From: Desulfobacca acetoxidans DSM 11109
GTDB taxonomy: Bacteria; Desulfobacterota; Desulfobaccia; Desulfobaccales; Desulfobaccaceae
Length of the DNA stretch: 64,000 nt
Direction: 5' to 3'
NCBI RefSeq assembly: GCF_000195295.1
Contig: NC_015388.1
Coordinates: 2,232,001 to 2,296,000, forward strand
Each line of letters starts with the position of its first letter. Position 1 is the first letter of the stretch. The notes under the pieces are model-generated. The model was given only the letters and a program-made list of their open reading frames with translations, was not told where the DNA came from and ran no database searches. The translations under genes were made by a program, and so were the position numbers. Below are positions 1 to 64,000 of the stretch, piece by piece.

Positions 1-753
1 GATCTCCTGCAACCGCTGCTGCGACCCCAGTCCATTACCCTGCGCAACGATAGCGAAGTTCGCCGTTTAGAGGGGCTACCGCTGGAAATCGAGGTTATCC
101 GGGGAGAGCTGCCGGAACGGTTGCTAGTCCAGGAAGGGACGGTACAATTCTGGGTTGATGTTCGTGGTGGGCAAAAAACCGGTCTGTTCTTGGACCAGCG
201 GGAAAATCGGCTGGCCGCCGCGGCTTGGGCCCAGGGAGAGGTACTTGATTGCTTTTCGTATCAGGGAGGATTTGCTTTACATGTAGCTTCTCATGCCCAG
301 CACGTGGTGGCAGTGGAATCTTCCGCTCTGTCTCTTGGTCTGGCCCAGGACAATGCCCGGTTAAACCGGATGCACAATGTCGACTGGATACAGGCTAATT
401 GCTTTGATTTCCTGAAAAAAGCCCACGCCAGCTCCAAGTTCTATGACCTGATCATCCTTGACCCGCCAGCCTTTGCCAAAAGCCGGGCCGATCAGCCCGC
501 AGCCTTCAGAGGTTACCAAGACCTGAACCGGCGGGCCTTGCAATTATTGAAACCCGGTGGAATATTCATTACCTGCTCCTGTTCATACAATCTGTCGCAG
601 GAAACCTTCCTGGGGCTTCTGCGCCAGGCGGCACAGGATGCCAGACGTCAGGTGCAGGTGATCGAATGCCGGGGAGCGGCCAAAGATCATCCGACCCTGC
701 TGGCCCTGCCGGAAAGCACATATTTGAAATGCTTTGTCTGTAGGGCGCTTTAG
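1..753 (+). CDS. class I SAM-dependent rRNA methyltransferase (RlmI/RlmK-like), 5'-truncated
   Basis: The reading frame is open from base 1, so the start and probably an N-terminal PUA domain lie upstream of the window; 250 residues are visible. The conserved GQKTGLFLDQRENR stretch marks the RlmI/RlmK group of methyltransferases acting on 23S rRNA. A SAM-binding Rossmann core follows (VLDCFSYQGGF-like motif I). ILDPPAF matches motif IV of this family, and a CSCSYNLS segment lies near the C-terminus. The enzyme would methylate an rRNA base in the cytoplasm using S-adenosylmethionine. Which base (m5C1962-type or m7G-type) cannot be told from this part. The nearest neighbour downstream runs on the opposite strand, so this gene ends its own transcript. 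Confidence 0.85.
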   Translation, partial: DLLQPLLRPQSITLRNDSEVRRLEGLPLEIEVIRGELPERLLVQEGTVQFWVDVRGGQKTGLFLDQRENRLAAAAWAQGEVLDCFSYQGGFALHVASHAQHVVAVESSALSLGLAQDNARLNRMHNVDWIQANCFDFLKKAHASSKFYDLIILDPPAFAKSRADQPAAFRGYQDLNRRALQLLKPGGIFITCSCSYNLSQETFLGLLRQAAQDARRQVQVIECRGAAKDHPTLLALPESTYLKCFVCRAL

Positions 754-797
754 ATTCAGTCTGTCTCATGTCGGCTTTAATTCTCAATACCCGGGAT

Positions 798-1241
798 TCA
801 GGTAAAGAGGCATAACCGACATTCACGGGCATACTTCATAAATTCTGCTGCATCCCAGATTTTGACGCCTTCGATCAGGGCCTTCTCACCTACTTCCATC
901 ATATCTGCCGTCATTCTACAGGCCACCAGTTCCACCCCCTCCAGTTGCGCCATTTCGACCAGCTCCGGAAGACTGGGGATATTGGCCTGCTCAACCTTTT
1001 TTTTCATCATCCAGGTGGCCATAAGGCTCATTCCTGGCACTGCTCCCATTACCCCCGCCGGGATAAACTTTGCCTTCTCAATACCGCCGGGACGTAGTAG
1101 GTTTAACCCCATAAAAGTATAAAATATTTTGGTTTCCATACCCTGTCGGGCGGCGTTGATTCCTAGAATGAGAGCGGGATAAGCGCCATCCAGGGTATCC
1201 CTGGAACAGATGAAAGCCGCGCTCTCTTTTTTTTCACTCAT
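798..1241 (-). CDS. DsrE/DsrF/DrsH-like family protein
   Basis: This 147-aa protein resembles the DsrE/DsrH-like family, small alpha/beta proteins linked to sulfur relay and persulfide handling. Cysteines are at the N-terminal FICSRD segment, in the central VACRMTADMM segment (the usual position of the active cysteine in this group) and in the C-terminal ECRLCLFT tail. The central glycine- and methionine-rich part (VMGAVPGMSLMATWMMKKK) is typical of DrsE-like peroxiredoxin-family annotations. A good ribosome site, AAAGGAG, lies about 8 nt before the ATG. It follows the ArsR gene with a 66-nt gap that carries a copy of the palindrome also found before arsR, so the pair probably forms one sulfur-responsive unit. 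Substrate is not known. Confidence 0.8.
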   Translation of the reverse strand: MSEKKESAAFICSRDTLDGAYPALILGINAARQGMETKIFYTFMGLNLLRPGGIEKAKFIPAGVMGAVPGMSLMATWMMKKKVEQANIPSLPELVEMAQLEGVELVACRMTADMMEVGEKALIEGVKIWDAAEFMKYARECRLCLFT

Positions 1242-1264
1242 GCGGATTACTCCTTTAGTTTGTT

Positions 1265-1274
1265 ATAATATTAT
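1265..1274. promoter_or_regulatory. palindrome ATAATATTAT upstream of the DsrE gene (candidate ArsR operator)
   Basis: This perfect 10-bp palindrome lies between arsR and the DsrE gene. On the minus strand it is preceded by TACATC; the copy before arsR (1605-1614) is preceded by TATATG, giving a shared TAyATs flank. AT-rich inverted repeats are usual ArsR-family binding sites. The match to this particular regulator is inference. Confidence 0.5.
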
Positions 1275-1307
1275 GATGTACTAATATATAGTTGAAAATT
1301 TTTTGTC

Positions 1308-1595
1308 TTACGTCTTGCAGAACAGATCCTGCATCAGCGCCATCAGCCCCAACAGGCGCGGATCCTTTAAGCTGTAGTATACCTGATTGCCGGACCGCCG
1401 GGAGGAGAGTAGCTGCTTATCCTTCATCAGATTGAGGTGTTGCGAAAGATTCGATTGTGAGATATCCAAGGCTTTTTCCAATTCCGAGACAGACATCTCG
1501 GATCCACTCAGGAGTTGCAGAATCATTAATCTGGCGGGATGAGCCATGGCGCGCAGGCAGCGGGCCGCTTGTTCACTCTTTTCTCTCTGGTTCAT
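1308..1595 (-). CDS. ArsR-family transcriptional regulator, BigR/YgaV-like
   Basis: A 95-aa winged-helix repressor. The HTH spans about residues 34-57 (MSVSELEKALDISQSNLSQH), followed by a wing (SSRRSGNQVYYSL). It lacks the ELCVCDL metal motif of arsenic/cadmium sensors. Only two cysteines are present: Cys13 in the first helix and Cys93 in the C-terminal DLFCKT. The C-terminal cysteine matches the position in persulfide sensors of the BigR/SqrR/YgaV group; their other cysteine, in the LMILC segment, is Gln here, and Cys13 might replace it. The gene lies directly upstream of a DsrE-family gene on the same strand. The ATG is 9 nt from the palindrome at 1605-1614, so binding would block its own expression. 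Family assignment is firm; sulfur sensing is inference. Confidence 0.88.
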   Translation of the reverse strand: MNQREKSEQAARCLRAMAHPARLMILQLLSGSEMSVSELEKALDISQSNLSQHLNLMKDKQLLSSRRSGNQVYYSLKDPRLLGLMALMQDLFCKT

Positions 1596-1604
1596 TATAA
1601 TATA

Positions 1605-1614
1605 ATAATATTAT
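1605..1614. promoter_or_regulatory. palindrome ATAATATTAT upstream of arsR (candidate autoregulatory operator)
   Basis: This is identical to the 10-bp palindrome at 1265-1274. It sits within an AT-only run immediately 5' of the arsR start, where a repressor would cover the promoter or ribosome site. Confidence 0.5.
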
Positions 1615-1806
1615 CATATATAGCTAATGTCAAGATTATATTACAGGCAAGAAGCCATTTTCATGGTTTGCGGGTGACTCGCAGCTCAAAGATTGCCGGG
1701 AAAATTTTCCCCAATCCTTCTGCAGCCAGAAATAAATCTGAGCAAGCGGTCTATCCTCCCCCTTAATTTATCATTCTCAGCCTGTCATTTTCCCCTCCCT
1801 TTTACA

Positions 1807-1834
1807 TTGCCAGTTTGTGAAAAAGACATATAAT
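1807..1834 (+). promoter_or_regulatory. sigma70-type promoter for the CXXC microprotein/polyferredoxin pair
   Basis: TTGCCA (1807-1812), a 16-bp spacer and a perfect TATAAT (1829-1834) lie about 30 nt before the start of the small ORF at 1866. The region between arsR and this site (1596-1806) holds no other gene that I can support. Confidence 0.5.
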
Positions 1835-1865
1835 TATTTTCCATAGATCATTCCAGGGGGCGGTC

Positions 1866-1997
1866 ATGTTGAAAATTTCCCTTTGGCTTCTTATCCTCTG
1901 CCTCGTTCTTTTTCTGTGGGGGATTAATTCTGGTGAAATCGCCAGCATCCTGAATAGTGGTACGAATATCTGTCTCTCGTGCATCGGGGTGGGTTAA
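1866..1997 (+). CDS. CD1871A-family CXXC microprotein (43 aa)
   Basis: This small gene encodes one hydrophobic helix (residues about 4-20, SLWLLILCLVLFLWG) followed by a short tail ending in ICLSCIGVG. That is the signature of the CD1871A-family CXXC proteins (usual ending ICLECIGIG). AGGGGG (1855-1860) is a strong ribosome site 5 nt before the ATG. The stop codon TAA shares its last A with the ATG of the polyferredoxin gene (TAATG), so the two are translationally coupled. Members of the family are commonly found beside 4Fe-4S membrane proteins. The function is not known; a membrane-bound thiol pair or Fe-S accessory role is inference. No overlapping alternative ORF is as convincing. Confidence 0.75.
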   Translation: MLKISLWLLILCLVLFLWGINSGEIASILNSGTNICLSCIGVG

Positions 1998-2875
1998 TGG
2001 ATAATTTTCGCCGTTTGATCCAGATCCTCGTAACTGTTCTTACTAACGCCTACCTGCTCTTCCCATTCGGATCGGTCATCTACCAGGGTCCTCTCAAAAG
2101 TCTCTGCCATCCGGGTCTACACTGTTACTCCTGCCCCGCAGCGCTCTTGGGTTGTCCTATAGGCGCGTTTCAGAATCTGCTTTGCACGGTGCGTCTCTCC
2201 ATGCAGGCCGGCACGATCCAATTCGGTGCTTCGATTGTAGGTTATCTGGGAGTCTTTGGCGTCTTGACCGGGAGGTTCGTCTGCGGTTGGCTCTGTCCCT
2301 TTGGTTTGGTGCAAGACTTGCTGTATCGCATTCCCTCGCCCAAAGTCAAATTGCCGGCTTTCCTTTCTTATTGTCGTTATCTCGTATTGTTATTGCTGGT
2401 TATTATCCTGCCGCTGTTTTGGATTGATGAATTGGGTATGGGACAGCCTTGGTTCTGCAAGTTGCTCTGCCCCTCAGGAACACTCATGGGAGCTATGCCG
2501 CTGTTGCTTTTAAAACCATCACTCTGGCAGTCCATCGGTTTCTACTTTTGGAATAAGTTCACCATCATGATGCTGATTATCGTCGGCTCGGTCTTCATCA
2601 GCCGGATATTCTGTCGGACGCTCTGTCCTTTAGGGGCCTTTTACGGTCTATTCAACCGCGTCAGCTTTTTAAGTCTGCAGCATGATAGTGAAAAGTGTGT
2701 CCACTGTCGGGCCTGTGAACGACGGTGCCCTACCGGTTGCCTGCCGTACAAGAACCCTAACAGCGCCGACTGTATACGCTGTTTGAAATGTTTGCAGGCC
2801 TGTCGTTTTGGGGCTTTGGATTATAAACTGCGCTCCGGTGTATCCGTAGCTTTCCCTCGCCGGACAGAACATTAA
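1997..2875 (+). CDS. NapH/CcoG-like membrane polyferredoxin (4Fe-4S binding protein)
   Basis: This 292-aa membrane protein has about four to five hydrophobic segments and many cysteines. Three CxxxCP loops (CGWLCPFG, CKLLCPSG, CRTLCPLG) of the NapH/MauN/NosR type lie between membrane helices. Two ferredoxin-type 4Fe-4S motifs close the protein (CVHCRACERRCPTG and CIRCLKCLQAC). It probably passes electrons between the membrane quinone pool and a soluble or periplasmic partner. The ATG at 1997 was preferred over an in-frame start 18 nt upstream because it overlaps the stop of the microprotein gene and has GGGGTGGG just before it. An extra CHPGLHCYSC cluster near residue 30 is typical of relatives next to CD1871A proteins. 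The partner enzyme is not in this window. Confidence 0.88.
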   Translation: MDNFRRLIQILVTVLTNAYLLFPFGSVIYQGPLKSLCHPGLHCYSCPAALLGCPIGAFQNLLCTVRLSMQAGTIQFGASIVGYLGVFGVLTGRFVCGWLCPFGLVQDLLYRIPSPKVKLPAFLSYCRYLVLLLLVIILPLFWIDELGMGQPWFCKLLCPSGTLMGAMPLLLLKPSLWQSIGFYFWNKFTIMMLIIVGSVFISRIFCRTLCPLGAFYGLFNRVSFLSLQHDSEKCVHCRACERRCPTGCLPYKNPNSADCIRCLKCLQACRFGALDYKLRSGVSVAFPRRTEH

Positions 2876-2954
2876 GATCATGGCGATGGCATACTTTTTA
2901 TCAGGCCGGTTAGCTGCTGGTTGCCAACTCTCTGTCAATAATTGAAAAAAAAGC

Positions 2955-2982
2955 TTGACAGCTATTTGTAATTTAATAATAA
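2955..2982 (+). promoter_or_regulatory. sigma70-type promoter of ihfA
   Basis: A perfect TTGACA (2955-2960), 16 bp, then TAATAA (2977-2982) lie about 60 nt before the ihfA start codon, in an otherwise gene-free gap. Confidence 0.55.
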
Positions 2983-3043
2983 TAGGTTACGAATTTACCT
3001 TCAGGCATCGCCATCTTTTAGGCAGAAAGAAGGAGTGCCAGCC

Positions 3044-3331
3044 ATGGCCCTGACCAAAGAAAAAGTTATTAATGCGATCAACCTAAAACTAGGGCTCAGT
3101 AAACAGGAAGCTCGCAGCGCCGTCGAGCGCGTCTTACATCTCATTAAGGAAGCCCTCGCTCAAGAGGAAGATGTCTTAATCAGCGGCTTTGGCAAGTTCA
3201 CTGTCCGCAGTAAAAATCCCCGTCGCGGGCGCAACCCCCAAACCAAAGAGGATCTCATTCTCCGGGCCCGTAAGGTGGTAGTATTCAAAACCTCCGGTGT
3301 CCTACGCCATCGCATTAACCAACCCACCTGA
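3044..3331 (+). CDS. ihfA: integration host factor alpha-type / HU-family DNA-binding protein
   Basis: A 95-aa histone-like protein that bends DNA and acts in nucleoid structure, recombination and transcription. The N-terminal MALTKEKVINAIN and KLGLSKQEA segments are typical of the IHF alpha chain. The DNA-binding beta arm holds RSKNPRRGRNPQTKEDL, and ISGFGKF is the family core. ATG at 3044 is chosen over an in-frame GTG at 3035 because GAAGGAG (3028-3034) then has proper spacing. It stands alone between the polyferredoxin and a convergent ABC transporter pair. A promoter with perfect TTGACA lies upstream. HU cannot be fully excluded, but the alpha-IHF N-terminus is a good match. Confidence 0.9.
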   Translation: MALTKEKVINAINLKLGLSKQEARSAVERVLHLIKEALAQEEDVLISGFGKFTVRSKNPRRGRNPQTKEDLILRARKVVVFKTSGVLRHRINQPT

Positions 3332-3513
3332 TTTAACCGATCTTGGCGATGGGTTAAGAGCCGCGCGGTTATCGGTGAGAAAGATGGGAGCGCTTCCGAT
3401 CTCCCGGTAACTCGCGTTCAGCCAATTCCTTGTACAGCTCACACTGCAACTAACCAGGGCAGCAATCAATTAATATTACTCTGTTATATTAACCTGAAAC
3501 AATCGATCGTACC

Positions 3514-4245
3514 TCAGATCGCGGCTCGGCGGCGAAAGATGCTTCCCGCCAGCCACCAGGCAACCATAAGAAACATGAGGCTTGCCAATAGCGGTATCCA
3601 GGGTGAAAGAAAATACGATTGTCCCGATATACCCCAATGCAAAAGCTCCACTATATAGGTCAGGGGCGATAACAGGGCCAGAGGTTTGAGCCAGGCGGGC
3701 ATCAACGTCAGAGGCATAAAGACGCCACTGATAAACAGGACCGGAAACCGGAAAAAATTCATCAGGGTCATAGCCTCAAAGACCTCCCGCACCATAACGG
3801 CGGCGGTCAGACCCAACAGGGAAAAGCACCCGGCTCCAAGGATGAGGCCGGCCAAAAAGAGCGGGGGATGAGCCATAGGCATACCGAAAGCGAGTTGTAT
3901 ACCCGCAGTGAGTACCAGGGCAGTGGCCATACCATACAGAGAGGCGCTGGCCGCTTTGCCCAGAATGATAGTAGACATGGAAAGGGGCGCCAGCAGCAGC
4001 CTCTGGAAGGCGCCGGCTCGCTTCTCAAAGGTGATTACAATGGCGGCCATCGAGGTATTGCCAAAAAGAAGCGTCATGGCAATAATCCCCGGAGCGATCT
4101 GCGAAGAGCCGCCAGGGTCCTTGACGTATACGGAGATCATCAATACGGCGGGCAGCATCAGGCCCCAGGTGATGAGCGGCGGTTTACCGTAATAGCTTTC
4201 AATATCCTTGCGGCTGATTGCCAGGACGCGGCGCAGTTGGCTCAT
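3514..4245 (-). CDS. ABC-2 type transporter permease
   Basis: A 243-aa integral membrane protein of the ABC-2 permease family, with about six hydrophobic segments. The conserved ABC-2 region includes GNTSMAAIVITFEKRAGAFQRLLLAPLS and a late PLTYIVELLHW segment. It would form the membrane channel for the ATPase encoded just upstream and probably exports a drug, lipid or polysaccharide-type substrate. The start at 4245 overlaps the stop of the ATPase gene by ATGA, with GGGGAG just before it. A longer in-frame start further upstream was rejected because it would overlap the ATPase gene by over 100 nt. The substrate cannot be read from sequence. Confidence 0.85.
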   Translation of the reverse strand: MSQLRRVLAISRKDIESYYGKPPLITWGLMLPAVLMISVYVKDPGGSSQIAPGIIAMTLLFGNTSMAAIVITFEKRAGAFQRLLLAPLSMSTIILGKAASASLYGMATALVLTAGIQLAFGMPMAHPPLFLAGLILGAGCFSLLGLTAAVMVREVFEAMTLMNFFRFPVLFISGVFMPLTLMPAWLKPLALLSPLTYIVELLHWGISGQSYFLSPWIPLLASLMFLMVAWWLAGSIFRRRAAI

Positions 4246-5240
4246 ACGCTCCCCTCTTTCGACTGGGATTTTTCCTCCAGGATGGCAAGAAACGCTTCCT
4301 CCAGATTCACCTCCCCGATAACAAGGTCCATTATCTTCACGCCGGCGGCTTCCGCCCAAGCCAGCAGTCGCCCCAGAACCAGGTTCACCTCATGACTGGC
4401 GATTTTTAATCTCCACCTGCCGTCCAGGTATGCCGGAGGCGTCCCACGGGTTGCGACAACCTGCCACCAATTTGCATCGACCTCCTGATCAAAGGTGACC
4501 TCGAGGTTTTTTAGTCCCCCTACTCGCCGGCGGATTTCCGGAACCGTTCCTTCGGCCACCACGCGACCCTTATAAATGATTAATATCTGGTGGCAGAGGA
4601 CCTCCGCCTCGTACAGATTATGTGTGGTAAGAAAGATAGTAGCGTGCTGTTCACGATTAATCTTTTGTATAAGTTGTCGCAAGGACCGTGCACTCGGCGC
4701 ATCTAATCCCGTAGTAGGTTCGTCCAGAAACAGGATCTCCGGGGCGTGAACCAGAGCGGCTGCCAGGGTCAGTCGACGTTTCATTCCATGCGATAAAGCC
4801 CCAAAGGGGGTATGGGCTTTGTCAGTCAGGGCAAAGGTCTCCAAAAGTTCACGCCGCCTCGCCTGTCTGGCGCTTCGGGGGAGGCCGTAGAGTTCTCCGA
4901 GGTACTCAAGATTGCGTTGGCAGCTCAGCTCCGGGTAGAGATTAGATTCATCCGGGGTGACGCCGATCCTCTGTTTGACCCGCACCGGATCAAGCGCAAT
5001 GTCCGCTCCTCCGATATTCACCTCGCCGGCCTCGCGTTCCAGCAAGCCACAGAGAATTTTGATAGTGGTGGTCTTGCCGGCGCCGTTAGGGCCCAAATAA
5101 CCAAAGATTGTTCCCCGTTGTATAGCGAAAGAAACATCTTCGAGAGCTTTAAGTTTGCCATAGCTTTTGCTCAAACCAGCAACCTTGATGGCCACAGAAT
5201 TATTCTTATGAACAGACTCCGTCGGTAACAGGCCTTTCAA
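4242..5240 (-). CDS. ABC transporter ATP-binding protein (ABC-2 exporter)
   Basis: A cytoplasmic ATPase of 332 aa with Walker A (GPNGAGKTT), signature (LSHGMKRRL) and Walker B (ILFLDEPTTGLD) followed by a switch histidine (LTTHN). A C-terminal extension of about 90 residues is of the kind seen in CcmA/NodI-like exporters. I place the start at a TTG (5240) because a perfect GGAGGAGG lies 7 nt before it. The frame stays open upstream to 5393, but those residues do not look like an ABC domain. It is coupled to the permease by an ATGA overlap. No substrate-binding protein is nearby, which fits export. Confidence 0.87.
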   Translation of the reverse strand: MKGLLPTESVHKNNSVAIKVAGLSKSYGKLKALEDVSFAIQRGTIFGYLGPNGAGKTTTIKILCGLLEREAGEVNIGGADIALDPVRVKQRIGVTPDESNLYPELSCQRNLEYLGELYGLPRSARQARRRELLETFALTDKAHTPFGALSHGMKRRLTLAAALVHAPEILFLDEPTTGLDAPSARSLRQLIQKINREQHATIFLTTHNLYEAEVLCHQILIIYKGRVVAEGTVPEIRRRVGGLKNLEVTFDQEVDANWWQVVATRGTPPAYLDGRWRLKIASHEVNLVLGRLLAWAEAAGVKIMDLVIGEVNLEEAFLAILEEKSQSKEGSV

Positions 5241-5616
5241 GTCGTATCCTCCTCCTTCCGATATAGGGTGGGAAGCCTGTGTTTTTGATCTATTAGAATT
5301 TCTGGATATTATCCGCGCTAATTCGATCATTCCCTGGTTGATGCAGTATATTTCTCCCTGTCGGATGATAAGCAATCTACTATTTCCAGCCAATTATACC
5401 AGAGAAGAAATTTTTCCCCCACCGGGGTTTAATTTTACGCCCTCCTTGCTCCCCGGTATCTGCAGTTATCAGCAGGCATTTTAGATCCAGAAAATGTTGC
5501 CATCTGCCCGAAGCTCCCCATTCCTCCCTAAAAATATTAGGTGACGCAACCGCAGCATGTTACAATATTCAAGGTAGAATATTAGAGACTTTTTTCCTAC
5601 CGAGGAACAGGCTCTC

Positions 5617-6795
5617 ATGCAGGTGAAGAAGCCAAGCGCAGTCGCTCATCTTGGTCCACCGCTCACCAGGCGGCAGTTTCTGGGCGCCAGTGCCTTGGGA
5701 TTGGCGGCTTTATCCCTCCCCGGCCTTTCCTGGCAGGCCGGGGCCCAGGAAGTGCGCTACGGTTTTACCCATCCCCACCCCGCCGCCTATTATACCCAAC
5801 TAGCGGGTCGGTTGGTGCGTTGCGACCTTTGCCCGCGTAACTGCGAGGTCCTGGAAGGCGACCGGGGAGAATGCGGGGTGCGGGAAAACCGGGGAGGCAA
5901 GTATATCACTCTGGCATATGGCAATCCTACCGCGGTGCATATTGATCCTATCGAGAAAAAGCCGCTGTTTCATGTTTTGCCTGGCACCGCCTCCTATTCC
6001 ATTGCCACTGCCGGCTGTAACCTGCACTGCGCCTTTTGCCAGAATTGGGAAATCTCCCAGGCACGCCCGGAAGAAACTTATAATTTTGACCTCCCGGCCG
6101 CCGCTATCGTCCAGGCAGCCAAAGAGACCAATTGTCCCAGCATCGCCCATACCTACGTCGAACCTATCATTTTTTATGAATATATGATTGATATCGCCCG
6201 CCTCTCCCCGGCTGCGGGCATTATCAATGTCTGCCACTCTGCCGGTTATATCAACCGCAAGCCTTTGGAAGAACTGTGCCGTTATCTCCAGGCCGCCTGT
6301 GTTGACCTGAAAGGCTTTACGGAAGAATTCTATCAGAAGCTGGTAGGCGCCTCGCTGGCGCCGGTGCTCGAGGCCCTAAAAATATTCCGTCAAAAAGGTG
6401 TCCATCTCGAGATCGTCAATCTGATCATCCCGCAGTTCAACGACAACCCCAAAGACCTGGAGAAGATGTGCCTCTGGATCAGGGATGAACTCGGTCCCCT
6501 GACGCCCCTGCATTTCTCGCGCTTCTATCCGCTTTTCAAGATGAAGCAGCATTACCCGACGCCGGTCAGCACTCTTGAGAAAGCCCGGGAGATTGCTCTG
6601 AAAACCGGCTTAAAATATGTCTATCTCGGCAATCTCCCCCAAAATCCGGCGGAAAATACTTATTGCCACCACTGTGGGCAATTAATTATCTCGCGCCGGG
6701 GCTACTTGATTGGCGAAGTGAAACTCAAAGATGGCCGATGTAACTTCTGCGGCGCCGCCATTCCGGGAATCTGGCGTCAGCCGCAGCCAGCCTAA
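5617..6795 (+). CDS. amrS: AmmeMemoRadiSam-system radical SAM enzyme with Tat signal (AmrS-like)
   Basis: A 392-aa radical SAM protein. The N-terminus carries a twin-arginine signal (TRRQFLG at residues 17-23) followed by a hydrophobic stretch and an AGA cleavage-type site, so export by Tat is predicted. A cysteine-rich segment (CDLCPRNC, Cys69/72/76, plus Cys86) precedes the radical SAM CNLHCAFC motif (Cys134/138/141). The C-terminus ends with two CxxC pairs (CHHC and CNFC) of rubredoxin type. This architecture matches the AmrS/PflA-like family, whose reaction is unknown. The usual AmmeMemoRadiSam partner genes are not adjacent. GAGGAAC before the ATG is an adequate ribosome site. An exported radical SAM enzyme is unusual, because such enzymes need a low-potential reductant. 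Confidence 0.85.
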   Translation: MQVKKPSAVAHLGPPLTRRQFLGASALGLAALSLPGLSWQAGAQEVRYGFTHPHPAAYYTQLAGRLVRCDLCPRNCEVLEGDRGECGVRENRGGKYITLAYGNPTAVHIDPIEKKPLFHVLPGTASYSIATAGCNLHCAFCQNWEISQARPEETYNFDLPAAAIVQAAKETNCPSIAHTYVEPIIFYEYMIDIARLSPAAGIINVCHSAGYINRKPLEELCRYLQAACVDLKGFTEEFYQKLVGASLAPVLEALKIFRQKGVHLEIVNLIIPQFNDNPKDLEKMCLWIRDELGPLTPLHFSRFYPLFKMKQHYPTPVSTLEKAREIALKTGLKYVYLGNLPQNPAENTYCHHCGQLIISRRGYLIGEVKLKDGRCNFCGAAIPGIWRQPQPA

Positions 6796-6909
6796 ATATG
6801 GTAATAAAAAAATTGCCGGTGGACAACAAAACTTAATTTATGACCAACAACCGGAAGCCGGAAACCGTATTTTTCGGTAATAAGGTCCGCTTAAAAGGAT
6901 GAAGAAACC

Positions 6910-8004
6910 TTGTCCTGCCGCTGCGGTTTAGTAGGACTGCCAAATGTCGGCAAGTCCACCCTTTTTAACGCCCTGACCGCCGGGCGGGCGGAGGTGGCAG
7001 GTTATCCCTTTACCACCATCAACCCCAACACCGGCATTGTTCCGGTGCCTGACCCCCGATTGGCTACCCTGGCGGAGCTGCTCAAACCTCCCAAAGTCAC
7101 GCCCACGACCATTGAATTTGTTGATATTGCCGGACTTATTCAAGGGGCCAGTCAGGGAGAGGGGTTGGGCAACCAGTTCCTGGCCCATATCCGGGATGTG
7201 GATCTGTTGGTGCACGTTGTCCGCTGTTTTGAAGCCGAGGATATTCCTCATGCCGCCCCATCCCTTGAACCGGCACGCGATGTGGAGGTGATTGATACCG
7301 AACTGCTGCTGGCCGACCTGGAGATTATCGGCCGCCAGATTCTCAAGACCGAAAAAGCCGCCAAATCCGGGGATAAAAAAACGCTGGCGAATCTGAAGAT
7401 TCTCCAACGTCTGGAGGCTTGGTTAAATGAAGGCCGGTGGGCCAGCACGCTTGTTTGCAGCGATTCCGAGAGAGAGAGGCTTGCCGAACTGCCGCTGCTG
7501 ACCCGCAAACCCTACCTCCTGGTGGCTAATTTCGGTGAGACAGAGTGGCATAATCGCCGCTTCCTTCCGGCCCTGGAGAAACTGGCCCGAGAGCGGCAGG
7601 TTCCTCTCATCCCTATCCTGGGAGAACTGGAAGCGGAATTATTAGATCTGCCGCCTGAAGAGCGGCAGGAATTCCTTGCTGCCGCCGGTGTGGCCGAATC
7701 CGGTCTGGCCCGCCTCATTCAGGCCAGCTACCAGCTCCTTCACCTGATCACTTTCTATACCATCGTCGGCCCGGAAGTCCGGGCCTGGACCGCGCCCGCG
7801 GGGACTCAGGCATCCCGCTGCGCCGGCAAAATTCACAGTGACATGGAGAAAGGTTTCATTAAGGTTGAGGTCATGCACTTCGCCGACCTAACCCGCCTGG
7901 GCAGTGCCGCCAAGGTCAAAGAAGCCGGCCTGCTCCATGTTGAGGGCAGGGATTATCCGGTGCAGGATGGCGAAATATTGTTATTTCGTTTTCAAATACG
8001 GTGA
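6910..8004 (+). CDS. ychF: redox-regulated ATPase YchF (Obg/GTP1 family)
   Basis: A 364-aa OLA1/YchF-type P-loop ATPase that binds the ribosome and takes part in translation and stress control. The P-loop GLPNVGKST is at about residues 9-17, the G3-like DIAGLIQGAS follows, and a C-terminal TGS domain ends with the HSDMEKGFIKVEV and QDGEILLFRF segments usual for the family. Length is normal. The start is a TTG at 6910; an ATG a few bases upstream (6899) is out of frame. AAAGGA lies before it at slightly long spacing, so initiation is probably weak. It runs toward comF with a 24-nt gap and may be co-transcribed with it. Confidence 0.93.
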   Translation: MSCRCGLVGLPNVGKSTLFNALTAGRAEVAGYPFTTINPNTGIVPVPDPRLATLAELLKPPKVTPTTIEFVDIAGLIQGASQGEGLGNQFLAHIRDVDLLVHVVRCFEAEDIPHAAPSLEPARDVEVIDTELLLADLEIIGRQILKTEKAAKSGDKKTLANLKILQRLEAWLNEGRWASTLVCSDSERERLAELPLLTRKPYLLVANFGETEWHNRRFLPALEKLARERQVPLIPILGELEAELLDLPPEERQEFLAAAGVAESGLARLIQASYQLLHLITFYTIVGPEVRAWTAPAGTQASRCAGKIHSDMEKGFIKVEVMHFADLTRLGSAAKVKEAGLLHVEGRDYPVQDGEILLFRFQIR

Positions 8005-8028
8005 TTTAGCTTATCAAGTTGATATCGA

Positions 8029-8748
8029 ATGTTAAGTTATTCCCTCAGAGCCCTTTTGGATTTCTTCCTGCCGAGATTCTGTCTCTTCTGCCATGCCCCT
8101 CTGTCGTTAGAAGTTGAGCATCTCATATGTCCCGACTGCTGGAAAGAATTGCCCCTTATCACTACCCCCTACTGTTCCTGCTGCGGTGCTCCTTTCAAGG
8201 GTGCCGTCGGCCCGGAGCATCTCTGCCAGACCTGCACGATCAAGCCGCCCCCTTTCGACCGGGCTCGGGCCGCCGCCAGGTATGAGGGTTCGATACGGGA
8301 CGCCATCCATCGCCTGAAATATCAGCGGCAATTGCTCCAAGCCGAACACCTGCGGCAGGTATTGACGGTTTCCGAGGCCGCCTCAGTAGTGCAGGATGCC
8401 GACCTCATGCTGCCCGTACCCCTGCATCCCCGACGCCTGCGGCGGCGGGGCTTTAATCAAGCTCTCTTACTGGGACAGGCCTTTCCTGCAATACCATTGC
8501 GGACCGACGTCCTGTTGCGCCAACGCTGGACCGTCCCGCAGGTTAATCTGAGCCCTCAGGAGCGCCAGGCCAACGTCAAGGGCGCCTTTGCAGTTGCCAA
8601 ACCCGATGCCATCATTGGCAGATCGGTTCTTCTGCTCGATGATGTCTATACTACCGGCGCCACCGTAAAGGAATGCACCCTGGCTCTACGCCGGGCCGGG
8701 GCACACACGGTGACGGTGTTGACCGTAGCTCGAGTCGGCTATGCCTGA
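8029..8748 (+). CDS. comF: ComF-family phosphoribosyltransferase-like protein
   Basis: A 239-aa cytoplasmic protein with an N-terminal zinc-ribbon-like region of paired cysteines (CLFC, CPDC, CSCC, CQTC) and a type I phosphoribosyltransferase domain whose PRPP loop reads [15 protein letters not shown]. In Gram-positives ComF takes part in DNA uptake. In Gram-negatives the homologue (GntX) has no settled role, so a function in DNA processing is only inference. The stop overlaps the start of the next gene by 8 nt, showing translational coupling with rfaE2. The ribosome site is weak. Confidence 0.88.
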
Positions 8749-9277
8749 TCTATCCTGTCCGGCAGAAAAAGTCTTCTCCTGGGAGGCCGCCCGCCAGAAA
8801 GTGCGGCAGGTCCGATCAGAGGGGAAGAAAGTGGTCTTCACCAACGGTTGTTTCGATCTCCTGCATATCGGTCATATTCGCTATCTTAAAGCAGCCAGAG
8901 CTTTAGGAGACTTTCTGATTGTCGGAGTGAATAACGATGCCTCTGTCCGGAGGTTGGGCAAGGGACCTACCCGCCCCCTGGTCCCTCAGGATGAGCGGGC
9001 GGAAATTTTGGCGGCGCTGGAGTCAGTTGACGGGGTGGTCTTGTTTTCCGAAGACACACCGTTGCAGCTTATCCAAACACTCCGTCCGGATGTCCTGGTC
9101 AAGGGCGGCGATTACGCTCCCGAAGGCATCATCGGCCGATCGGAAGTATTGTCCTGGGGCGGCAAAGTGCAGGTTATTCCTTTTGTCCCGGGCCGTTCCA
9201 CCAGCGGCCTGATTGCCCGCATACTCCGAATCTTTGCCAATGAGTCGGGTCCATCGACGCCAACAGATCAGATCTGA
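8741..9277 (+). CDS. rfaE2: D-glycero-beta-D-manno-heptose 1-phosphate adenylyltransferase
   Basis: A 178-aa nucleotidyltransferase that adds AMP from ATP to heptose-1-phosphate, a step in making ADP-heptose for the LPS inner core. The cytidylyltransferase-like fold is marked by [16 protein letters not shown] (HxGH motif) and by the C-terminal [11 protein letters not shown] segment, near the ISTTxxI site of the superfamily. It is the single-domain RfaE2 form and not the fused kinase-transferase HldE, so a separate RfaE1 kinase is expected elsewhere. It overlaps comF by 8 nt. It fits the LPS theme with lpxC, lptD and the WaaG-like gene in this window. Confidence 0.92.
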
Positions 9278-9313
9278 CTACCGGCCAGTCGCCACCAACT
9301 GCAGCCCCTTATT

Positions 9314-10327
9314 CTACCGCCCTGCCCTTCCCTGCAATGCCACCTGTTCGGCTAACCGGCTGCTGATCAGATCGGCCAGGGCTTGGGCCATGACCTCGTG
9401 TCCCTTTCGGGTCAGATGGGCGCCGTCGCTGAAATAGGATTGTATCCCGCTCAGGCGGGAAAACACCTGTTTCATGGAAAGCAGGTATACCCCCGGTCCT
9501 ACCAGCGACTTGGCTAACTCATCCAGACCGCCGTCATCGATGTTCCAGGTAGCCCCATTATTTTGTGCAATTGTCCCCTGGGTCACCAGGATAAGCGGAA
9601 CATCCCGGTTCCTTGCCATCTCCACCGTTGCTTTGGTTACCTCCCGGACCCGGTCTCCCCAGAGGCGCTGCTGCTGTTGGTCCTGAGAGGCGCGCACTTC
9701 GGCATCGGCATCGTTCACCGCTGATTGTAGCCGTATCTTTTCCGGTATCAGCCTCCACAGAATCTTTTCTGTCTTGATCTCATAGGCCCGGGCAAAGATG
9801 AAAACCTTCATGGGCCAGTGTTTGACGTGCCAGCCCTGGAATTCCAGACTGCGGCGGTATTCTCGTTCATCTTCGAACTCGTTGGAATCGTTCAGGTGGA
9901 GGATGATCAGATTGGGCTCATACTTTAGACCCTGGCGCAATACTAGCTGACAGCGTCTGGCGCCATATCCGGGGATGGCCATATTGATTACTTCTGAACG
10001 AATGTTTCTCAGAGATAATTCTTCCTGCAGCCGTCCGGCGTAAGATGCCGTCAAGTTCGGTCCGCGAGGCACCGAGTCGCCGATGACCAGGATACGCCAG
10101 CAGTCTGGCGGCCGTTGGTAACTGAATGTCTGGGGATAAAAGCGTCGCCCCCCGGCCCGCACCAGCTTCACCTGGCCATTGCCCTGTTCTACAAAACCGG
10201 CCTGAAGATCGTAGCCATAGGAAAATCTCCCGGAAACCCCGTGCGGCAGGAAGAGGCGCACCCCTGCTTCGGCAGCCAACAGCAGCCCCAATGCCAACAG
10301 GAAAGCGGCTGAAACCAGATTTCTCAT
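9314..10327 (-). CDS. SGNH/GDSL-type hydrolase paired with an MBOAT acyltransferase
   Basis: A 337-aa protein with an N-terminal membrane anchor or signal (residues about 3-26) and an SGNH hydrolase core. Block I is VIGDSVPRG with Ser85 as nucleophile, ILHLNDSNEFED carries a block III-like Asn, and SDGAHLTRKGH holds the Asp/His of block V. The start at 10327 shares one base with the stop of the MBOAT gene (TGATG), so the two are coupled. MBOAT plus SGNH pairs usually transfer acetyl groups across the membrane to a surface polysaccharide (AlgI/AlgX, PatA/PatB type). The acceptor is not encoded here. A longer in-frame start overlapping the MBOAT gene was rejected. Confidence 0.85.
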   Translation of the reverse strand: MRNLVSAAFLLALGLLLAAEAGVRLFLPHGVSGRFSYGYDLQAGFVEQGNGQVKLVRAGGRRFYPQTFSYQRPPDCWRILVIGDSVPRGPNLTASYAGRLQEELSLRNIRSEVINMAIPGYGARRCQLVLRQGLKYEPNLIILHLNDSNEFEDEREYRRSLEFQGWHVKHWPMKVFIFARAYEIKTEKILWRLIPEKIRLQSAVNDADAEVRASQDQQQQRLWGDRVREVTKATVEMARNRDVPLILVTQGTIAQNNGATWNIDDGGLDELAKSLVGPGVYLLSMKQVFSRLSGIQSYFSDGAHLTRKGHEVMAQALADLISSRLAEQVALQGRAGR

Positions 10328-11901
10328 CAGAATTGAAAGTATATAAACTCTTGATCGTGTTCGGTGGAGGAGACGATTAATAATATCATGACAAAGTATA
10401 GCACCCCCCTGGTCGCCCAATGCAGATGCACCAGCTTGGTTTCATCTTCAAATCTTGAAGCGGCAATCTGTAAAAGCATCAGCGGCACTAAATGCAGGAG
10501 GAGCCAGCCGAGGGAGGATAGCCAGGGAAGTTCCGCCGGTCCCCAGTTTCCTAACGCCATCAGCCAGGTCCAGAAACGGGTCAGATCCGGACTCCTGAAA
10601 ATGGCCCAGCCGATCAGGGTGAAGCCGAACATAAGTAGTCGTGCCAACCAATCCTGCCACAGCCAGGCAAACTGTTTGCGATTCAATACCCGCAGCGGAC
10701 TGAATCGATAGAGCGTCAGTAAAACTCCGTGATATGCCCCCCAGAGGACAAATACCCACGAGGCCCCATGCCACAGGCCGGCCAGCAGCATGGTAACCAT
10801 CAGGTTGCGAACCGTCTGCCAGTCTCTGCCCCGATTGCCCCCTAAAGGAATATAGACATAGTCCCGAAACCAGGTAGAAAGGGAGATATGCCACCTGGAC
10901 CAGAAGTCGGAGGGATCTTTCGCCAGGTAAGGATAGCGAAAGTTCTGTACCAGGTCAATTCCCAGCATCTTAGCCGTGCCCCGGGCAATATCGGTATAGC
11001 CGGAAAAATCTCCATAAATCTGGAAGGCGAAGGCCACCCCGCCGATGAGCGCCCAAGCCCCGTTCAAGGCGGTCTGCGGAGCAAAAACATAGTTTGCCAA
11101 CAGGGCGCAGTTATCGGCGACAAATACCTTCTTGAACAGGCCGATCAGGATCAGACGCAGTCCATCGTTCAGATAATTACCGACAAAGATAATATCCTTC
11201 TCCAACTGCGGGATCAGGTGCCGGCTGCGTTCGATGGGCCCGGCTACCAGTTGCGGGAAAAAAGCATCAAAAACGGCAAAGATCAGAAAGTCGCGGCAGA
11301 CTACCGCCTGTCCCCGATAGAGATCGATCACGTAAGCCAAGGATTGAAACGTATAAAATGAAATCCCCACCGGCAGGATGATATACCAGGTCGGCCAGTC
11401 CGGCCTGAGACCCAAAAAAGACAGAGCCGATTTGGCGGATTCCGAAAAGAAGTTGCAATACTTGAAATAGCCCAGAATCGACAGGCAAAGACAGATGCTC
11501 AAGAGGAGGAAACCGCGGGGTCGGAGGCTGTCCGGCAGATGCCAGATGAGAAGATAGACGCCGAGAAATGCTAAGGAAATGCCTAGAGCAATAGTCAATA
11601 AATTGAGATCAATACCTGATCTGGGAATGAACCCAAAACAGCCTAGCAGCCAGGCGAAAGGCAAGAGCGACAGCAAAACGATCACCCTCAAGGATCGCCT
11701 TTCTCCTTGTATGCCCAGACCGCAGAGAAAATCGACCACGGTGGTCGTGAATACCAAAGCCAGAAAGCGCACGTCCCAGAAGGCGTAGAAGGCGTAGCTG
11801 CCCACCAGCAGAAACCACAGGCGTTGGCGATGCGGCAGCCGCCAATAAATCAGAATAAATCCGATCAGAAACAACGGAAATTGCCAGGAGATAAAAGACA
11901 T
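10327..11901 (-). CDS. MBOAT-family O-acyltransferase (AlgI-like)
   Basis: A 524-aa polytopic membrane protein with about ten to twelve hydrophobic segments. Family landmarks include LPVGISFYTFQSLAYVIDLYRG, the FPQLVAGPIER segment, RNFRYPY-type and SDFWSRWHISLSTWFRDYVY segments, and the catalytic-type histidine in GLWHGASWVFVLWGAYHG. It would move an acyl group, probably acetyl, from the cytoplasmic side to an extracytoplasmic acceptor. It is followed with a 1-nt overlap by an SGNH hydrolase, the usual second half of such modules. The ATG at 11901 gives the normal MSFISWQFPLFL start. No alginate or other polymer synthase is near. Confidence 0.92.
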   Translation of the reverse strand: MSFISWQFPLFLIGFILIYWRLPHRQRLWFLLVGSYAFYAFWDVRFLALVFTTTVVDFLCGLGIQGERRSLRVIVLLSLLPFAWLLGCFGFIPRSGIDLNLLTIALGISLAFLGVYLLIWHLPDSLRPRGFLLLSICLCLSILGYFKYCNFFSESAKSALSFLGLRPDWPTWYIILPVGISFYTFQSLAYVIDLYRGQAVVCRDFLIFAVFDAFFPQLVAGPIERSRHLIPQLEKDIIFVGNYLNDGLRLILIGLFKKVFVADNCALLANYVFAPQTALNGAWALIGGVAFAFQIYGDFSGYTDIARGTAKMLGIDLVQNFRYPYLAKDPSDFWSRWHISLSTWFRDYVYIPLGGNRGRDWQTVRNLMVTMLLAGLWHGASWVFVLWGAYHGVLLTLYRFSPLRVLNRKQFAWLWQDWLARLLMFGFTLIGWAIFRSPDLTRFWTWLMALGNWGPAELPWLSSLGWLLLHLVPLMLLQIAASRFEDETKLVHLHWATRGVLYFVMILLIVSSTEHDQEFIYFQF

Positions 11902-12176
11902 ACAGCCGATTTATCCTCCAATCTGAGGTATCTCAGATTATGGCACGCCCGAAGATCATGTCAAGTCCACCCCACTCGGCTTTTTTGCGTCAAATGCTCG
12001 GATGCCCCGCTAAGGGTTGCAAAGAGCCATCTGCTTATGATACAAAAACGTATTAAAAATACATCGATAGATTGCTTGGAGATATGCACTGCAGTCGGCT
12101 GCCCATGTCAGATTATAAAGATCAGGACGATGGCCAGTATCCGTCCTTGAGGACTTTGAATCTTTAAGAGAGAACT
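11902..12176. other. divergent intergenic region between the MBOAT gene and rlmE
   Basis: About 275 bases separate the two divergent genes. I see no convincing ORF, RNA gene or strong hairpin. It must hold promoters for both directions, but I could not pick a clear -35/-10 pair. Confidence 0.5.
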
Positions 12177-12791
12177 TTGGCGACACCACGACATAAACCC
12201 GATTACTACAGCCGACGCGCCCGACAGGAAAGTTTCGCCTCACGGGCGGTATACAAGTTGGCTGACATCGACCGGAAATTTCAGCTTTTTAAGCCGGGCC
12301 AATGCGTCCTCGATCTCGGGTGCGCCCCCGGTTCCTGGCTGCAGTATATCAGTTCCCGCATCGGCCCGCAGGGCTTGGTGGTGGGTTTAGACCGGCAGGC
12401 TCTGCGGATTTCCTCAAATCCGTCAATCCGTTTTGTGCAGGTAGATGTCGCCGCCCTCGATCCAGGTTCGCTCATAAGGTTTTCAGCATCTTTTGACGTG
12501 GTGGTCAGCGATCTGGCACCCTCTACTTCGGGTATAAAAGACGTTGATCATCAGCGCTCTTTAGACCTGGCCCGGCTCTCCTGGGAGTATGCCAACCGCC
12601 TGTTGACAGCGGCGGGACACTACTTGGTGAAAGTTTTTCAAGGACCGGATTTTCCCCCGTTTGCTCAGGAGATCAAACAACACTTCCAGCAGGTGGATAT
12701 CCTAAAACCCTCCGGCTCACGGAGCGAAAGCCGGGAATTATATCTCCTGGGTCGGCGGCGCCTGAAGGAAAGCGGCGCGGGAATTGGGTGA
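12177..12791 (+). CDS. rlmE: 23S rRNA (uridine-2'-O)-methyltransferase RlmE/FtsJ
   Basis: A 204-aa FtsJ-type methyltransferase that 2'-O-methylates U2552 of 23S rRNA in the A loop. The order is: SRAVYKLADIDRKF (with the catalytic lysine), motif I VLDLGCAPGSWLQYI, VVSDLAPSTSG (catalytic Asp), YLVKVFQG (catalytic Lys) and the C-terminal SRSESRELYLLG (catalytic Glu), so the K-D-K-E tetrad is complete. The start is TTG at 12177 with only a weak AAGAGAG before it; no in-frame ATG lies near the expected N-terminus. It precedes yebC in the same direction with a 122-nt gap, probably a separate transcript. Confidence 0.92.
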   Translation: MATPRHKPDYYSRRARQESFASRAVYKLADIDRKFQLFKPGQCVLDLGCAPGSWLQYISSRIGPQGLVVGLDRQALRISSNPSIRFVQVDVAALDPGSLIRFSASFDVVVSDLAPSTSGIKDVDHQRSLDLARLSWEYANRLLTAAGHYLVKVFQGPDFPPFAQEIKQHFQQVDILKPSGSRSESRELYLLGRRRLKESGAGIG

Positions 12792-12913
12792 ATTGCAAAC
12801 TTCACAATATTATCGTTCTCTTAATCGAATATTCATCACTGCCGACTTTCAAGGAACCGAAGCCCGGCATGAAGATATTATAGTACGCACCAGGAAGGGA
12901 GGTCGAGGCGCCT

Positions 12914-13666
12914 ATGTCAGGACACTCAAAATGGAGTACCATTAAACGGAAAAAAGGGGCGGCCGACGCCAAACGGGGAAAGATTTTCAGCAAACTTAAT
13001 AAAGAAATCATGGTGGCAGCGCGTATCGGCGGCAGCGACCCCAGCGGCAATACCCGCCTGCGCGCCGCCATAGCCGCCGCTAAGGCCGAGAATATGCCCA
13101 AGGAGAATATCGATCGGGCCATCAAAAAGGGGGCTGGAGAACTGGAAGGGGCCAACGCCTTTGAAGAAGTCTTTTATGAGGGCTACGGTCCCAGTGGAGT
13201 CGCCCTCCTGGTAGAAAGCCTGACGGATAATAAAAACCGGACCGTCTCCGAAGTCCGGCACCTGTTCAGCAAGTACGGCGGCAGCATGGGGGAAGCCGGC
13301 TGCGTCGCCTGGATGTTCGATAAAAAAGGCGTCATCGCCTTTAGCAGAGACGCGGTAAGTGAAGATGAATTGCTGGAGGCCGCCTTGGAGGCCGGCGCTG
13401 AAGACCTGCAGGTAGGCGAAAGTGAATACGAAGTAATCACCGACCTGGCAAGCTTTGAAAAGGTGAAAAACGCTCTGGAGGAGCAAGGTTTTAAGTGGGA
13501 GGTGGCCGAAATCCAGATGCACCCCAAAACCACCATACGCCTGGAAGAAGAAAAGTCGGCCCAGCAGCTTCTTAAGCTTATGGAGATGCTTGAGGATCTC
13601 GATGACGTCCAGCACGTCTTCGCCAATTTTGACATCCCCGACAGCCTCTTGGAGGCCCTCGGATGA
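12914..13666 (+). CDS. yebC: YebC/PmpR-family regulatory protein
   Basis: A 250-aa protein of the YebC/TACO1 family, long annotated as transcriptional regulators and lately tied to translation of difficult motifs. The N-terminal [20 protein letters not shown] is the family hallmark, followed by [16 protein letters not shown] and, in the middle, [23 protein letters not shown] lies 12-22 nt before the ATG. The gene ends in ATGA shared with ruvC, and the order yebC-ruvC-ruvA is common in bacteria. This supports co-expression with Holliday junction processing. Confidence 0.95.
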
Positions 13667-14166
13667 ACCGGATTATTCTGGGGGTAGATCCGGGCTCCCG
13701 GGCTACCGGCTATGGATTGATTGCTGCGACCGGAGAGAGCCTCCTCCACTTGGAGAGCGGCTTTATCGCCCTTCCGGCACAGCTCTCCCATAGTCAACGC
13801 CTTGCCCGCATTTACCAGCGTTTGGAGTCTTTGATCTCCCGGTATAACCCCGAAGCTTTGGCCGTGGAAGCGGTCTTCCTGGCCCATAATGTTCAGAGCG
13901 CCTTAAAACTCGGCCAGGTGCGCGGAGTGGTCCTCTTGGCCGCCGGTCAGGCAGACATCCCGGTCTTTGAATACTCTCCGCTGACGCTGAAGAAGGCTAT
14001 TGTGGGTTACGGGCAGGCTACTAAGACCCAGGTGCTGTTAATGGTGGAAAATCTCTTAGGACTGACCTTAAACAATCACAATACGGCCGACGCCCTCGCC
14101 CTGAGCCTGTGCCACCATTTCCATAGCCGGTGGCCCCAGCGGTCTGTTTCCCCCGCCGCAATATGA
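13663..14166 (+). CDS. ruvC: Holliday junction resolvase RuvC
   Basis: A 167-aa endonuclease that cuts Holliday junctions symmetrically. The first acidic residue lies in [12 protein letters not shown] (Asp9), the second in [12 protein letters not shown], and the last pair in [15 protein letters not shown], so the four-acid active site is intact. It overlaps yebC by ATGA and ruvA by ATGA, giving strict translational coupling of the three genes. [11 protein letters not shown] segment before the C-terminus is typical. Length is slightly above 160 aa as expected. Confidence 0.96.
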
Positions 14167-14759
14167 TTGCATATTTAGAGGGCGAACTATTCCAGAAAAG
14201 GCCGGATTATCTGATCATTAAAGTCGGTGGGGTCGGCTATCAGACCTTTATTCCCCTGTCCACCTTTTATCAACTGCCTGAACCCCCCGCGTCCGTAGCC
14301 CTGCATATCCATACCCAGGTGCAAACCGACAGTCTGCAACTCTACGCCTTCGCTACCCTGGATGAAAAACAGACCTTCATTAAACTCCTATCGATTCCCC
14401 GCGTCGGACCCCGACTGGCCCTTAACATCCTCTCCGGCATCAGCCCCCAGGATCTGGCCCAAACTCTGATACAAGGGGATATCCCAAGACTGGCGGCCAT
14501 CCCTGGATTGGGCCGGAAATCGGCTGAAAGGATCATGGTCGAACTGAAAGGCAAGTTGCGCCCCGACGCAACCGCGGTATCGGCCCTGTCCTCCGGTCCT
14601 CAGGGTGCTCTCTGGGAAGACGCCCTCTCCGCCCTGATCAATCTGGGATATTCCCGCACCCTGGCCGAGGAAGTTTTACGCCACGTACAACTTCACGAAA
14701 AACCCCTAACCCTCGAGGAGATCCTCCGTCTCAGTCTGAGCCGTCTCGCTTCCCAATAA
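14163..14759 (+). CDS. ruvA: Holliday junction branch migration protein RuvA
   Basis: A 198-aa protein that binds four-way junctions as a tetramer and loads the RuvB motor. The N-terminal OB domain begins [26 protein letters not shown]. Two helix-hairpin-helix motifs follow (LLSIPRVGPRLALNILSG and AIPGLGRKSAERIMVEL), and a C-terminal domain III (ALINLGYSRTLAEEVL) contacts RuvB. The start at 14163 is inside the ruvC stop (ATGA); a longer in-frame start at 14130 was rejected. No ruvB follows, since the next gene is on the opposite strand, so ruvB must lie elsewhere. Confidence 0.96.
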   Translation: MIAYLEGELFQKRPDYLIIKVGGVGYQTFIPLSTFYQLPEPPASVALHIHTQVQTDSLQLYAFATLDEKQTFIKLLSIPRVGPRLALNILSGISPQDLAQTLIQGDIPRLAAIPGLGRKSAERIMVELKGKLRPDATAVSALSSGPQGALWEDALSALINLGYSRTLAEEVLRHVQLHEKPLTLEEILRLSLSRLASQ

Positions 14760-14899
14760 CGAGCAGGGAAGTCAGGAGGTGCTTCGCTCTCCCGCCTTAC
14801 GGTTTTCGATTTTTTACTCACCACTCTAAATGGATATTCGCTCAATTCCCTGATAAGTCCTCATGTTCTCGAGAACACAGCAAAATATGAAAGAGTGAT

Positions 14900-14958
14900 T
14901 GGTGGCATAGGCCTCCTGGCCTGTGCATCAGCGCGCAGGCTGGAAAGCCTGCACCACC
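14900..14958. repeat. intergenic REP-like GC hairpin
   Basis: About 59 bases after ruvA form nested inverted repeats: outer arms GGTGGcatAGGC and GCCTgcACCACC, an inner GCAGGCT-GGAA-AGCCTGC (14935-14952) and a GGCCTCCTGGCC palindrome. A partly decayed relative with CAGGCTGGAA, GCC and GTGCCACC is at 60239-60263. This looks like a dispersed repeat; it could also stop ruvCA transcription, although no T-run follows directly. Confidence 0.6.
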
Positions 14959-14982
14959 ATCTTTTATATAAATAATAGCTCC

Positions 14983-16146
14983 TTATCGATCAATCCTAGG
15001 AAACGATCTCAAGATCTTGCCGATATCCACCGGGGTGTAGGTCCGCGTCTGCCCAGGGCAGAGGGATAAACGCAGGGCTTCGGGGTTTAATACTGCTGAG
15101 TAAACCGTGTCATCCCAAACCTGCGGATCAAGCAGGATGTCTTCTAAATCGGCCACACCGAGCCGCTCTTTCTCGCTGGCCAGATGTATTAACCGGGAGT
15201 ATCTGGTTATCGAACTCTTGGTGGGCGGTTGGGCCAGCGGTTGTAGTTGGCTGCTCTCCCAGTGGTTAGTGCTGATCAGGAGGCCGTAGCGCGCAGTTCG
15301 CATCGACCAATGTCTTAAGCCCAGCTCTAGACATACTAAACGGTTGGTCCTAGCATCGCCCAGGATAACGTTCCAACTATGGAAACGGGGTGAGCGGGTT
15401 ATGATACGTTCGGCCTGGGTCGCATTATCGGCTTGAGCCAACACCTGGCGGAGCAACGGCAGGACAAACTGCGCGTCCTCCGGCAGTGATTCTGTCGTGA
15501 AGGCGGTATTGAAGGTGGCTGCCACACCCTGGGCATTGCACCCAAAAGTTGGAAACGGAATACCGGGCACGGCTACCGCGACATAAGGAATGGCCCCAGG
15601 TTGACCATAGGCCAGGAGAACCACCGGAGCCCTGGAGAATTCCGGTGCATCAAAGTTATGGCCGATTAACATATTGCTCCCCGAGGCTCGCGATCCCCTG
15701 ACGCCGATGGTGGAACAATGAGGAAAAAGTACGGTTTCAGCATGGAAATTGAGGAGATAGATATCCTCCAGCGGCACCCCGGCCCCATGGGCAATTCCCT
15801 GCAATTCATCTTTTAGACTGGCTGGCAGGCGGGCCAGGCCGCTTTTGAGATAGCGCAGGGTCTCGGCTTCAGTTGTTTTAGAACCAGAACTCCCACCCTG
15901 CCTCTTGAGCACCTGCTGTACCAGTTTCTGGATCTGGGCCTGAAATAATCGCCCTTGAACCCTGCCAGACTCTTCTGGAGTACCCCAAAGCATAAGCACC
16001 GGTAGGTCATGAATGTAAAAAAGGCGATATTTTTCATGATCCGCTGCCTGCAGCGGCACCCCGAGCAGGAAAAAGATAACCGCTAGACTCGAAAGGAGGC
16101 TGATTATCAGACTCCACCCCTGGTGGCGAAACAGATTGCATAACAT
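14983..16146 (-). CDS. C45-family autoproteolytic acyltransferase/hydrolase, secreted
   Basis: A 387-aa protein with an N-terminal signal (hydrophobic residues about 11-32, LIISLLSSLAVIFFLLGV) and the Ntn-hydrolase fold of the C45 peptidase/acyl-CoA:6-APA acyltransferase family. The segment YLLNFHAETVLFPHCSTIGV contains Cys144, which would become the N-terminal nucleophile after self-cleavage. IGHNFDAP and NHWESSQLQ are further family landmarks. The start at 16146 gives a proper signal peptide with GAGGAG upstream; an in-frame start at 16236 adds 30 residues and would bury the signal. The substrate is not known; amide or acyl hydrolysis in the periplasm is the likely role. It stands alone. 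Confidence 0.78.
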   Translation of the reverse strand: MLCNLFRHQGWSLIISLLSSLAVIFFLLGVPLQAADHEKYRLFYIHDLPVLMLWGTPEESGRVQGRLFQAQIQKLVQQVLKRQGGSSGSKTTEAETLRYLKSGLARLPASLKDELQGIAHGAGVPLEDIYLLNFHAETVLFPHCSTIGVRGSRASGSNMLIGHNFDAPEFSRAPVVLLAYGQPGAIPYVAVAVPGIPFPTFGCNAQGVAATFNTAFTTESLPEDAQFVLPLLRQVLAQADNATQAERIITRSPRFHSWNVILGDARTNRLVCLELGLRHWSMRTARYGLLISTNHWESSQLQPLAQPPTKSSITRYSRLIHLASEKERLGVADLEDILLDPQVWDDTVYSAVLNPEALRLSLCPGQTRTYTPVDIGKILRSFPRIDR

Positions 16147-16236
16147 AGCTAACCCCGGCTCCTCAGAAATGAAAAGAGTGCGGCAAAAATGATGTTGAGA
16201 TTCTGACGGAAAGTGAAGAATCATGAACTGCGGCAT

Positions 16237-17042
16237 TTATCCTAAAAAGGCCCCTGAAAAATGTCAAGCGCTTTTCGATTCCAGCCAATACCCCGATCTT
16301 CTGAGGATAATTTTTAAAAAATGCGCCATACAGGAGGCTCTTCCTCCCCCTATGGAAAGATTATTTTCTTCGTGTAGACTGCCGAAGACCAGCATTTTGC
16401 CAGAGCCTTACAAAGCTCCTAATATTCCAGGCTGCGTTTTTCATCTATTTGGCTTTGGTGGGACAGGTCCCAGGGACAGTCCCATTTCAAATTCTGATAA
16501 TAATATTTAGTACATGGGTATATCTATAATATTATTCAATAGATATGATATGGCAATAATATTGCATATATATTTAAGTAAGTTAAAATTATCTCAATTA
16601 TTCAAAACACCTTCAAGATATTTTGGCAGAGATGAATAAGAACCTGAATCATTGCGGTTGTATCAACGGCATGGAATAGCCAAAACATTATATGAAAACA
16701 GTGCTCTTAAAGACGGCGGGCGCGGCCCGCCCTATGAGTAGATTTCCAATAAACTACCGATCATGGGATAGGGCGGCCCATGGCCACCGTTTAGGTTTAA
16801 CATCAGGTTCACATGCTGGCAAGGTGAGAGGGACTATTGGATAGGGCGAGCCATGGCCGCCGCTTCTGTTTAACATGGTCGATGAGAAAAAATTTGTATG
16901 AAAACAATGAGCGGTGAGCAGAAAAAAAGCATTATTGTGAGCAGCTACCACGGTTCTGTTCTCATATTTCGCTGTGATCACCAGAACATGACAACTTTTA
17001 TGATATTGCCAGCATCAGGAACGTTTTCTTGAGGAGATTGGG
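16237..17042. other. repeat-rich, mostly AT-rich intergenic region
   Basis: No gene is supported in about 800 bases. Two small tandem palindromes, GGGACAGGTCCC and GGGACAGTCCC (16460-16483), resemble REP units. An AT-rich tract occupies about 16490-16670. A GGCGGGCGCGGCCCGCC palindrome (16714-16730) follows. Two related copies of a block reading GGATAGGGCG-GCCATGGCC-CCG then GTTTAACAT lie at 16765-16802 and 16839-16876, 74 bases apart. These look like decayed dispersed repeats. Confidence 0.55.
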
Positions 17043-18026
17043 ATGTGGAATGCCGGTGAACCAGAGGTGAGAAAGCAGTCGCACCGAGAGGTTGCCGGGG
17101 GGGAGGACAGGTTGGACCGGGCCCTGGTGGCCGGCCTGATCCTGGAAGTGATGCTAGACTGTCCGGAGCTGCCGGAAAACCGGCAGGTTCGGCAGCGCCT
17201 GATCAAAACTCGCATCCAGGATTATCTGGTACAGCACCTGGCAGGTCGGGTCTCTCTAGACCGATTCCGGAGCCTGGCTCAGCATCTCGACGGTTGGTTC
17301 GAATTCTATTACCCATTATTGGCCTCTGAGGATCGGCATTCATCGCTCCAGAGCGAGACGGTGACCTACGGCGTCCGAGAGCCTCGGGTTACCTATATGG
17401 TTCAAGAAGCGGGTTCCGACTGGAACCATGGACAGATTAACAGCGAATCCCCGCTACTGAGGCGTCAGGCATGTCTGGACGAGTTGTTGGACCGGTGGCT
17501 GGAGGACTTAAAACCGGAAATGCCGCAGCGTCCCCATCGTAAACTGACCCCGGCCAAACTTCGCGACTTCTTATGTCAGAGCGGCGGTGGCTGGTTTCGC
17601 TTGCGGGATTTCGAACGCTTCATCAACGTCGATCGCAAGACGGCCTGGGATTATGTGCAACAATTTCTTCAGGCCGGACTCTTATGCCACAACCGCAAAA
17701 ACTCGGCGGCAGTGCGTTATTGCCTGGCCCCGTCTTTTCTAAAGGTAGAAGCCGATGCTCTGCGCTTGGGGCTGAGTCTGGCCTTGCCGGATTATCCGGA
17801 GCAGAAAGTGGAAGCCATCGGCGACTTCCTCATTGCCACCGGGGGGGAGCCATTCCAGGTGCGGGAATGGGAAACTGGCCGCCCTCAAGCCCAGCAGGAA
17901 TGTTTGCTGGATGATCTTATCGAATTGGGGATTCTCTGCAATTACTATTTCCCCACCGGGGCGCGTCTGGTGAGACTCCATGAACGTTGGCTGCAGAAAT
18001 GTATCGATCTGCCGACTCCAAGTTAA
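17043..18026 (+). CDS. conserved-looking hypothetical protein, possible winged-helix domains
   Basis: I do not recognise this 327-aa protein. It has a strong GAGGAG ribosome site, normal codon use and no signal or membrane segment. The N-terminal third is helical and acidic/arginine-rich. The middle (about residues 165-220) reads like a winged helix: KLRDFLCQSGGGWFRLRDFE, then NVDRKTAWDYVQQFLQAGLL. A second similar unit (IGDFLIATGGEPFQVREWE, then ECLLDDLIELGILCNYY) follows at about 255-300. Two tandem HTH-like modules suggest DNA or protein binding, but this is inference. It is flanked by a repeat-rich gap and the paaK promoter region and is not in an operon. Confidence 0.65.
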   Translation: MWNAGEPEVRKQSHREVAGGEDRLDRALVAGLILEVMLDCPELPENRQVRQRLIKTRIQDYLVQHLAGRVSLDRFRSLAQHLDGWFEFYYPLLASEDRHSSLQSETVTYGVREPRVTYMVQEAGSDWNHGQINSESPLLRRQACLDELLDRWLEDLKPEMPQRPHRKLTPAKLRDFLCQSGGGWFRLRDFERFINVDRKTAWDYVQQFLQAGLLCHNRKNSAAVRYCLAPSFLKVEADALRLGLSLALPDYPEQKVEAIGDFLIATGGEPFQVREWETGRPQAQQECLLDDLIELGILCNYYFPTGARLVRLHERWLQKCIDLPTPS

Positions 18027-18231
18027 CTTAAGAAAACCCAGGTGATAGATGGCTAGGGCCTCTCCGCCGCTTTCTCTGCCTTGACCTTACACTTGGAACC
18101 TTAAACTGTCTCGAGGGCCGGACCCGCCATTATCTTATGAATGTTTTTTTCCTCTCATCCCCTTAATTCCTTTTTTGCCCTCATATCTTTGTCTTCCTGT
18201 GCTCACCGGCCCCAATTTGCCTAAATTTTCC

Positions 18232-18260
18232 TTGACGGTGTAACTACCTTATGCTAATTT
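18232..18260 (+). promoter_or_regulatory. sigma70-type promoter of the paaK/liv locus
   Basis: TTGACG (18232-18237), a 17-bp spacer and TAATTT (18255-18260) lie 36 nt before the ligase start. The rest of the gap since 18027 holds no recognisable feature. Confidence 0.5.
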
Positions 18261-18295
18261 TGAGGGCATCGTGTGAAAGAGAGGCAGTTTAAGCA

Positions 18296-19597
18296 ATGAT
18301 TTTTAATGAAGATTTTGAAACTCTGCCACGCGAGGCGCTGGAGGCCATTCAGCTTCGACGGCTCCAGTCTCTCGTCGAGCGGGTGTATAACCTGGTGCCG
18401 TTCTATCGGCAGAAATTTGACGCAGCCGGAATTAGGCCGGGAGAGGTGAAGAGTTTGCAGGACCTGCAGCGGCTGCCCTTCACCACCAAACAAGACCTGC
18501 GGGACAATTATCCCTTTGGCATGTTTGCGGTGCCCATGGAGCAGGTAGTACGCATTCACGCCTCTTCAGGCACCACTGGCAAACCCACCGTGGTGGGCTA
18601 CACCCATCGGGATATCAAAACCTGGTCCGAGTTAATCGCCCGGACATTGAGCGCCGCCGGCGTGCAGCGGGGGGACATAGTCCACAATGCCTACGGATAC
18701 GGCCTATTCACCGGGGGGTTGGGTTTTCACTACGGCATTGAATACCTCGGAGCCTCCGTCATTCCGGTCTCCGGCGGCAATACCAAACGCCAGATCATGC
18801 TGCTGCAGGATTTTGGCCCTACGGCTATTACCTGTACCCCCTCCTTCTCGCTGCACCTGTATGATGTAGCCAAGGATATGGGAGTGGATTTTGCCGATCT
18901 CAGTCTCCGGGTTGGCATCTGCGGCGCCGAACCCTGGTCAGAGGCCATGCGTCAGGAGATTGAGAAGAAGCTGGGTATTGACGCCCTGGATATCTACGGC
19001 CTGTCCGAAATCATGGGTCCCGGAGTAAGCATCGAATGTTTGGAGGCCAAAAACGGCCTGCATATCTTTGAGGATCATTTTCTGCCGGAGATCATTGACC
19101 CAAATACCCTGCAGCCCCTTCCTTTCGGCGAGGTTGGGGAATTGGTGATTACCACCCTGACGAAAGAGGCCTTCCCGGTAATCCGCTATCGCACCCGGGA
19201 CATCTCGGCCCTCTATCCCGAACCCTGCCGCTGCGGGCGCACCCTGGTGCGCATGGCCCGCATCATGGGACGCACCGATGATATGCTCATCATCCGCGGC
19301 GTCAACGTCTTCCCGTCCCAGATAGAAGCAGTGTTGATGGAGATCCAGGAAGTTGAGCCGCACTACCAGATCGTGGTAGACCGCGTCGGCCAGATGGACA
19401 CCCTCGAAGTCAAGGTGGAGGTAGAGGAAGCAACTTTCTCCGATGAAGTGCGTCAGCTCCAGGTGTTGGAAAAGAAGATCGAACACAACATCAAAGACTA
19501 TCTCGGAGTGTCGGCCAAGGTACGGCTGGTTGAGCCCCGCTCTATTCCGCGCAGCGAAGGCAAGGCCTTAAGGGTGATTGACAAACGGAAGATTTAA
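18296..19597 (+). CDS. paaK: phenylacetate--CoA ligase family enzyme (active form)
   Basis: A 433-aa AMP-forming CoA ligase of the PaaK group, which activates aryl or other carboxylic acids to CoA thioesters. The P-loop SSGTTGKP is at residues 90-97, the adenylate motif [10 protein letters not shown] near 235, the hinge aspartate region in [14 protein letters not shown] and [20 protein letters not shown], and the C-terminal catalytic lysine is Lys423 in SEGKALRV. All key residues are present. It opens a run continuing with an ACT protein and liv transport genes. In Desulfobacterota such ligases commonly neighbour liv genes, suggesting use of aromatic amino acids or aryl acids. The true substrate is unknown. 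Confidence 0.92.
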
Positions 19598-19717
19598 CTC
19601 CCCCAACCTGCTCCTCTACCTCAAGGGTGAGATGGGATTAAAGACGGGTTATAGCAATAAATTAAGAAAATTGCGGGTAATAATGAACGAATAAATTTCA
19701 GCCTTTAGGATAGTGTG

Positions 19718-20149
19718 ATGAAAGTTGAACAGATTTCGGTGTTCCTAGAAAATAAGGCCGGCCGTCTGGCCGAAGTCACCAAAGTTCTGGGTGAGGCCGC
19801 GGTCAATATCCGGGCTTTATCCCTGGCAGATACGACGGATTTTGGCATCCTGCGGCTTATTGTTGACAACTATGAGAAGGCGCGAGAAGTCCTGAAACAG
19901 CACGGCTTCACAGTGGGAAAAACTGAAGTGGTGGCCATCGAAGTGCCCGACCGTCCGGGAGGACTGGCCTGGGTACTGCAAATTCTCTCTAATTCCAACG
20001 TCAACGTAGAGTATATGTATGCCTTTGTGCAGCATAGCGGCAAGAACGCCGTGATCATTTTCCGCTTCGACAATCTCGAGCGGGCCATCGAACTCCTGCA
20101 GCAGCAGGGCGTTCGCATCTATCGCGGCGAAGAAGTCTATCGCTTGTAG
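19718..20149 (+). CDS. tandem ACT-domain protein
   Basis: A 143-aa protein made of two ACT domains: the first starts [24 protein letters not shown], the second [25 protein letters not shown] domains bind amino acids, and small two-domain forms next to PaaK-type ligases are thought to be amino acid sensors. ATG at 19718 is used in preference to an overlapping GTG one codon upstream; AGGA precedes it. No enzymatic domain is present. It probably senses the amino acid taken up by the transporter encoded downstream. Confidence 0.88.
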
Positions 20150-20262
20150 CGACCAGTCTGGCAGATGGGCTGGAGAAGTTGGTTGCCAGGAGCGGGAGCC
20201 ACTATCTATTCACCCCTAACCCTCTCTTTTCAAGATCAGAGGAGAAGTTATAGGAGAAACCG

Positions 20263-21441
20263 ATGCAGCAGATGACCCCACAATTCTTCGGCCGGATCGG
20301 ACGGCTTGGCTTAATCGTTTTTTTCTGCCTGACTTTGGGTTTAATGACCGCGGGTGCCACCCTGGCGGCGGACTATGTCGTTGGGGGTTTGTTTTCCATC
20401 ACCGGGCCGCAATCTTATTTAGGCGAACCTGAACGCAACAGCCTCGAGATGGCGGTGGCAGAGATCAATGCCAAAGGCGGAATCAAGGGCAAGAAAGTCA
20501 AGGCAGTTATCTACGACGACGAAGGCGACGCCAATAAGGCCAGGCTCAACGCCACCAAACTGATCGACAGGGATAAAGTCATTGCCATTATCGGGCCCAG
20601 CCTCACCCCTACCTCGATGGCCATGATCCCCATCACTCAGCCGGCCAAGGTTCCGGTTATCTCGTGTGCCGCAGGAGTCGGTATCACCGCCCCGGCTAAA
20701 GAACGGCCTTGGGTTTTTAAGACCGCCCAAACCGATCAACTGGCGGTAAGCCGCATCTATCAATACCTGAAAAAACATAATATTAATAAAATCGCCATCA
20801 TAACGGTCTCCAGCAGCTTCGGTGCCTCCGGCAAAGAACAGTTGAACAAGCAGGCCCCCAATGCCGGTATTAACATCGTGGCCCAGGAGGTATTCGGCGA
20901 GAAAGATACCGACATGACGCCGCAGCTAACCAAAATCCGCTCGACCTCACCCCAGGCGGTTATCTGTTGGGGCACCGGTCCGGCTCCGGCAGCGGTGGCG
21001 AAAAATATGAAAGACTTGAAGATAGATATTCCTTTAATTCAGAGCCATGGCGCCGCCTCCAAGAAGTTCATCGAATATGCCGGAGAGGCGGCCGAGGGCA
21101 TCATCATGCCGGCCGGTAAAATCGCCGTTTATAAAGACCTGCCGGATCAAGACCCCCAGAAGGCCGTAATTGCCAATTATGTTAAGAAATACGAAGAGAA
21201 GTTCAAGAGCCCGGTCTCGGGTTTTGGCGGCTACGCCCATGACGCCGCTGCCATGCTGTTTACTGCCATGGAGAAGGCCGGCGGCGACAAGGCCAAAATC
21301 CGCCAAGAACTGGAGAATATCAAAAACTTTCCGGGCGTCAGTGGTGTCTTCAATATGAGTCCGGATGATCACAACGGCTTGGGACCGGATGCCTTTGTCA
21401 TGGTTAAGATAGAAAAAGGTACCTGGAAACTCATAGATTAA
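20263..21441 (+). CDS. livK: branched-chain amino acid ABC transporter, substrate-binding protein 1
   Basis: A 392-aa periplasmic binding protein of the LivJ/LivK (type I) family. A signal peptide covers about residues 1-35 (hydrophobic LGLIVFFCLTLGLMTAGATLAA). The mature part starts DYVVGGLFSITGPQSYLGEPE and includes IIGPSLTPTSMAM, normal for the ligand-binding fold. TAGGAG before the ATG is a good ribosome site. It leads the liv genes after a 254-nt gap with a stem-loop. The ligand may be a branched or aromatic amino acid or an aromatic acid. Confidence 0.92.
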   Translation: MQQMTPQFFGRIGRLGLIVFFCLTLGLMTAGATLAADYVVGGLFSITGPQSYLGEPERNSLEMAVAEINAKGGIKGKKVKAVIYDDEGDANKARLNATKLIDRDKVIAIIGPSLTPTSMAMIPITQPAKVPVISCAAGVGITAPAKERPWVFKTAQTDQLAVSRIYQYLKKHNINKIAIITVSSSFGASGKEQLNKQAPNAGINIVAQEVFGEKDTDMTPQLTKIRSTSPQAVICWGTGPAPAAVAKNMKDLKIDIPLIQSHGAASKKFIEYAGEAAEGIIMPAGKIAVYKDLPDQDPQKAVIANYVKKYEEKFKSPVSGFGGYAHDAAAMLFTAMEKAGGDKAKIRQELENIKNFPGVSGVFNMSPDDHNGLGPDAFVMVKIEKGTWKLID

Positions 21442-21460
21442 TCCGATCAGCACGGTGTGA

Positions 21461-21490
21461 GAGGGCGGTGCGATTTCCTCCCCCGCCCTC
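21461..21490 (+). terminator. stem-loop after livK (attenuator or mRNA stabiliser)
   Basis: GAGGGCGG (21461-21468) pairs with CCGCCCTC (21483-21490) across a 14-nt loop, 20 bases after the livK stop. No T-run follows, so it is more likely a 3'-end stabiliser or partial attenuator that raises livK over livHMGF than a full terminator. The remaining gap to livH has no gene. Confidence 0.5.
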
Positions 21491-21695
21491 CCCTGCTCCG
21501 CCCCCCTAGTTTATTCTCTGGGTACGATCTGGCGCGCCGCCTACTCTCGGCGATCTCTAAGATAGCTGAAGTTTCGAGTACCAGGTACCGGGTTTAAAAT
21601 GAAAGGGAATATATTATAGAGACTCCTAATAGATATGAGTATCATATCTCTTCTCCAAACTCGGAACCCGAAACTCTAAATTCTATTAAGAAAAT

Positions 21696-22568
21696 ATGAC
21701 AGAATTACTTCAATATCTTTTTTCCGGTCTCACCAATGGAGCTATTTACGCCCTGATCGGTCTGGGTTTCAGCATTATCTTCAACGCTACCGCCATCATC
21801 AATTTTGCCCAGGGCGAGTTTGTCATGTTGGGGGCCCTGACCGCCATTTCCTTTTATTCTTTCGGTCTCTCTCTGCCGCTAGCTTTTATCCTGTCCGTTG
21901 TGGTCGTCACCGCCGTCGGTCTGGGTTTTGAACGCCTGGCGATCCGCCCGGCGCGGGAGGCTACGCCTATTAGTCTGATCATCATTACCGTGGGCGGCGG
22001 GGTGTTGATCAAGGGTCTGGCCATGTTGCTCTGGGGTAAGGACGCCTATTCGCTGCCGCCTTTCAGCGGCAGAGAGCCCCTGTCAATTGTTGGCGCTACC
22101 ATCCTGCCGCAAAGTTTATGGATCATCGGTCTAATGTTCATACTCGTGGCGGGCCTGGAGCTCTTTCTCCGGTTCACGCTGTTGGGCAAGGCGATGCGGG
22201 CTGCCTCCTTCAACCCGGTGGCGGCCCGTTTGGTGGGTATCCGGGTGAGCCAGATGGTGCAGTTTTCTTTCGGGCTGAGCTCAGCGCTAGGCGCGGTCGC
22301 CGGGGTCTTGATAGCTCCTATCACTATGGGCGTCTATGACATGGGCTCTATGTTGGGATTGAAGGGTTTCTGCGCTGCGGTCATCGGTGGATTGGGCAGC
22401 AGCTTTGGAGGAGTTTTGGGAGGCTTGGTGCTGGGGGTGGCAGAGGCCTTCGCCAGCGGCCTGTTGTCATCAGGTTACCGGGACGCCGTGGCCTTCCTCA
22501 TCCTGCTGCTTGTACTTTTTCTGCGTCCCCAGGGTCTCATCGGTCTGCGCTCCACGAGATCCTCCTGA
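21696..22568 (+). CDS. livH: branched-chain amino acid ABC transporter permease LivH
   Basis: A 290-aa inner-membrane permease with about eight hydrophobic segments. The opening LLQYLFSGLTNGAIYALIGLGFSIIFNATAIINFAQGEFVMLGAL is typical of LivH. KAMRAASFNPVAARLVGI carries the EAA-like loop that contacts the ATPases. The stop shares a base with the livM start (TGATG), so LivH and LivM are made together. It would pair with LivM to form the channel for the amino acid bound by LivK. Confidence 0.94.
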   Translation: MTELLQYLFSGLTNGAIYALIGLGFSIIFNATAIINFAQGEFVMLGALTAISFYSFGLSLPLAFILSVVVVTAVGLGFERLAIRPAREATPISLIIITVGGGVLIKGLAMLLWGKDAYSLPPFSGREPLSIVGATILPQSLWIIGLMFILVAGLELFLRFTLLGKAMRAASFNPVAARLVGIRVSQMVQFSFGLSSALGAVAGVLIAPITMGVYDMGSMLGLKGFCAAVIGGLGSSFGGVLGGLVLGVAEAFASGLLSSGYRDAVAFLILLLVLFLRPQGLIGLRSTRSS

Positions 22569-23524
22569 TGCTGCGCTATCGCCGCCTCCTCAGCGCCGTC
22601 TGCTTTTTCCTCCTCGTGGCCCTGTGCGGCGGGTTGTTACAGGGAACCTACTATTTCACCCTCCTCAACCTCATCGGACTGAATGTCATCGTCGTCTTGG
22701 GCCTCAATCTCTTAATGGGTTACGCCGGTCAGATTTCTTTAGGACACGCGGCTTTTTACGGGCTCGGGTCTTACGTCTCGGGCATCTTGACTGCCACGTA
22801 TAGTGTTGACCCGCTCCTGGCGCTCCTGGCTGGCCTGGCGGTAAGCGGCCTAGTAGCGCTGGTGGTGGGCATCCCGGCCCTGAAACTCAGGGGCTATTAC
22901 CTGGCTATGGCAACGTTGGGTTTTGGCATTATCATCTCGATTGTCTTTCAGGAATTGTCCTGGCTCACCGGCGGCCCCTCCGGATTGATGGGTATTCCGA
23001 GCTTTCGGCTGGCCGGCTTCAACTTCGACACCCCCAGGACCAGTTTCTTCCTGGTCTGGTCGGCCGCGGGTTTTATTCTAATCCTCAGTCTCAATATTGT
23101 CGATTCCCGGGTGGGCCGGGCCTTGCGCGCCATCCATGACAGTGAAACGGCGGCCCTGGCTATGGGAATCGACGCCCAACGCATGAAACTGCTGATCTTC
23201 GTGGTCAGCGCCCTCTATGCTTCTCTGGCCGGCGGTTTACTGGCCCACACCATCAACTTCATCGCCCCTTCTTCCTACGGCTTTATGTTTTCCATCAAGT
23301 TGGTGACCATGGTGGTAGTTGGCGGTATGGCCAGTATTTGGGGGTCTTTGCTGGGGGCTGCCGTCCTTACTGTTCTCCCGGAGCTCCTGGCCTTCTTCCA
23401 TGACCTGGAAGTAGTCATCTTCGGCCTGATCCTGATGGTGGTGATGATCTTCATGCCCCGGGGACTGCTCCGGGGACTCTTGGATATTTGGGAAATTCGC
23501 CAGCGGAAGCTGAAGGGGCTTTAG
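22568..23524 (+). CDS. livM: branched-chain amino acid ABC transporter permease LivM
   Basis: A 318-aa permease with about nine hydrophobic segments. LNLLMGYAGQISLGHAAFYGLGSY is the usual LivM landmark, and GRALRAIHDSETAALAMGID carries the ATPase-contact loop. It is coupled to livH by TGATG. It ends with a short basic tail (WEIRQRKLKGL). A 113-nt gap precedes livG. It is the second half of the membrane channel of the transporter. Confidence 0.94.
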   Translation: MLRYRRLLSAVCFFLLVALCGGLLQGTYYFTLLNLIGLNVIVVLGLNLLMGYAGQISLGHAAFYGLGSYVSGILTATYSVDPLLALLAGLAVSGLVALVVGIPALKLRGYYLAMATLGFGIIISIVFQELSWLTGGPSGLMGIPSFRLAGFNFDTPRTSFFLVWSAAGFILILSLNIVDSRVGRALRAIHDSETAALAMGIDAQRMKLLIFVVSALYASLAGGLLAHTINFIAPSSYGFMFSIKLVTMVVVGGMASIWGSLLGAAVLTVLPELLAFFHDLEVVIFGLILMVVMIFMPRGLLRGLLDIWEIRQRKLKGL

Positions 23525-23637
23525 GAGCCAGGGAATAGGGAACAGGGTTCGGATGAGGGAACCAATACTGTCAATTCCTATAATCAACCCTCATCCGGTT
23601 TACTCATTCTGGCGGCAGTGATACTGAGAAAAGTCCT

Positions 23638-24399
23638 ATGTTGGAACTAAACAACGTCGGCATCTCCTTCGGAGGTCTACAGGCCATCAAAGGCGTCTCC
23701 TTTCAGATGCGAGAAGGCCAGATCAAGGCCCTCATCGGACCCAACGGCGCCGGCAAGACCACCCTCTTCAATCTGATCACCGGTATGTTAAAACCGGATT
23801 ACGGGGTCATAACCTTTCAAGATCAGGTTATTCAGGGACTGCCGCCCTTTCGCATTGCGGCCCGGGGCATCTGCCGCACCTTTCAGATCGTCCAACTCTT
23901 TGGCCACCTGACAGCCCTGGAAAACGTCATGGTCGGCCGACATGTACGCACCAAGGCCGGGCTGCTCTCCGGGGCGCTCCGGTTGCCGGCGGCCAAGCGA
24001 GAAGAAAAGGCTATTCGGGAACAGGCCCAAAGCTGGTTGGAATTTGTCGGTTTAAGCTCCAGGGCGGAAGATTACGCCGCTAATCTGCCCCTGGGACATC
24101 AACGCCTCCTGGAGATCGCCCGGGCCCTGGCCACCAACCCGATCCTGTTGCTCCTCGACGAACCGGCTGCCGGTCTGGATATGACCGAAACCGAAAAACT
24201 CAAAGAACTTATCTTTGCTATTCAGGCCCAAGGCGTCAGCGTCCTGCTGGTCGAACACGACATGAGCCTGACCATGGAAGTAGCGGATGAGATCGTGGTG
24301 CTGGACCACGGCGAATTGCTGGCTGAAGGCACGCCCCGAGAGATTCAGAAACATCCCGAGGTCATCGCCGCTTATCTGGGCCGGGATTGGCAGATGTAG
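23638..24399 (+). CDS. livG: branched-chain amino acid ABC transporter ATP-binding protein LivG
   Basis: A 253-aa cytoplasmic ATPase. Walker A is GPNGAGKTT, Walker B LLLLDEPAAGLD, the switch region VEHDM. The signature is LPLGHQRLLEIARAL; the usual LSYG-QRR form is changed, but LP-G variants occur in LivG proteins. VMVGRHVRTKAG and the C-terminal AYLGRDW are typical of LivG. It works with LivF to power LivHM. The gene is separated from livF by 88 nt. Confidence 0.93.
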   Translation: MLELNNVGISFGGLQAIKGVSFQMREGQIKALIGPNGAGKTTLFNLITGMLKPDYGVITFQDQVIQGLPPFRIAARGICRTFQIVQLFGHLTALENVMVGRHVRTKAGLLSGALRLPAAKREEKAIREQAQSWLEFVGLSSRAEDYAANLPLGHQRLLEIARALATNPILLLLDEPAAGLDMTETEKLKELIFAIQAQGVSVLLVEHDMSLTMEVADEIVVLDHGELLAEGTPREIQKHPEVIAAYLGRDWQM

Positions 24400-24487
24400 G
24401 ATTCCATACTGCGCCATGACTGACAAAAGGGTAATCCTCATCTGCTTAAGATCCTAAATTGATGCTCAGATTTCGATAAAATGTTCT

Positions 24488-25225
24488 ATGCTCCAGATAA
24501 AAAACCTCTATGCCTACTACGGCAAAATTGAAGCCCTTTCAGGAGTCACCTGCCATGTCCGGACCGGGGAGATCGTTACCCTGATCGGGGCCAACGGAGC
24601 CGGCAAAACGACGCTCCTCAATTCCCTCTGCGGGCTGGTGCGGTCACGGGGAAATATCAGTTTTGACGGCGCATCCATCATGCATCTAGCCCCGGAGGCG
24701 GTGGTCGCTTGCGGTATCTCACAGGCACCGGAGGGACGCCAGATTTTCGCCCCCTTGACTGTAGAGGAAAATTTGGAACTCGGCGCCTATCTGCGTTTCC
24801 GCCAGCGGCAGCAGCAGGAAATCGCCGTCGACTTGAAGAAGATCTACGATCTCTTCCCCCGATTATGGGAACGACGTCTGCAAGCCGCTGGCGCCCTGAG
24901 CGGCGGGGAACAACAGATGCTGGCCATCGGCCGCGCCCTCATGGCCAAACCCAGGCTGCTGCTTTTGGACGAACCATCCCTGGGTCTGGCCCCACTCATG
25001 GTTGACATTATTATGGACACCGTGGTACGCTTGCGCCGGGAAGGGGTCACCATCTTAATGGTGGAACAGAACGCCCGGACGGCCCTGGGCATCGCTGATC
25101 GCGGCTATGTTCTGGAAACCGGCCGTATTATCCTCAGCGGCCCGGCCGCCGACCTGTTGAATGACCGCCAGGTCACTCGGGCTTATTTAGGCAAGGACTA
25201 CAGGGAATTTACCGAGGGGAGATGA
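24488..25225 (+). CDS. livF: branched-chain amino acid ABC transporter ATP-binding protein LivF
   Basis: A 245-aa ATPase with Walker A GANGAGKTT, signature LSGGEQQMLAIGRAL, Walker B LLLLDEPSLGLAP (typical of LivF) and VEQNA at the switch position. The C-terminus AYLGKDY matches the family. It is followed after 4 nt by the degenerate PaaK-like gene, so the two must share a transcript. GAGGGGAGA at its end provides the ribosome site for that next gene. Confidence 0.94.
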   Translation: MLQIKNLYAYYGKIEALSGVTCHVRTGEIVTLIGANGAGKTTLLNSLCGLVRSRGNISFDGASIMHLAPEAVVACGISQAPEGRQIFAPLTVEENLELGAYLRFRQRQQQEIAVDLKKIYDLFPRLWERRLQAAGALSGGEQQMLAIGRALMAKPRLLLLDEPSLGLAPLMVDIIMDTVVRLRREGVTILMVEQNARTALGIADRGYVLETGRIILSGPAADLLNDRQVTRAYLGKDYREFTEGR

Positions 25226-25229
25226 CGCC

Positions 25230-26483
25230 ATGGTAGACTGGCGCCAGGAGATTCCGTCCCGGGAGGAGCTGGAGCTGCTGCAGTTGGAACGTTTGCAGAG
25301 CACCCTCAACCGGGCTTATCGGCAGGTGAAATTCTATCGTCGGCTGTTCGACCGGTTTAATCTCCGTCCGGATGATATTCAAGACCTGGCCGAGGTGAGC
25401 AAACTGCCTTTCACCACCCGGAGCGATCTGTCGGAAAATTATCCCTACGGCATGTTTGCCGTGCCGCTCAGGGATATTGTCCGGATTCAATCATCCCCCG
25501 GCGCCACCGAAAACCCGGTGGTGGTGGGCTGTACTGCCGGTGACCTCCGTTTCTGGCGTGAACTCAGCGCCCGCCTCTATCGAAGCGCCGGGGTTGGCAA
25601 GGATGATATCGTCCAGATTATCTTGGCCAGCGGTTTAAACAACTGGGCCCGCGACCTCAAAGACGGCGCCGAGCACTTGGGCGCTTCGGTGATTCCCGCC
25701 TCCAACCTGAATTTTGCCAAACAACTTATGGTCATGCGGGATTACAAGACCTCCGTCCTGGTCACCACCCCCTCCTATGCCCACCACCTGGTGAGCGTCA
25801 TGGATAAAATGGGGCTGATGGCGGCGGACTTGCACCTTCGACGCGCCCTGTTAGTAGCCGAGCCCCTGCCGTCATCGGTGCGGGCCGAGATCGAAGCCGG
25901 ATTGCAGGTAAGCATTACCACCGCCTACGGCATTACCGAAGTCCTGGGACCCGGCCTGGCCTTTAGCTGCCCCCACAGCCAGGGCTTTCATTTTTCCGAA
26001 GATCATTTTTTACCGGAGATCATTGATCCAAAGACCGGGGCGCAGTGTTCCCATAACACCACGGGGGAGCTGGTCCTCACTACATTGTCCGCCGTCGCCT
26101 TTCCCCTGCTGCGCTTCCGCACCGGCGACCTGACGGAGCTTAGGGCCGATGCCTGCCCTTGCGGTTGTCCCTTGATCCGCCTGGGCGACATCGTCGGCCG
26201 CTGCGACCCCATTTTTTCCGTTGGCGGCATCAAGATTCACCCGCAGCAGATCAGCACTTATATCCAGGAGATTGTGAACGGCCACACCCCACGGCATCAG
26301 TTGCACCTGAAACGTGAGGAGGCTCTGGCATATTTAGAGATTGACATTGAAGTGGACGAGACCCTTTTCTCTGATGAAGTAAAATGTCTGGAGGCCATCG
26401 GTCGCCGTCTGCGCCGCCGCCTGCGGCAAAATTTTGGCATTGAGGCCAGAGTTTCCCTAGTGGAAAAAATTTCGGCAACGTAA
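25230..26483 (+). CDS. degenerate PaaK-like ligase (probable pseudoenzyme) in the liv operon
   Basis: A 417-aa full-fold homologue of the PaaK ligase at 18296, with colinear blocks throughout (LPFTTRSDLSENYPYGMFAVP versus [21 protein letters not shown]). Key catalytic parts are changed. The P-loop SSGTTGKP becomes SSPGATENP (residues 88-96), losing the lysine. [11 protein letters not shown] becomes GRCDPIFSVGG. The C-terminus stops at about the point where the active copy continues with the catalytic lysine (Lys423), and no frameshift in the next bases restores it. The frame is intact, with a good ribosome site 4 nt after livF, so it is maintained. It may have a ligand-binding or regulatory role; ligase activity seems unlikely. 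Confidence 0.85.
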   Translation: MVDWRQEIPSREELELLQLERLQSTLNRAYRQVKFYRRLFDRFNLRPDDIQDLAEVSKLPFTTRSDLSENYPYGMFAVPLRDIVRIQSSPGATENPVVVGCTAGDLRFWRELSARLYRSAGVGKDDIVQIILASGLNNWARDLKDGAEHLGASVIPASNLNFAKQLMVMRDYKTSVLVTTPSYAHHLVSVMDKMGLMAADLHLRRALLVAEPLPSSVRAEIEAGLQVSITTAYGITEVLGPGLAFSCPHSQGFHFSEDHFLPEIIDPKTGAQCSHNTTGELVLTTLSAVAFPLLRFRTGDLTELRADACPCGCPLIRLGDIVGRCDPIFSVGGIKIHPQQISTYIQEIVNGHTPRHQLHLKREEALAYLEIDIEVDETLFSDEVKCLEAIGRRLRRRLRQNFGIEARVSLVEKISAT

Positions 26484-26537
26484 AGATATTTCACCAATAA
26501 CCTTTTTAACTAAAACCTTATATGCAGGAGGGTGACC

Positions 26538-27677
26538 ATGTCGGCAAAAAAAATCTGGTTATTCGCTTTATTGGCAGGATGTATCAGTTCCCTGATCTTG
26601 ACGCCGTTATCAGTTCAGGCTGCCGATCCTATTAAAATCGGTTCTGTGCTGCGACTGTCAGCCGGGGCGGAAGACGGCCTGCCAGCCAAACGGGGGGTTG
26701 AACTGGCGGTGGCCGAAATCAACAAGGCCGGTGGCATTAATGGCCGCCAGATCGAGGTGATCTTCGAGGATGAAAAAGACTCGCCTACCAATGCGGTCAA
26801 CGCGGTGCAAAAACTGATCAACGTCGATAAAGTTGTGGCCATCATCGGCCCCATGACCTCTGGTGCCACCCTGGCGGCCGCCCCTACCGCCAATGAGGCT
26901 AAAATGGTGATGATCTCACCCACCGCCACCTCACCCAAAGTGAGCGGCGCTGGCGTCTTCATCTATCGCGGCTGCTCTCGCATCGATAAGCAGGCCGAGG
27001 CTCTGACCGATTACGTGGCCAAAAACTACAAGCCCAAAACCGTGGGTGTCCTGTATTCCAACGAACCTTATGGCAAGGGCTGCAACGATCTGTTCAGCAA
27101 ATTTTTCGAAAAGGCCGGGATTAAGGTCGTAGCTACCGAATCTTTCATGCGGGGAGCCAAAGATTTTAAGGCCCAGTTAACCAACATTAAGGCGGCCAAA
27201 CCGGACATTCTCTTCATTCCAGGCTATTATCAGGAAACCGCCCCCGCAGCCTCCCAGGCTCGGCAGTTGGGGATGAAACAGCGTATCATCGGCGTCTATG
27301 GCGATATCTCCCCCGTCTACATTGAACTCGCCGGCAAAGCTGCCGAAGGCCACCTGGTAGCCGGAGAGCATGATCCCGATTACAACACTCCGAAAAACAA
27401 AAAATTCGTCGAAAGCTACCAGGCCTTGGTGAAATCTATCCCCAATGAACCGAACAACGTTATGTTTGCCGCCCTTACCTACGATATGATGAACCTGGTA
27501 GCCGAAGGCATAAAAAAATACGGCCCCACGAGCGAAGGTATTCAGAAGTATTTAACCGAGGTACAGGATCACGACGGCGTCACCGGCCAACTGTGCTTCA
27601 ATCGAGAACATGATGTGATGAAGGGCGAGGTCTCCCTGTTTGAAGTCAAGAAAGGCAAGTATGTCAAGGTAAAATAA
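26538..27677 (+). CDS. livK: branched-chain amino acid-type ABC transporter, substrate-binding protein 2
   Basis: A 379-aa LivK-type periplasmic binding protein with a signal peptide (hydrophobic IWLFALLAGCISSLILTPL and a VQA-A cleavage-like site). The mature part begins DPIKIGSVLRLSAGAEDGLPAKRG. GGAGG lies 6 nt before the ATG at 26538, which is preferred over a GTG two codons upstream. It is clearly diverged from the first LivK at 20263, so the transporter may have two ligand specificities. It is the last gene of the locus and a strong terminator follows within 32 nt. Confidence 0.9.
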   Translation: MSAKKIWLFALLAGCISSLILTPLSVQAADPIKIGSVLRLSAGAEDGLPAKRGVELAVAEINKAGGINGRQIEVIFEDEKDSPTNAVNAVQKLINVDKVVAIIGPMTSGATLAAAPTANEAKMVMISPTATSPKVSGAGVFIYRGCSRIDKQAEALTDYVAKNYKPKTVGVLYSNEPYGKGCNDLFSKFFEKAGIKVVATESFMRGAKDFKAQLTNIKAAKPDILFIPGYYQETAPAASQARQLGMKQRIIGVYGDISPVYIELAGKAAEGHLVAGEHDPDYNTPKNKKFVESYQALVKSIPNEPNNVMFAALTYDMMNLVAEGIKKYGPTSEGIQKYLTEVQDHDGVTGQLCFNREHDVMKGEVSLFEVKKGKYVKVK

Positions 27678-27708
27678 GCTCTTGCGATCAGAAAACCTGA
27701 AAACCGAT

Positions 27709-27747
27709 GACCAGGAGCGGGCAACCCCGCCCTGGTCGTTTCTTTTT
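27709..27747. terminator. strong rho-independent terminator (shared by convergent genes)
   Basis: GACCAGG-A-GCGGG, loop CAAC, CCCGC-CCTGGTC (27709-27737) is a 12-bp stem with one bulged A, followed by GTTTCTTTTT. It closes the liv operon on the plus strand. It also lies directly after the stop of the convergent gene on the minus strand, so it may serve both. Confidence 0.88.
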
Positions 27748-28123
27748 AGCTCGCGCTACCCACAAGAGGTAGGACCAGATCTACCCGGAAAAATACCAAA
27801 AACCTGGGACCTGCCACTTTCTCTTTTCCCGGGGGATAAACCCGGCGGCGCAGAGATTCAAGCCGTTCGGTATCCTGTTCCTCTCCTATCTTGGTCAGAT
27901 AGAGCCTTTTGCCCTGCCATCCCGGACCTTCTTCCTGAAAGAGATAAGCAGCATGAGGATTGGTCTGAAGATTGGCATGCGTCAGGCGATGAGGCATGAT
28001 AAAAGCCACCGTATCATCCGCCATCACATGCGGCCGGGAGAAAATCGCCATATTGACCCTGCCGCTGGCATCGGCAGTGGCCAGAACACCATGCCCTGGA
28101 ACATTTTCAAAATAATCTTTCAA
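27746..28123 (-). CDS. pyridoxamine 5'-phosphate oxidase-fold protein
   Basis: A 125-aa split-barrel flavin- or F420-type protein. The N-terminus reads FENVPGHGVLATADASGRVNMAIFSRP and the central part HRLTHANLQTNPHAAYLFQEEGPG, both usual in small PPOX-family proteins. These bind FMN or a similar cofactor and often have unassigned roles; true PdxH activity is unlikely because the protein is short. The gene converges on the liv operon and ends at its terminator. About 440 bases of gene-free sequence separate it from the next gene upstream. Confidence 0.8.
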   Translation of the reverse strand: MKDYFENVPGHGVLATADASGRVNMAIFSRPHVMADDTVAFIMPHRLTHANLQTNPHAAYLFQEEGPGWQGKRLYLTKIGEEQDTERLESLRRRVYPPGKEKVAGPRFLVFFRVDLVLPLVGSAS

Positions 28124-28562
28124 TGTCAGGTTCTCGCTTCTTATAAAAGTTATCAGGTTTTCAGAAACACAACGAAAAAATGAGAATGTCGATTAAGGCT
28201 ACGAGATACGAACTGGGAGATCGACCTGTCAAAGAATGATTTTTCCTATAATTTCATATACATATAATCACAACAAAGCATAAAACAATCGATTTTCAGC
28301 GGATTGCCTTTTCCCTTTACCTCTTACCCCTTACCTCTTATCACCTCTCACCTATTTTTATACTGGTCCACACCGCTCAGTAAGCCAGAACTGCGGGATT
28401 ACTGGGTGCAGCAGTATAAAGATATAACAATTATCAGGTAGGTCAAGGGCAGCGGGAGAAAATAATTATCAGCCTATAATTCTTCCTGTTCTTGAGGTTT
28501 GGATGACTTAATTCACTGGGAGCCATCCAGGTGCGGGGACGAGGGGGATATCAAAAGCGAAA
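28124..28562. other. gene-free spacer with pyrimidine-rich low-complexity tract
   Basis: No ORF or RNA is supported. A pyrimidine-rich near-repeat of TTACCTCTTA/CCCCTTACCTCTTATCACC lies at about 28315-28350. It also contains CCGCTCAGTA, related to low-complexity CCGCTCACTGCCCACTGCTCACTG at 50048. The PPOX gene promoter should lie near 28130-28180. Confidence 0.45.
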
Positions 28563-29144
28563 TCAGGCATCTTTGTCCTTGACCGTTTTCAGCCATAAAT
28601 CACCGAGGCCTATTACAATTTCCTGGAAAGGTTCAACACGGACTTTATCGTTTTCAGCGTAGCTTCCCAACAAGGTCCATCTGCCGCTTTCTAGTCGATA
28701 AACTTCCAATGTCATCAATATCGGGTCAATCAACCAAAGAAAACTTACGCCATGTTCTGCATACCTGGCCATCTTCTTAACGCGATCCAGGCGGGCTGTG
28801 TTTGGGGAAAGAACTTCACAGGCCCAATCAGGGATAACTGAGATTGGATTTTGCTCTTCTTCCCAGATAAATCTTTCCTCTTTCCAACCGGCCAGGTCTG
28901 GAACCAGAATGTTTTCCCCAAACTCGATTTCAGGCTCGACCAGAATAATCCAACCGCCAGGACCGCCACGCCCATATTCATATGGAGGTAATACGGTACT
29001 AGTTATTTTAGCAATGGTGGAAGAATGTCTTCTTGATGGTCTTGGAGCAGCGATCAACTCCCCGTCGATGATCTCGCCAATCATATTATCGGCGATGTCA
29101 TAAAGATCCTCATAAGTTGCTTTTTTCTTTGCCGCGTCGGTCAT
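28563..29144 (-). CDS. Uma2-family (DUF820) PD-(D/E)XK nuclease-like protein
   Basis: A 193-aa protein of the Uma2 family, a restriction-endonuclease-like fold abundant in cyanobacteria and some anaerobes. Landmarks: YEIIDGELIAAPRPSRRHS-like start, VEPEIEFGENILVPDLAGWKEER, PDWACEVLSPNTARLDRVKKMARYAEHGVSFLWLIDP. The conserved E, D and E-x-K-like residues of the core are present. The start at 29144 has GGAG 7 nt before it; two codons upstream a GTG is less likely. The biological role of the family is uncertain. It stands alone between gene-free spacers, which suggests independent transfer. Confidence 0.85.
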   Translation of the reverse strand: MTDAAKKKATYEDLYDIADNMIGEIIDGELIAAPRPSRRHSSTIAKITSTVLPPYEYGRGGPGGWIILVEPEIEFGENILVPDLAGWKEERFIWEEEQNPISVIPDWACEVLSPNTARLDRVKKMARYAEHGVSFLWLIDPILMTLEVYRLESGRWTLLGSYAENDKVRVEPFQEIVIGLGDLWLKTVKDKDA

Positions 29145-29339
29145 AACCACTCCATGCAGAGATCCATTCCTTCAGAGCCTTCAATGAGTTTTACTTCCAT
29201 TATCTAAAATAGGAAAAATTGTTGCACTTCCGCCAACTTGTATTGTTCGCGGCTAACCTACGGGTAACAGCAATTATAGAGAAATCGAGGTTTTTTAAAT
29301 GGAGGGTGGGCACCGGCCACCATTCCTTGATCTATTCTC

Positions 29340-30482
29340 TCAGGTGGCTGAGGTATTACCGAAATGATAAAAATCCAAATTTTGATTGAGCACCTGAACC
29401 CCGTCGGGTTGGATCAGGACCATATTCTCCAAACGCACCCCGCCCCACTCCGGGAGATAGACACCCGGTTCCACCGTGGCCACCATCCCGGTTTTGAGTT
29501 CCACGGCCCTTTCCTGGTGGGGGCTGAGATTGGGATTTTCATGGACTGCCAGACCGACGCCATGTCCCAACGAATGACCAAAGGCCTCCTGATAGCCGGC
29601 CTGGGCGATAACCTGTCTGGCCAGACCATCGGCGGCGTCGGACATCATGCCGGCCCGCATGCCGATTTCGGCCTGTCGCTGGGCCCGGCGCACCAGGGAA
29701 TAGACTTCTTTAAACTTGGCGTCCGGTTCGCCTAGAAAAAACGTCCTGGTCATATCCGAACAATACCCCTGATAGATGGCGCCCATATCGATAATGATCG
29801 GTTCATTGGCCTCTATCAGCCGATCGCCGGGATGATGATGCGGTCGGGCACTGTTGGGCCCAGAGGCGACAATCGGGGTAAAGGACGGGCCCTCGGCGCC
29901 GGCCTCCGCCAAACCCGTTTCGATCATCCGGGCCACCTCTTTTTCGCTCCTGCCGGGACGCAGGTTCCGGCCTACTGCGGCGATCACTTTCTCGGTGATA
30001 GCCAGGGATTGTTGAATCAGGGAAATTTCCTCAGCATCTTTAATCACCCTTAACTGCTCGATCAAGTTATCCACCGGTTGCCATTGCATCTGCAAGCCGG
30101 CTGCGGCAGCCGTTTCGGTTATCTTCTGATAACCGCAATATGTTAGATAGTGGGTCTCGAAACCGAGGCAGCTAAGGCCTAATCGTGCAATAATTTCCGT
30201 CAGTAATTTCGGTAATCCCTTCTGGTAAATCTGGACCTCGAAATGTGGCGCTTCCGCCAACGCCCACTCCCGGTAGCGGAAATCAGTCAGTAGAAAAGCC
30301 GCCTCCTGGCTGATCAACAGACAGCCGCTTGATTCATTCAGACTGCAATCGGCGGCAGTGAATCCACTGAGATAGCGGCGGTTTTCCGGACAGAAGATCA
30401 ACAGGCCGTCCAGCTTAGCATCAGCTAACAGATGCCGGGCGGCAACCAAACGTTCTCTGAAGGTGCTCTGATTAATGGGCAT
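29340..30482 (-). CDS. pepP: M24-family Xaa-Pro aminopeptidase
   Basis: A 380-aa metallopeptidase of the creatinase/prolidase group. The N-terminal creatinase domain is followed by the metal site: Asp in IIDMGAIYQGYCSDMTRTF (two Asp), His in GHSLGHGVGL, Glu in TVEPGVYLPEWGG and Glu in GVRLENMVL. All five ligands are present. It removes N-terminal residues before proline from peptides in the cytoplasm. I prefer ATG at 30482; a GTG 60 nt upstream is in frame but adds unconserved residues. It is the last gene of the aminotransferase-hom-apgM run, 116 nt after apgM. PepP and PepQ-like identities cannot be told apart with certainty. Confidence 0.85.
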   Translation of the reverse strand: MPINQSTFRERLVAARHLLADAKLDGLLIFCPENRRYLSGFTAADCSLNESSGCLLISQEAAFLLTDFRYREWALAEAPHFEVQIYQKGLPKLLTEIIARLGLSCLGFETHYLTYCGYQKITETAAAAGLQMQWQPVDNLIEQLRVIKDAEEISLIQQSLAITEKVIAAVGRNLRPGRSEKEVARMIETGLAEAGAEGPSFTPIVASGPNSARPHHHPGDRLIEANEPIIIDMGAIYQGYCSDMTRTFFLGEPDAKFKEVYSLVRRAQRQAEIGMRAGMMSDAADGLARQVIAQAGYQEAFGHSLGHGVGLAVHENPNLSPHQERAVELKTGMVATVEPGVYLPEWGGVRLENMVLIQPDGVQVLNQNLDFYHFGNTSAT

Positions 30483-30598
30483 AGCGATCTTTACAGTAAT
30501 TTCGAAGTTGGATGGGTAACTTGAAAAAGGACGATCCCCCACAGTATATCCTAAGGCAGACGCCGTAGCCGACCGGACGCACCTCTATGTTATGACCA

Positions 30599-31801
30599 TC
30601 AGCGTTCCACCAGTCGGGGCAGCAGCAGATGGGCTCGGTCGACAAGCAGGCCCGTGGCTTCGGCAGTGGGTTCATCAAATCCCCGCGGGTGATTTCCCCG
30701 AGGTTTGCGTGAATCATACAGCACAAAAGGCACCGGTTCCGGGGAATGGGTTTTGAGGCATAGCGGTGTTCGGTGATCAGGCATCAGCAGGATGCGGTGA
30801 GCTCCCAAAAGTCTTAATCCCCTAAGCATCGGCCCGACCACCTTCTGATCGAAATCCTCAATGGCCTGGAGTTTATTTTTCAATTCACCGGTGTGTCCGG
30901 CTTCGTCCGGAGCCTCAACGTGGAGGTAGACAAAATCCATGGTTTTAAGTGCCTCCAAAGCCGCCTCGACCTTGCCGGCATAATTGGTGTCCAGATAACC
31001 GGTAGCGCCGGGAACGATGACGGGGGTAAGCCCGGCATAGATGCCGATGCCGCGCATCAGGTCCACGGCGGATATAACGGCACCGGTGAGGCCATAGAGC
31101 TCTTGCAGGGTCGGAGTTTTGGGAGCCCGGCCCTGCCCCCAGAGCCAGATCGAGGTGGCCGGTTTCTGAGAGCGTTCCCGGCGCCGGCGGTTCACTTCGT
31201 GATTGGCCAATAGCGGCCAGGATGATCTCATGAGTTCCAGCAGGGGCTTTTCCCTGCCGCCGCCGGTCAGATAAGAACGCACATTCTGGCCCGTCAGATC
31301 ATGCGGCGGGAAGGTGCGCCAATCATCCTGCCCATCACGCCATACTAAAAGATGTCGGTAGCTGACGCCGGGATAAAACCGCCGGGAGCCATTGCCGAGA
31401 TTCTGATTGATGCTGATAATGATTTCCTTGGCCTCAGCGCTGCTGATATGACCGGCGCTGTAATCCTCCATAAAAATATCGCCGTTGGGTTCATGACGCA
31501 GGGTTACCAGGTTGCAGCGGAAAGCAACGTCTTGCATCTCCAGCGCTACCCCCATGCTGGCGGCCTCCAAAGGCGCCCGGCCGGTGTGGTACCTGGCCGG
31601 ATCGTATCCCATGATCGAGAGATTGGCGACATCGCTGCCGGGTTCCATACCCTCAGGAACCGTGCGGGCCAGGCCTAACTCCCCCTCAGTCGCCAGAAAA
31701 TCCATATTAGGGGTGCGAGCTGCAGTGAGAGGAGTGCGGTTGTCCAACTCCGGGATGGGATAATCTGCCATGCCATCGCCGATGAGAATGACGTATTTCA
31801 T
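30599..31801 (-). CDS. apgM: cofactor-independent phosphoglycerate mutase-like protein (possible homoserine kinase)
   Basis: A 400-aa ApgM-type protein of the alkaline phosphatase superfamily. The metal-binding start is YVILIGDGMAD, the nucleophile is Ser62 in VANLSIMGYDPARYHTGR, and PDHRTPLCLKTHSPEPVPF carries late metal ligands. It would interconvert 3- and 2-phosphoglycerate. However, it sits just after homoserine dehydrogenase with a 77-nt gap, and relatives in this position have been proposed to be a non-orthologous homoserine kinase for threonine synthesis. No thrB or thrC is in this window. Mutase or kinase activity cannot be settled from sequence. Confidence 0.85.
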   Translation of the reverse strand: MKYVILIGDGMADYPIPELDNRTPLTAARTPNMDFLATEGELGLARTVPEGMEPGSDVANLSIMGYDPARYHTGRAPLEAASMGVALEMQDVAFRCNLVTLRHEPNGDIFMEDYSAGHISSAEAKEIIISINQNLGNGSRRFYPGVSYRHLLVWRDGQDDWRTFPPHDLTGQNVRSYLTGGGREKPLLELMRSSWPLLANHEVNRRRRERSQKPATSIWLWGQGRAPKTPTLQELYGLTGAVISAVDLMRGIGIYAGLTPVIVPGATGYLDTNYAGKVEAALEALKTMDFVYLHVEAPDEAGHTGELKNKLQAIEDFDQKVVGPMLRGLRLLGAHRILLMPDHRTPLCLKTHSPEPVPFVLYDSRKPRGNHPRGFDEPTAEATGLLVDRAHLLLPRLVER

Positions 31802-31878
31802 GATAATCCACCTTTGAAGAAACTTGGTGAACGTTCAGCGTTCAGCAATAATCCGAATCCGGGCCCTAATCTCCGTTA

Positions 31879-33204
31879 TTAAATCTGCGCCGCATCGAGA
31901 TTCGGATCCTCGATGCGGATTACGATGGTCTTTTCAGTAATCACCGCCAGACGGTCAATCTCGGCCAGGGCCTGTTGCACATGGGATTCTTTGGCCTCGT
32001 GGGTGATCATTACAACTGGTACGGAGCCGCGAATTTCGCGCCCTTTTTGGATAACGGCAGCAATGCTGATTTCAAACCGGGCCAGAATCCCGGAGATTGC
32101 TGACAACACGCCTGGACGGTCCACCGCGGCAAAACGGAAGTAATAGTTGGTAACAATCTCTTCCAGCGGTTTTATCGGCCGGCGGCTCTGGTCGGCAAAG
32201 TTAACTCCCAGGGGCGGCACCCGCCCGGCAACCCCATGGCTGATGTTATAAGCCAGATCGATGAGATCGGCAGCCACGGCGCTGGCCGTGGGCATCATCC
32301 CGGCCCCCTGGCCGTAGAGCAGGATCGGGCCGACTGCGTCGCCGGTGATGTAAACCGCATTAAAGGCCCCTTGAACACTGGCCATGATATGGTCCAGGGG
32401 CAGCATGGTCGGATGGACCCGCGCCTCTACACGTTGGCCATCATCTCGGGTAATAGCCAGCAATTTAATCTGATAGCCGAATTCCCGGGCAAGTTGGATA
32501 TCGATAGGCTCCAGGCGGGTGATGCCTTCCACATGGATGGCCCCGAAGTTGATCTGCGTACCATAGGCCAGGGCCATGAGGATCGCCAGTTTATGCGCCG
32601 CATCGATGCCTTCGACATCCAGAGTGGGGTCTGCTTCGGCATATCCCTGCGCCTGCGCCTCCACCAGTGCCTGCTGAAAGGAGGCGCCCGCCATGCTCAT
32701 TTTACTCAGAATATAGTTGGAGGTACCGTTGAGAATACCGAAAATTTCCTGGATGGAATTGGCCGCCAACCCCTGCCGCAGGGTCAGGATCAAGGGAATG
32801 CCCCCGCAGACGCTGGCCTCGAACCCGACCTCGACGCCGGCCCGCGATGCCGCCTGGAATATCTCGTTCCCATGCAAAGCCAGCAGGGCTTTATTAGCCG
32901 TTACCACGTGCTTGCCCCGCGCCAACGCCGCCATAATCAGGTCATAGGCTTCGGTGACGCCGCCAATCAATTCAATGACAACATCAATCTCCGGGTCGGC
33001 GAGAATCTCCTGGACTTTGTCGGTAAAAAGCTCAGGAGCCAGAGATACCAGGCGAGGTCTGGCCAGATCAATATCCGCCACTTTTTTGAGGATCAGGGGT
33101 TCACCCAACCGGCGCCGGAAACGATCTTCGTGTTCAGTCAATAGGCGGACGACGCCACTACCGACCGTGCCGAAACCGACGAGACCGACCTGAACCGTTT
33201 TCAC
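31879..33204 (-). CDS. hom: homoserine dehydrogenase with C-terminal ACT domain
   Basis: A 441-aa enzyme that reduces aspartate semialdehyde to homoserine in threonine/methionine synthesis. The NAD(P)-binding loop is [13 protein letters not shown] at the N-terminus. The central domain reads [14 protein letters not shown] and [23 protein letters not shown]-like signatures. A C-terminal ACT domain ([23 protein letters not shown]) should give feedback control by threonine. The start is GTG at 33204, overlapping the stop of the upstream aminotransferase as GTGA; no other start fits, because the NAD loop begins within ten residues. Confidence 0.95.
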
Positions 33205-34382
33205 GTCTTTTTCCCCTGCAGCACCTGCTTAAAACCGCGAATTGCCTGGTTGGTACGATGCACATTTTCCACCAAAGCAAACCGGACATACTCATCCCCA
33301 TATTCGCCAAAACCCAATCCGGGGGATACCGCCACCTTGGCCTCCCGGATAAGCATCTTGCAGAATTCCACCGAACCCATCTCCCGGAAGCGCTTGGGGA
33401 TCTTGGCCCAGACAAACATGGTGCCCTTGGGGGGTTCCACCCGCCAACCGATACGCTGCAGCCCACGGCACAGGGCATCGCGACGCTCCTGATAGGTGGC
33501 GACAATCTCCCGGACACAGTCATAGGGCCCATTAAGGGCAATAATGCTCGCTATCTGGATGGGCTGAAAGACGCCGTAATCCAGATAGCTCTTGATCCGG
33601 GTCAGGGCATGCACCAGACGAGGGTTGCCGCAGACAAAACCCAACCGCCAGCCGGGCATGCTGTAACTCTTGGAAAGGGAAAACAACTCCACCCCCACCT
33701 CTTTGGCACCGGGAATCTGGAGGAAGCTGGGCGCCACATAATCATCAAAGACCAGATCAGCGTAAGCAAAATCATGAATGATCAAAACATTATATTCCTG
33801 GGCATAGGCCACTACCTTTCGGAAAAACTCCAGGTCCACCACCATGGTGGTGGGATTGTGGGGATAGGAAATAATGAGCATCTTGGGCCGCGGCCGGATC
33901 AACCGCGTGATGGTCACCAGGTCCTCAAAGAAATCCCGATCCGGATCCAAGGGGATGCTGACCAGTCCCGCCCCGGCAATAACTACGGAATAGGCATGGA
34001 TGGGATAGGTCGGGTTGGGTACTAACACCACATCGCCTGGACCGGTGGTGGCCAACACCAGATGCGACAGACCTTCTTTGGCCCCGATAGTGGCAATAGC
34101 TTCAGTTTCCGGGTCGATATCGACCGCAAAACGTCTTTTATACCATGAGGAGATGGCCTCCCGCAGCTTTGGTATCCCCCGAGACGCCGAGTAGCGGTGA
34201 TTGTGCCCCAACTTCGCTGCTTCAATCAGTTTATCAACAATATGCTGTGGCGTCGGTAAATCAGGATTGCCCATGCCTAAATCGATAATATCCTCACCCC
34301 GGCGTCGGGCCTCCATCTTCAGGGCGTTCACCGTGGCAAAGACATACTCAGGCAAACGCTGTAAACGGGGGAATTCTTCCAT
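33201..34382 (-). CDS. PLP-dependent class I/II aminotransferase (alanine/LL-DAP type)
   Basis: A 393-aa fold-type I aminotransferase. The PLP lysine is in [42 protein letters not shown] and the C-terminal VRFALVE segment (arginine for the substrate carboxylate) are conserved. In Desulfobacterota such a gene beside hom is often annotated as an alanine or aspartate aminotransferase (AlaC-like). The position suggests a role in the aspartate family, perhaps transamination at aspartate. GAGGAG precedes the ATG. It is the first gene of the four-gene run and couples to hom by GTGA. Confidence 0.9.
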
Positions 34383-34684
34383 ATGCAGCTCCTCTCACGA
34401 TCTCTTCAAATAGCTCATATCCTGCTAATCTTTATTATTATACCAATTCGCATTTAAAAAGGTATCAAAATGTAGCGATAAATCTTGAGTGCACCTATAG
34501 GTTAAAGAGAATAAAAGATTTGTCCTTACAATTAATCTTCCTCTGATTCAACCTTGTATAAGAACAGTGGGCAGTGGGCATACTCCGATGAAATCCGGCA
34601 GGCCAATGTAAAACAAACCGGCCACCGATTACAATGATTCCGGCTAGGGAATGTAACGGCAACCGGCAGGATTTTCGGAAAAAT
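34383..34684. other. gene-free spacer next to mobile remnants
   Basis: About 300 bases with no supported gene. It includes the low-complexity AACAGTGGGCAGTGGGCATA (34564-34583), related to CTGCCCACTGCTCACTG elsewhere in the window. The aminotransferase promoter should be within the first 60-100 bases (AT-rich TTTATTATTATACC). Confidence 0.45.
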
Positions 34685-34735
34685 TGGAATAGCTAGCTGA
34701 AAAGAGTGGAATGGCTAGCCGAAATGATTGGAATG
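34685..34735. repeat. IS21-type terminal repeats (three 22-bp units)
   Basis: TGGAAT recurs at 34685, 34707 and 34729, spaced exactly 22 bp. The units read TGGAAT-A/G-GCTAGC-T/C-GAAA. Multiple direct repeats beginning TGGAAT are typical of IS21-family ends. No istA or istB gene is present here, so only an end fragment remains. It forms the 3' end of the IS4-type fragment on the minus strand. Confidence 0.55.
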
Positions 34736-35277
34736 CGCAAAGCAGTCCAGATTTGGATTAAGACGGCATTTCGGGAAGTGCCATAAAAGGTTTTGATTTT
34801 CAGATTTTGTTTGACCCACTTGAAAAAAAGCTCTATCTGCCAACGTTGCCGGTAAAGATCTGCGATGGCGAGGGCAAACAGGTCAAAGCGATTGGTTAAA
34901 AAGACATATTCTTTGCCAGTTTCAGGGTCTCGGTATTGCACCCGGCGCAGGGTGCCTTGATAGCTATGAAGACCATGCTCGGAGTTCAAACGGATGATCT
35001 CGTCAGTTAGAACCCTGTCAGGAGCGGGATTTTTCAACGTTTCGATGACCTCGAAGCAGGCATTGGATTTCAGTCGGGTCACAAACCAGACGCCTTTCTG
35101 GTGGAGGCGATGCAGCCAGGCATAATCGATGTAACCACGGTCAAAAATTAATAAATCACCTGGATCGAATTGCAGCGTTTTGGCAATTTGCATGTCGTGA
35201 ATCTTAGCTTCGGTCAGGATCACACATTTCGGCAGCATATCAGTTATTACCGTGTGCAACTTAATGCTAGCCTTGCG
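34693..35277 (-). pseudogene. IS4-family transposase fragment, truncated at both ends
   Basis: The remaining part encodes the central and C-terminal portion of an IS4-type DDE transposase: LLIFDRGYIDYAWLH (second Asp) and YRQRWQIELFFKWVKQNLKIKTF (the Y-R-E-K signature). The N-terminal portion with the first Asp is missing. The frame can be followed back only to about 35277 (RKASIKLHTV). The final residues (after QIWTALRIPI) are encoded by IS21-type repeats, so the native C-terminus is lost. It is not a functional transposase. Confidence 0.85.
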
Positions 35278-35432
35278 GGGGGGACTATTTTCTTAAGTAT
35301 TATTGACCTTTTTTACGTATCGTCTACCGGACAGCACTGATAGTAATTATTCAGTCATCTGAGGAAATGAAAAATTTGTCAAATTTCAGAAGGGACCTTG
35401 TACTTTTGTGAAATATATGTATCATAGGTCCT

Positions 35433-36170
35433 GTGGGAACAACACCGGACCAACTATTCGATTTCGATCTCACCGGCCCGTTGACTCGGGAACAGGCAGA
35501 GTTCATTTATACCCTGGGTCGGGAAGCGGTCATTTACGCCCTCATGATCCTTTCAGCCCAAGGAATATCTGATGCGGTCGAGAAGTCTGCCATGACACCG
35601 TCAACACCTTCTGGCATGATTCCGGTCTATGAGAAACCGGCGGCTTCCAAACGTCGCAAAAAGCCGGGGGCCAAGGTAGGTCATAAGGGCTATTATCGGC
35701 CAACGCCGCCGGTGACGCATCATCAGGAGCATCCACCGCTGACCCATTGTCCTGACTGTGGAACCCCTTTAGGTCGGCCCAGCGAGCGGCGCACCCGAGT
35801 GGTTGAAGATATCGCCGAAATGGAGCCGGTGGTAACCGAGCACACCATTCCTCGGCATTGGTGTCCGAAGTGTAAAAAGATGGTCGAACCGTCGGTGCCG
35901 GACGCCTTACCAAAAGCCACCTTCGGTCATCGGTTGGTAGCTTTCAGCGCCTGGTTGCATTATGGTCTGGGCGCTACCATTGCCCAGATCATCAGTGTGC
36001 TGGGCCACCACTTACAATTTATGCTGTCTGAGGGTGGCCTGGCAGCCGCCTAGCAGCGATGCGCAGCAATCCTTTTCGCCTGAAGAGATCGGCCAGCAGA
36101 TCAAACAGGCGGGGGTGCTGCATGCTGATGAAACCGGGTGGCGACTAGCGGGAAAAACCGTCTGTTCGAA
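35433..36170 (+). pseudogene. IS66-family transposase remnant
   Basis: The first part (35433-36053) encodes an IS66 TnpC N-terminus with the zinc-finger region HCPDCG and WCPKCKK and the PGAKVGHKGYYRP segment. A stop ends this frame after LSEGGLAAA. The continuation is found in another frame from about 36055: EEIGQQIKQAGVLHADETGWRLAGKT, the first catalytic Asp region of IS66. The bases between LSEGGL and EEIG are reduced compared with intact members. After GKT the homology stops. Thus it carries an internal deletion, a frameshift and a 3' truncation, and no IS66 orf1/orf2 is present. Confidence 0.85.
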
Positions 36171-36394
36171 AAAATTGGGTCGCCTCCTGAAGGACGCCGT
36201 AAGACTCAAATGGTGCAAATGTCAAAGATTAAGGCAACTATAAGAAGATAGGACTTTGTTGATAAAATTTCTATGGATTATGATAATGGGCCAATAAATG
36301 ATGATTCTTGTTGTATTTTAAGACTGTTGCAAAACGTATCGATAATACTACGTAAAATTGATATCAAAAAGGCTCGCGAAATTGCTTAACCTGT

Positions 36395-36435
36395 GGTCAT
36401 ATCAAGGAAATAAATTTCCCGCGGTTGATATGACC
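36395..36435 (+). promoter_or_regulatory. hairpin sequestering the transposase start codon
   Basis: GGTCATATCAAGGAAAT (36395-36411) pairs with ATTTCC (36414-36419) and TTGATATGACC (36425-36435), leaving a 5-nt bulge (36420-36424). The ATG at 36430 lies inside the right arm. In transcripts started outside the element this would hide the start, as shown for IS10 and IS50. Confidence 0.6.
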
Positions 36436-36669
36436 AAGAAAGGCAGAGCCAACGGTTCATTTTTTGGCAACCATATTTATGAGAACCTTCTAGCCCGGCG
36501 ATCGCACCTCCTGTATGAACTGAGCCAGGTGGTGGATTTCAGTTTTGTTCGACATACCTGCGGGGATTTTCATGTTGATCGGGGCAGGGACGCTTGGGAT
36601 CCGGTGCTGATGTTCAAGATGGTCTTTCTCCAATCTCTCTATGATCTTTCCGCTCGCATGGAAAATCCC
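36430..36669 (+). pseudogene. truncated IS1182/IS5-type transposase N-terminus
   Basis: From ATG 36430 the frame encodes MTKKGRANGSFFGNHIYEN, then VVDFSFVRHTCGDFHVDRGR and DPVLMFKMVFLQSLYDLSAR, the N-terminal domain of IS1182/IS5-type transposases. The homology ends at about LSAR, where the right end of the element begins. The open frame then runs into the tRNA gene in an unrelated way and stops at 37020, so that extension is not real. The DDE core is missing. Confidence 0.75.
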
Positions 36670-36693
36670 CTTAATGTAACAGTCTCAAATTAC

Positions 36694-36768
36694 TGGAGCC
36701 GGCATGGGGATTTGAACCCCAGACCTGCTGATTACGAATCAGCTGCTCTACCACTGAGCTATGCCGGC
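36694..36768 (-). tRNA. tRNA-Thr (anticodon CGU)
   Basis: Read on the minus strand: acceptor GCCGGCA pairs with TGCCGGC, D-arm GCTC-AGTGGTA-GAGC, anticodon arm GCTGA-TTCGTAA-TCAGC with anticodon CGT, variable loop AGGTC, T-arm TGGGG-TTCAAAT-CCCCA, discriminator T and encoded CCA. Total 75 nt including CCA. All stems are perfect. It reads ACG codons. The 3' end faces the IS remnants at 34.6-36.7 kb. Confidence 0.97.
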
Positions 36769-36777
36769 TTGGCCTTT

Positions 36778-36806
36778 AGTTTAGCAGCATTTCACCTTTT
36801 GTGCAA
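36778..36806 (-). promoter_or_regulatory. sigma70-type promoter of tRNA-Thr
   Basis: On the minus strand TTGCAC (36801-36806), 17 bp, then TAAACT (36778-36783). The expected start is 2-4 bases before the mature tRNA 5' end at 36768. Confidence 0.65.
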
Positions 36807-37161
36807 TGCTCATCTCCGAATGCCCGACGGACTCCCTCCGATGCCCCCGGCCTCACATTACCGATATTATATTGATCCATTGAGACATCTCCGGGGATAT
36901 CCTATTTTACCTTTTTTGGTATCCAAAAGAATAATAGACCAAACCAATGGCAATTACCAAGAAAGAAACATAGTCAGATACGCTGAGGATTTTATTACCG
37001 GCGCCGCGTCGACAGATTGACTTTTTCAGAATTTCCGGTAAGTTTCCTACACTTTTGCATGGTGGCGGATTCCCGGCAGTTTTTGGCGCCACATAGCCTC
37101 AACGGCCACCTATCTGATTTCGATAAGCAACTTTAGCATTTGATATAAGGAGGGATTTTCT
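36807..37161. other. gene-free region between tRNA-Thr and DUF599 gene
   Basis: About 350 bases without a supported gene. It contains scattered AT-rich tracts such as CCGATATTATATTG that could be promoter parts. AAGGAGG (37148-37154) is the ribosome site of the next gene. No hairpin with a T-run is seen. Confidence 0.45.
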
Positions 37162-37806
37162 ATGCAGCAGCTAAACTGGACCGAGAGCGTCTTTCCGGTT
37201 TGTACTCTCCTGATTCTGTTGCTCTATCATGTGCATTACTATTTCCAGGTAAAACGCTCCCCCATGCAGACTGCGATCGGTATCACTCAGTACCTGCGAA
37301 CTTTCTGGGTTGAAACAGTCATGGAGCAGAAACGGGACATCCTGGCGGTGCAGACCTTACGCAACTGGGTAATGGCCTCCAGTTTATTGGCCTCAACGGC
37401 AGTTTTGATTAGCATCGGGTTGCTGAGTTATCTTTTCCAGCAGAACAGGATCATCGAACTACCGTTTAGCGCCTATCTGATCATAGGAAGCACACGCAAT
37501 CTCGATGTTCTGAAGATTCTCCTGCTTTTTCTAAATTTTTCCTTTGCCTTTCTGAATTTTACCCTATCAATCCGTTATTATAATCATGTCAATTTCATGA
37601 TCAATGTGCCTCTGGACCGGGATGATGCGGTGACGGTGGGGTATATCTCCCGGATTTTAAATCTGGGCATGCTCCACTATACCTTGGGAATGCGGGCCTA
37701 TTATTTGGCGGGGCCGTTGTTGTTATGGCTTTTTGGCCCGGTATGGATGTTATTAGGCAGCGTCGTACTGGTAGGCATTCTCTATCGTATCGATCGCACC
37801 GCATGA
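37162..37806 (+). CDS. DUF599-family membrane protein
   Basis: A 214-aa protein with four hydrophobic segments (about residues 11-26, 70-93, 108-132 and 175-205). The N-terminal LLYHVHYYFQVKRSPMQTAIG and the FWVETVMEQKRDILAVQTLRNWVMASSLLASTAVLI segment match the DUF599 family, found in bacteria and plants. The function is unknown. A perfect AAGGAGG before the ATG suggests good expression. The convergent hemA gene ends 142 bases further on. Confidence 0.82.
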   Translation: MQQLNWTESVFPVCTLLILLLYHVHYYFQVKRSPMQTAIGITQYLRTFWVETVMEQKRDILAVQTLRNWVMASSLLASTAVLISIGLLSYLFQQNRIIELPFSAYLIIGSTRNLDVLKILLLFLNFSFAFLNFTLSIRYYNHVNFMINVPLDRDDAVTVGYISRILNLGMLHYTLGMRAYYLAGPLLLWLFGPVWMLLGSVVLVGILYRIDRTA

Positions 37807-37947
37807 AGAACAGGGAGGTAATGATAGGAACAAACCCTGTGTTTGCCCACATCTCAGGGCGCATACCAGATTCGCCCCGACAGGGGGAATTTAAAATTAT
37901 TTCCACAGCTGGAGTTTGATAAACAGAGCAACTAGAGTGGGTTGCCT

Positions 37948-39225
37948 CTACGATGGTTGGTCCGGATCAAGATTGAACAACCGCCGAGTGAGGTCTAGTT
38001 CGCGGGAGCGGTTTTTCGGGTGGTGGTTGCGTTTCAGATACAGGAAGGGATCGTGCAGAAGCTTCAAGGCAATAGATTCGGCCAAGATCTCTATTGATTT
38101 CTGTTGTTGCGGGGTTAACGGACCAAGCTGCGTCAGGGTCTTTTTGAGTTCCGTCTCACAGATCTGTTGAGCCTTATCGCGCAGGAGAATAATGGTCGGA
38201 GTTACCTCCAGAGTCCCACGCCACTTAAGAAATTTATGGGTTTCAGTCTCGATAATTCTTTCTGCCCGTATTGCCTCCTCTTGCCGGTGATGCAGATTGG
38301 CCGCTACAACTCCCTGCAAGTCATCGATATTGTATAGATATACGTTATCTAGAGCATCGATCCCCGGATCAAGATCCCGCGGGACGGCGATGTCGATAAG
38401 AAAGAGAGGACGTTGTTTGCGCCTTCGCATAACGCCTCTCACCTGTTCTTTGGTAAGTATGATATCCGGGGCTCCGGTGGAGCTAATGATGATATCGACA
38501 TTGAGAAGTTGGTTCTCCAGTTCGGCCAGGGAGACGGCTTCACCGCTGAAACGCTTGGCAAGCTCCAGGGCTCGGGCCAGAGTACGGTTGACAACGATGA
38601 GGCGGGCCACACCATGCCGATTAAGGTGTTCTACGGCCAATTCCGCCATCTCGCCGGCCCCGATAAGCAGAGCGGTCTTGTCGCTCAGGGTGCCGAAGAT
38701 CTTGCGGGCCAGTTCCACCGCGGCATAGCTGACGCTGACGGCCAGCCCCCCGATACCGGTTTCAGTGCGGACTTTCTTGGCTACCGAAAAAGTTTTATGG
38801 AGCAGGCGGTTCAGCAGAGGTCCGGTTGCCTGTTGCCGGGTAGCCTCGCGGTAGGCCGCTTTTACCTGCCCTAATATCTGGGGTTCTCCCATGACCATGG
38901 AGTCAAGACCACAGGCTACTTGATATAAGTGCTTGATTGCCTCAGCTTCCCGATATTCATACAACGCGGCGGTGACGTCGGCAGCGGCTAGGGCGCGACA
39001 GGAAGTAAAAAAGTCTACTACATGCGGGATGGCGCTCTCAGGAGCAGGCGTAGCCAACAGCACCTCCACCCGATTACAGGTAGCATAAATTAGAAGTTCC
39101 CGGATAGCGGCAATCTGCCGCAGTTGGTTATACGCCTGGGCGGCATCGGGGATGAGGCCGGCAAGCTTCTCCCGCAACGCCAACGGTGCAGTCTTATGGT
39201 TAAGCCCGATGAGAACTATGATCAC
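37948..39225 (-). CDS. hemA: glutamyl-tRNA reductase
   Basis: A 425-aa NADPH-dependent enzyme reducing Glu-tRNA to glutamate-1-semialdehyde, the first step of tetrapyrrole synthesis by the C5 route. The N-terminal IGLNHKTAPLALREK and the catalytic Cys50 in YATCNRVEVLL are present, followed by the NADPH fold (LLIGAGEMAELAVEHL) and the C-terminal dimer helices. The start is GTG at 39225, overlapping the upstream stop as GTGA. An in-frame start at 39348 would overlap the neighbouring gene by 127 nt and was rejected. Neighbours point to supply of siroheme and heme precursors. Confidence 0.95.
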   Translation of the reverse strand: MIIVLIGLNHKTAPLALREKLAGLIPDAAQAYNQLRQIAAIRELLIYATCNRVEVLLATPAPESAIPHVVDFFTSCRALAAADVTAALYEYREAEAIKHLYQVACGLDSMVMGEPQILGQVKAAYREATRQQATGPLLNRLLHKTFSVAKKVRTETGIGGLAVSVSYAAVELARKIFGTLSDKTALLIGAGEMAELAVEHLNRHGVARLIVVNRTLARALELAKRFSGEAVSLAELENQLLNVDIIISSTGAPDIILTKEQVRGVMRRRKQRPLFLIDIAVPRDLDPGIDALDNVYLYNIDDLQGVVAANLHHRQEEAIRAERIIETETHKFLKWRGTLEVTPTIILLRDKAQQICETELKKTLTQLGPLTPQQQKSIEILAESIALKLLHDPFLYLKRNHHPKNRSRELDLTRRLFNLDPDQPS

Positions 39226-40052
39226 GGCAGCCGTCCAAATCCACCGAAGCGGTGATAGCTCCGTTGGAAAAAATCGGCACCCACAAAGGTTATCATGAGT
39301 AGCACAAACCCGGCGATAGCTAACAAAGCGGCTCGGCGCCCCCGCCAACCCACCGCCAGGCGTTCATGCAATAACCCGGCATAGAGCAACCAGGCGATGA
39401 GAGTCATAGTTTCTTTGGGATCCCAGCGCCAGAAGGCGCCGAGGGCATATTGGGCATAAAGGGATCCGGTGACAATACCGAGGGTAAGCAGCGGAAAACC
39501 TATATTGATACAGTAATAATTTAAGGCATCCAAGGTTTCCAGGGAAGGAAGACGTTTATAGAAAAAACCGAATTTTTTCGACTTGATCTGATGTTCCTGC
39601 ACCAGGTAAAGGATGCCGCCCAAAAAAGCAATGGTGAAGGTGGCATTGCCTAGCAACGCCGCAACAATATGGAAGCTGAGCCAAAAGTTCTGCAGCAGGG
39701 GTGGGATATCAGCCTGACGGGGCAGTATCAGGGCGCCACACAGCATCAGCGCAGCCAGGGGGGCGGCCAAGGCCCCTAATACCTTGACCGGGTAACGCCA
39801 GTTAAACAGGAGGAAGGCGGCCACGAGGGCCCAGCTAAACAGACTGAGCGTTCCCCCGAGCGTAGCTACGGGGAAAAAACCCGCCTCCAGCGTGAGACGC
39901 GCCAGTCCTAAAGAGTGCCAGACGCAACCGACGCCGATGATCCAGCCGCCATATCGATGCAATATATCGAGCTGCACCCACAGATATCCCAGCCAGATGA
40001 AGGTGGCTAAAAAATAGAAGCTTAAAGCGAGGATTAAGAGTCCAGCATCCAT
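39222..40052 (-). CDS. CcsA/HemX-like cytochrome c assembly membrane protein
   Basis: A 276-aa protein with about eight membrane segments of the CcsA/CcmC/HemX family. The tryptophan-rich WD motif region reads ALGAFWRWDPKETMTLIAWLLYAGLLHERL. Histidines such as LSFHIVAALLGNATF could bind heme. Placed directly before hemA, it may be the HemX type that affects HemA amount, or a CcsA heme exporter for system II cytochrome c maturation. No ccsB partner is in the window. It ends in GTGA with hemA. Confidence 0.85.
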   Translation of the reverse strand: MDAGLLILALSFYFLATFIWLGYLWVQLDILHRYGGWIIGVGCVWHSLGLARLTLEAGFFPVATLGGTLSLFSWALVAAFLLFNWRYPVKVLGALAAPLAALMLCGALILPRQADIPPLLQNFWLSFHIVAALLGNATFTIAFLGGILYLVQEHQIKSKKFGFFYKRLPSLETLDALNYYCINIGFPLLTLGIVTGSLYAQYALGAFWRWDPKETMTLIAWLLYAGLLHERLAVGWRGRRAALLAIAGFVLLMITFVGADFFQRSYHRFGGFGRLP

Positions 40053-40067
40053 ATATTGATCCAGAGC

Positions 40068-40775
40068 TTATAGCCGGGTGGGCAGGCTGTTAGTAAAGAG
40101 ACTGGCTGCCTGGGTCTGTAGTTCGGCCATCTCCACCGGCGGCAGAATAGCCCCTACCAGTGTTGCCAACAGCTTCCGGATACCTTCCCGGTCACCATTC
40201 CTTACCAGTTCAAGGAGGGGACTGTGGACGATGTTGGTAAAAACCGTGAGATTATCAGGGTGATCTCGTCGGCTGGCCAGCACCTTGGCACGCACTGCAC
40301 CCAACAATTCTAGATACGGGCCATATTCCGAACCAAAGAGCTGCTCCAAGTCCTGGCGCAACTTTTTGGCCAGGGCCGGACTCTGACCGCCGGTACCAAT
40401 CGCCAGGGTCAGCTCTCCCCGCCGGACTGTAGCCGGAACAATAAATGTACAGAGGGCGGGCGCATCCACGATATTGACTGGCAAACCGCGGGCCTGGGCG
40501 GCGGCGCTGATCTCTCGATTGGTCTGCAGGTTGTTTGTGGCCCCGATAACCAAAACCATGCCGTCTAAATGCTCGGGAGTGAAATTCTCCTGGCGATAGA
40601 GAATTTCGCCTCGTCGGGCCAGATCCAACAGCGTCGGGGTCGCCTCCCGGCTGACTACACTCACCCGAGCGCCGGCCAGGAGGAGGTCCTGCACCTTGCG
40701 CTCCCCAATCGCCCCGCCGCCGACCACCAGACAGGGTCTACCGTCGATATTCAAAAAAACCGGATATACTCTCAT
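40068..40775 (-). CDS. precorrin-2 dehydrogenase / sirohydrochlorin ferrochelatase (CysG N-terminal type)
   Basis: A 235-aa Met8p/CysG-N-like enzyme that oxidises precorrin-2 with NAD and inserts iron to make siroheme. The nucleotide loop is LVVGGGAIGERKVQDLLLAGA (about residues 17-36). Asp104 in LPVNIVDAPALCTF matches the catalytic Asp104 of CysG. It is a separate protein without the CobA methyltransferase domain. Siroheme is needed by dissimilatory sulfite reductase and is the start of the alternative heme route used by sulfate reducers, so grouping with hemA is sensible. The next gene starts 15 nt downstream. Confidence 0.92.
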   Translation of the reverse strand: MRVYPVFLNIDGRPCLVVGGGAIGERKVQDLLLAGARVSVVSREATPTLLDLARRGEILYRQENFTPEHLDGMVLVIGATNNLQTNREISAAAQARGLPVNIVDAPALCTFIVPATVRRGELTLAIGTGGQSPALAKKLRQDLEQLFGSEYGPYLELLGAVRAKVLASRRDHPDNLTVFTNIVHSPLLELVRNGDREGIRKLLATLVGAILPPVEMAELQTQAASLFTNSLPTRL

Positions 40776-40791
40776 AAAATTAAATCCAGGT

Positions 40792-40813
40792 GGGCGAATA
40801 CGAGCTTCGCCCC
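40792..40813. repeat. short GC palindrome, family of GGGCGAA...TTCGCCC
   Basis: GGGCGAA (40792-40798) and TTCGCCC (40806-40812) form a 7-bp stem. The unit GGGCGAATACGAGCTTCGCC closely matches the one at 49833-49852 (same arms, similar loop, both followed by CCTA). The remaining gap to 41034 has no gene. Confidence 0.6.
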
Positions 40814-41034
40814 TACAATAGGCATCTTAGCGGGCGAATAGGAGATTCTCACTTTCAATAATAATCCGGATTTAACGGGGAATTGGTTTTTGATCCGGGT
40901 TTTCAAATTTCGCTTTTTCAAAAGAGCGCATCTAGTTGTCATTATGTACCAGATGCGCAATAAATTCACAATGCCTGGGGCAATGGCCCACAAATGCAGA
41001 TTACAACAGCCTGCCAATAGCTTACGGCACACCT

Positions 41035-41400
41035 TCACTCCAATTCGCTGTATTTTTTACTGTTGCCAAAACTCTTGGCAACCGGATATTTTTCTTCGTT
41101 CTTAATAAGTTTGGCCTTCATGGCTTCAGACAGATCGATACCGACAGCCTCCCCTAAGTACAGTAAAAAAATAAAGATATCGGCAAGTTCATCTTGTATC
41201 CTGGTTTTATAGGAGTCTCCGGACAGGAGTTCGACGATTTCGTCGTCCTTTTTCCAGAGAAAGAGTTCTTGCAGTTCCGCCGCTTCGATGCCGATGGCCA
41301 TGGCCAGATTTTTAGGTGTGTGAAATGGCCCCCAAGCCCGTTGTTGGCGGAAATGAAGAACCCGGCGTTGTAGAGATGCCAGGGTATCAACGTCGTCCAT
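41035..41400 (-). CDS. MazG-like / RS21-C6 nucleotide pyrophosphohydrolase
   Basis: A 121-aa all-alpha NTP pyrophosphohydrolase. The metal site is EAAELQELFLWK and DELADIFIFLLYLGEAVG, with the ExxE and ExxD pattern of the family. The RAWGPFHTPKNLAMAIGIE segment is typical of the RS21-C6 (dCTPase) group. It would clear noncanonical or excess dNTPs. The ATG at 41400 is chosen because homology begins there. The 100-aa unknown gene ends 25 nt before it on the same strand. Confidence 0.88.
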   Translation of the reverse strand: MDDVDTLASLQRRVLHFRQQRAWGPFHTPKNLAMAIGIEAAELQELFLWKKDDEIVELLSGDSYKTRIQDELADIFIFLLYLGEAVGIDLSEAMKAKLIKNEEKYPVAKSFGNSKKYSELE

Positions 41401-41425
41401 CAGGCGCCCCCTCCAAGATAAGAAT

Positions 41426-41722
41426 TTAACAGAGCCAGCAGCCTTTCTCCCGGATCTCCTCATACCACTGCCGCAGCCGCGGCCTCATTGCCTCTTTCGG
41501 CAGCAGCAAAAACTGTCTGGCCTCGCCCAGTTGAATGAAACCGGCAAAATAGGCGAATTTCACCAGGTCTTCGAGATGCTGGAAGGAAAATACCAGGTAT
41601 TCCTCGGGGACCCGGCTTAGCATATCCTGTTTGGCGATGATTTCTTTAACCAGCTCAAAATGGTGCTGCAGTTGAGGATTGTTATCAGCAACGCCCTTAA
41701 TCGGGCTTCCAGCAGAGGTCAT
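41426..41722 (-). CDS. hypothetical protein (98 aa)
   Basis: I do not recognise this protein. It is small, mostly helical and aromatic-rich: EEYLVFSFQHLEDLVKFAYF, a helix with LGEARQFLLLPKEAMRPRLRQ, and a C-terminal KGCWLC with two cysteines. No signal or membrane segment is seen. ATG at 41722 is preferred over a TTG two codons upstream. It lies between the protease and MazG-like genes on the same strand with gaps of 57 and 25 nt, so co-transcription is likely. Confidence 0.6.
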   Translation of the reverse strand: MTSAGSPIKGVADNNPQLQHHFELVKEIIAKQDMLSRVPEEYLVFSFQHLEDLVKFAYFAGFIQLGEARQFLLLPKEAMRPRLRQWYEEIREKGCWLC

Positions 41723-41779
41723 AATCAACGTCTCTCGTGCAAATCAAAGGATATAGCCCCAAGCCTCTCGTTCCACATC

Positions 41780-42583
41780 CTATTGCAGCCAACGGGCTGC
41801 GATCTTTTTTGCCAGATTAATCGGGATGGCAAAACCGATACCCTGACCAGGCGCCACGATCATGCTGTTAATGCCGATCACCTGACCGTTGAGGTTTATC
41901 AGGGGACCACCGCTGTTGCCCGGATTAATGGAAGCGTCGGTTTGGATAAAGTCGCCGTACTTCCCCTGCCCTACCCCTTTCCGGCCCGTGGCGCTGATGA
42001 CCCCCACGGTAACGGTGTTCTCCAGGCCGAAAGGACTGCCGATGGCTATAGCCCACTGGCCGGCTTTTAGTTGATCGGAATCGCCCAGGGGAGCCACCGG
42101 CAACCCCGGGGTTTCGGCTTGAATGACGGCCAGATCATAACGGGGATCAGCACCAACGGCGCGCCCGCGCAGCGTCCGTCCATCCCGCAGGTGCAAGACG
42201 ATGTTCTGGGCCCCGGCCACGACATGATGGTTAGTGAGAATAAAACCCCGGGGATCGATGATGACCCCGGACCCCTGGCCTACTTGTCGCTGTTGCAGTC
42301 CCTGGGGCGGCATCATGTTGCGGAAAAACCCCTCAAACGGAGTCCCCCGAAAGAACTCCTCGTCAAACCCCGGGAAAGGCGCCACCGTGACCACCCTGAC
42401 GCATTTAAGACTTACCACCGCCGGCGCCACCTGTTCCACCGCCCGGACAAAGTCCTGCTGCAACTCCATAGCGCTGGCAGCCCAGATCGGCATCGGTGCG
42501 AGGCTGAGAAACAGCCAACAGACAAAGATTCGAAAAGATACGGTATGCGGCTGAATCAAGAGAAGCTTCCTTATAAACCACAA
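41780..42583 (-). CDS. trypsin-like serine protease of the HtrA/DegP type, without PDZ domain
   Basis: A 267-aa secreted protease. A signal peptide or anchor covers about residues 16-36 (FRIFVCWLFLSLAPMPIWA). The triad is His120 in ILTNHHVV, Asp150 in RYDLAVI and Ser224 in NPGNSGGPL. The protein ends soon after the catalytic domain (IPINLAKKIAARWLQ), where DegP-type proteins continue into PDZ domains, so both PDZ domains are missing. No stop or frameshift trace suggests a broken PDZ. It would act in the periplasm. Regulation by peptide binding to PDZ cannot occur here. Confidence 0.9.
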   Translation of the reverse strand: MWFIRKLLLIQPHTVSFRIFVCWLFLSLAPMPIWAASAMELQQDFVRAVEQVAPAVVSLKCVRVVTVAPFPGFDEEFFRGTPFEGFFRNMMPPQGLQQRQVGQGSGVIIDPRGFILTNHHVVAGAQNIVLHLRDGRTLRGRAVGADPRYDLAVIQAETPGLPVAPLGDSDQLKAGQWAIAIGSPFGLENTVTVGVISATGRKGVGQGKYGDFIQTDASINPGNSGGPLINLNGQVIGINSMIVAPGQGIGFAIPINLAKKIAARWLQ

Positions 42584-42593
42584 TATCCGGGTC

Positions 42594-43010
42594 TTATAGC
42601 AGTAACAATGGCTTCGGGGAAGGCGCCGGTCCGATTACTGCCGCAACCTCCTCCGGAATCAGGCTTTCGGCCAGAGCCATGAATGCCCGGCCCTCTCCAG
42701 GCGGCAGATTGAGGCCCTCAGAGCTGAGATGTTCGCCAGTATCGGCCAGTAGCCGGACGCCGCCGTCCCCGCCGATGGCCAAGCAGACAGTTGGGCCACC
42801 CTCCGTTGCCTCGGTCCAGAAAACCCTCAGATCGGCGGCAGAATCCGTGGCGGACCAGCCGATGATAATCTGACGGTAGCCGTCGGGATATTCGAGCATA
42901 AGCCGCGGCCCGCACCAAATCTGCGACCTGACCATCAGCCACACGGGGCTCATGCCTTCAGGGAGATTGGTATTCGGCCGGACGCCATAATCAAGACTTA
43001 ACTGATTCAT
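42594..43010 (-). CDS. hypothetical protein (138 aa)
   Basis: I do not recognise this protein. It has no signal or membrane segment. The sequence reads like a beta-rich domain (MVRSQIWCGPRLMLEYPDGYRQIIIGW, then CLAIGGDGGVRLLADTGEHL) and ends with a proline/leucine tail. It overlaps the alcohol dehydrogenase gene by 20 nt and lies 10 nt before the protease gene, so it is fixed inside a coupled run. The overlap supports it being a real gene. Confidence 0.6.
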   Translation of the reverse strand: MNQLSLDYGVRPNTNLPEGMSPVWLMVRSQIWCGPRLMLEYPDGYRQIIIGWSATDSAADLRVFWTEATEGGPTVCLAIGGDGGVRLLADTGEHLSSEGLNLPPGEGRAFMALAESLIPEEVAAVIGPAPSPKPLLLL

Positions 43011-43974
43011 ACTGCGGCATCTCCACCAGAACTTTGAGAACGCCCCGCCGGGTGGCGTAGCGTAAGGCTTCCTCGGCCTGAACCAGGGGATAAACCCGGG
43101 AGATGAGTTTTTTCGGGTTGATCAATCTCCGGGCCAGCAATCGCAGGGCTGGCGGAAATGGCCCGCAACGGGAACCGACGACCGTGATTTCGGGCACGAC
43201 CAGGGCCGCGGGATTAAAGTCGAATGCGCCATGATAGGTGCTTTTGGCAATGATAATGCCATGGGGGCGCACCGTCTCAATGGCCATCCGCCACCCTGCC
43301 GGCGATCCGGAGGCCTCGATAACCACGTCAAACTCCTTCTCCCCAAATCCCTCAGCCACATGAACCTGAACCCCTCTGGCCTCGATGAAGTCCATTTTTT
43401 CAGGATGATGTCCGACCAGATGGAGTTCGCAGCCGTTGAGGCGCAGCACTAAAGAGATAAGGAGCCCGAGTTTGCCATCGCCGATGATCAGCACCCTAAA
43501 GTCGGGTCCGATGGGCGTCTGCTCCAGAATTTCCAGGGCGGCGGCGAGAGGTTCGGTAAAGACTGCAAAGGCATCGGGAACATTGGCAGGCACTGGATGA
43601 AGATTGGCCTCTGGCAGGGTGATGAACTCTGCCAACGCCCCATCTTTTTCCCAGATACCCAGTACCCGGCGCCGGGCGCAATGCCGCGGCAGTCCCCGCC
43701 GACAGCGATCACAGGTACCGCAGGCGATATTAATCTCCCCTACCACCCTTTGACCCAGCCATGCAGAAGTGTGAGCCTCCACCACCTCTCCGACAAACTC
43801 ATGTCCCAAAATACCGTGAAACCCTTTATAGCCTCGGGTTATATTGATATCCGTCTGACAGATGCCGGTTAACCTAACCCGGATGAGGACCTCCCCCGCC
43901 CGAGGTTGAGGACGGGGAACCTCCTGCAATTTTACGGTGCCGTCAAAGGTAAGGGCCAGCATACTCTGATTCAT
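42991..43974 (-). CDS. zinc-dependent medium-chain alcohol dehydrogenase family protein
   Basis: A 327-aa MDR oxidoreductase. Catalytic zinc ligands are Cys39 (GICQTDINI) and the His58-Glu59 pair (ILGHEFVGEV). The structural zinc site Cys85, Cys88, Cys91 and Cys99 is complete (ACGTCDRCRRGLPRHC). The NAD-binding loop is VLIIGDGKLGLLISL. The substrate is unknown; threonine/sorbitol dehydrogenase-like relatives exist. It overlaps the downstream 138-aa gene by 20 nt and follows the glycosyltransferase gene with a 15-nt gap. Confidence 0.9.
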   Translation of the reverse strand: MNQSMLALTFDGTVKLQEVPRPQPRAGEVLIRVRLTGICQTDINITRGYKGFHGILGHEFVGEVVEAHTSAWLGQRVVGEINIACGTCDRCRRGLPRHCARRRVLGIWEKDGALAEFITLPEANLHPVPANVPDAFAVFTEPLAAALEILEQTPIGPDFRVLIIGDGKLGLLISLVLRLNGCELHLVGHHPEKMDFIEARGVQVHVAEGFGEKEFDVVIEASGSPAGWRMAIETVRPHGIIIAKSTYHGAFDFNPAALVVPEITVVGSRCGPFPPALRLLARRLINPKKLISRVYPLVQAEEALRYATRRGVLKVLVEMPQYESVKS

Positions 43975-43989
43975 GAAAGCCTTCCCTAA

Positions 43990-45132
43990 TTAAAACTCTG
44001 ACAGGTCCTTCAGCGCGCTTAGCGTCTGGAGCGCAGTTCTGGTCCAGGAGAGCTGAGCCACGGCCGCCTCGGCGCTCTCCTGGACCCGTGGGTCCATACC
44101 TTGTTCCACGAATTCTTCCAAGGCCGCAGCAAGAGCTGCGCGGTCATCAGGGCGGTTCAGGACAACACCGTTTTCACCGGTTCGGATAAACTCCGAAGCG
44201 CCGTTGGCCGATGTGGTGACCACTGGAAGCCCACAGGCCAGGGCCTCCAGGACAACATTGCTGCAAGGATCATAAATTGTCGGCAGGGCCAGGACCCGGG
44301 AAACGGCGTAATAATTCTCCACCCGGGTTTGGGGACCCAGAAATTGTACCTGCCCGGCAATGCCGAGCTTCTGGGCCAGACGTTGGTATGGTGCCGTCCG
44401 GCCCGGCCCCACAACTAATAACTGGCATTGCCGCAAACGCCGTTCGGCCATTGCGGCGATGAGGAAGTTCAATCCCTTACGCCTGAAACCGGAGCCCACA
44501 AAGAGAATAGAGCTCCTTTGGAAATCACATTTCTGGCTTCCAACCGCCCCCGGCCGCAGCTCGGACATGCGAAACCGGTTAAACCGCTCCCGGTCAACCC
44601 CGTTGTAGATCACCCGGATTTTGCTTGGGGGAACCCGATAATGCCGCCGGATTTCGCTCTCCACCTGACGGGAATTGGCAATGACCAACTTGAGACGGGG
44701 ATCCTGAAATAGTCTTTTTTCCAGCCAGAGCAGGGTTTGGTGAAAGGGACTGCCGGCCAGATGAAGGCGCCCCAGGGTAGTATCATAGGGCTGGCGTCGG
44801 CGGAGCCATTCTCGATGACAACCGTCTCCGGCTCGATAGACATCCTGGCTAAGGGTGCGCTCCAGGCTGAAGATGATGTCAAACCGGCTCCGGTGCAACA
44901 GACGCCGGGCATTGACGGCGAAACCCAGAATCCGGCCGGTTTTCCCCGGCCAGACTGGAACCCGATGCCAGTTCAGGCCGGCAAGCACCTCTCTGGCGAC
45001 TGGCGGCCGGGGTTGGGCAGCGATAATAGTGACCTCATGGCCAGCCCGGATAAGTTCCCGACTTAGGCACAAAAGGGTATTTTCGGCGCCTCCCAAGGCG
45101 CCGGGACGTTGGCGCAACAGGGCAAAACGCAT
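43990..45132 (-). CDS. glycosyltransferase family 4, WaaG-like LPS core transferase
   Basis: A 380-aa GT-B glycosyltransferase. The N-terminal domain starts FALLRQRPGALGGAENTLLCLSRELIRAGHEVTII. The segment SLERTLSQDVYRAGDGCHREWL is close to the WaaG (LPS glucosyltransferase I) landmark, and YNGVDRERF plus GFRRKGLNFLIAAM are usual donor-site parts. EALACGLPVVTTSANGASEFI contains the E-x7-E-like motif. It would add a sugar to the LPS core on the cytoplasmic face. The assignment to LPS core is inference from the WaaG-like segment. Confidence 0.88.
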   Translation of the reverse strand: MRFALLRQRPGALGGAENTLLCLSRELIRAGHEVTIIAAQPRPPVAREVLAGLNWHRVPVWPGKTGRILGFAVNARRLLHRSRFDIIFSLERTLSQDVYRAGDGCHREWLRRRQPYDTTLGRLHLAGSPFHQTLLWLEKRLFQDPRLKLVIANSRQVESEIRRHYRVPPSKIRVIYNGVDRERFNRFRMSELRPGAVGSQKCDFQRSSILFVGSGFRRKGLNFLIAAMAERRLRQCQLLVVGPGRTAPYQRLAQKLGIAGQVQFLGPQTRVENYYAVSRVLALPTIYDPCSNVVLEALACGLPVVTTSANGASEFIRTGENGVVLNRPDDRAALAAALEEFVEQGMDPRVQESAEAAVAQLSWTRTALQTLSALKDLSEF

Positions 45133-45182
45133 AAAAACTCAGCACCAGATGCTTTTTATCGATTTAGGGTGGCGTTGCCGGA

Positions 45183-45959
45183 CTAGTCCGGAGCTATCCG
45201 GACTTTTTTGATCTCCAGACAATTTTCCAACCGCAGCATAAATTTGATATAACGATAGCCGAAGCGCAACAGCTCCTCGGGGTCAGTCTGCATCCGCGTC
45301 AGTTGCTCCGGGTCTACTGCAAAAATTTTTAAAAAATCACTGTCAAAAACATACCTCTGGAACCTGTCAAGGTCATAGAGCGCCATATAATATTCATCCC
45401 GCATTTTGGCACTGACCGATTTACCGGTGCGGACACCAACCCGCAATACGATCGACTTCCACTCGCGGTTGAACTCCTCGTAAGGTAGAACGCCCTGATC
45501 CTGTTGCCATTTTTCAATGGTCCACTCATCGCCAGCCTCAAAACCTCTGCAATGGTCTTCCTGGAAATACACGTAACATTCCTGCAAACCCTGGTCTGTC
45601 CACTGAGACGCCACCCCCACCGGATAATAGCGGCAGGCAGTAGGACGATCCTCATATACCTGACAGCCGTTGGGAGAGGAAAAGGGACAACAGCGGGTTT
45701 CGCCTGCCGTCATCGTCAGGACCACGGAAGGCAGACCGGAAGCGTCGTCCGGTATCTGGTGAGTGAAACGCTGCAGAAACTCCCCTGAAGACAGGTTTAA
45801 ACGCCGTCTGAGACGTAAGACGTCGTAGGGACTAAGAAAGATGGTAGTTCGGGCGCAACATTCGTTGAAGCAGGCCACTCCCGGATAACACCGAAAAGTG
45901 AAAGGTGTTTTAGGAGTGAGCTCAATAACATCAATTTCCTGAGATTCATCAGCAGACAT
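45183..45959 (-). CDS. YkgJ-family cysteine-cluster protein
   Basis: A 258-aa protein with the CxxxCC-type cysteine cluster of the YkgJ/FliB-related family. An N-terminal group reads YPGVACFNECCARTTIFLSPYD, followed by a second group (TRCCPFSSPNGCQVYEDRPTACRYYPV) that would bind zinc or an Fe-S cluster. The C-terminal 120 residues are not recognised. The role of the family is uncertain; some relatives are linked to Fe-S or methylation. It stands next to the glycosyltransferase on the same strand but has its own gap of 50 nt. Confidence 0.82.
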   Translation of the reverse strand: MSADESQEIDVIELTPKTPFTFRCYPGVACFNECCARTTIFLSPYDVLRLRRRLNLSSGEFLQRFTHQIPDDASGLPSVVLTMTAGETRCCPFSSPNGCQVYEDRPTACRYYPVGVASQWTDQGLQECYVYFQEDHCRGFEAGDEWTIEKWQQDQGVLPYEEFNREWKSIVLRVGVRTGKSVSAKMRDEYYMALYDLDRFQRYVFDSDFLKIFAVDPEQLTRMQTDPEELLRFGYRYIKFMLRLENCLEIKKVRIAPD

Positions 45960-46288
45960 AGGTTACTCCAATACACGACGGCACCATGGCCTTACATATT
46001 ATTATGATATACACGACCTACACTTTTTTCGAAAGAGGTTTTCTGAGCAAACCTGGCATCCCGGACTTGGACCAGAATTGGCTGCAAATTCGACTGTCAA
46101 AGAATATTGTGTCATATTTGCCGATACAACTTCAATCTGTGTTAAAAAGTCCACACATGTACCGGCAAGCGATGGCTGACGTGGCGTTGGTCTATATATA
46201 ATTATCTATTATTATTAATTAAATTATACATACGCATTCCTCTTGCATCTGGCACGGTATTTGCTCTTTGTATGGGCGGAGGATGGCA
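45960..46288. other. divergent intergenic region upstream of lpxC
   Basis: About 330 AT-rich bases between the divergent cysteine-cluster gene and lpxC. No gene is supported. AT-rich tracts (TATATAATTATCTATTATTATTAATTAAATTATACATA at 46191-46230, in parts) could hold the lpxC promoter, but I could not fix one pair of hexamers. Confidence 0.45.
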
Positions 46289-47206
46289 ATGCAATTTCAG
46301 CAGACCATTAAACAAAAGATTGTTTGTACGGGGATAGGCATTCACTCGGGCCGTCCGGCGCGGGTGGTTATCAACCCGGCTCCGGCCAACAGCGGTCTTA
46401 CCTTTGTACGCACCGACCTACCAGGACGGCCGATAATACCGGCGCGCTCCTCCCGAGTGGTGGACAGCAGTATGGCCACGACCTTGGGTATTAAAGACGC
46501 CTATGTTTCCACGGTTGAACACCTGCTGGCGGCCCTGGCGGGTTTGGGAATTGATAATGCCCGGATCGAAGTAGCCGGACCGGAAGTGCCAATCGTGGAT
46601 GGCAGTGCTGCGCCGTTTGTTTCCTGGCTGAAACAGGCCGGTATAAAAGTTTTGCGGTGGCCTCGGGCCTCCTTCCACATCCAGAAACCCTTGGAGGTAG
46701 TCCAGGGCGATAAATGGATCCGGGTGGAACCGGCTTCGCAACCGAGGGTTACGTACGCCATTGATTTCCCCCATCCATGCATCGGCCGGCAACAATATGC
46801 GTATCAGGTGCAGCTCAATTCCTTTGCCCGGCAGATCGCTCCGGCCAGGACCTTTGGTTTCCTGCGTGACGTTCAGCGATTGCAGGCCAACGGCTTGGCT
46901 TTGGGCGGTTCTCTGGACAACGCTATTGTCTTGGACGACCATGGGGTGCTAAACCCCGATGGACTGCGCTTTGCCGATGAGTTCGTGCGCCACAAGATCC
47001 TGGACCTGATCGGCGATCTAGCACTTTTGGGGTGGCCTGTTCTCGGACATATCCGGGTATTCAAGGGCTCTCACGCCCTGCATCAACAGTTCATGCAAGC
47101 CTTACTGGAACAACAACAAACCTGGCGATTGAGCATACCCGAAATCCAGCCGACCTGGAGACCCTACCAGCAATTACCCCGCCGGGTCAGAATAGCTATG
47201 GCTTAA
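46289..47206 (+). CDS. lpxC: UDP-3-O-acyl-N-acetylglucosamine deacetylase
   Basis: A 305-aa zinc deacetylase that catalyses the committed step of lipid A synthesis. His78 in STVEHLLAALAGLG corresponds to His79 of E. coli, and the pair HKILDLIGDLALLG carries the other zinc ligands. The segment IVDGSAAPFV is typical. GGAGG (46278-46282) lies 6 nt before the ATG at 46289; nearer or earlier in-frame starts (46283, 46268) have poor spacing. LpxC, LptD and the WaaG-like gene show an LPS outer membrane. Confidence 0.95.
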   Translation: MQFQQTIKQKIVCTGIGIHSGRPARVVINPAPANSGLTFVRTDLPGRPIIPARSSRVVDSSMATTLGIKDAYVSTVEHLLAALAGLGIDNARIEVAGPEVPIVDGSAAPFVSWLKQAGIKVLRWPRASFHIQKPLEVVQGDKWIRVEPASQPRVTYAIDFPHPCIGRQQYAYQVQLNSFARQIAPARTFGFLRDVQRLQANGLALGGSLDNAIVLDDHGVLNPDGLRFADEFVRHKILDLIGDLALLGWPVLGHIRVFKGSHALHQQFMQALLEQQQTWRLSIPEIQPTWRPYQQLPRRVRIAMA

Positions 47207-47339
47207 CCGTAACAGACGAAGTCTCTGGCAGAACTATGGTTATGGGTTAGAGTCATTCTGACCAGCGTTCTTTGGTCTATTCACTCAGATAGCTGAAGTT
47301 TCCCAGTTTCCTTATATTAAGGTTCAATTAAGAGCCAGG

Positions 47340-48662
47340 TCACATCGCTACCCCGATGAGGTCCTGGCCGTTCATTTCTATCAATCTGAGCCGAATGAAG
47401 CGATTGACCCATTCCGGCGGTCCGGGCAGCATCACCCGCAAGTAATTCGCTGTTAACCCCTTTAGCCAACCAGGTCGGTGGGCAACCGGACCCTCTACCA
47501 GCACTTCGACCACCTGCCCTAAATGTCGTTGATAAAATTCCAGTTTTTTACCGTGACTCAAATCTCTTAGACTTCTGGCGCGCTGCCCGACTTCCCGGGC
47601 GCTGGTCTGAGGAGAAAGAACGGCGGCTTCCGTGCCGGGACGGGCGGAATAGGGGAAAACGTGCAGGTAGGCCACCGGCAATCGGTTCAACAGTTCTTTG
47701 GTCTGCTCAAAAGCAGCGGCTGTTTCAGTGGGAAAACCTACCATGACATCCAACCCGACGGCAGCCTGGGGAAATAAGGCGGTCAGTTCTCTGATCAAGG
47801 CCTCAAACCAAGCCGGCTGGTAATTTCTATGCATGGCTGCCAAAACGGCCGAGGCGCCGCTTTGCAAGGGGATATGAAAATGGGGGCAGAAATGGGGCCA
47901 ATCTGATAGTTCTCGCAGCAGGCCGTAGGAAATATCCTGGGGTTCTAATGAACTAAAACGGAACCGCAGCGGCCAGGAAGTCTGCCTGAGAAGCCGCACT
48001 AGATCGATCAGACCTTTATCCCCTGGCAGGTCCCGGCCATAGCGGGAGAGATTGACCCCGGTAAAGACGATTTCTTGAAAACCGGCGTCCGATAAATGCT
48101 GTAATTGCCTCAGGAGGTCAGAGGATGGAAGGCTGCGTTCCGGTCCACGGACTAGGGGGACGATGCAGTAGCTGCAGTAATGGCCGCAGCCATCCTGGAT
48201 TTTCATAAAAGCCCGAGTATGGCCCCAGAATGAGCCCAGCGGCATCGGGACGAACCGGTTGCAGTTCTGAATGTCTGACACCCGGACCATGGTTCCGGCG
48301 GTCTGGGACATGGCGGCCAACAACTCCAACCACCTCCCCTTCTCAACGTTGCCAAATACAGCCTTCACTCCAGGGAAATTCGCCAATTCCTGGGGCGCCC
48401 GTTGGGCATAACAGCCGGTGACCAGGATTGTCGGCGGGCTCTGCAGACGACCCCACTGCCGCAGACATTGGCGCACCTGGCGATCGGTGCGCGCCGTTAC
48501 GGTGCAGGTGTTAACCACCAGGATATCAGCAGCTTCCGGCGACGACAGGGTAAAGGTAAGCTTTTCCGCCTGCTCCGCCATGAAGGCCGACTCATATTGA
48601 TTGACTTTGCAGCCAAAGGTGACAAATCCTAAATGCTGCTGGCGGTTGCGAAGGCGGTTCAC
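47340..48662 (-). CDS. mtaB: tRNA (N6-threonylcarbamoyladenosine(37)-C2)-methylthiotransferase MtaB
   Basis: A 440-aa radical SAM methylthiotransferase that makes ms2t6A37 in tRNAs reading ANN codons. UPF0004 domain first (FVTFGCKVNQYESAF, VVNTCTVTARTDRQVRQ and GCYAQRAPQEL with three Fe-S cysteines), then the radical SAM motif in DGCGHYCSYCIVPLVRGPERS, and a C-terminal TRAM-like part (VEVLVEGPV). The start is GTG at 48662, overlapping the mnmA stop as GTGA; TFGCKVNQY begins 14 residues later, so no later start fits. Pairing with mnmA makes a tRNA modification operon. Confidence 0.95.
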   Translation of the reverse strand: MNRLRNRQQHLGFVTFGCKVNQYESAFMAEQAEKLTFTLSSPEAADILVVNTCTVTARTDRQVRQCLRQWGRLQSPPTILVTGCYAQRAPQELANFPGVKAVFGNVEKGRWLELLAAMSQTAGTMVRVSDIQNCNRFVPMPLGSFWGHTRAFMKIQDGCGHYCSYCIVPLVRGPERSLPSSDLLRQLQHLSDAGFQEIVFTGVNLSRYGRDLPGDKGLIDLVRLLRQTSWPLRFRFSSLEPQDISYGLLRELSDWPHFCPHFHIPLQSGASAVLAAMHRNYQPAWFEALIRELTALFPQAAVGLDVMVGFPTETAAAFEQTKELLNRLPVAYLHVFPYSARPGTEAAVLSPQTSAREVGQRARSLRDLSHGKKLEFYQRHLGQVVEVLVEGPVAHRPGWLKGLTANYLRVMLPGPPEWVNRFIRLRLIEMNGQDLIGVAM

Positions 48663-49714
48663 GATTGCTCCCGAACGATCCAGCCTCCACCCAGAAGGCG
48701 GTTGTCCTGATAAAAAACTGCCGCCTGTCCCGGCGTGATGGCCGTTTGCGGCAGGTCAAACCGCACCCGGACGCGGCGTCGGTCCAAGGGCAGAATTATA
48801 GCCGTCGCGCCAGGATGGCGATAGCGTATTTTAACCCTGGCCCTGAGCGGCTCCAGGGGTACCGGTATGAACCAGTTGATATCCTCTACGAGCAGTTCAT
48901 CGGCCAACAGGTCCGCTTTGCAGCCAACAACAAGCCGGTTGCCGGCCGGGATGATCTCGAGGACATAAGACGGTGCCGGACCCGGCAACCCTAATCCCTG
49001 GCGTTGACCTACGGTGTAATGCTCCACCCCCCGATGCGTTCCTAATACTTCACCTCGACGATTGACGATGGGGCCAGGGCGATCGAGACCGGTCACATCC
49101 ATGTTCCTCATGAAATCAATATAATCGCCATCTGGGATAAAACAGAGCTCCTGGCTCTCCCGGTTCGGCAAATACTGGGCCAGCCCCCAGGCAAGACTTT
49201 TTTCTCTCACCTGACTTTTGGTAAGCCGCCCCAACGGCAGGAGGACCGCAGGCAGACAATCCGGGGACAGACGGTGCAAGAAATATGACTGTTCCTTATC
49301 AGGATCAACCCCTTGCCATAAGCCCATCATCCCGTTAGGAGCAGCCTCGACCCGGGCGTAATGTCCGGTGGCCAGATAATCAAAACCCTGAGAGCGAACG
49401 GCTTGAAACAGGAAACCAAACTTTATCAACTCGTTGCAACGAACACAGGGATTAGGGGTGAGGCCAAGGCGATACTGGGCGGCAAAGTCCGCAATGATGC
49501 GAGCTTTAAATTCCCGCCGCAGATCTAATTGGAAATATGCAATTCCCAGAAACTGGCATAAAGACTCAATGCCAGAAATGTCGGCGGACTTTTCAGTCAG
49601 TGTCAGGTGGACGCCCTGAACCTCGAAACCTTGGTTCAACAGGAGGGCCGCCGCCACCGTGCTATCCAGCCCGCCGCTCAGGGCCACTGCAACTCTATTA
49701 CGATTTGCTCTCAC
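48659..49714 (-). CDS. mnmA: tRNA-uridine 2-sulfurtransferase MnmA
   Basis: A 351-aa enzyme that adds sulfur to U34 of tRNA-Glu/Gln/Lys. The PP-loop AVALSGGLDSTVAA is at the N-terminus. The active-site cysteines are in GLTPNPCVRCNELIKFG and ESQELCFIPDGDY. The C-terminal barrel includes HYTVGQRQGLGLPGPAPSYV. Start is GTG at 49714 with no clear ribosome site, so the exact start is a little uncertain. It couples with mtaB by GTGA. The sulfur relay may draw on an IscS-type enzyme elsewhere. Confidence 0.94.
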   Translation of the reverse strand: MRANRNRVAVALSGGLDSTVAAALLLNQGFEVQGVHLTLTEKSADISGIESLCQFLGIAYFQLDLRREFKARIIADFAAQYRLGLTPNPCVRCNELIKFGFLFQAVRSQGFDYLATGHYARVEAAPNGMMGLWQGVDPDKEQSYFLHRLSPDCLPAVLLPLGRLTKSQVREKSLAWGLAQYLPNRESQELCFIPDGDYIDFMRNMDVTGLDRPGPIVNRRGEVLGTHRGVEHYTVGQRQGLGLPGPAPSYVLEIIPAGNRLVVGCKADLLADELLVEDINWFIPVPLEPLRARVKIRYRHPGATAIILPLDRRRVRVRFDLPQTAITPGQAAVFYQDNRLLGGGWIVREQS

Positions 49715-50178
49715 CGATTAAAATGATTATTTAAAATGAACCGAGCAATGTTCATATAATTTAACATTACTGTTAATTTTATATATGAAGAAAAAAACAC
49801 TCGCATATTATATAATTATACCAAAGTCTTGGGGGCGAACACAAGGTTCGCCCCTAGAGAACATACTTTCATCGTACCTGGGCAATTTATAAGTATAGAC
49901 AATTACACAGCAAATAATTTGTAGAGCGAAAAAGCGAAGTGTATCCCGCCTTCATGTCATTATACAAATTGGCACATTCTGCTGATCACAACGAAGCATA
50001 AAAACATAACCGTGGCGGCTGCTCCCAATAATGCTTTTTCTGCACACCGCTCACTGCCCACTGCTCACTGTTTTTATATAGGGAATTATGGAAATAGTCC
50101 CCCGATGCTATTTGGACCATATTTTAACCGGCGGTCCCGACCGAACCTTAGGGATATCCAGAATGGTGCAGGGAATAT
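49715..50178. other. gene-free region with a REP-like palindrome
   Basis: About 460 bases with no supported gene. GGGGCGAAC (49832-49840), ACAAG and GTTCGCCCC (49846-49854) form a perfect 9-bp hairpin related to 40792-40812. Low-complexity CCGCTCACTGCCCACTGC follows near 50046. The mnmA promoter should lie in 49720-49790 (AT-rich). Confidence 0.55.
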
Positions 50179-50532
50179 TTAAGAACTAACGAAGCGCAGG
50201 TCTTCGAGGAATTTCAGGGCGACACCATATGATGATGGCCGATCCGGCAATGGCTCTATTCTTACTATCTTGCCTCGGGTCTGCAGTGTGTTAGTCCATG
50301 ATAGATCGTAATTATGGCGGGGGATTTTTATATTAATATCCACAATATCATTAACATTCAGGTTTTTTGCGGGTGGATCACTACAGGTAAAATACAGGCC
50401 TCCCATACTGATATTTTCAGTATACCCTTTGTAGCGATCCGACTTGCCAGCTTCCAACCCAAGGGGTTCATAGGAAAGTTGCAAGGCTGCGGTTAATCGG
50501 TGATGCCGACGTTTCTCGAACCAATTGATCAT
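50179..50532 (-). CDS. PilZ-domain protein
   Basis: A 117-aa single PilZ domain. The RxxxR motif is at residues 8-12 (RRHHR) and NISMGG at 40-45 matches the [D/N]xSxxG motif, so c-di-GMP binding is predicted. The rest is a beta-barrel (VDINIKIPR, GVALKFL). It has no fused effector. Its partner, whether motility, pilus or polysaccharide control, is not shown by neighbours, which are gene-free on both sides. Confidence 0.85.
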   Translation of the reverse strand: MINWFEKRRHHRLTAALQLSYEPLGLEAGKSDRYKGYTENISMGGLYFTCSDPPAKNLNVNDIVDINIKIPRHNYDLSWTNTLQTRGKIVRIEPLPDRPSSYGVALKFLEDLRFVSS

Positions 50533-51104
50533 GATCCCATGTTAAATTCCGTAGGTAGTTTTCCCCAGTGCATTAGGTGCACTTGATACAAAAGGCTAAA
50601 AGACATTCAATTCTTGAACATTGTCTCGAAAAATACACCTTTTAACCGGCTCAACTTTTTCCTGCTGGAATAAGTGCAAATCCTATGCCTTTAGAGATAA
50701 TCGGCCGTTAATACCACTTTAATACACAGATATTATTTGCTAAATTAAGTTAGGGGATCACTTTGCTCCTGATCTTTCAACCTAACGCTGCTCCAAGAAG
50801 TTCAAAATCTTTAACAGAGAAGTTAGTATCTTATACATTGTTCAGAATATAGGCAATATGTTCAGGTTCATCCAAGTGCCGTTTTTTATTGTAATGACGG
50901 CGGATATCACCTCACGTGCACTTTGAGAAGCCCCAAACCCTCGAAGATGGCAGGCCGGGAGGCCCGCCCCGCCGCGGTTTGGTTTGTCTCATTTCTAAGA
51001 GAAAATGGTATAAGTGCTCGTAAAAAATATGATCTTGAGCCTCCTGCAGAACCCATCTTCCCTTACTTAATCTAGGTTGGGCAATGGCACAATCTGGAAT
51101 TAGA
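50533..51104. other. gene-free region upstream of pilZ and downstream of cooS
   Basis: No gene is supported in about 570 bases. A GC palindrome GGCCGGGAGGCCCGCCCCGCC lies within 50950-50972 (part only) and may be a repeat remnant. The pilZ promoter should be within the first 100 bases. Confidence 0.4.
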
Positions 51105-51130
51105 AAAGGGCGGGTGTATACCCGCCCTTT
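51105..51130 (-). terminator. rho-independent terminator of cooS
   Basis: AAAGGGCGGGT, loop GTAT, ACCCGCCCTTT (51105-51130) is a perfect 11-bp stem 27 nt beyond the cooS stop. On the minus strand it is followed by TTCTAATT, extending the T-run of the right arm. Confidence 0.9.
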
Positions 51131-51157
51131 GACCTAGGAAGGAAAAAAACCTTTTCC

Positions 51158-53188
51158 CTATTCTTCGCTTCCGCCAGCCTGCATCTCACGACGCATTTCC
51201 ATATCGAACAGAACGCGTTCACGGGCCTTATCGATACCCAAAGCAGCGCGTTTCTTGTCAATGTGGGCAATCATCTTCTTGGCTGCCAGCACCGGATCAA
51301 GCTCCAAATCCCACATACCGCCCAACTCCTCCTCTAAGCCTCTGAAAAGGTAATCGGTGAAGAGTGCAGAACCGGTGGTGGGGAAGGACCCTCCGAAGAC
51401 GGTGTAGACACCGGAGGAGACGAAGTAATGACCGATGGAGATAGCCTTCTCACTCATCCATTCGGGCGCCGCGCCGGCGGCCGGCAGGTCGCTGATGTCG
51501 GAGCCCAAACCACCGGCCTTGACGCAGGCAGTGGCCGCCATCAGGATACGGGAGTTATCCACGCAGGAGCCCATATGCAGCACCGGCGGGATGCCTACGG
51601 TTTCGCAGACCTCGGCCAAACCGGGGCCGCAATACTTTACTGCCGCCTCGGGGGTCAACAGACCTTCCTTACCCGCAGCCATAGCAGAGCAACCGGTCAC
51701 CAGGACGATGACATCGTTCTTGAGCAGTTCCTTGGTCATAGCCAGGTGGGCGCTGTCATGGGGAGTGCGGCAGTTGTTGCAGCCAACCACGCCGGCCACA
51801 CCGCGTACCCGGCCACCGATGATGTTGTCATTCAGGGTGTAGTATGAACCCCGGATTGAACCGCCCAGCAGGTACTGGATGGTCTCATAGCTGAAACCCA
51901 CCACGGTGGGATATTTAATATCCGGGATCAACACCGGCGCCCTGCGGTTGGGGAAGTTGTCAATGGCTTCCCGTACGATCTGGCGGGCGATCTCGATGGC
52001 ATGGTGCTCATCCATGGGAATGTGCATAGTTTCGCCTTCGATGCGGGCCCGGGGATCGGTGGTGATCAATTTGGTATGATAGCACTTGGCCACATTGGCC
52101 AGGGACTGCATCTCGCATTGCACATCGACCACCATGGCATCGACCGCGCCGGTGATAATAGCCAACTCCTGCTGCAGGTAGTTGCCGGCCGTGGGAATCC
52201 CATGGCGCATCAGGAGCTCATTGGCAGAACAGCACATCCCGGCCAACTGCACCCCCTTGGCGCCTTTGTTCTGGGCATACTGCACTATCTCCGGTTCCTG
52301 GGAGGCCACATAGATCATCTCCGGCAACACCGGCTCGTGCCCGTGAATGATAATGTTGACATGGTCTTCCTTCAACACCCCCAGGTTGATTTCGCCGGAG
52401 ACCGGCACGGGACAGCCGAACAGCACGTCCTGCAGGTCGGTGGAGATCATGGAACCACCCCAGCCGTCAGAGATGGCGGTGCGGGTACATTGCTTCAAGA
52501 TATTGTGATACTCCTGATCCACCCCCATGTGAGTGCGGTGCATCAGCTCGACAATCTCGATATCGCAACCTCGAGGCATCACACCCAAGTTGCGCCATAA
52601 CTCTATCCGTTTCTTGGGGGGCCGTTTGGCGGCAAAAACGAGTTCACCATCCTGTTGGCCGAACTCCACCAGGATCTTGTCGGCTAATTCTTGGGCAATG
52701 ACTTCGGTAGAACGAGACTTTTTGTCATCTCCCTCACCTTCGGTGAGAGGCACATCATAATCCCGGGCAAGCTGTTTTAACTTGCGGATATCTTTAATCT
52801 TATAACCTGGTGCCTTCCCATGCGCCACTTCCTTGAATAACTTGGCAACACCCCGGGAGTGGTCGTTGTGGGCCGCCGCCCCGCCACAGACCATGCGGGC
52901 AAAGTTACGGGCCACAATAGTTTCGGCAGTGGCCCCGCACAGGCCAACCGCCTGCTTCTTCTGTTCTTCGCCCTCTTTTGCCTTCTTCACCGGCGGTACC
53001 CGACAGGGACCTTGGGAACAGATACGGCAACAGGCACCTTCAGCCCCGATAGGACAGGGTTTCATCTTATCGGCCCGATCCCAGATAGTTTCAACTCCGG
53101 CAGCCTGAGCCTTCTTGATCATCTCAACTGTCGCCGGATCTACCGACTTGGTCGCCGGATCGAACGCTTTCGATTCCTTTTCAGCCAT
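51158..53188 (-). CDS. cooS: anaerobic carbon monoxide dehydrogenase, catalytic subunit
   Basis: A 676-aa Ni-Fe-S enzyme that interconverts CO and CO2. The N-terminal cluster cysteines are in KPCPIGAEGACCRICSQGPC (Cys45, 53, 54, 57, 62), with Cys84 later in GLCGATAETIVARN after a lysine-rich insert. ARMVCGGAAAHNDHSRGV and GVAGVVGCNNCRTPHDS belong to the C-cluster region, and the C-terminal GSCVDNSRIL segment carries another ligand. GGAGG precedes the ATG. No cooF, cooC or acs gene is adjacent, so this is a lone cooS; its electron partner and nickel loader must lie elsewhere. It may serve CO oxidation or CO2 reduction next to the Wood-Ljungdahl pathway. Confidence 0.97.
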   Translation of the reverse strand: MAEKESKAFDPATKSVDPATVEMIKKAQAAGVETIWDRADKMKPCPIGAEGACCRICSQGPCRVPPVKKAKEGEEQKKQAVGLCGATAETIVARNFARMVCGGAAAHNDHSRGVAKLFKEVAHGKAPGYKIKDIRKLKQLARDYDVPLTEGEGDDKKSRSTEVIAQELADKILVEFGQQDGELVFAAKRPPKKRIELWRNLGVMPRGCDIEIVELMHRTHMGVDQEYHNILKQCTRTAISDGWGGSMISTDLQDVLFGCPVPVSGEINLGVLKEDHVNIIIHGHEPVLPEMIYVASQEPEIVQYAQNKGAKGVQLAGMCCSANELLMRHGIPTAGNYLQQELAIITGAVDAMVVDVQCEMQSLANVAKCYHTKLITTDPRARIEGETMHIPMDEHHAIEIARQIVREAIDNFPNRRAPVLIPDIKYPTVVGFSYETIQYLLGGSIRGSYYTLNDNIIGGRVRGVAGVVGCNNCRTPHDSAHLAMTKELLKNDVIVLVTGCSAMAAGKEGLLTPEAAVKYCGPGLAEVCETVGIPPVLHMGSCVDNSRILMAATACVKAGGLGSDISDLPAAGAAPEWMSEKAISIGHYFVSSGVYTVFGGSFPTTGSALFTDYLFRGLEEELGGMWDLELDPVLAAKKMIAHIDKKRAALGIDKARERVLFDMEMRREMQAGGSEE

Positions 53189-53250
53189 TTACTTTCCTCC
53201 TTGCAGGGATAGAACTTGTAATGGTATAAACACAATCTCTTCTATACATG

Positions 53251-53279
53251 AATATAGACAAGATAAAGATATCTGTCAA
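53251..53279 (-). promoter_or_regulatory. strong sigma70-type promoter of cooS
   Basis: On the minus strand TTGACA (53274-53279), exactly 17 bp, then TATATT (53251-53256). The 8-bp palindrome AGATATCT (53266-53273) lies in the spacer directly next to the -35 box, a possible regulator site. The untranslated leader would be about 55 nt. Confidence 0.8.
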
Positions 53280-53368
53280 GATATTTATGTTAATAATTAG
53301 ATAGTATTTATTATTTTATTATGGGGCTGATAAAAAAAGGAAATCGAATAGAAATAATTAATGAAGGT

Positions 53369-54247
53369 TTAAGGAGAAACTGGCCGAATCAGCCTGAACC
53401 CGATAAATCCGTCGGTTTGGGAGGGACGAAAAGATTGGCGAGCGGCGCAACGCAATTCTCGGGCCCGGCCATACCAGGAGCCACCTCTCAGGACGCGAGA
53501 CGTCCCGGAAGCGGGTCCGGCAGGATTTTCTTTGCGGCTTTTTGTATACGAGGAGGAATGATACCAGTCCTCACACCACTCAGCCACGTTGCCGGCCATA
53601 TCATAGAGACCGAAACCATTTGGAGGAAAGCTGGCCACCGGGGCAGTATAGCGAAAGCCATCTTTATCGTAGGGGTTGGGATTGAAGCTGGCCCGAAATC
53701 GCCCTCCCTGTTCGGGAGGAGTGCTCCCCCACGGGAAAGGCTGCCCTACTAGGCCGCCCCGGGCTGCGGCCTCCCATTGGGCTTCAGTAGGAAGCATATA
53801 CTCCTCCTGGGTAATCCGGCTTAGCCACTTGGCAAAGGCGGTGGCATCATGCCAGGTAACCCCCACCACCGGCTGGTTAGGCGCGTTGAGGTTTCTATCC
53901 AGCCAATAAAGGGGTTCAGGGTGGCCAGTGGCCGCCAAAAACTCTCCATATTGGGCATTGGTAATTTCAGTAGCCGTGATGTAGAAGGGTGAGAGGTTTA
54001 CCCAATGTTGCGGTCCTTCGTCCCAATAGCGTCCCGATTCTTCAGGTGGGCTTCCCAGCAGGTAAGGTCCACCAGGGATCAGACGCAGTTGTATCCCTAA
54101 TATATTGTGGCAAGTTGGCGCTGGCGGCGGGGATGCAGCGAGTGCCAGCCTGCCGGAGGCAAGCCAGGCAGACAGACAGAAACAGATAATCAAGCAAAGG
54201 AAAAGACGTTGGGCAATCATGCTATCTTGCAGATGGGAATCAGACAT
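53369..54247 (-). CDS. secreted SUMF1/formylglycine-generating-enzyme-fold protein, catalytic cysteines absent
   Basis: A 292-aa protein with an N-terminal signal or anchor (hydrophobic RLFLCLIICFCLSAWLA) followed by a full FGE-sulfatase fold: PGGPYLLGSPPEESGRYWDEGPQH, TEITNAQYGEFL, VGVTWHDATAFAKWLS, LPTEAQWEAAARGG, GLYDMAGNVAEWCEDWY, and RVLRGGSWYGRARELRCAARQ. In true FGE the GGS segment has two catalytic cysteines before the RCAAR; here that segment is YGRAREL with none. So sulfatase activation is unlikely, and a structural or binding role in the periplasm is more likely. The start at 54247 has AAGGAA before it. It diverges from lptD. Confidence 0.85.
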   Translation of the reverse strand: MSDSHLQDSMIAQRLFLCLIICFCLSAWLASGRLALAASPPPAPTCHNILGIQLRLIPGGPYLLGSPPEESGRYWDEGPQHWVNLSPFYITATEITNAQYGEFLAATGHPEPLYWLDRNLNAPNQPVVGVTWHDATAFAKWLSRITQEEYMLPTEAQWEAAARGGLVGQPFPWGSTPPEQGGRFRASFNPNPYDKDGFRYTAPVASFPPNGFGLYDMAGNVAEWCEDWYHSSSYTKSRKENPAGPASGTSRVLRGGSWYGRARELRCAARQSFRPSQTDGFIGFRLIRPVSP

Positions 54248-54305
54248 GTTGTATTCCTTCAAGAAGAATATTTACTGCACCAGGGATATATTTTCAACCA
54301 AAGGT

Positions 54306-54351
54306 TACCATACCAGCTAAATCCATTGAATTTTATTCAAGGGGTATGGTA
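54306..54351. promoter_or_regulatory. two-tier stem-loop between the SUMF1-fold gene and lptD
   Basis: TACCATACC (54306-54314) pairs with GGTATGGTA (54343-54351); inside, TTGAA (54326-54330) pairs with TTCAA (54336-54340). Both flanking genes diverge from here, so it is not a terminator. It may be an operator for a dimeric regulator or a structured lptD leader. Confidence 0.5.
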
Positions 54352-54394
54352 GTATTGGGAAATTAAACTTACTGATTACCGTTAGGGAAACACT

Positions 54395-56614
54395 TTGAAA
54401 CTGCGGCTTGTTATCTGGATGCCGGTGCTGCTCTGCTGCCTGATCTGGCCAGCCTGGGCAGAAGAAGTCGAAATATTCAAGGATCTTGCCTTTGAAGGAG
54501 GACCTTGGCTGCTCAAGGCCGACAAACTGGTCTACCATACCGTTGACCAGACCTATGAAGCTGTCGGAAGAGTAACTATTCGACAGGGAGACCGGCGGAT
54601 AACAGCCGAATATATTAAGGTCCATGGACCGACGCGCATTGCCGAACTGGAAGGCAATGTAGTCATTGTCCTGGGCCAGGATATCTTGCGGGGCCGAACC
54701 GGGCGTTTCAATCTGGTTACCCGCTGTGGGGAGATCTCTGAGGCCAGACTCTTTCTACAACGCAACCATTTTCATGTCACCAGTGCCCTGATCCGCAAAA
54801 CCGGTGATGACACCTTTCATGCCGAGAAGTGTGTGGTCACGACCTGTGATGCAGATCGGCCGATGTGGAGTTTTTATAGCCGTGAATTGAACGTAAAACT
54901 AGATGGTTATGCTATCGGTAAGGCCACTGCCCTGCGGCTGGGCCCTATACCGGTGGCATTCCTTCCGGCTGCGGTGCTGCCTGTGAAGACCTCCAGGCAG
55001 TCAGGTTTCCTCATGCCGATTTACAGTCAACACCGGGCGGCTGGCACGGTGGTGGAAATCCCCTTTTATTGGGCCATCAATAATTATATGGACGCCACCC
55101 TTTACCAGATGGTGGTGAACAAAAGAGGGTACCTGCAGGGTTTGGAATACCGCTATGCCTGGGACAAAGACTCTGGCGGGGCGGCGCGTTTCTCTTATAT
55201 CCGGGACGGCAAAGAGGAGGCTCCGACACCGCACCGGTACTGGGGCGTCGCCATGTTAAACCAGAATCTGCCGCAAGGCTGGTCAGCCAAGGGTACCCTG
55301 GATATTCCTAGTGATGGACAGTATCTTTATGATTACAATTATGGCTACCTGGGTTTGGATCGGCTCTCCCGTTCTTGGGCGGAAGACTACGGCCGCAATC
55401 TGGAGCAATTTGAGGTTAAGACCAGGGTATCCGGCCTGGTGCTGACGCGCAATTTCTCCCAGGGCAGCGTCAATTTTTATGGCCAATATTATCGCCCGCT
55501 TTATTCGGATATTTCCCGTCCACTTGATAAAGCACCCTCTTTGAATGTGGGTACTCTCTTGCTCCCCCTCGGTTCCTGGCCTATCCATTTCCACCTTAAC
55601 ACGGCCTATACCCACTATTATCATGACTACGGCCTGAGCGGCCAGAGATTGGATTTCCACCCCCGGTTTTCCCTGAACAGCCGGTTATTCGGCACCTTTG
55701 ACTTAGAGGCCGTTGCGGGTTGGCGGGGAACCGGTTACCGGGTCGATTCCAGGGACGCCGGTGATGATCTGAACAAATATGATGGCCGTTCATTATATGA
55801 TGTCAAGACCGGCCTCAGCACCTCTCTCTTTAAAGATTGGGGTCGGAGTTCGGGCTCCGCGGGATTTGTCCGGCACGTCTTCCAACCCAGAGTAGTTTAT
55901 TATAACTACCAGAATTTCAATGTGAATCGCATCCCTCAATTTGATCCTTTCGATTATGGTTGGCAGAATCAGGTAACTAAAAATTATCCGATTTTTGAAG
56001 GAGAGGAACCTATCGGGGGGATCAATGCAACTACGTATTCGCTGACGAATCATTTCCTCCGGCGGTCAACATCGAGTACCGGCCTGCCGCACATCACCGA
56101 CCTTTTTTGGAGCCGATTGACTCAGAGTATATTTTTTAATTCGTCCAATTATGGTCTGGACGGCCAACCGCAGCCGCACCGCCGCATGTCCGATATCTTC
56201 CTGGAGACCATGGCCTTTCCCATCGAACAGATCGGCCTAGGTCTGGACACCGGCATATCACCTTATCATGAGGGATTGAGTCGGATGGATGTCAATCTTT
56301 TACTGCGGGATCGGGCTGATCGAAATCATCTTAATATATCTTATATCTACCTCAAGAACTACGCCAATCAGATCAATTCGAGCGTCTTTCTTGATCTCTT
56401 CCGATCGATCAAGGTTGGGTTTAGCAACCAGCATACATTTGTCAGCGGCAAAAAATTAGAAAATAAATATAGCCTTATCTTTCAGCGGCAATGCTGGGGG
56501 GTCAGCCTGAACTTCGCCGATCGCAGCACGGATAAATACGTCAGCTTCTCGATTATCATTCCCGGACTGATAGAAAAAAGTCATGCCCCGAGCCAGGGGC
56601 AACAGGTATTATAA
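54395..56614 (+). CDS. lptD: LPS-assembly protein LptD
   Basis: A 739-aa outer membrane beta-barrel that inserts LPS into the outer leaflet. A signal peptide (LVIWMPVLLCCLIWPAWA) is followed by an OstA domain (LLKADKLVYHTVDQTYEAVGRVTI, EGNVVIVLGQDILRGRTGRFN), a conserved cysteine-bearing segment (EKCVVTTCD) and a long barrel region (GFLMPIYSQHRAAGTVVEIPFYWAIN and onwards). The start is TTG at 54395 with AGGGA before it. It is typical of the shorter deltaproteobacterial forms. No surA neighbour is present. The convergent V4R gene ends 25 nt after the stop. Confidence 0.93.
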   Translation: MKLRLVIWMPVLLCCLIWPAWAEEVEIFKDLAFEGGPWLLKADKLVYHTVDQTYEAVGRVTIRQGDRRITAEYIKVHGPTRIAELEGNVVIVLGQDILRGRTGRFNLVTRCGEISEARLFLQRNHFHVTSALIRKTGDDTFHAEKCVVTTCDADRPMWSFYSRELNVKLDGYAIGKATALRLGPIPVAFLPAAVLPVKTSRQSGFLMPIYSQHRAAGTVVEIPFYWAINNYMDATLYQMVVNKRGYLQGLEYRYAWDKDSGGAARFSYIRDGKEEAPTPHRYWGVAMLNQNLPQGWSAKGTLDIPSDGQYLYDYNYGYLGLDRLSRSWAEDYGRNLEQFEVKTRVSGLVLTRNFSQGSVNFYGQYYRPLYSDISRPLDKAPSLNVGTLLLPLGSWPIHFHLNTAYTHYYHDYGLSGQRLDFHPRFSLNSRLFGTFDLEAVAGWRGTGYRVDSRDAGDDLNKYDGRSLYDVKTGLSTSLFKDWGRSSGSAGFVRHVFQPRVVYYNYQNFNVNRIPQFDPFDYGWQNQVTKNYPIFEGEEPIGGINATTYSLTNHFLRRSTSSTGLPHITDLFWSRLTQSIFFNSSNYGLDGQPQPHRRMSDIFLETMAFPIEQIGLGLDTGISPYHEGLSRMDVNLLLRDRADRNHLNISYIYLKNYANQINSSVFLDLFRSIKVGFSNQHTFVSGKKLENKYSLIFQRQCWGVSLNFADRSTDKYVSFSIIIPGLIEKSHAPSQGQQVL

Positions 56615-56639
56615 AGCAGGCAACTCTAAATAAAAACGG

Positions 56640-57167
56640 TCAGTTTGCCTGAATCAGATTCACCTTGAACCGACAGACCCGATCCCCCTTGGCCCAGCAG
56701 TCGATCTCTTCCACCCGGAAGTCATTGCCGGTATAGGCTTTTAGAATGCCGCCTAGGAAGCCCTCATCATAGTCACACACCGTCTCATTGGTTACCGGCA
56801 GGCCGGAGCAGTCCAAATCTTCGGCTACGGTCAGCGTCATATCCCAGGTATCGATATCCAATTCTTCCACTCGCAGGATACCGATCTTATGTTCGACCAA
56901 TTTCTCCTGCAGTTCGGTTAGAAATTTATCAAACTCTAGTTGGGTATTTAATAAATGCCGGCAGAATTCCTCCCCTGCCAAGCGCCCGGCGGCAACAAAT
57001 ATTCTTTTGGTTTCTGCCAGGCCGAACCGCGCGGTCAGAACTGTCCGCATGGTATAGAGCATCAAACGATAAACTAATACTGGCGCCATCATCCCCAGAT
57101 TGGGGCGCCCGATTTCCAGATCACCTAAGGATTCCCAATGGAAAAAAAGATGATTGGCTCCTGGCAC
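56640..57167 (-). CDS. V4R-domain protein
   Basis: A 175-aa single-domain protein. The C-terminal half matches the V4R (4-vinyl reductase) domain: VCDYDEGFLGGILKAYTGNDFRVEEIDCWAKGDRVCRFKV, with the conserved cysteine pair in that stretch. The N-terminal half begins RPNLGMMAPVLVYRLMLYT. V4R domains bind small hydrophobic ligands or tetrapyrrole precursors and are found in regulators and in bacteriochlorophyll or anaerobic aromatic pathways. Here no effector domain is fused, so the role is open. Start is GTG at 57167 with GAGGAAAGAG before it. A gap of about 240 nt without recognisable genes precedes it. Confidence 0.82.
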   Translation of the reverse strand: MPGANHLFFHWESLGDLEIGRPNLGMMAPVLVYRLMLYTMRTVLTARFGLAETKRIFVAAGRLAGEEFCRHLLNTQLEFDKFLTELQEKLVEHKIGILRVEELDIDTWDMTLTVAEDLDCSGLPVTNETVCDYDEGFLGGILKAYTGNDFRVEEIDCWAKGDRVCRFKVNLIQAN

Positions 57168-57408
57168 TGACTCTTTCCTCCATTATTTGAGATTATCAAA
57201 TCGGATAGCTTGATCATCTGGAATGGATAAGCTGCCTGGGTAATATTTCATACTTCTCCATAAAAGGTCGAGCTTCGAAGTCGGGTGAAAGGCAGGCACA
57301 CATTTCCCCCTGATCAATTTTTCCTGACCTAGAGGCAGGCCAACGACCGGCTGGCACCTGCTGCCGTTTTTCCACAATCCCTCTGATTCTGCAACGTTGG
57401 CGTAAAAT

Positions 57409-58299
57409 CTAAGATATTCCTCTGCCGGTCAGCAGCCGCAGGGCCTCCAGATACCTTTGCCGGGTATTGGCAATAACCTCTGGCGGGAGAGGGGGTGGCG
57501 GTGGTTGTTTATTCCAGCCAAGACCGAGCAGGTAGTCCCGTAAGTACTGCTTGTCAAAACTTTTTTGAGAGCGGCCGGGGGTATAATCGGTTAAGGGCCA
57601 GAAACGGGATGAATCTGGCGTCAGAACTTCATCGATCAGGACCAGACGGTCGCCTATAAGCCCGAATTCAAACTTGGTATCGGCGATCAAGATCCCCTTT
57701 GCTTCCGCTTCGGTGTGGGCTCGGCGATAAATCGCCAGACTGAGATCTCGTACGCGTTGGGCCAGGGTCTCGCCGATGAGGTTGATGACTGCGGTAAAGG
57801 TGATATTTTCGTCATGGCGTCCTAACTCGGCCTTGGTGGAAGGAGTGAAGATCGGCTCTGGCAAACGTTCGGATTCCTTCAATCCGGACGGCAGCTTCTG
57901 TCCGCACACCGAATTATGCTCCTGATATTCCTGCCACCCGGAGCCGGCCAGATAGCCCCGCACGATACATTCAATGGGTAGCGGCCGGGCATGGTGCGCC
58001 AACATACTGCGTCCTTGCAGGATATCGGCATATGCCTGACATTCGTTCGGAAAATCCCTGATATCAATGGAGATCAGGTGGTTCGGCGTCAGATCTCGGC
58101 TACGTTCAAACCAGTAGGCCGATATCTGGTTAAGTATCTTTCCCTTATCAGGGATAGGATCGGCCATGACTACATCAAAGGCTGAAATCCGGTCGGTGGC
58201 CACCAGTAATAAACGGCCATCGCGTAAGGTATAAACGTCCCGCACTTTACCCCGTCGCAGCGGGCCTAGTGCAGTCAACCGAGTTTCTTTAACAATCAC
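57409..58299 (-). CDS. purC: phosphoribosylaminoimidazole-succinocarboxamide synthase
   Basis: A 296-aa enzyme that joins CAIR and aspartate in purine synthesis. Landmarks: [80 protein letters not shown] and [15 protein letters not shown]. It is the longer SAICAR synthetase form. I set the start at GTG 58299, with TGAGGAAGAAG directly before it; an in-frame start at 58332 was rejected because it would run through this ribosome site. The upstream pseudokinase ends 100 nt away on the same strand, so co-transcription is possible but not certain. Confidence 0.94.
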
Positions 58300-58399
58300 A
58301 AGCTTCTTCCTCACAAAAAGGTAGGGAGCCATATCCCGCAGCTCCCGGAGTGCTTCAGAGAGAACAACCCGCTCCTCCGGGCGTGTATTCCCGGCTTCT

Positions 58400-60115
58400 C
58401 TAGTGAGGCCGGGCCACCCCGGTTTTGGCTGCGGTTTTGGGCTTTGCGGCGGTCGCTCCCTGCTGACTTTGACCGGCGGCAGGGTTAACCCAGACCTGAT
58501 AAAAAGTCTTTTTGCCTTTGACTACTTTTTTGACAATGGTCCGCTTGCCCTGTTTGCTTAATGTATTAGCGTATTTTGCAGCTTCTGCCGGTTTGTCATA
58601 GGTGGCGGCAAGTTTCATAGCGGTTTTGGGCGTTTTGACCGCCGGTTGGGCCTTAACCGGGCTTTTAGGTCTGGCCGGTGATTTAGTCGCCGTCTGGAGC
58701 GTTTTGGCTTTCGCGGCTGTAGATGCGACCGAAGGTTGGGGTTTGGTTTTTTCTACAACCGGCGCGTTCAAACTGCTACCGGGTGGAATCACCGGAGCGT
58801 GAACCGAGGCTGGCGGAGAGGTAGTACTAATCGTCGATTCGGGCTGTATTTCCTGCGGTGGTCCCGGGGAGCCAACCGGAGGAGAGGGTTTCAGCTCCAG
58901 GGGAGCCTGAATCGCCGGGGCACTATCCCGCCCCGATTCGGGCCTTTGAGCCAGTTCAACCCGAGGTTTGGGTAAAAACAATGAGCTAAGAGCGTATATT
59001 AACAGCAGCAAAGTTAGAAAACCGCCAACCCCGGCTGCCAACTGTTTGTGACGGTTGAGACGGAGCGGCTCAGGCCCCAGGTATTCCGTGAGCCGATGTT
59101 GTTGCTCCTGCAGCCAGGCCAACATTTGTTCCCAATAGCTGCGGCGGGGAATCGGTTCGGGAGCTTGCCAGTCAGAGTCAATCTCCACCACCGGCTCCGC
59201 AGCGCCGGATGGCGGCCTGGAGGCTGCCTTGGCCCCGCCAGTCACCGCAACTAAACCTTCTTCTTCCGGTCGCTTTTTACGGCTTGGGCCGGTGATAGCT
59301 AGACGCTCCCTCAGAATGGATAATTGGGATAAAAAATCTGTCGCTGCAGGGAAGCGTTTTCCGGGATCGGGATGCAGTCCCCGCAAGAAAAGCGGCTGTA
59401 AACTTTCGGGAATTTTCTCTAAATCCAATGGCTGTTGCGCCGCTTGATAAGGCATAATTTCATCGGTTAGCATAGGAAAGGGTAAAGCACCGGTTAACAT
59501 CCGATACCCGATAACGCTTAAAGAAAAAATATTGCTAGCCGCCAATGGCTTACGCCCCTGCCAGACTTCAGGAGCGATATAAGCCTTGAGGTCCGGGTAA
59601 GCCTGAATCTCTGCCAGTTCGGTGGGAAAGGCAAGATTAATGATTTTTATCCCTTCGGTAGCCGAAACCAGTACCTGCTGTGGATTGAAATTTTGATGAA
59701 TAACTCCCTGTTTATGGATATAAGCAACACCTTGGGCCAATACTTCAATAAAATAGAGGGAATCATTAATCGTCAGGGCCTCGCTCTGGCCCAATAGCTC
59801 CCATAAGGAATTGCCGGCAAAGGGTTCCTGAACCAGGAATACCCCCTCTTCAGTCTCATCTAAGTGATGTATCCCCAGAATCTGGGGATGATGTAGCTTC
59901 ATTCCCGTCAGGGCTTCGCGGCGATAATATTCTAGTAAGCGATCGAATTCCGGCACTTCGTTGGACAGACATTTCAAGCCCACTTCCACGTCCAGTGCCT
60001 GATCCCTGGCCAACATTACTTTACCGTGAGCTTCCGAACGCATTACCCGGATAAGTTCATACCGGCGCCCGATCACCATACCGGGCACAAAACTGCCTTG
60101 GCCTTGTGTATCCAT
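58400..60115 (-). CDS. membrane pseudokinase with C-terminal SPOR-like domain
   Basis: A 571-aa protein. Residues about 18-265 have the protein kinase fold: Lys48 in VGLKCL, the helix-C glutamate (Glu67), and the APE motif at 181-183. But the catalytic loop HRDxKPxN is HQNFNPQQ (residues 140-147), losing the catalytic Asp and Lys, and DFG is NLA (160-162). The Gly-rich loop is also poor (MRSEAHGKV). So catalysis is very unlikely. A transmembrane helix (about 358-381) is followed by a Pro/Ala/Lys-rich linker and a SPOR-like tail ([20 protein letters not shown], then [10 protein letters not shown]). It may read peptidoglycan or an outside signal and pass it to a partner by binding. Confidence 0.85.
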
Positions 60116-60477
60116 AGGTCTTCTCTATCTCGCCAGAACCGGCATCCTGCCGCTGGCCGCAAGAAAAGTTATCAGGATATTCCTTCGACAATTACCAGGG
60201 AAATAAGTCCCGAGTTCCGAGCTAATAGAAAATTCTACACAGGCTGGAAGCCCGTGCCACCGGCGGGTGATTTTTAAGAGTGACAATCACTCAAAAAGCT
60301 TTTAGGATAATAATGGAAATTGGTGATAAAATCAATCACCAAAACGCTACAGACCGCCAGGTTCAAAAATATCGTGCGGGCGGCGCCCACGGAAGCACGC
60401 CCCGCCAAGCACTGTGCTGCCAATTAATACTCTATATTTGACATCATATGAATATCAGGTGGAAGAAGTGCTCCCCT
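60116..60477. other. gene-free region between TPR lipoprotein and pseudokinase genes
   Basis: About 360 bases without a supported gene. CAGGCTGGAAGCCCGTGCCA (60240-60259) is related to the hairpin repeat after ruvA. GTGCGGGCGGCGCCCAC (60375-60391) is a short GC palindrome. The pseudokinase promoter should lie in 60120-60230. Confidence 0.5.
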
Positions 60478-60511
60478 AAGAAAAAAAGCTCCCCAGATAC
60501 CCTTGGGGAGC
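60478..60511 (-). terminator. rho-independent terminator of the TPR gene
   Basis: On the minus strand GCTCCCC, a 10-nt loop, GGGGAGC (60488-60511), then seven T (60481-60487). It lies about 30 nt beyond the stop of the TPR gene. Confidence 0.9.
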
Positions 60512-60541
60512 CCCTGACGCGATAAAAGAATAGCCTGGCCT

Positions 60542-62968
60542 TTATGGTTTTTGCGGTTCTTTGCCGGACTTGATTTCAAGCAACAGGGTCTCGGCAGCGG
60601 CTCGTTCAGGAAATTTCACCTTAATCTCGAGGAGCTTTTCCAGCGTGCCGATGGCCTTTTCCTTGTCCCCCAACTTGGCGAGGCAGTAAGCCAGATGATA
60701 TTTGAGAGCGGGGTTATTTGGGGCAATTTCCGTTGCCTGTTCCAGATAAGTGACCGCCTGGGGAAAATCTCCCTGTTGGCACAAAATCCAGCCTTTGGTA
60801 TCCAGGATATTGGGATCTTCCGGTGATTCTTCCAGAGCCTCGGAAACCAAGGTTAGGGCTTTCTGATAATTTTCCGGAGACTGCAGATGATTCGCCAATA
60901 AATAGGCCAGATTGTTCTTGGCCAAAATTGGAAACAGATTTCTTTCGATCATGCGATTATAAACTTCCGACGCTTTATTATAGTCCTTCAGCCGTTCATA
61001 GAACATTGCCTGTGCCAGGATATAAAACGGCGGGGCCTTGGGATCATTGGTCTTGGCCTCGAGTTCCATCTTCACTTTGTCCACATCCGGATTCTGTTGG
61101 TAGGCAATGACTAACAGTCTGAGGGCTGACAACTGCCGGGGATTGATGGTAAAAGCCTTTTCCAAAGCTTGCGCGGCCTCATCAGACTTCTTTTGTGCCA
61201 GAAAAATTTCCCCCAGCATCTGCAAAATCACGGGGTTGTTCGGACTACGGGCCAGACTCTGGCGCAACACTTCGACGGCCTGAACAGGTTTATCCTGTTC
61301 CAGATAAATGGCAGTCAGTAATTGCAATCCTTTAATAAAATTTGGATCTTGCTCCAATGCCTGTTTCAGGTGTTTAACAGCCTGATCAGTCTGCTTCTGC
61401 TTCAGCTCCATACGGGCCAGTTCGAAGTAGCCTATCGGATTTTTTGGATCTAGCGCTATCACCTTCTGGAAGGTGGCGCGCGCCTTGGCCAGATCTTCCT
61501 TGGCTAGATACACTTCCCCCAGCGCCAGCAGGTTGAACAGGTCTTTTTCATTGTATCGCAAATATCCCTGGATAGTTTGGATGGCACCGTCATAATCCTT
61601 GTTTCGCAGGTACAGGCCATAGAGAAACCGCCTGGCTTCCAGGTAATCTGCCTTCAATTCCAGGGCCTTTTTAGCCTGCTCCTTGGCCTGCTCCAACTCA
61701 TTGTTCACCAGATGGGCCTGGGCTAATAACAGGCGAGCTTCCGGATTTTGGGGCTGATCTTGCGTGATGAGGCGGAAATTGTTTACTGCCGCCAATCCAT
61801 CTTTCTTGGACAGGGCCAGCAGCCCCATGGTGCGAGTGGCAACCATGTCTTTGGGGTTTTCTTTCAATACTTCTGAAGCCAATTTTTCTGCCTCTGCCAC
61901 CCGCCCCCGACTGGCGTGCACCATTGCCATCCGACCTTTGGCCTGCAACCCTGATGGCCCGGTGGGGTCACGATCGACTATCTCTTGCAGTGTCTTCAGC
62001 CCCCGGCCTTCTTGTCGGCGGCTGAGGTAAAAATCGGCCAGGGCAAATCGGGCTGCATTATTATCAGGATGTTTGGCGGCAAAATCCTTTAAAACCTGTT
62101 CACCTTCTTTAACTTTGCCTCTACCTACCAGGAATTTGGTCAGGGCTACGGCGTGTTTCTCGTTATCCGGTTCCAACCCTAACTGCTGATGCAACGCCTG
62201 CTCGGCCTTATCCAATTGTCCTGCCAAAATGTAGTGTCGGGCCAATTCCGACTGCAGGCTGGCTTTTTGGGGCTCTAATTTTACTGCTTCGAGAAAATAC
62301 TTCTCGGCCTCGGGAAATTGTTTTTGCGCATCGGCCACCCGTCCCCGCGCCAGGAGGAGTTCCTCACTGTCGGGATTGGCCTTAATCCCTTCCTCCAATA
62401 TGGCAACGGCGCGCTCCAGGTTCTTTCGGTTGGATTCCATCTGCGCCTGGATGAGATAGACCTCATATTTTTTCGGGTCTAATTGCTTGGCTTCCTGCAA
62501 TTTTTCTATGGCAGCCTCCAGTTTTCCTTGTGCCGCCGCTAAAGAGGCCGCCAACAGCAAAACGTCTGAGTTCTTGGGCGCCAACTCCAGAGCTGTTTTC
62601 AACCGGGCTTCGGCCTCGTCTAACCTCTTACCTGACAGATAAATCCGGCCCAACAATATTTGGGCCTCCAGTAATTTTGGGTCCAGCTCCGCTGCTTGTG
62701 ACAAGGCGCCAAAAGCTCCTCGATAATTTTGCAGTTTTATTTCGGTCTTGGCCACCCACAGGAAGGATTCAGCATATTTAGGGTCTATCTGCACAGCATT
62801 TTTAAACTGTAACCGGGCGCGTACATAATCGCCCTTGTCATACAATTCCTTGCCCTCTTTTAAAAACTTATCCCTCTTTTCCTCCATAGAGGCGCAGCCC
62901 AAAAAACTTCCGAAAATCATTACCGCGGCCAAAGCCAGCCAGAACACCCGCCATTGGTTTTCTCTCAT
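60542..62968 (-). CDS. large TPR-repeat lipoprotein (PrsT-like)
   Basis: An 808-aa protein with a lipoprotein signal: a hydrophobic helix then FLGC-AS, with the lipid cysteine near residue 25. The rest is TPR repeats, at least fifteen by eye (for example KDYDGAIQTIQGYLRYNEKD and AKARATFQKVIALDPKNPIG). The start EEKRDKFLKEGKELYDKGDY and then ARLQFKNAVQIDPK is like the PrsT lipoproteins of exosortase/exopolysaccharide systems, but no exosortase gene or PEP-CTERM protein is seen in this window. It would act as a periplasmic or outer-membrane scaffold. It is a single-gene unit with its own terminator. Confidence 0.88.
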   Translation of the reverse strand: MRENQWRVFWLALAAVMIFGSFLGCASMEEKRDKFLKEGKELYDKGDYVRARLQFKNAVQIDPKYAESFLWVAKTEIKLQNYRGAFGALSQAAELDPKLLEAQILLGRIYLSGKRLDEAEARLKTALELAPKNSDVLLLAASLAAAQGKLEAAIEKLQEAKQLDPKKYEVYLIQAQMESNRKNLERAVAILEEGIKANPDSEELLLARGRVADAQKQFPEAEKYFLEAVKLEPQKASLQSELARHYILAGQLDKAEQALHQQLGLEPDNEKHAVALTKFLVGRGKVKEGEQVLKDFAAKHPDNNAARFALADFYLSRRQEGRGLKTLQEIVDRDPTGPSGLQAKGRMAMVHASRGRVAEAEKLASEVLKENPKDMVATRTMGLLALSKKDGLAAVNNFRLITQDQPQNPEARLLLAQAHLVNNELEQAKEQAKKALELKADYLEARRFLYGLYLRNKDYDGAIQTIQGYLRYNEKDLFNLLALGEVYLAKEDLAKARATFQKVIALDPKNPIGYFELARMELKQKQTDQAVKHLKQALEQDPNFIKGLQLLTAIYLEQDKPVQAVEVLRQSLARSPNNPVILQMLGEIFLAQKKSDEAAQALEKAFTINPRQLSALRLLVIAYQQNPDVDKVKMELEAKTNDPKAPPFYILAQAMFYERLKDYNKASEVYNRMIERNLFPILAKNNLAYLLANHLQSPENYQKALTLVSEALEESPEDPNILDTKGWILCQQGDFPQAVTYLEQATEIAPNNPALKYHLAYCLAKLGDKEKAIGTLEKLLEIKVKFPERAAAETLLLEIKSGKEPQKP

Positions 62969-63285
62969 CGCCCTATCCTCATAACCGTAAAGTTAAATCC
63001 GCTATTAGACAGACTGCATAATTTGCTGGTTACGTTTACTTCTTATATCAGGAAATTTTTCAAAACTCAATTCACAAACACACAGCAATCACTTTCGGCG
63101 AACAGGTTTTACAGGACATAATTATTATGGTAAGGTATGCGGGTCATGTTCTCGGCACTCGACCAGAGGTTCGAATAAGCCGGCTGCCAGAAGCCTATAT
63201 GTCATTCTTGTGATTCGCGGATAATATATCGATTATGGCAATAGTAGTTATATCGGCAATCAATGCTTGAAAGGTAAAAATTAAG
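62969..63285. other. divergent intergenic region between the TPR gene and the amidotransferase
   Basis: About 315 bases, no gene supported. Short AT-rich tracts (AATATATCGATTATGG at 63221-63236 and TTGCTGGTTACGTTTACTTC near 63023) could hold promoters in either direction. No hairpin with a T-run is seen. Confidence 0.45.
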
Positions 63286-63981
63286 ATGCGACTGCATTCC
63301 TTCGAACACGTCCCGTTTGAAGATCTGACCAATATTGGTGTATGGGCCAGGAATCGGGGGTATGTTGTATCCCATACCCGGTGGTACGAAAATGACAGTC
63401 CGCCACCGCTGTCGTCCGTTGATTGGCTGGTAGTGATGGGCGGCCCGATGAATATTTACGAGGAAGACCGCTATCCTTGGCTTGCCCGGGAAAAAACGTT
63501 TATCGCTGACGCCATTGCCGGCGGCAAACTCGTATTAGGGGTATGCCTGGGGGCGCAGCTCATTGCCGACGTTCTGGGCGGTCCTGTCTCACGCAACCAA
63601 TTTAAGGAAATCGGTTGGTTTCCGGTCTCCCTGACCGCATCCGCAATCGATTCGCCGCTGCTTGTAGGCTTACCGCCGGAATTCATTGCTTTTCATTGGC
63701 ATGGTGACACTTTTCAAACGCCTCCCGGCGCCGTGCCTATCGCTTCTAGCCGTGGTTGTGCCAACCAGGCTTTCATCTACCGGAATCGTGTTGCAGGCCT
63801 GCAATTCCACCTGGAATCCACCCCGGATAGTGTAAGCAGATTAATTCGGCACTGCGGCGGTGAATTGGTTGAGGCTCCTTTTATCCAGTCACCGGCGGAA
63901 ATGTTGGCGCCGGTTGATTTTTTCCTGGAAATCGAAAGAATCATGACTAGATTATTGGACAATATGGCCCAAGAGGCCTAA
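63286..63981 (+). CDS. class I glutamine amidotransferase-like protein (GATase1)
   Basis: A 231-aa stand-alone GATase domain of the GMP-synthase-like group. The nucleophile is Cys87 in LGVCLGAQLIADVLGG, and the His175/Glu177 pair lies in LQFHLEST, so the triad is complete. WLVVMGGPMNIYEEDRYPWL is typical of these proteins, some of which cleave or make gamma-glutamyl compounds. No synthetase domain is fused or adjacent in the window. ATG at 63286 has AAAGG at long spacing. Confidence 0.88.
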   Translation: MRLHSFEHVPFEDLTNIGVWARNRGYVVSHTRWYENDSPPPLSSVDWLVVMGGPMNIYEEDRYPWLAREKTFIADAIAGGKLVLGVCLGAQLIADVLGGPVSRNQFKEIGWFPVSLTASAIDSPLLVGLPPEFIAFHWHGDTFQTPPGAVPIASSRGCANQAFIYRNRVAGLQFHLESTPDSVSRLIRHCGGELVEAPFIQSPAEMLAPVDFFLEIERIMTRLLDNMAQEA

Positions 63982-64000
63982 CAATAGTATGCAATAGCAC

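Follow-up and report, generated by a model that had tools for sequence, protein, structure and literature searches.

Domain layout and gene neighborhood

The window analyzed here, a stretch of 64,000 nucleotides from Desulfobacca acetoxidans DSM 11109 (contig NC_015388.1), carries on its reverse strand a gene for a protein that combines a pseudokinase domain, a transmembrane helix and a C-terminal segment derived from a SPOR domain. The features of the locus are the following:

58400..60115 (-), whole open reading frame of 571 residues: pseudokinase, transmembrane helix, linker and half of a SPOR domain
59294..60076 (-), pseudokinase domain, residues 14–274, from Pfam, the AlphaFold2 model and dN/dS
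59681..59698 (-), HQNFNP replacing HRDxKP, residues 140–145; catalytic Asp absent in 27/27 orthologs
59630..59638 (-), NLA replacing DFG, residues 160–162; Asn160 invariant in 23 aligned orthologs
58973..59029 (-), single transmembrane helix, residues 363–381; hydropathy 2.2 over 19 residues, next peak 1.15
58619..58960 (-), Pro/Ala-rich disordered linker, residues 386–499; pLDDT mostly below 50
58481..58618 (-), SPOR-derived segment, residues 500–545; β-α-β-β only, the complete SPOR domain being found in the sister genus and the sister family
57409..58332 (-), purC (SAICAR synthetase), directly downstream of the pseudokinase gene

Position, strand and length of the reading frame agree with the initial annotation, and the kinase fold and the transmembrane helix proposed there both hold. 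Indeed, the Pfam Pkinase profile (PF00069) matches residues 30–256 with an E value of 5.9e-24, and in an AlphaFold2 model of the window protein, built from 23 orthologs, the kinase part reaches a pLDDT of about 90 and has PknA and PknB as its best structural matches (Z scores of 28.9 and 28.2; PknA over 259 residues with an rmsd of 2.6), so that both the profile and the bilobal fold place it within the Hanks-type Ser/Thr kinase fold. The remainder of the model comprises a helix (residues 355–380), long linkers of low confidence and a β-α-β-β unit (residues 501–543) that is also modeled with confidence. The predicted transmembrane helix (about residues 363–381) has a mean hydropathy of 2.2. Every ortholog displays one main hydrophobic peak between the kinase and SPOR parts, and lysine and arginine are commoner on the kinase side of this peak in most of them, which by the positive-inside rule suggests that the kinase domain is cytosolic and the SPOR-derived domain periplasmic. 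Neither PASTA repeats nor an MviN domain were found in the protein with Pfam, and its score against the PASTA kinase model NF033483 is 102 bits for a cut-off of 450.

The purC gene is the next gene downstream, on the same strand, in all 18 orthologous loci where the contig extends that far, and the two genes are therefore likely to share one transcription unit. This neighbor tells little about function and gives no hint of an envelope role. Besides purC, no neighbor is common to both families of the order, and no division gene occurs among the scanned open reading frames of the window. Most sister-family genomes have a divergent CDP-alcohol phosphatidyltransferase-like gene upstream of the pseudokinase gene, and the six genomes of the Desulfobacca family other than that of the window have a histone-deacetylase-like gene there (loci L068–L087, named by eye). 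In the window itself, the gene just upstream (60542–62968, reverse strand) encodes an 808-residue TPR protein scoring 370.7 bits (cut-off 312.2) against the NCBIfam model for PrsT, a TPR protein belonging to XrtA/PEP-CTERM exosortase systems; this gene is not kept beside the pseudokinase gene in relatives. A 175-residue V4R-domain protein (56640–57167, reverse strand), similar to the MsvR sensory region (71.6 bits, cut-off 220), is kept beside purC and the pseudokinase gene within the genus. The genes for a Prismane/CO dehydrogenase-type protein (51161–53188) and an FGE-sulfatase-domain protein (53372–54262), both on the reverse strand, adjoin LptD.

Loss of catalytic residues and conservation within Desulfobaccales

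Direct reading of the window protein reveals the substitutions that had been described: HRD is replaced by H140-Q141-N142, the lysine of the catalytic loop by N144 and DFG by N160-L161-A162, the whole catalytic loop being HQNFNPQQ instead of HRDxKPxN. The Gly-rich loop is missing, with 26-RSEAHG-31 at its place, and the aspartate of subdomain IX is changed to asparagine (N195); the VAIK lysine (K48) and the glutamate of helix αC (E67) are kept. The protein thus lacks the HRD aspartate, the catalytic-loop lysine, the DFG aspartate and the Gly-rich loop of an active Ser/Thr kinase, and it qualifies as a pseudokinase, defined by the loss of at least one of the VAIK lysine, the HRD aspartate and the DFG aspartate, since two of the three are absent and only the VAIK lysine is retained.

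Orthologs were identified in 27 of the 29 genomes of the order Desulfobaccales, over 11 genera; in one of the other two the match is a different kinase (G010), and the second has no match (G016). Twenty-three orthologs are sufficiently complete to be aligned, the other four being cut by contig ends. The reading frame is open in all complete copies, and a scan of the genome contigs recovered one ortholog only. Relatives keep the substitutions: both the HRD and the DFG aspartates are missing in 27/27 orthologs, which takes these changes far beyond chance. Among the aligned sequences, Asn160 (the DFG aspartate) and Asn195 (the subdomain IX aspartate) are invariant and Ala162 is nearly so, whereas the position of the HRD aspartate varies across the family (N, S, A, F, G, T). 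Lys48 is invariant as well, Glu67 is found in 20 of the 23 and is replaced by alanine in the three aligned members of one genus, and an invariant glutamate (Glu28) occupies the former Gly-rich loop, where the phosphates would lie.

Estimated by the Nei-Gojobori method in eight close ortholog pairs, dN/dS is 0.09–0.18 for the kinase part and 0.11–1.17 for the SPOR part, the latter drifting faster. The pseudokinase domain is under strong purifying selection, and the family is one of maintained pseudokinases, not a decaying gene. As the catalytic residues are lost family-wide while dN/dS is low, the kinase fold is kept for a function in which they are dispensable.

Within the sampled genomes of the phylum, the family is confined to this order. 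When an ortholog was used as query against 297 genomes of the phylum, orthologs within the order were recovered with E values between 2e-58 and 6e-159. Outside the order the top match was a generic kinase (4.6e-28), and no ortholog was found there in this sample. A search of 395 genomes with the SPOR profile gave as best match outside the order a 251-residue open reading frame (1.3e-17), and six larger SPOR proteins contain, according to Pfam, no kinase domain but peptidase S11, secretin, AAA, TPR or nothing else. The phylum might also have contained a relative joining an active kinase to SPOR; this was considered and rejected, the 19 best readable kinase matches outside the order being devoid of a SPOR domain. 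When 34 SPOR loci from the phylum sample were searched by blastp with kinase queries, this yielded five matches outside the family on SPOR-bearing reading frames. Four of these are too short (about 220–274 residues) for an added kinase domain and the fifth, of 540 residues, consists of TPR and SPOR according to Pfam; we attribute all five to the SPOR part of the queries, which were full-length.

The D. acetoxidans genome contains only two kinases besides the pseudokinase, and both keep HRD and DFG/DYG. Loci L002 and L034 encode proteins whose N-terminal half is receiver-like and PAS-like (read by eye) and whose C-terminus is an intact kinase. Most Desulfobaccales genomes contain similar kinases of comparable length, and a kinase of this type is a candidate for the active partner of the pseudokinase.

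The SPOR-derived segment

The C-terminal segment had been annotated as SPOR-like, a label that is right by descent although the window protein itself falls below the Pfam threshold (PF05036, residues 504–551, 15.3 bits for a gathering cut-off of 21, E = 0.025). Indeed, PF05036 matches 20 of the 23 aligned orthologs, with a best E value of 8.9e-16, and the complete domain is present in orthologs of the sister genus and the sister family. In the ortholog at locus L025 (1.1e-14, 54.9 bits), the AlphaFold2 model of the domain has the full β-α-β-β-α-β fold and superimposes with a Z score of 10.5 on Pseudomonas aeruginosa RlpA (6i05) and Bacillus subtilis CwlC (1x60); among the orthologs, a score of 26 bits is obtained with Escherichia coli FtsN. 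The low score of the window protein stems from the loss of half of the domain in its genus: all four Desulfobacca proteins stop after the third strand, the second helix and the last strand being gone. A frameshift hiding the second half was ruled out, as the other two frames at the 3' end do not encode it and only 67 bp separate the gene from purC; the half is thus truly lost.

In RlpA, the glycan is contacted by Gln270, the highly conserved contact, and by a patch formed by Arg302/309/311, with a contribution from the backbone (PMC6895207). We compared these positions, after alignment to the family profile, between the 23 family members and, from elsewhere in the phylum, 32 SPOR domains picked by their similarity to the family profile, a choice that should make the contrast conservative. 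The residue equivalent to Gln270 is a glutamine in 1/23 family members versus 27/32 other domains (p 1e-9), and the one equivalent to Arg309 is basic in 0/23 versus 23/32 (p 2e-8), both p values overstating the significance because family members are related and not independent. At the Gln270 position, 22 of the 23 members have Leu, Val, Ile or Pro. The Arg311 equivalent is basic in 8/23 versus 21/32, and an aromatic residue at the Phe274 position is kept in 23/23. The family thus lacks the combination of Gln270 and basic patch by which RlpA binds glycan. Some glycan binding may persist in family SPOR domains, since the contact is partly made by the backbone and the aromatic residue is always present. 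Sensing of denuded peptidoglycan is nevertheless doubtful in D. acetoxidans, given the replacement of the Gln270 and Arg309 equivalents and, in this species, the lack of half of the domain.

Proposed function and comparison with known systems

We favor, with moderate confidence, the view that the protein is an order-specific pseudokinase scaffold of the inner membrane whose SPOR domain has been repurposed or is degenerate. The cytosolic kinase fold would be unable to transfer phosphate in the usual way, having no catalytic aspartate, no metal-binding aspartate and no Gly-rich loop, and would most likely dock a cytosolic partner, either an active kinase or a protein of envelope synthesis or division, through a conserved surface, an example being the GSLPYPLTFDEPFPYR motif that sister-family members carry in the C-lobe. 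The linker and the SPOR-derived domain would extend into the periplasm, where the latter would probably help to place or tune the complex by a contact with the wall or with another protein that differs from the standard Gln/Arg grip on denuded glycan. The initial annotation had proposed a wall-sensing protein that signals by binding. Signaling by binding stands as the most likely reading, in agreement with a conserved pseudokinase that does not use canonical phosphotransfer, is tethered to the membrane and has its SPOR-derived domain on the opposite face, and it is the sensing of the denuded wall through SPOR that the lost Gln/Arg residues and the half domain weaken. Two bacterial precedents exist, the membrane pseudokinases MviN and EssB/YukC, both of which act by recruiting partners (PMC12599244). 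We also tentatively consider a double pseudo-receptor, in which a kinase and a SPOR fold, both without their signature residues, would be joined across the membrane in one order-specific family and would connect periplasm and cytosol without catalysis, perhaps with a new ligand for SPOR.

Other explanations were weighed against the same data. A sensor of denuded septal peptidoglycan, with a SPOR domain that binds glycan normally and a pseudokinase that relays the signal to a partner, would agree with the SPOR fold confirmed in orthologs, the aromatic residue at position 274, the topology and the importance of backbone contacts in RlpA (PMC6895207), but it appears rather unlikely in view of the family-wide loss of the Gln270 and Arg309 equivalents and of the halved domain that all four genomes of the window genus share. 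A further possibility is that ATP is held by Lys48 and Glu67 in the absence of the usual metal site, the protein being a nucleotide-dependent conformational switch or an enzyme with a reaction other than protein phosphotransfer. Nucleotide binding or a non-canonical activity would be compatible with the invariant VAIK lysine and the mostly kept αC glutamate, and SidJ and SelO are examples of repurposed kinase folds (PMC12599244); this possibility is nonetheless improbable, as the Gly-rich loop is replaced and an invariant Glu28 stands at the phosphate site, the DFG aspartate is an asparagine in all members and one genus has lost the αC glutamate.

Decay into a non-functional gene could be suspected from the SPOR part, given its erosion in the window genus and its more rapid drift (dN/dS 0.1 to 1.2) compared with the kinase part. 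Open frames in all complete copies, presence in 27/29 genomes of the order and the low dN/dS of the kinase part, which contradicts decay of the pseudokinase domain, make it a most improbable explanation. A sequencing error or a genome-wide decay was ruled out by the 27/29 genomes, the dN/dS values and the two other kinases of the genome, whose motifs are intact.

Both pseudokinases and SPOR proteins are known as such, and their fusion with both signatures lost appears undescribed in the literature searched, in which, including a 2025 family review, no bacterial pseudokinase with a SPOR domain was found. To our knowledge, bacterial pseudokinases are largely unstudied. A dead kinase that is strongly selected throughout an order, and that has just two other kinases beside it in the genome, offers a compact test of pseudokinase roles; moreover, the SPOR domains of the family naturally lack the conserved glutamine that binds glycan and could reveal other ligands of this fold.

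The protein shares features with several known systems. The MviN (MurJ) pseudokinase of Mycobacterium tuberculosis (ActPs3) is also membrane-linked, has a carbohydrate-binding-type domain, acts by binding and is linked to the cell wall, but it is actinobacterial, fused to MviN, has lost the VAIK lysine (VALT) and has its activation loop deleted (PMC12599244), whereas the window protein has no MviN part, carries a SPOR-derived C-terminal domain and keeps Lys48, whose invariance sets the family apart from ActPs3. EssB/YukC of type VII secretion is likewise a membrane pseudokinase with a single transmembrane helix and a scaffold function, in a different system, with different motifs and no SPOR domain. 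The SPOR proteins FtsN, DamX, DedD and RlpA resemble it in their membrane anchor, disordered linker and C-terminal SPOR fold; they have no kinase fold, and their Gln270 and Arg309 equivalents are replaced in the window family. Finally, the PASTA kinases (PknB, Stk1, StkP) possess the same succession of N-terminal kinase fold, one transmembrane helix and C-terminal wall-type domain, and PknA/PknB are the nearest solved structures to the kinase fold of the window protein; in these kinases, however, the active site is intact and followed by PASTA repeats, whereas in the window protein it is lost and a SPOR-derived domain takes their place.
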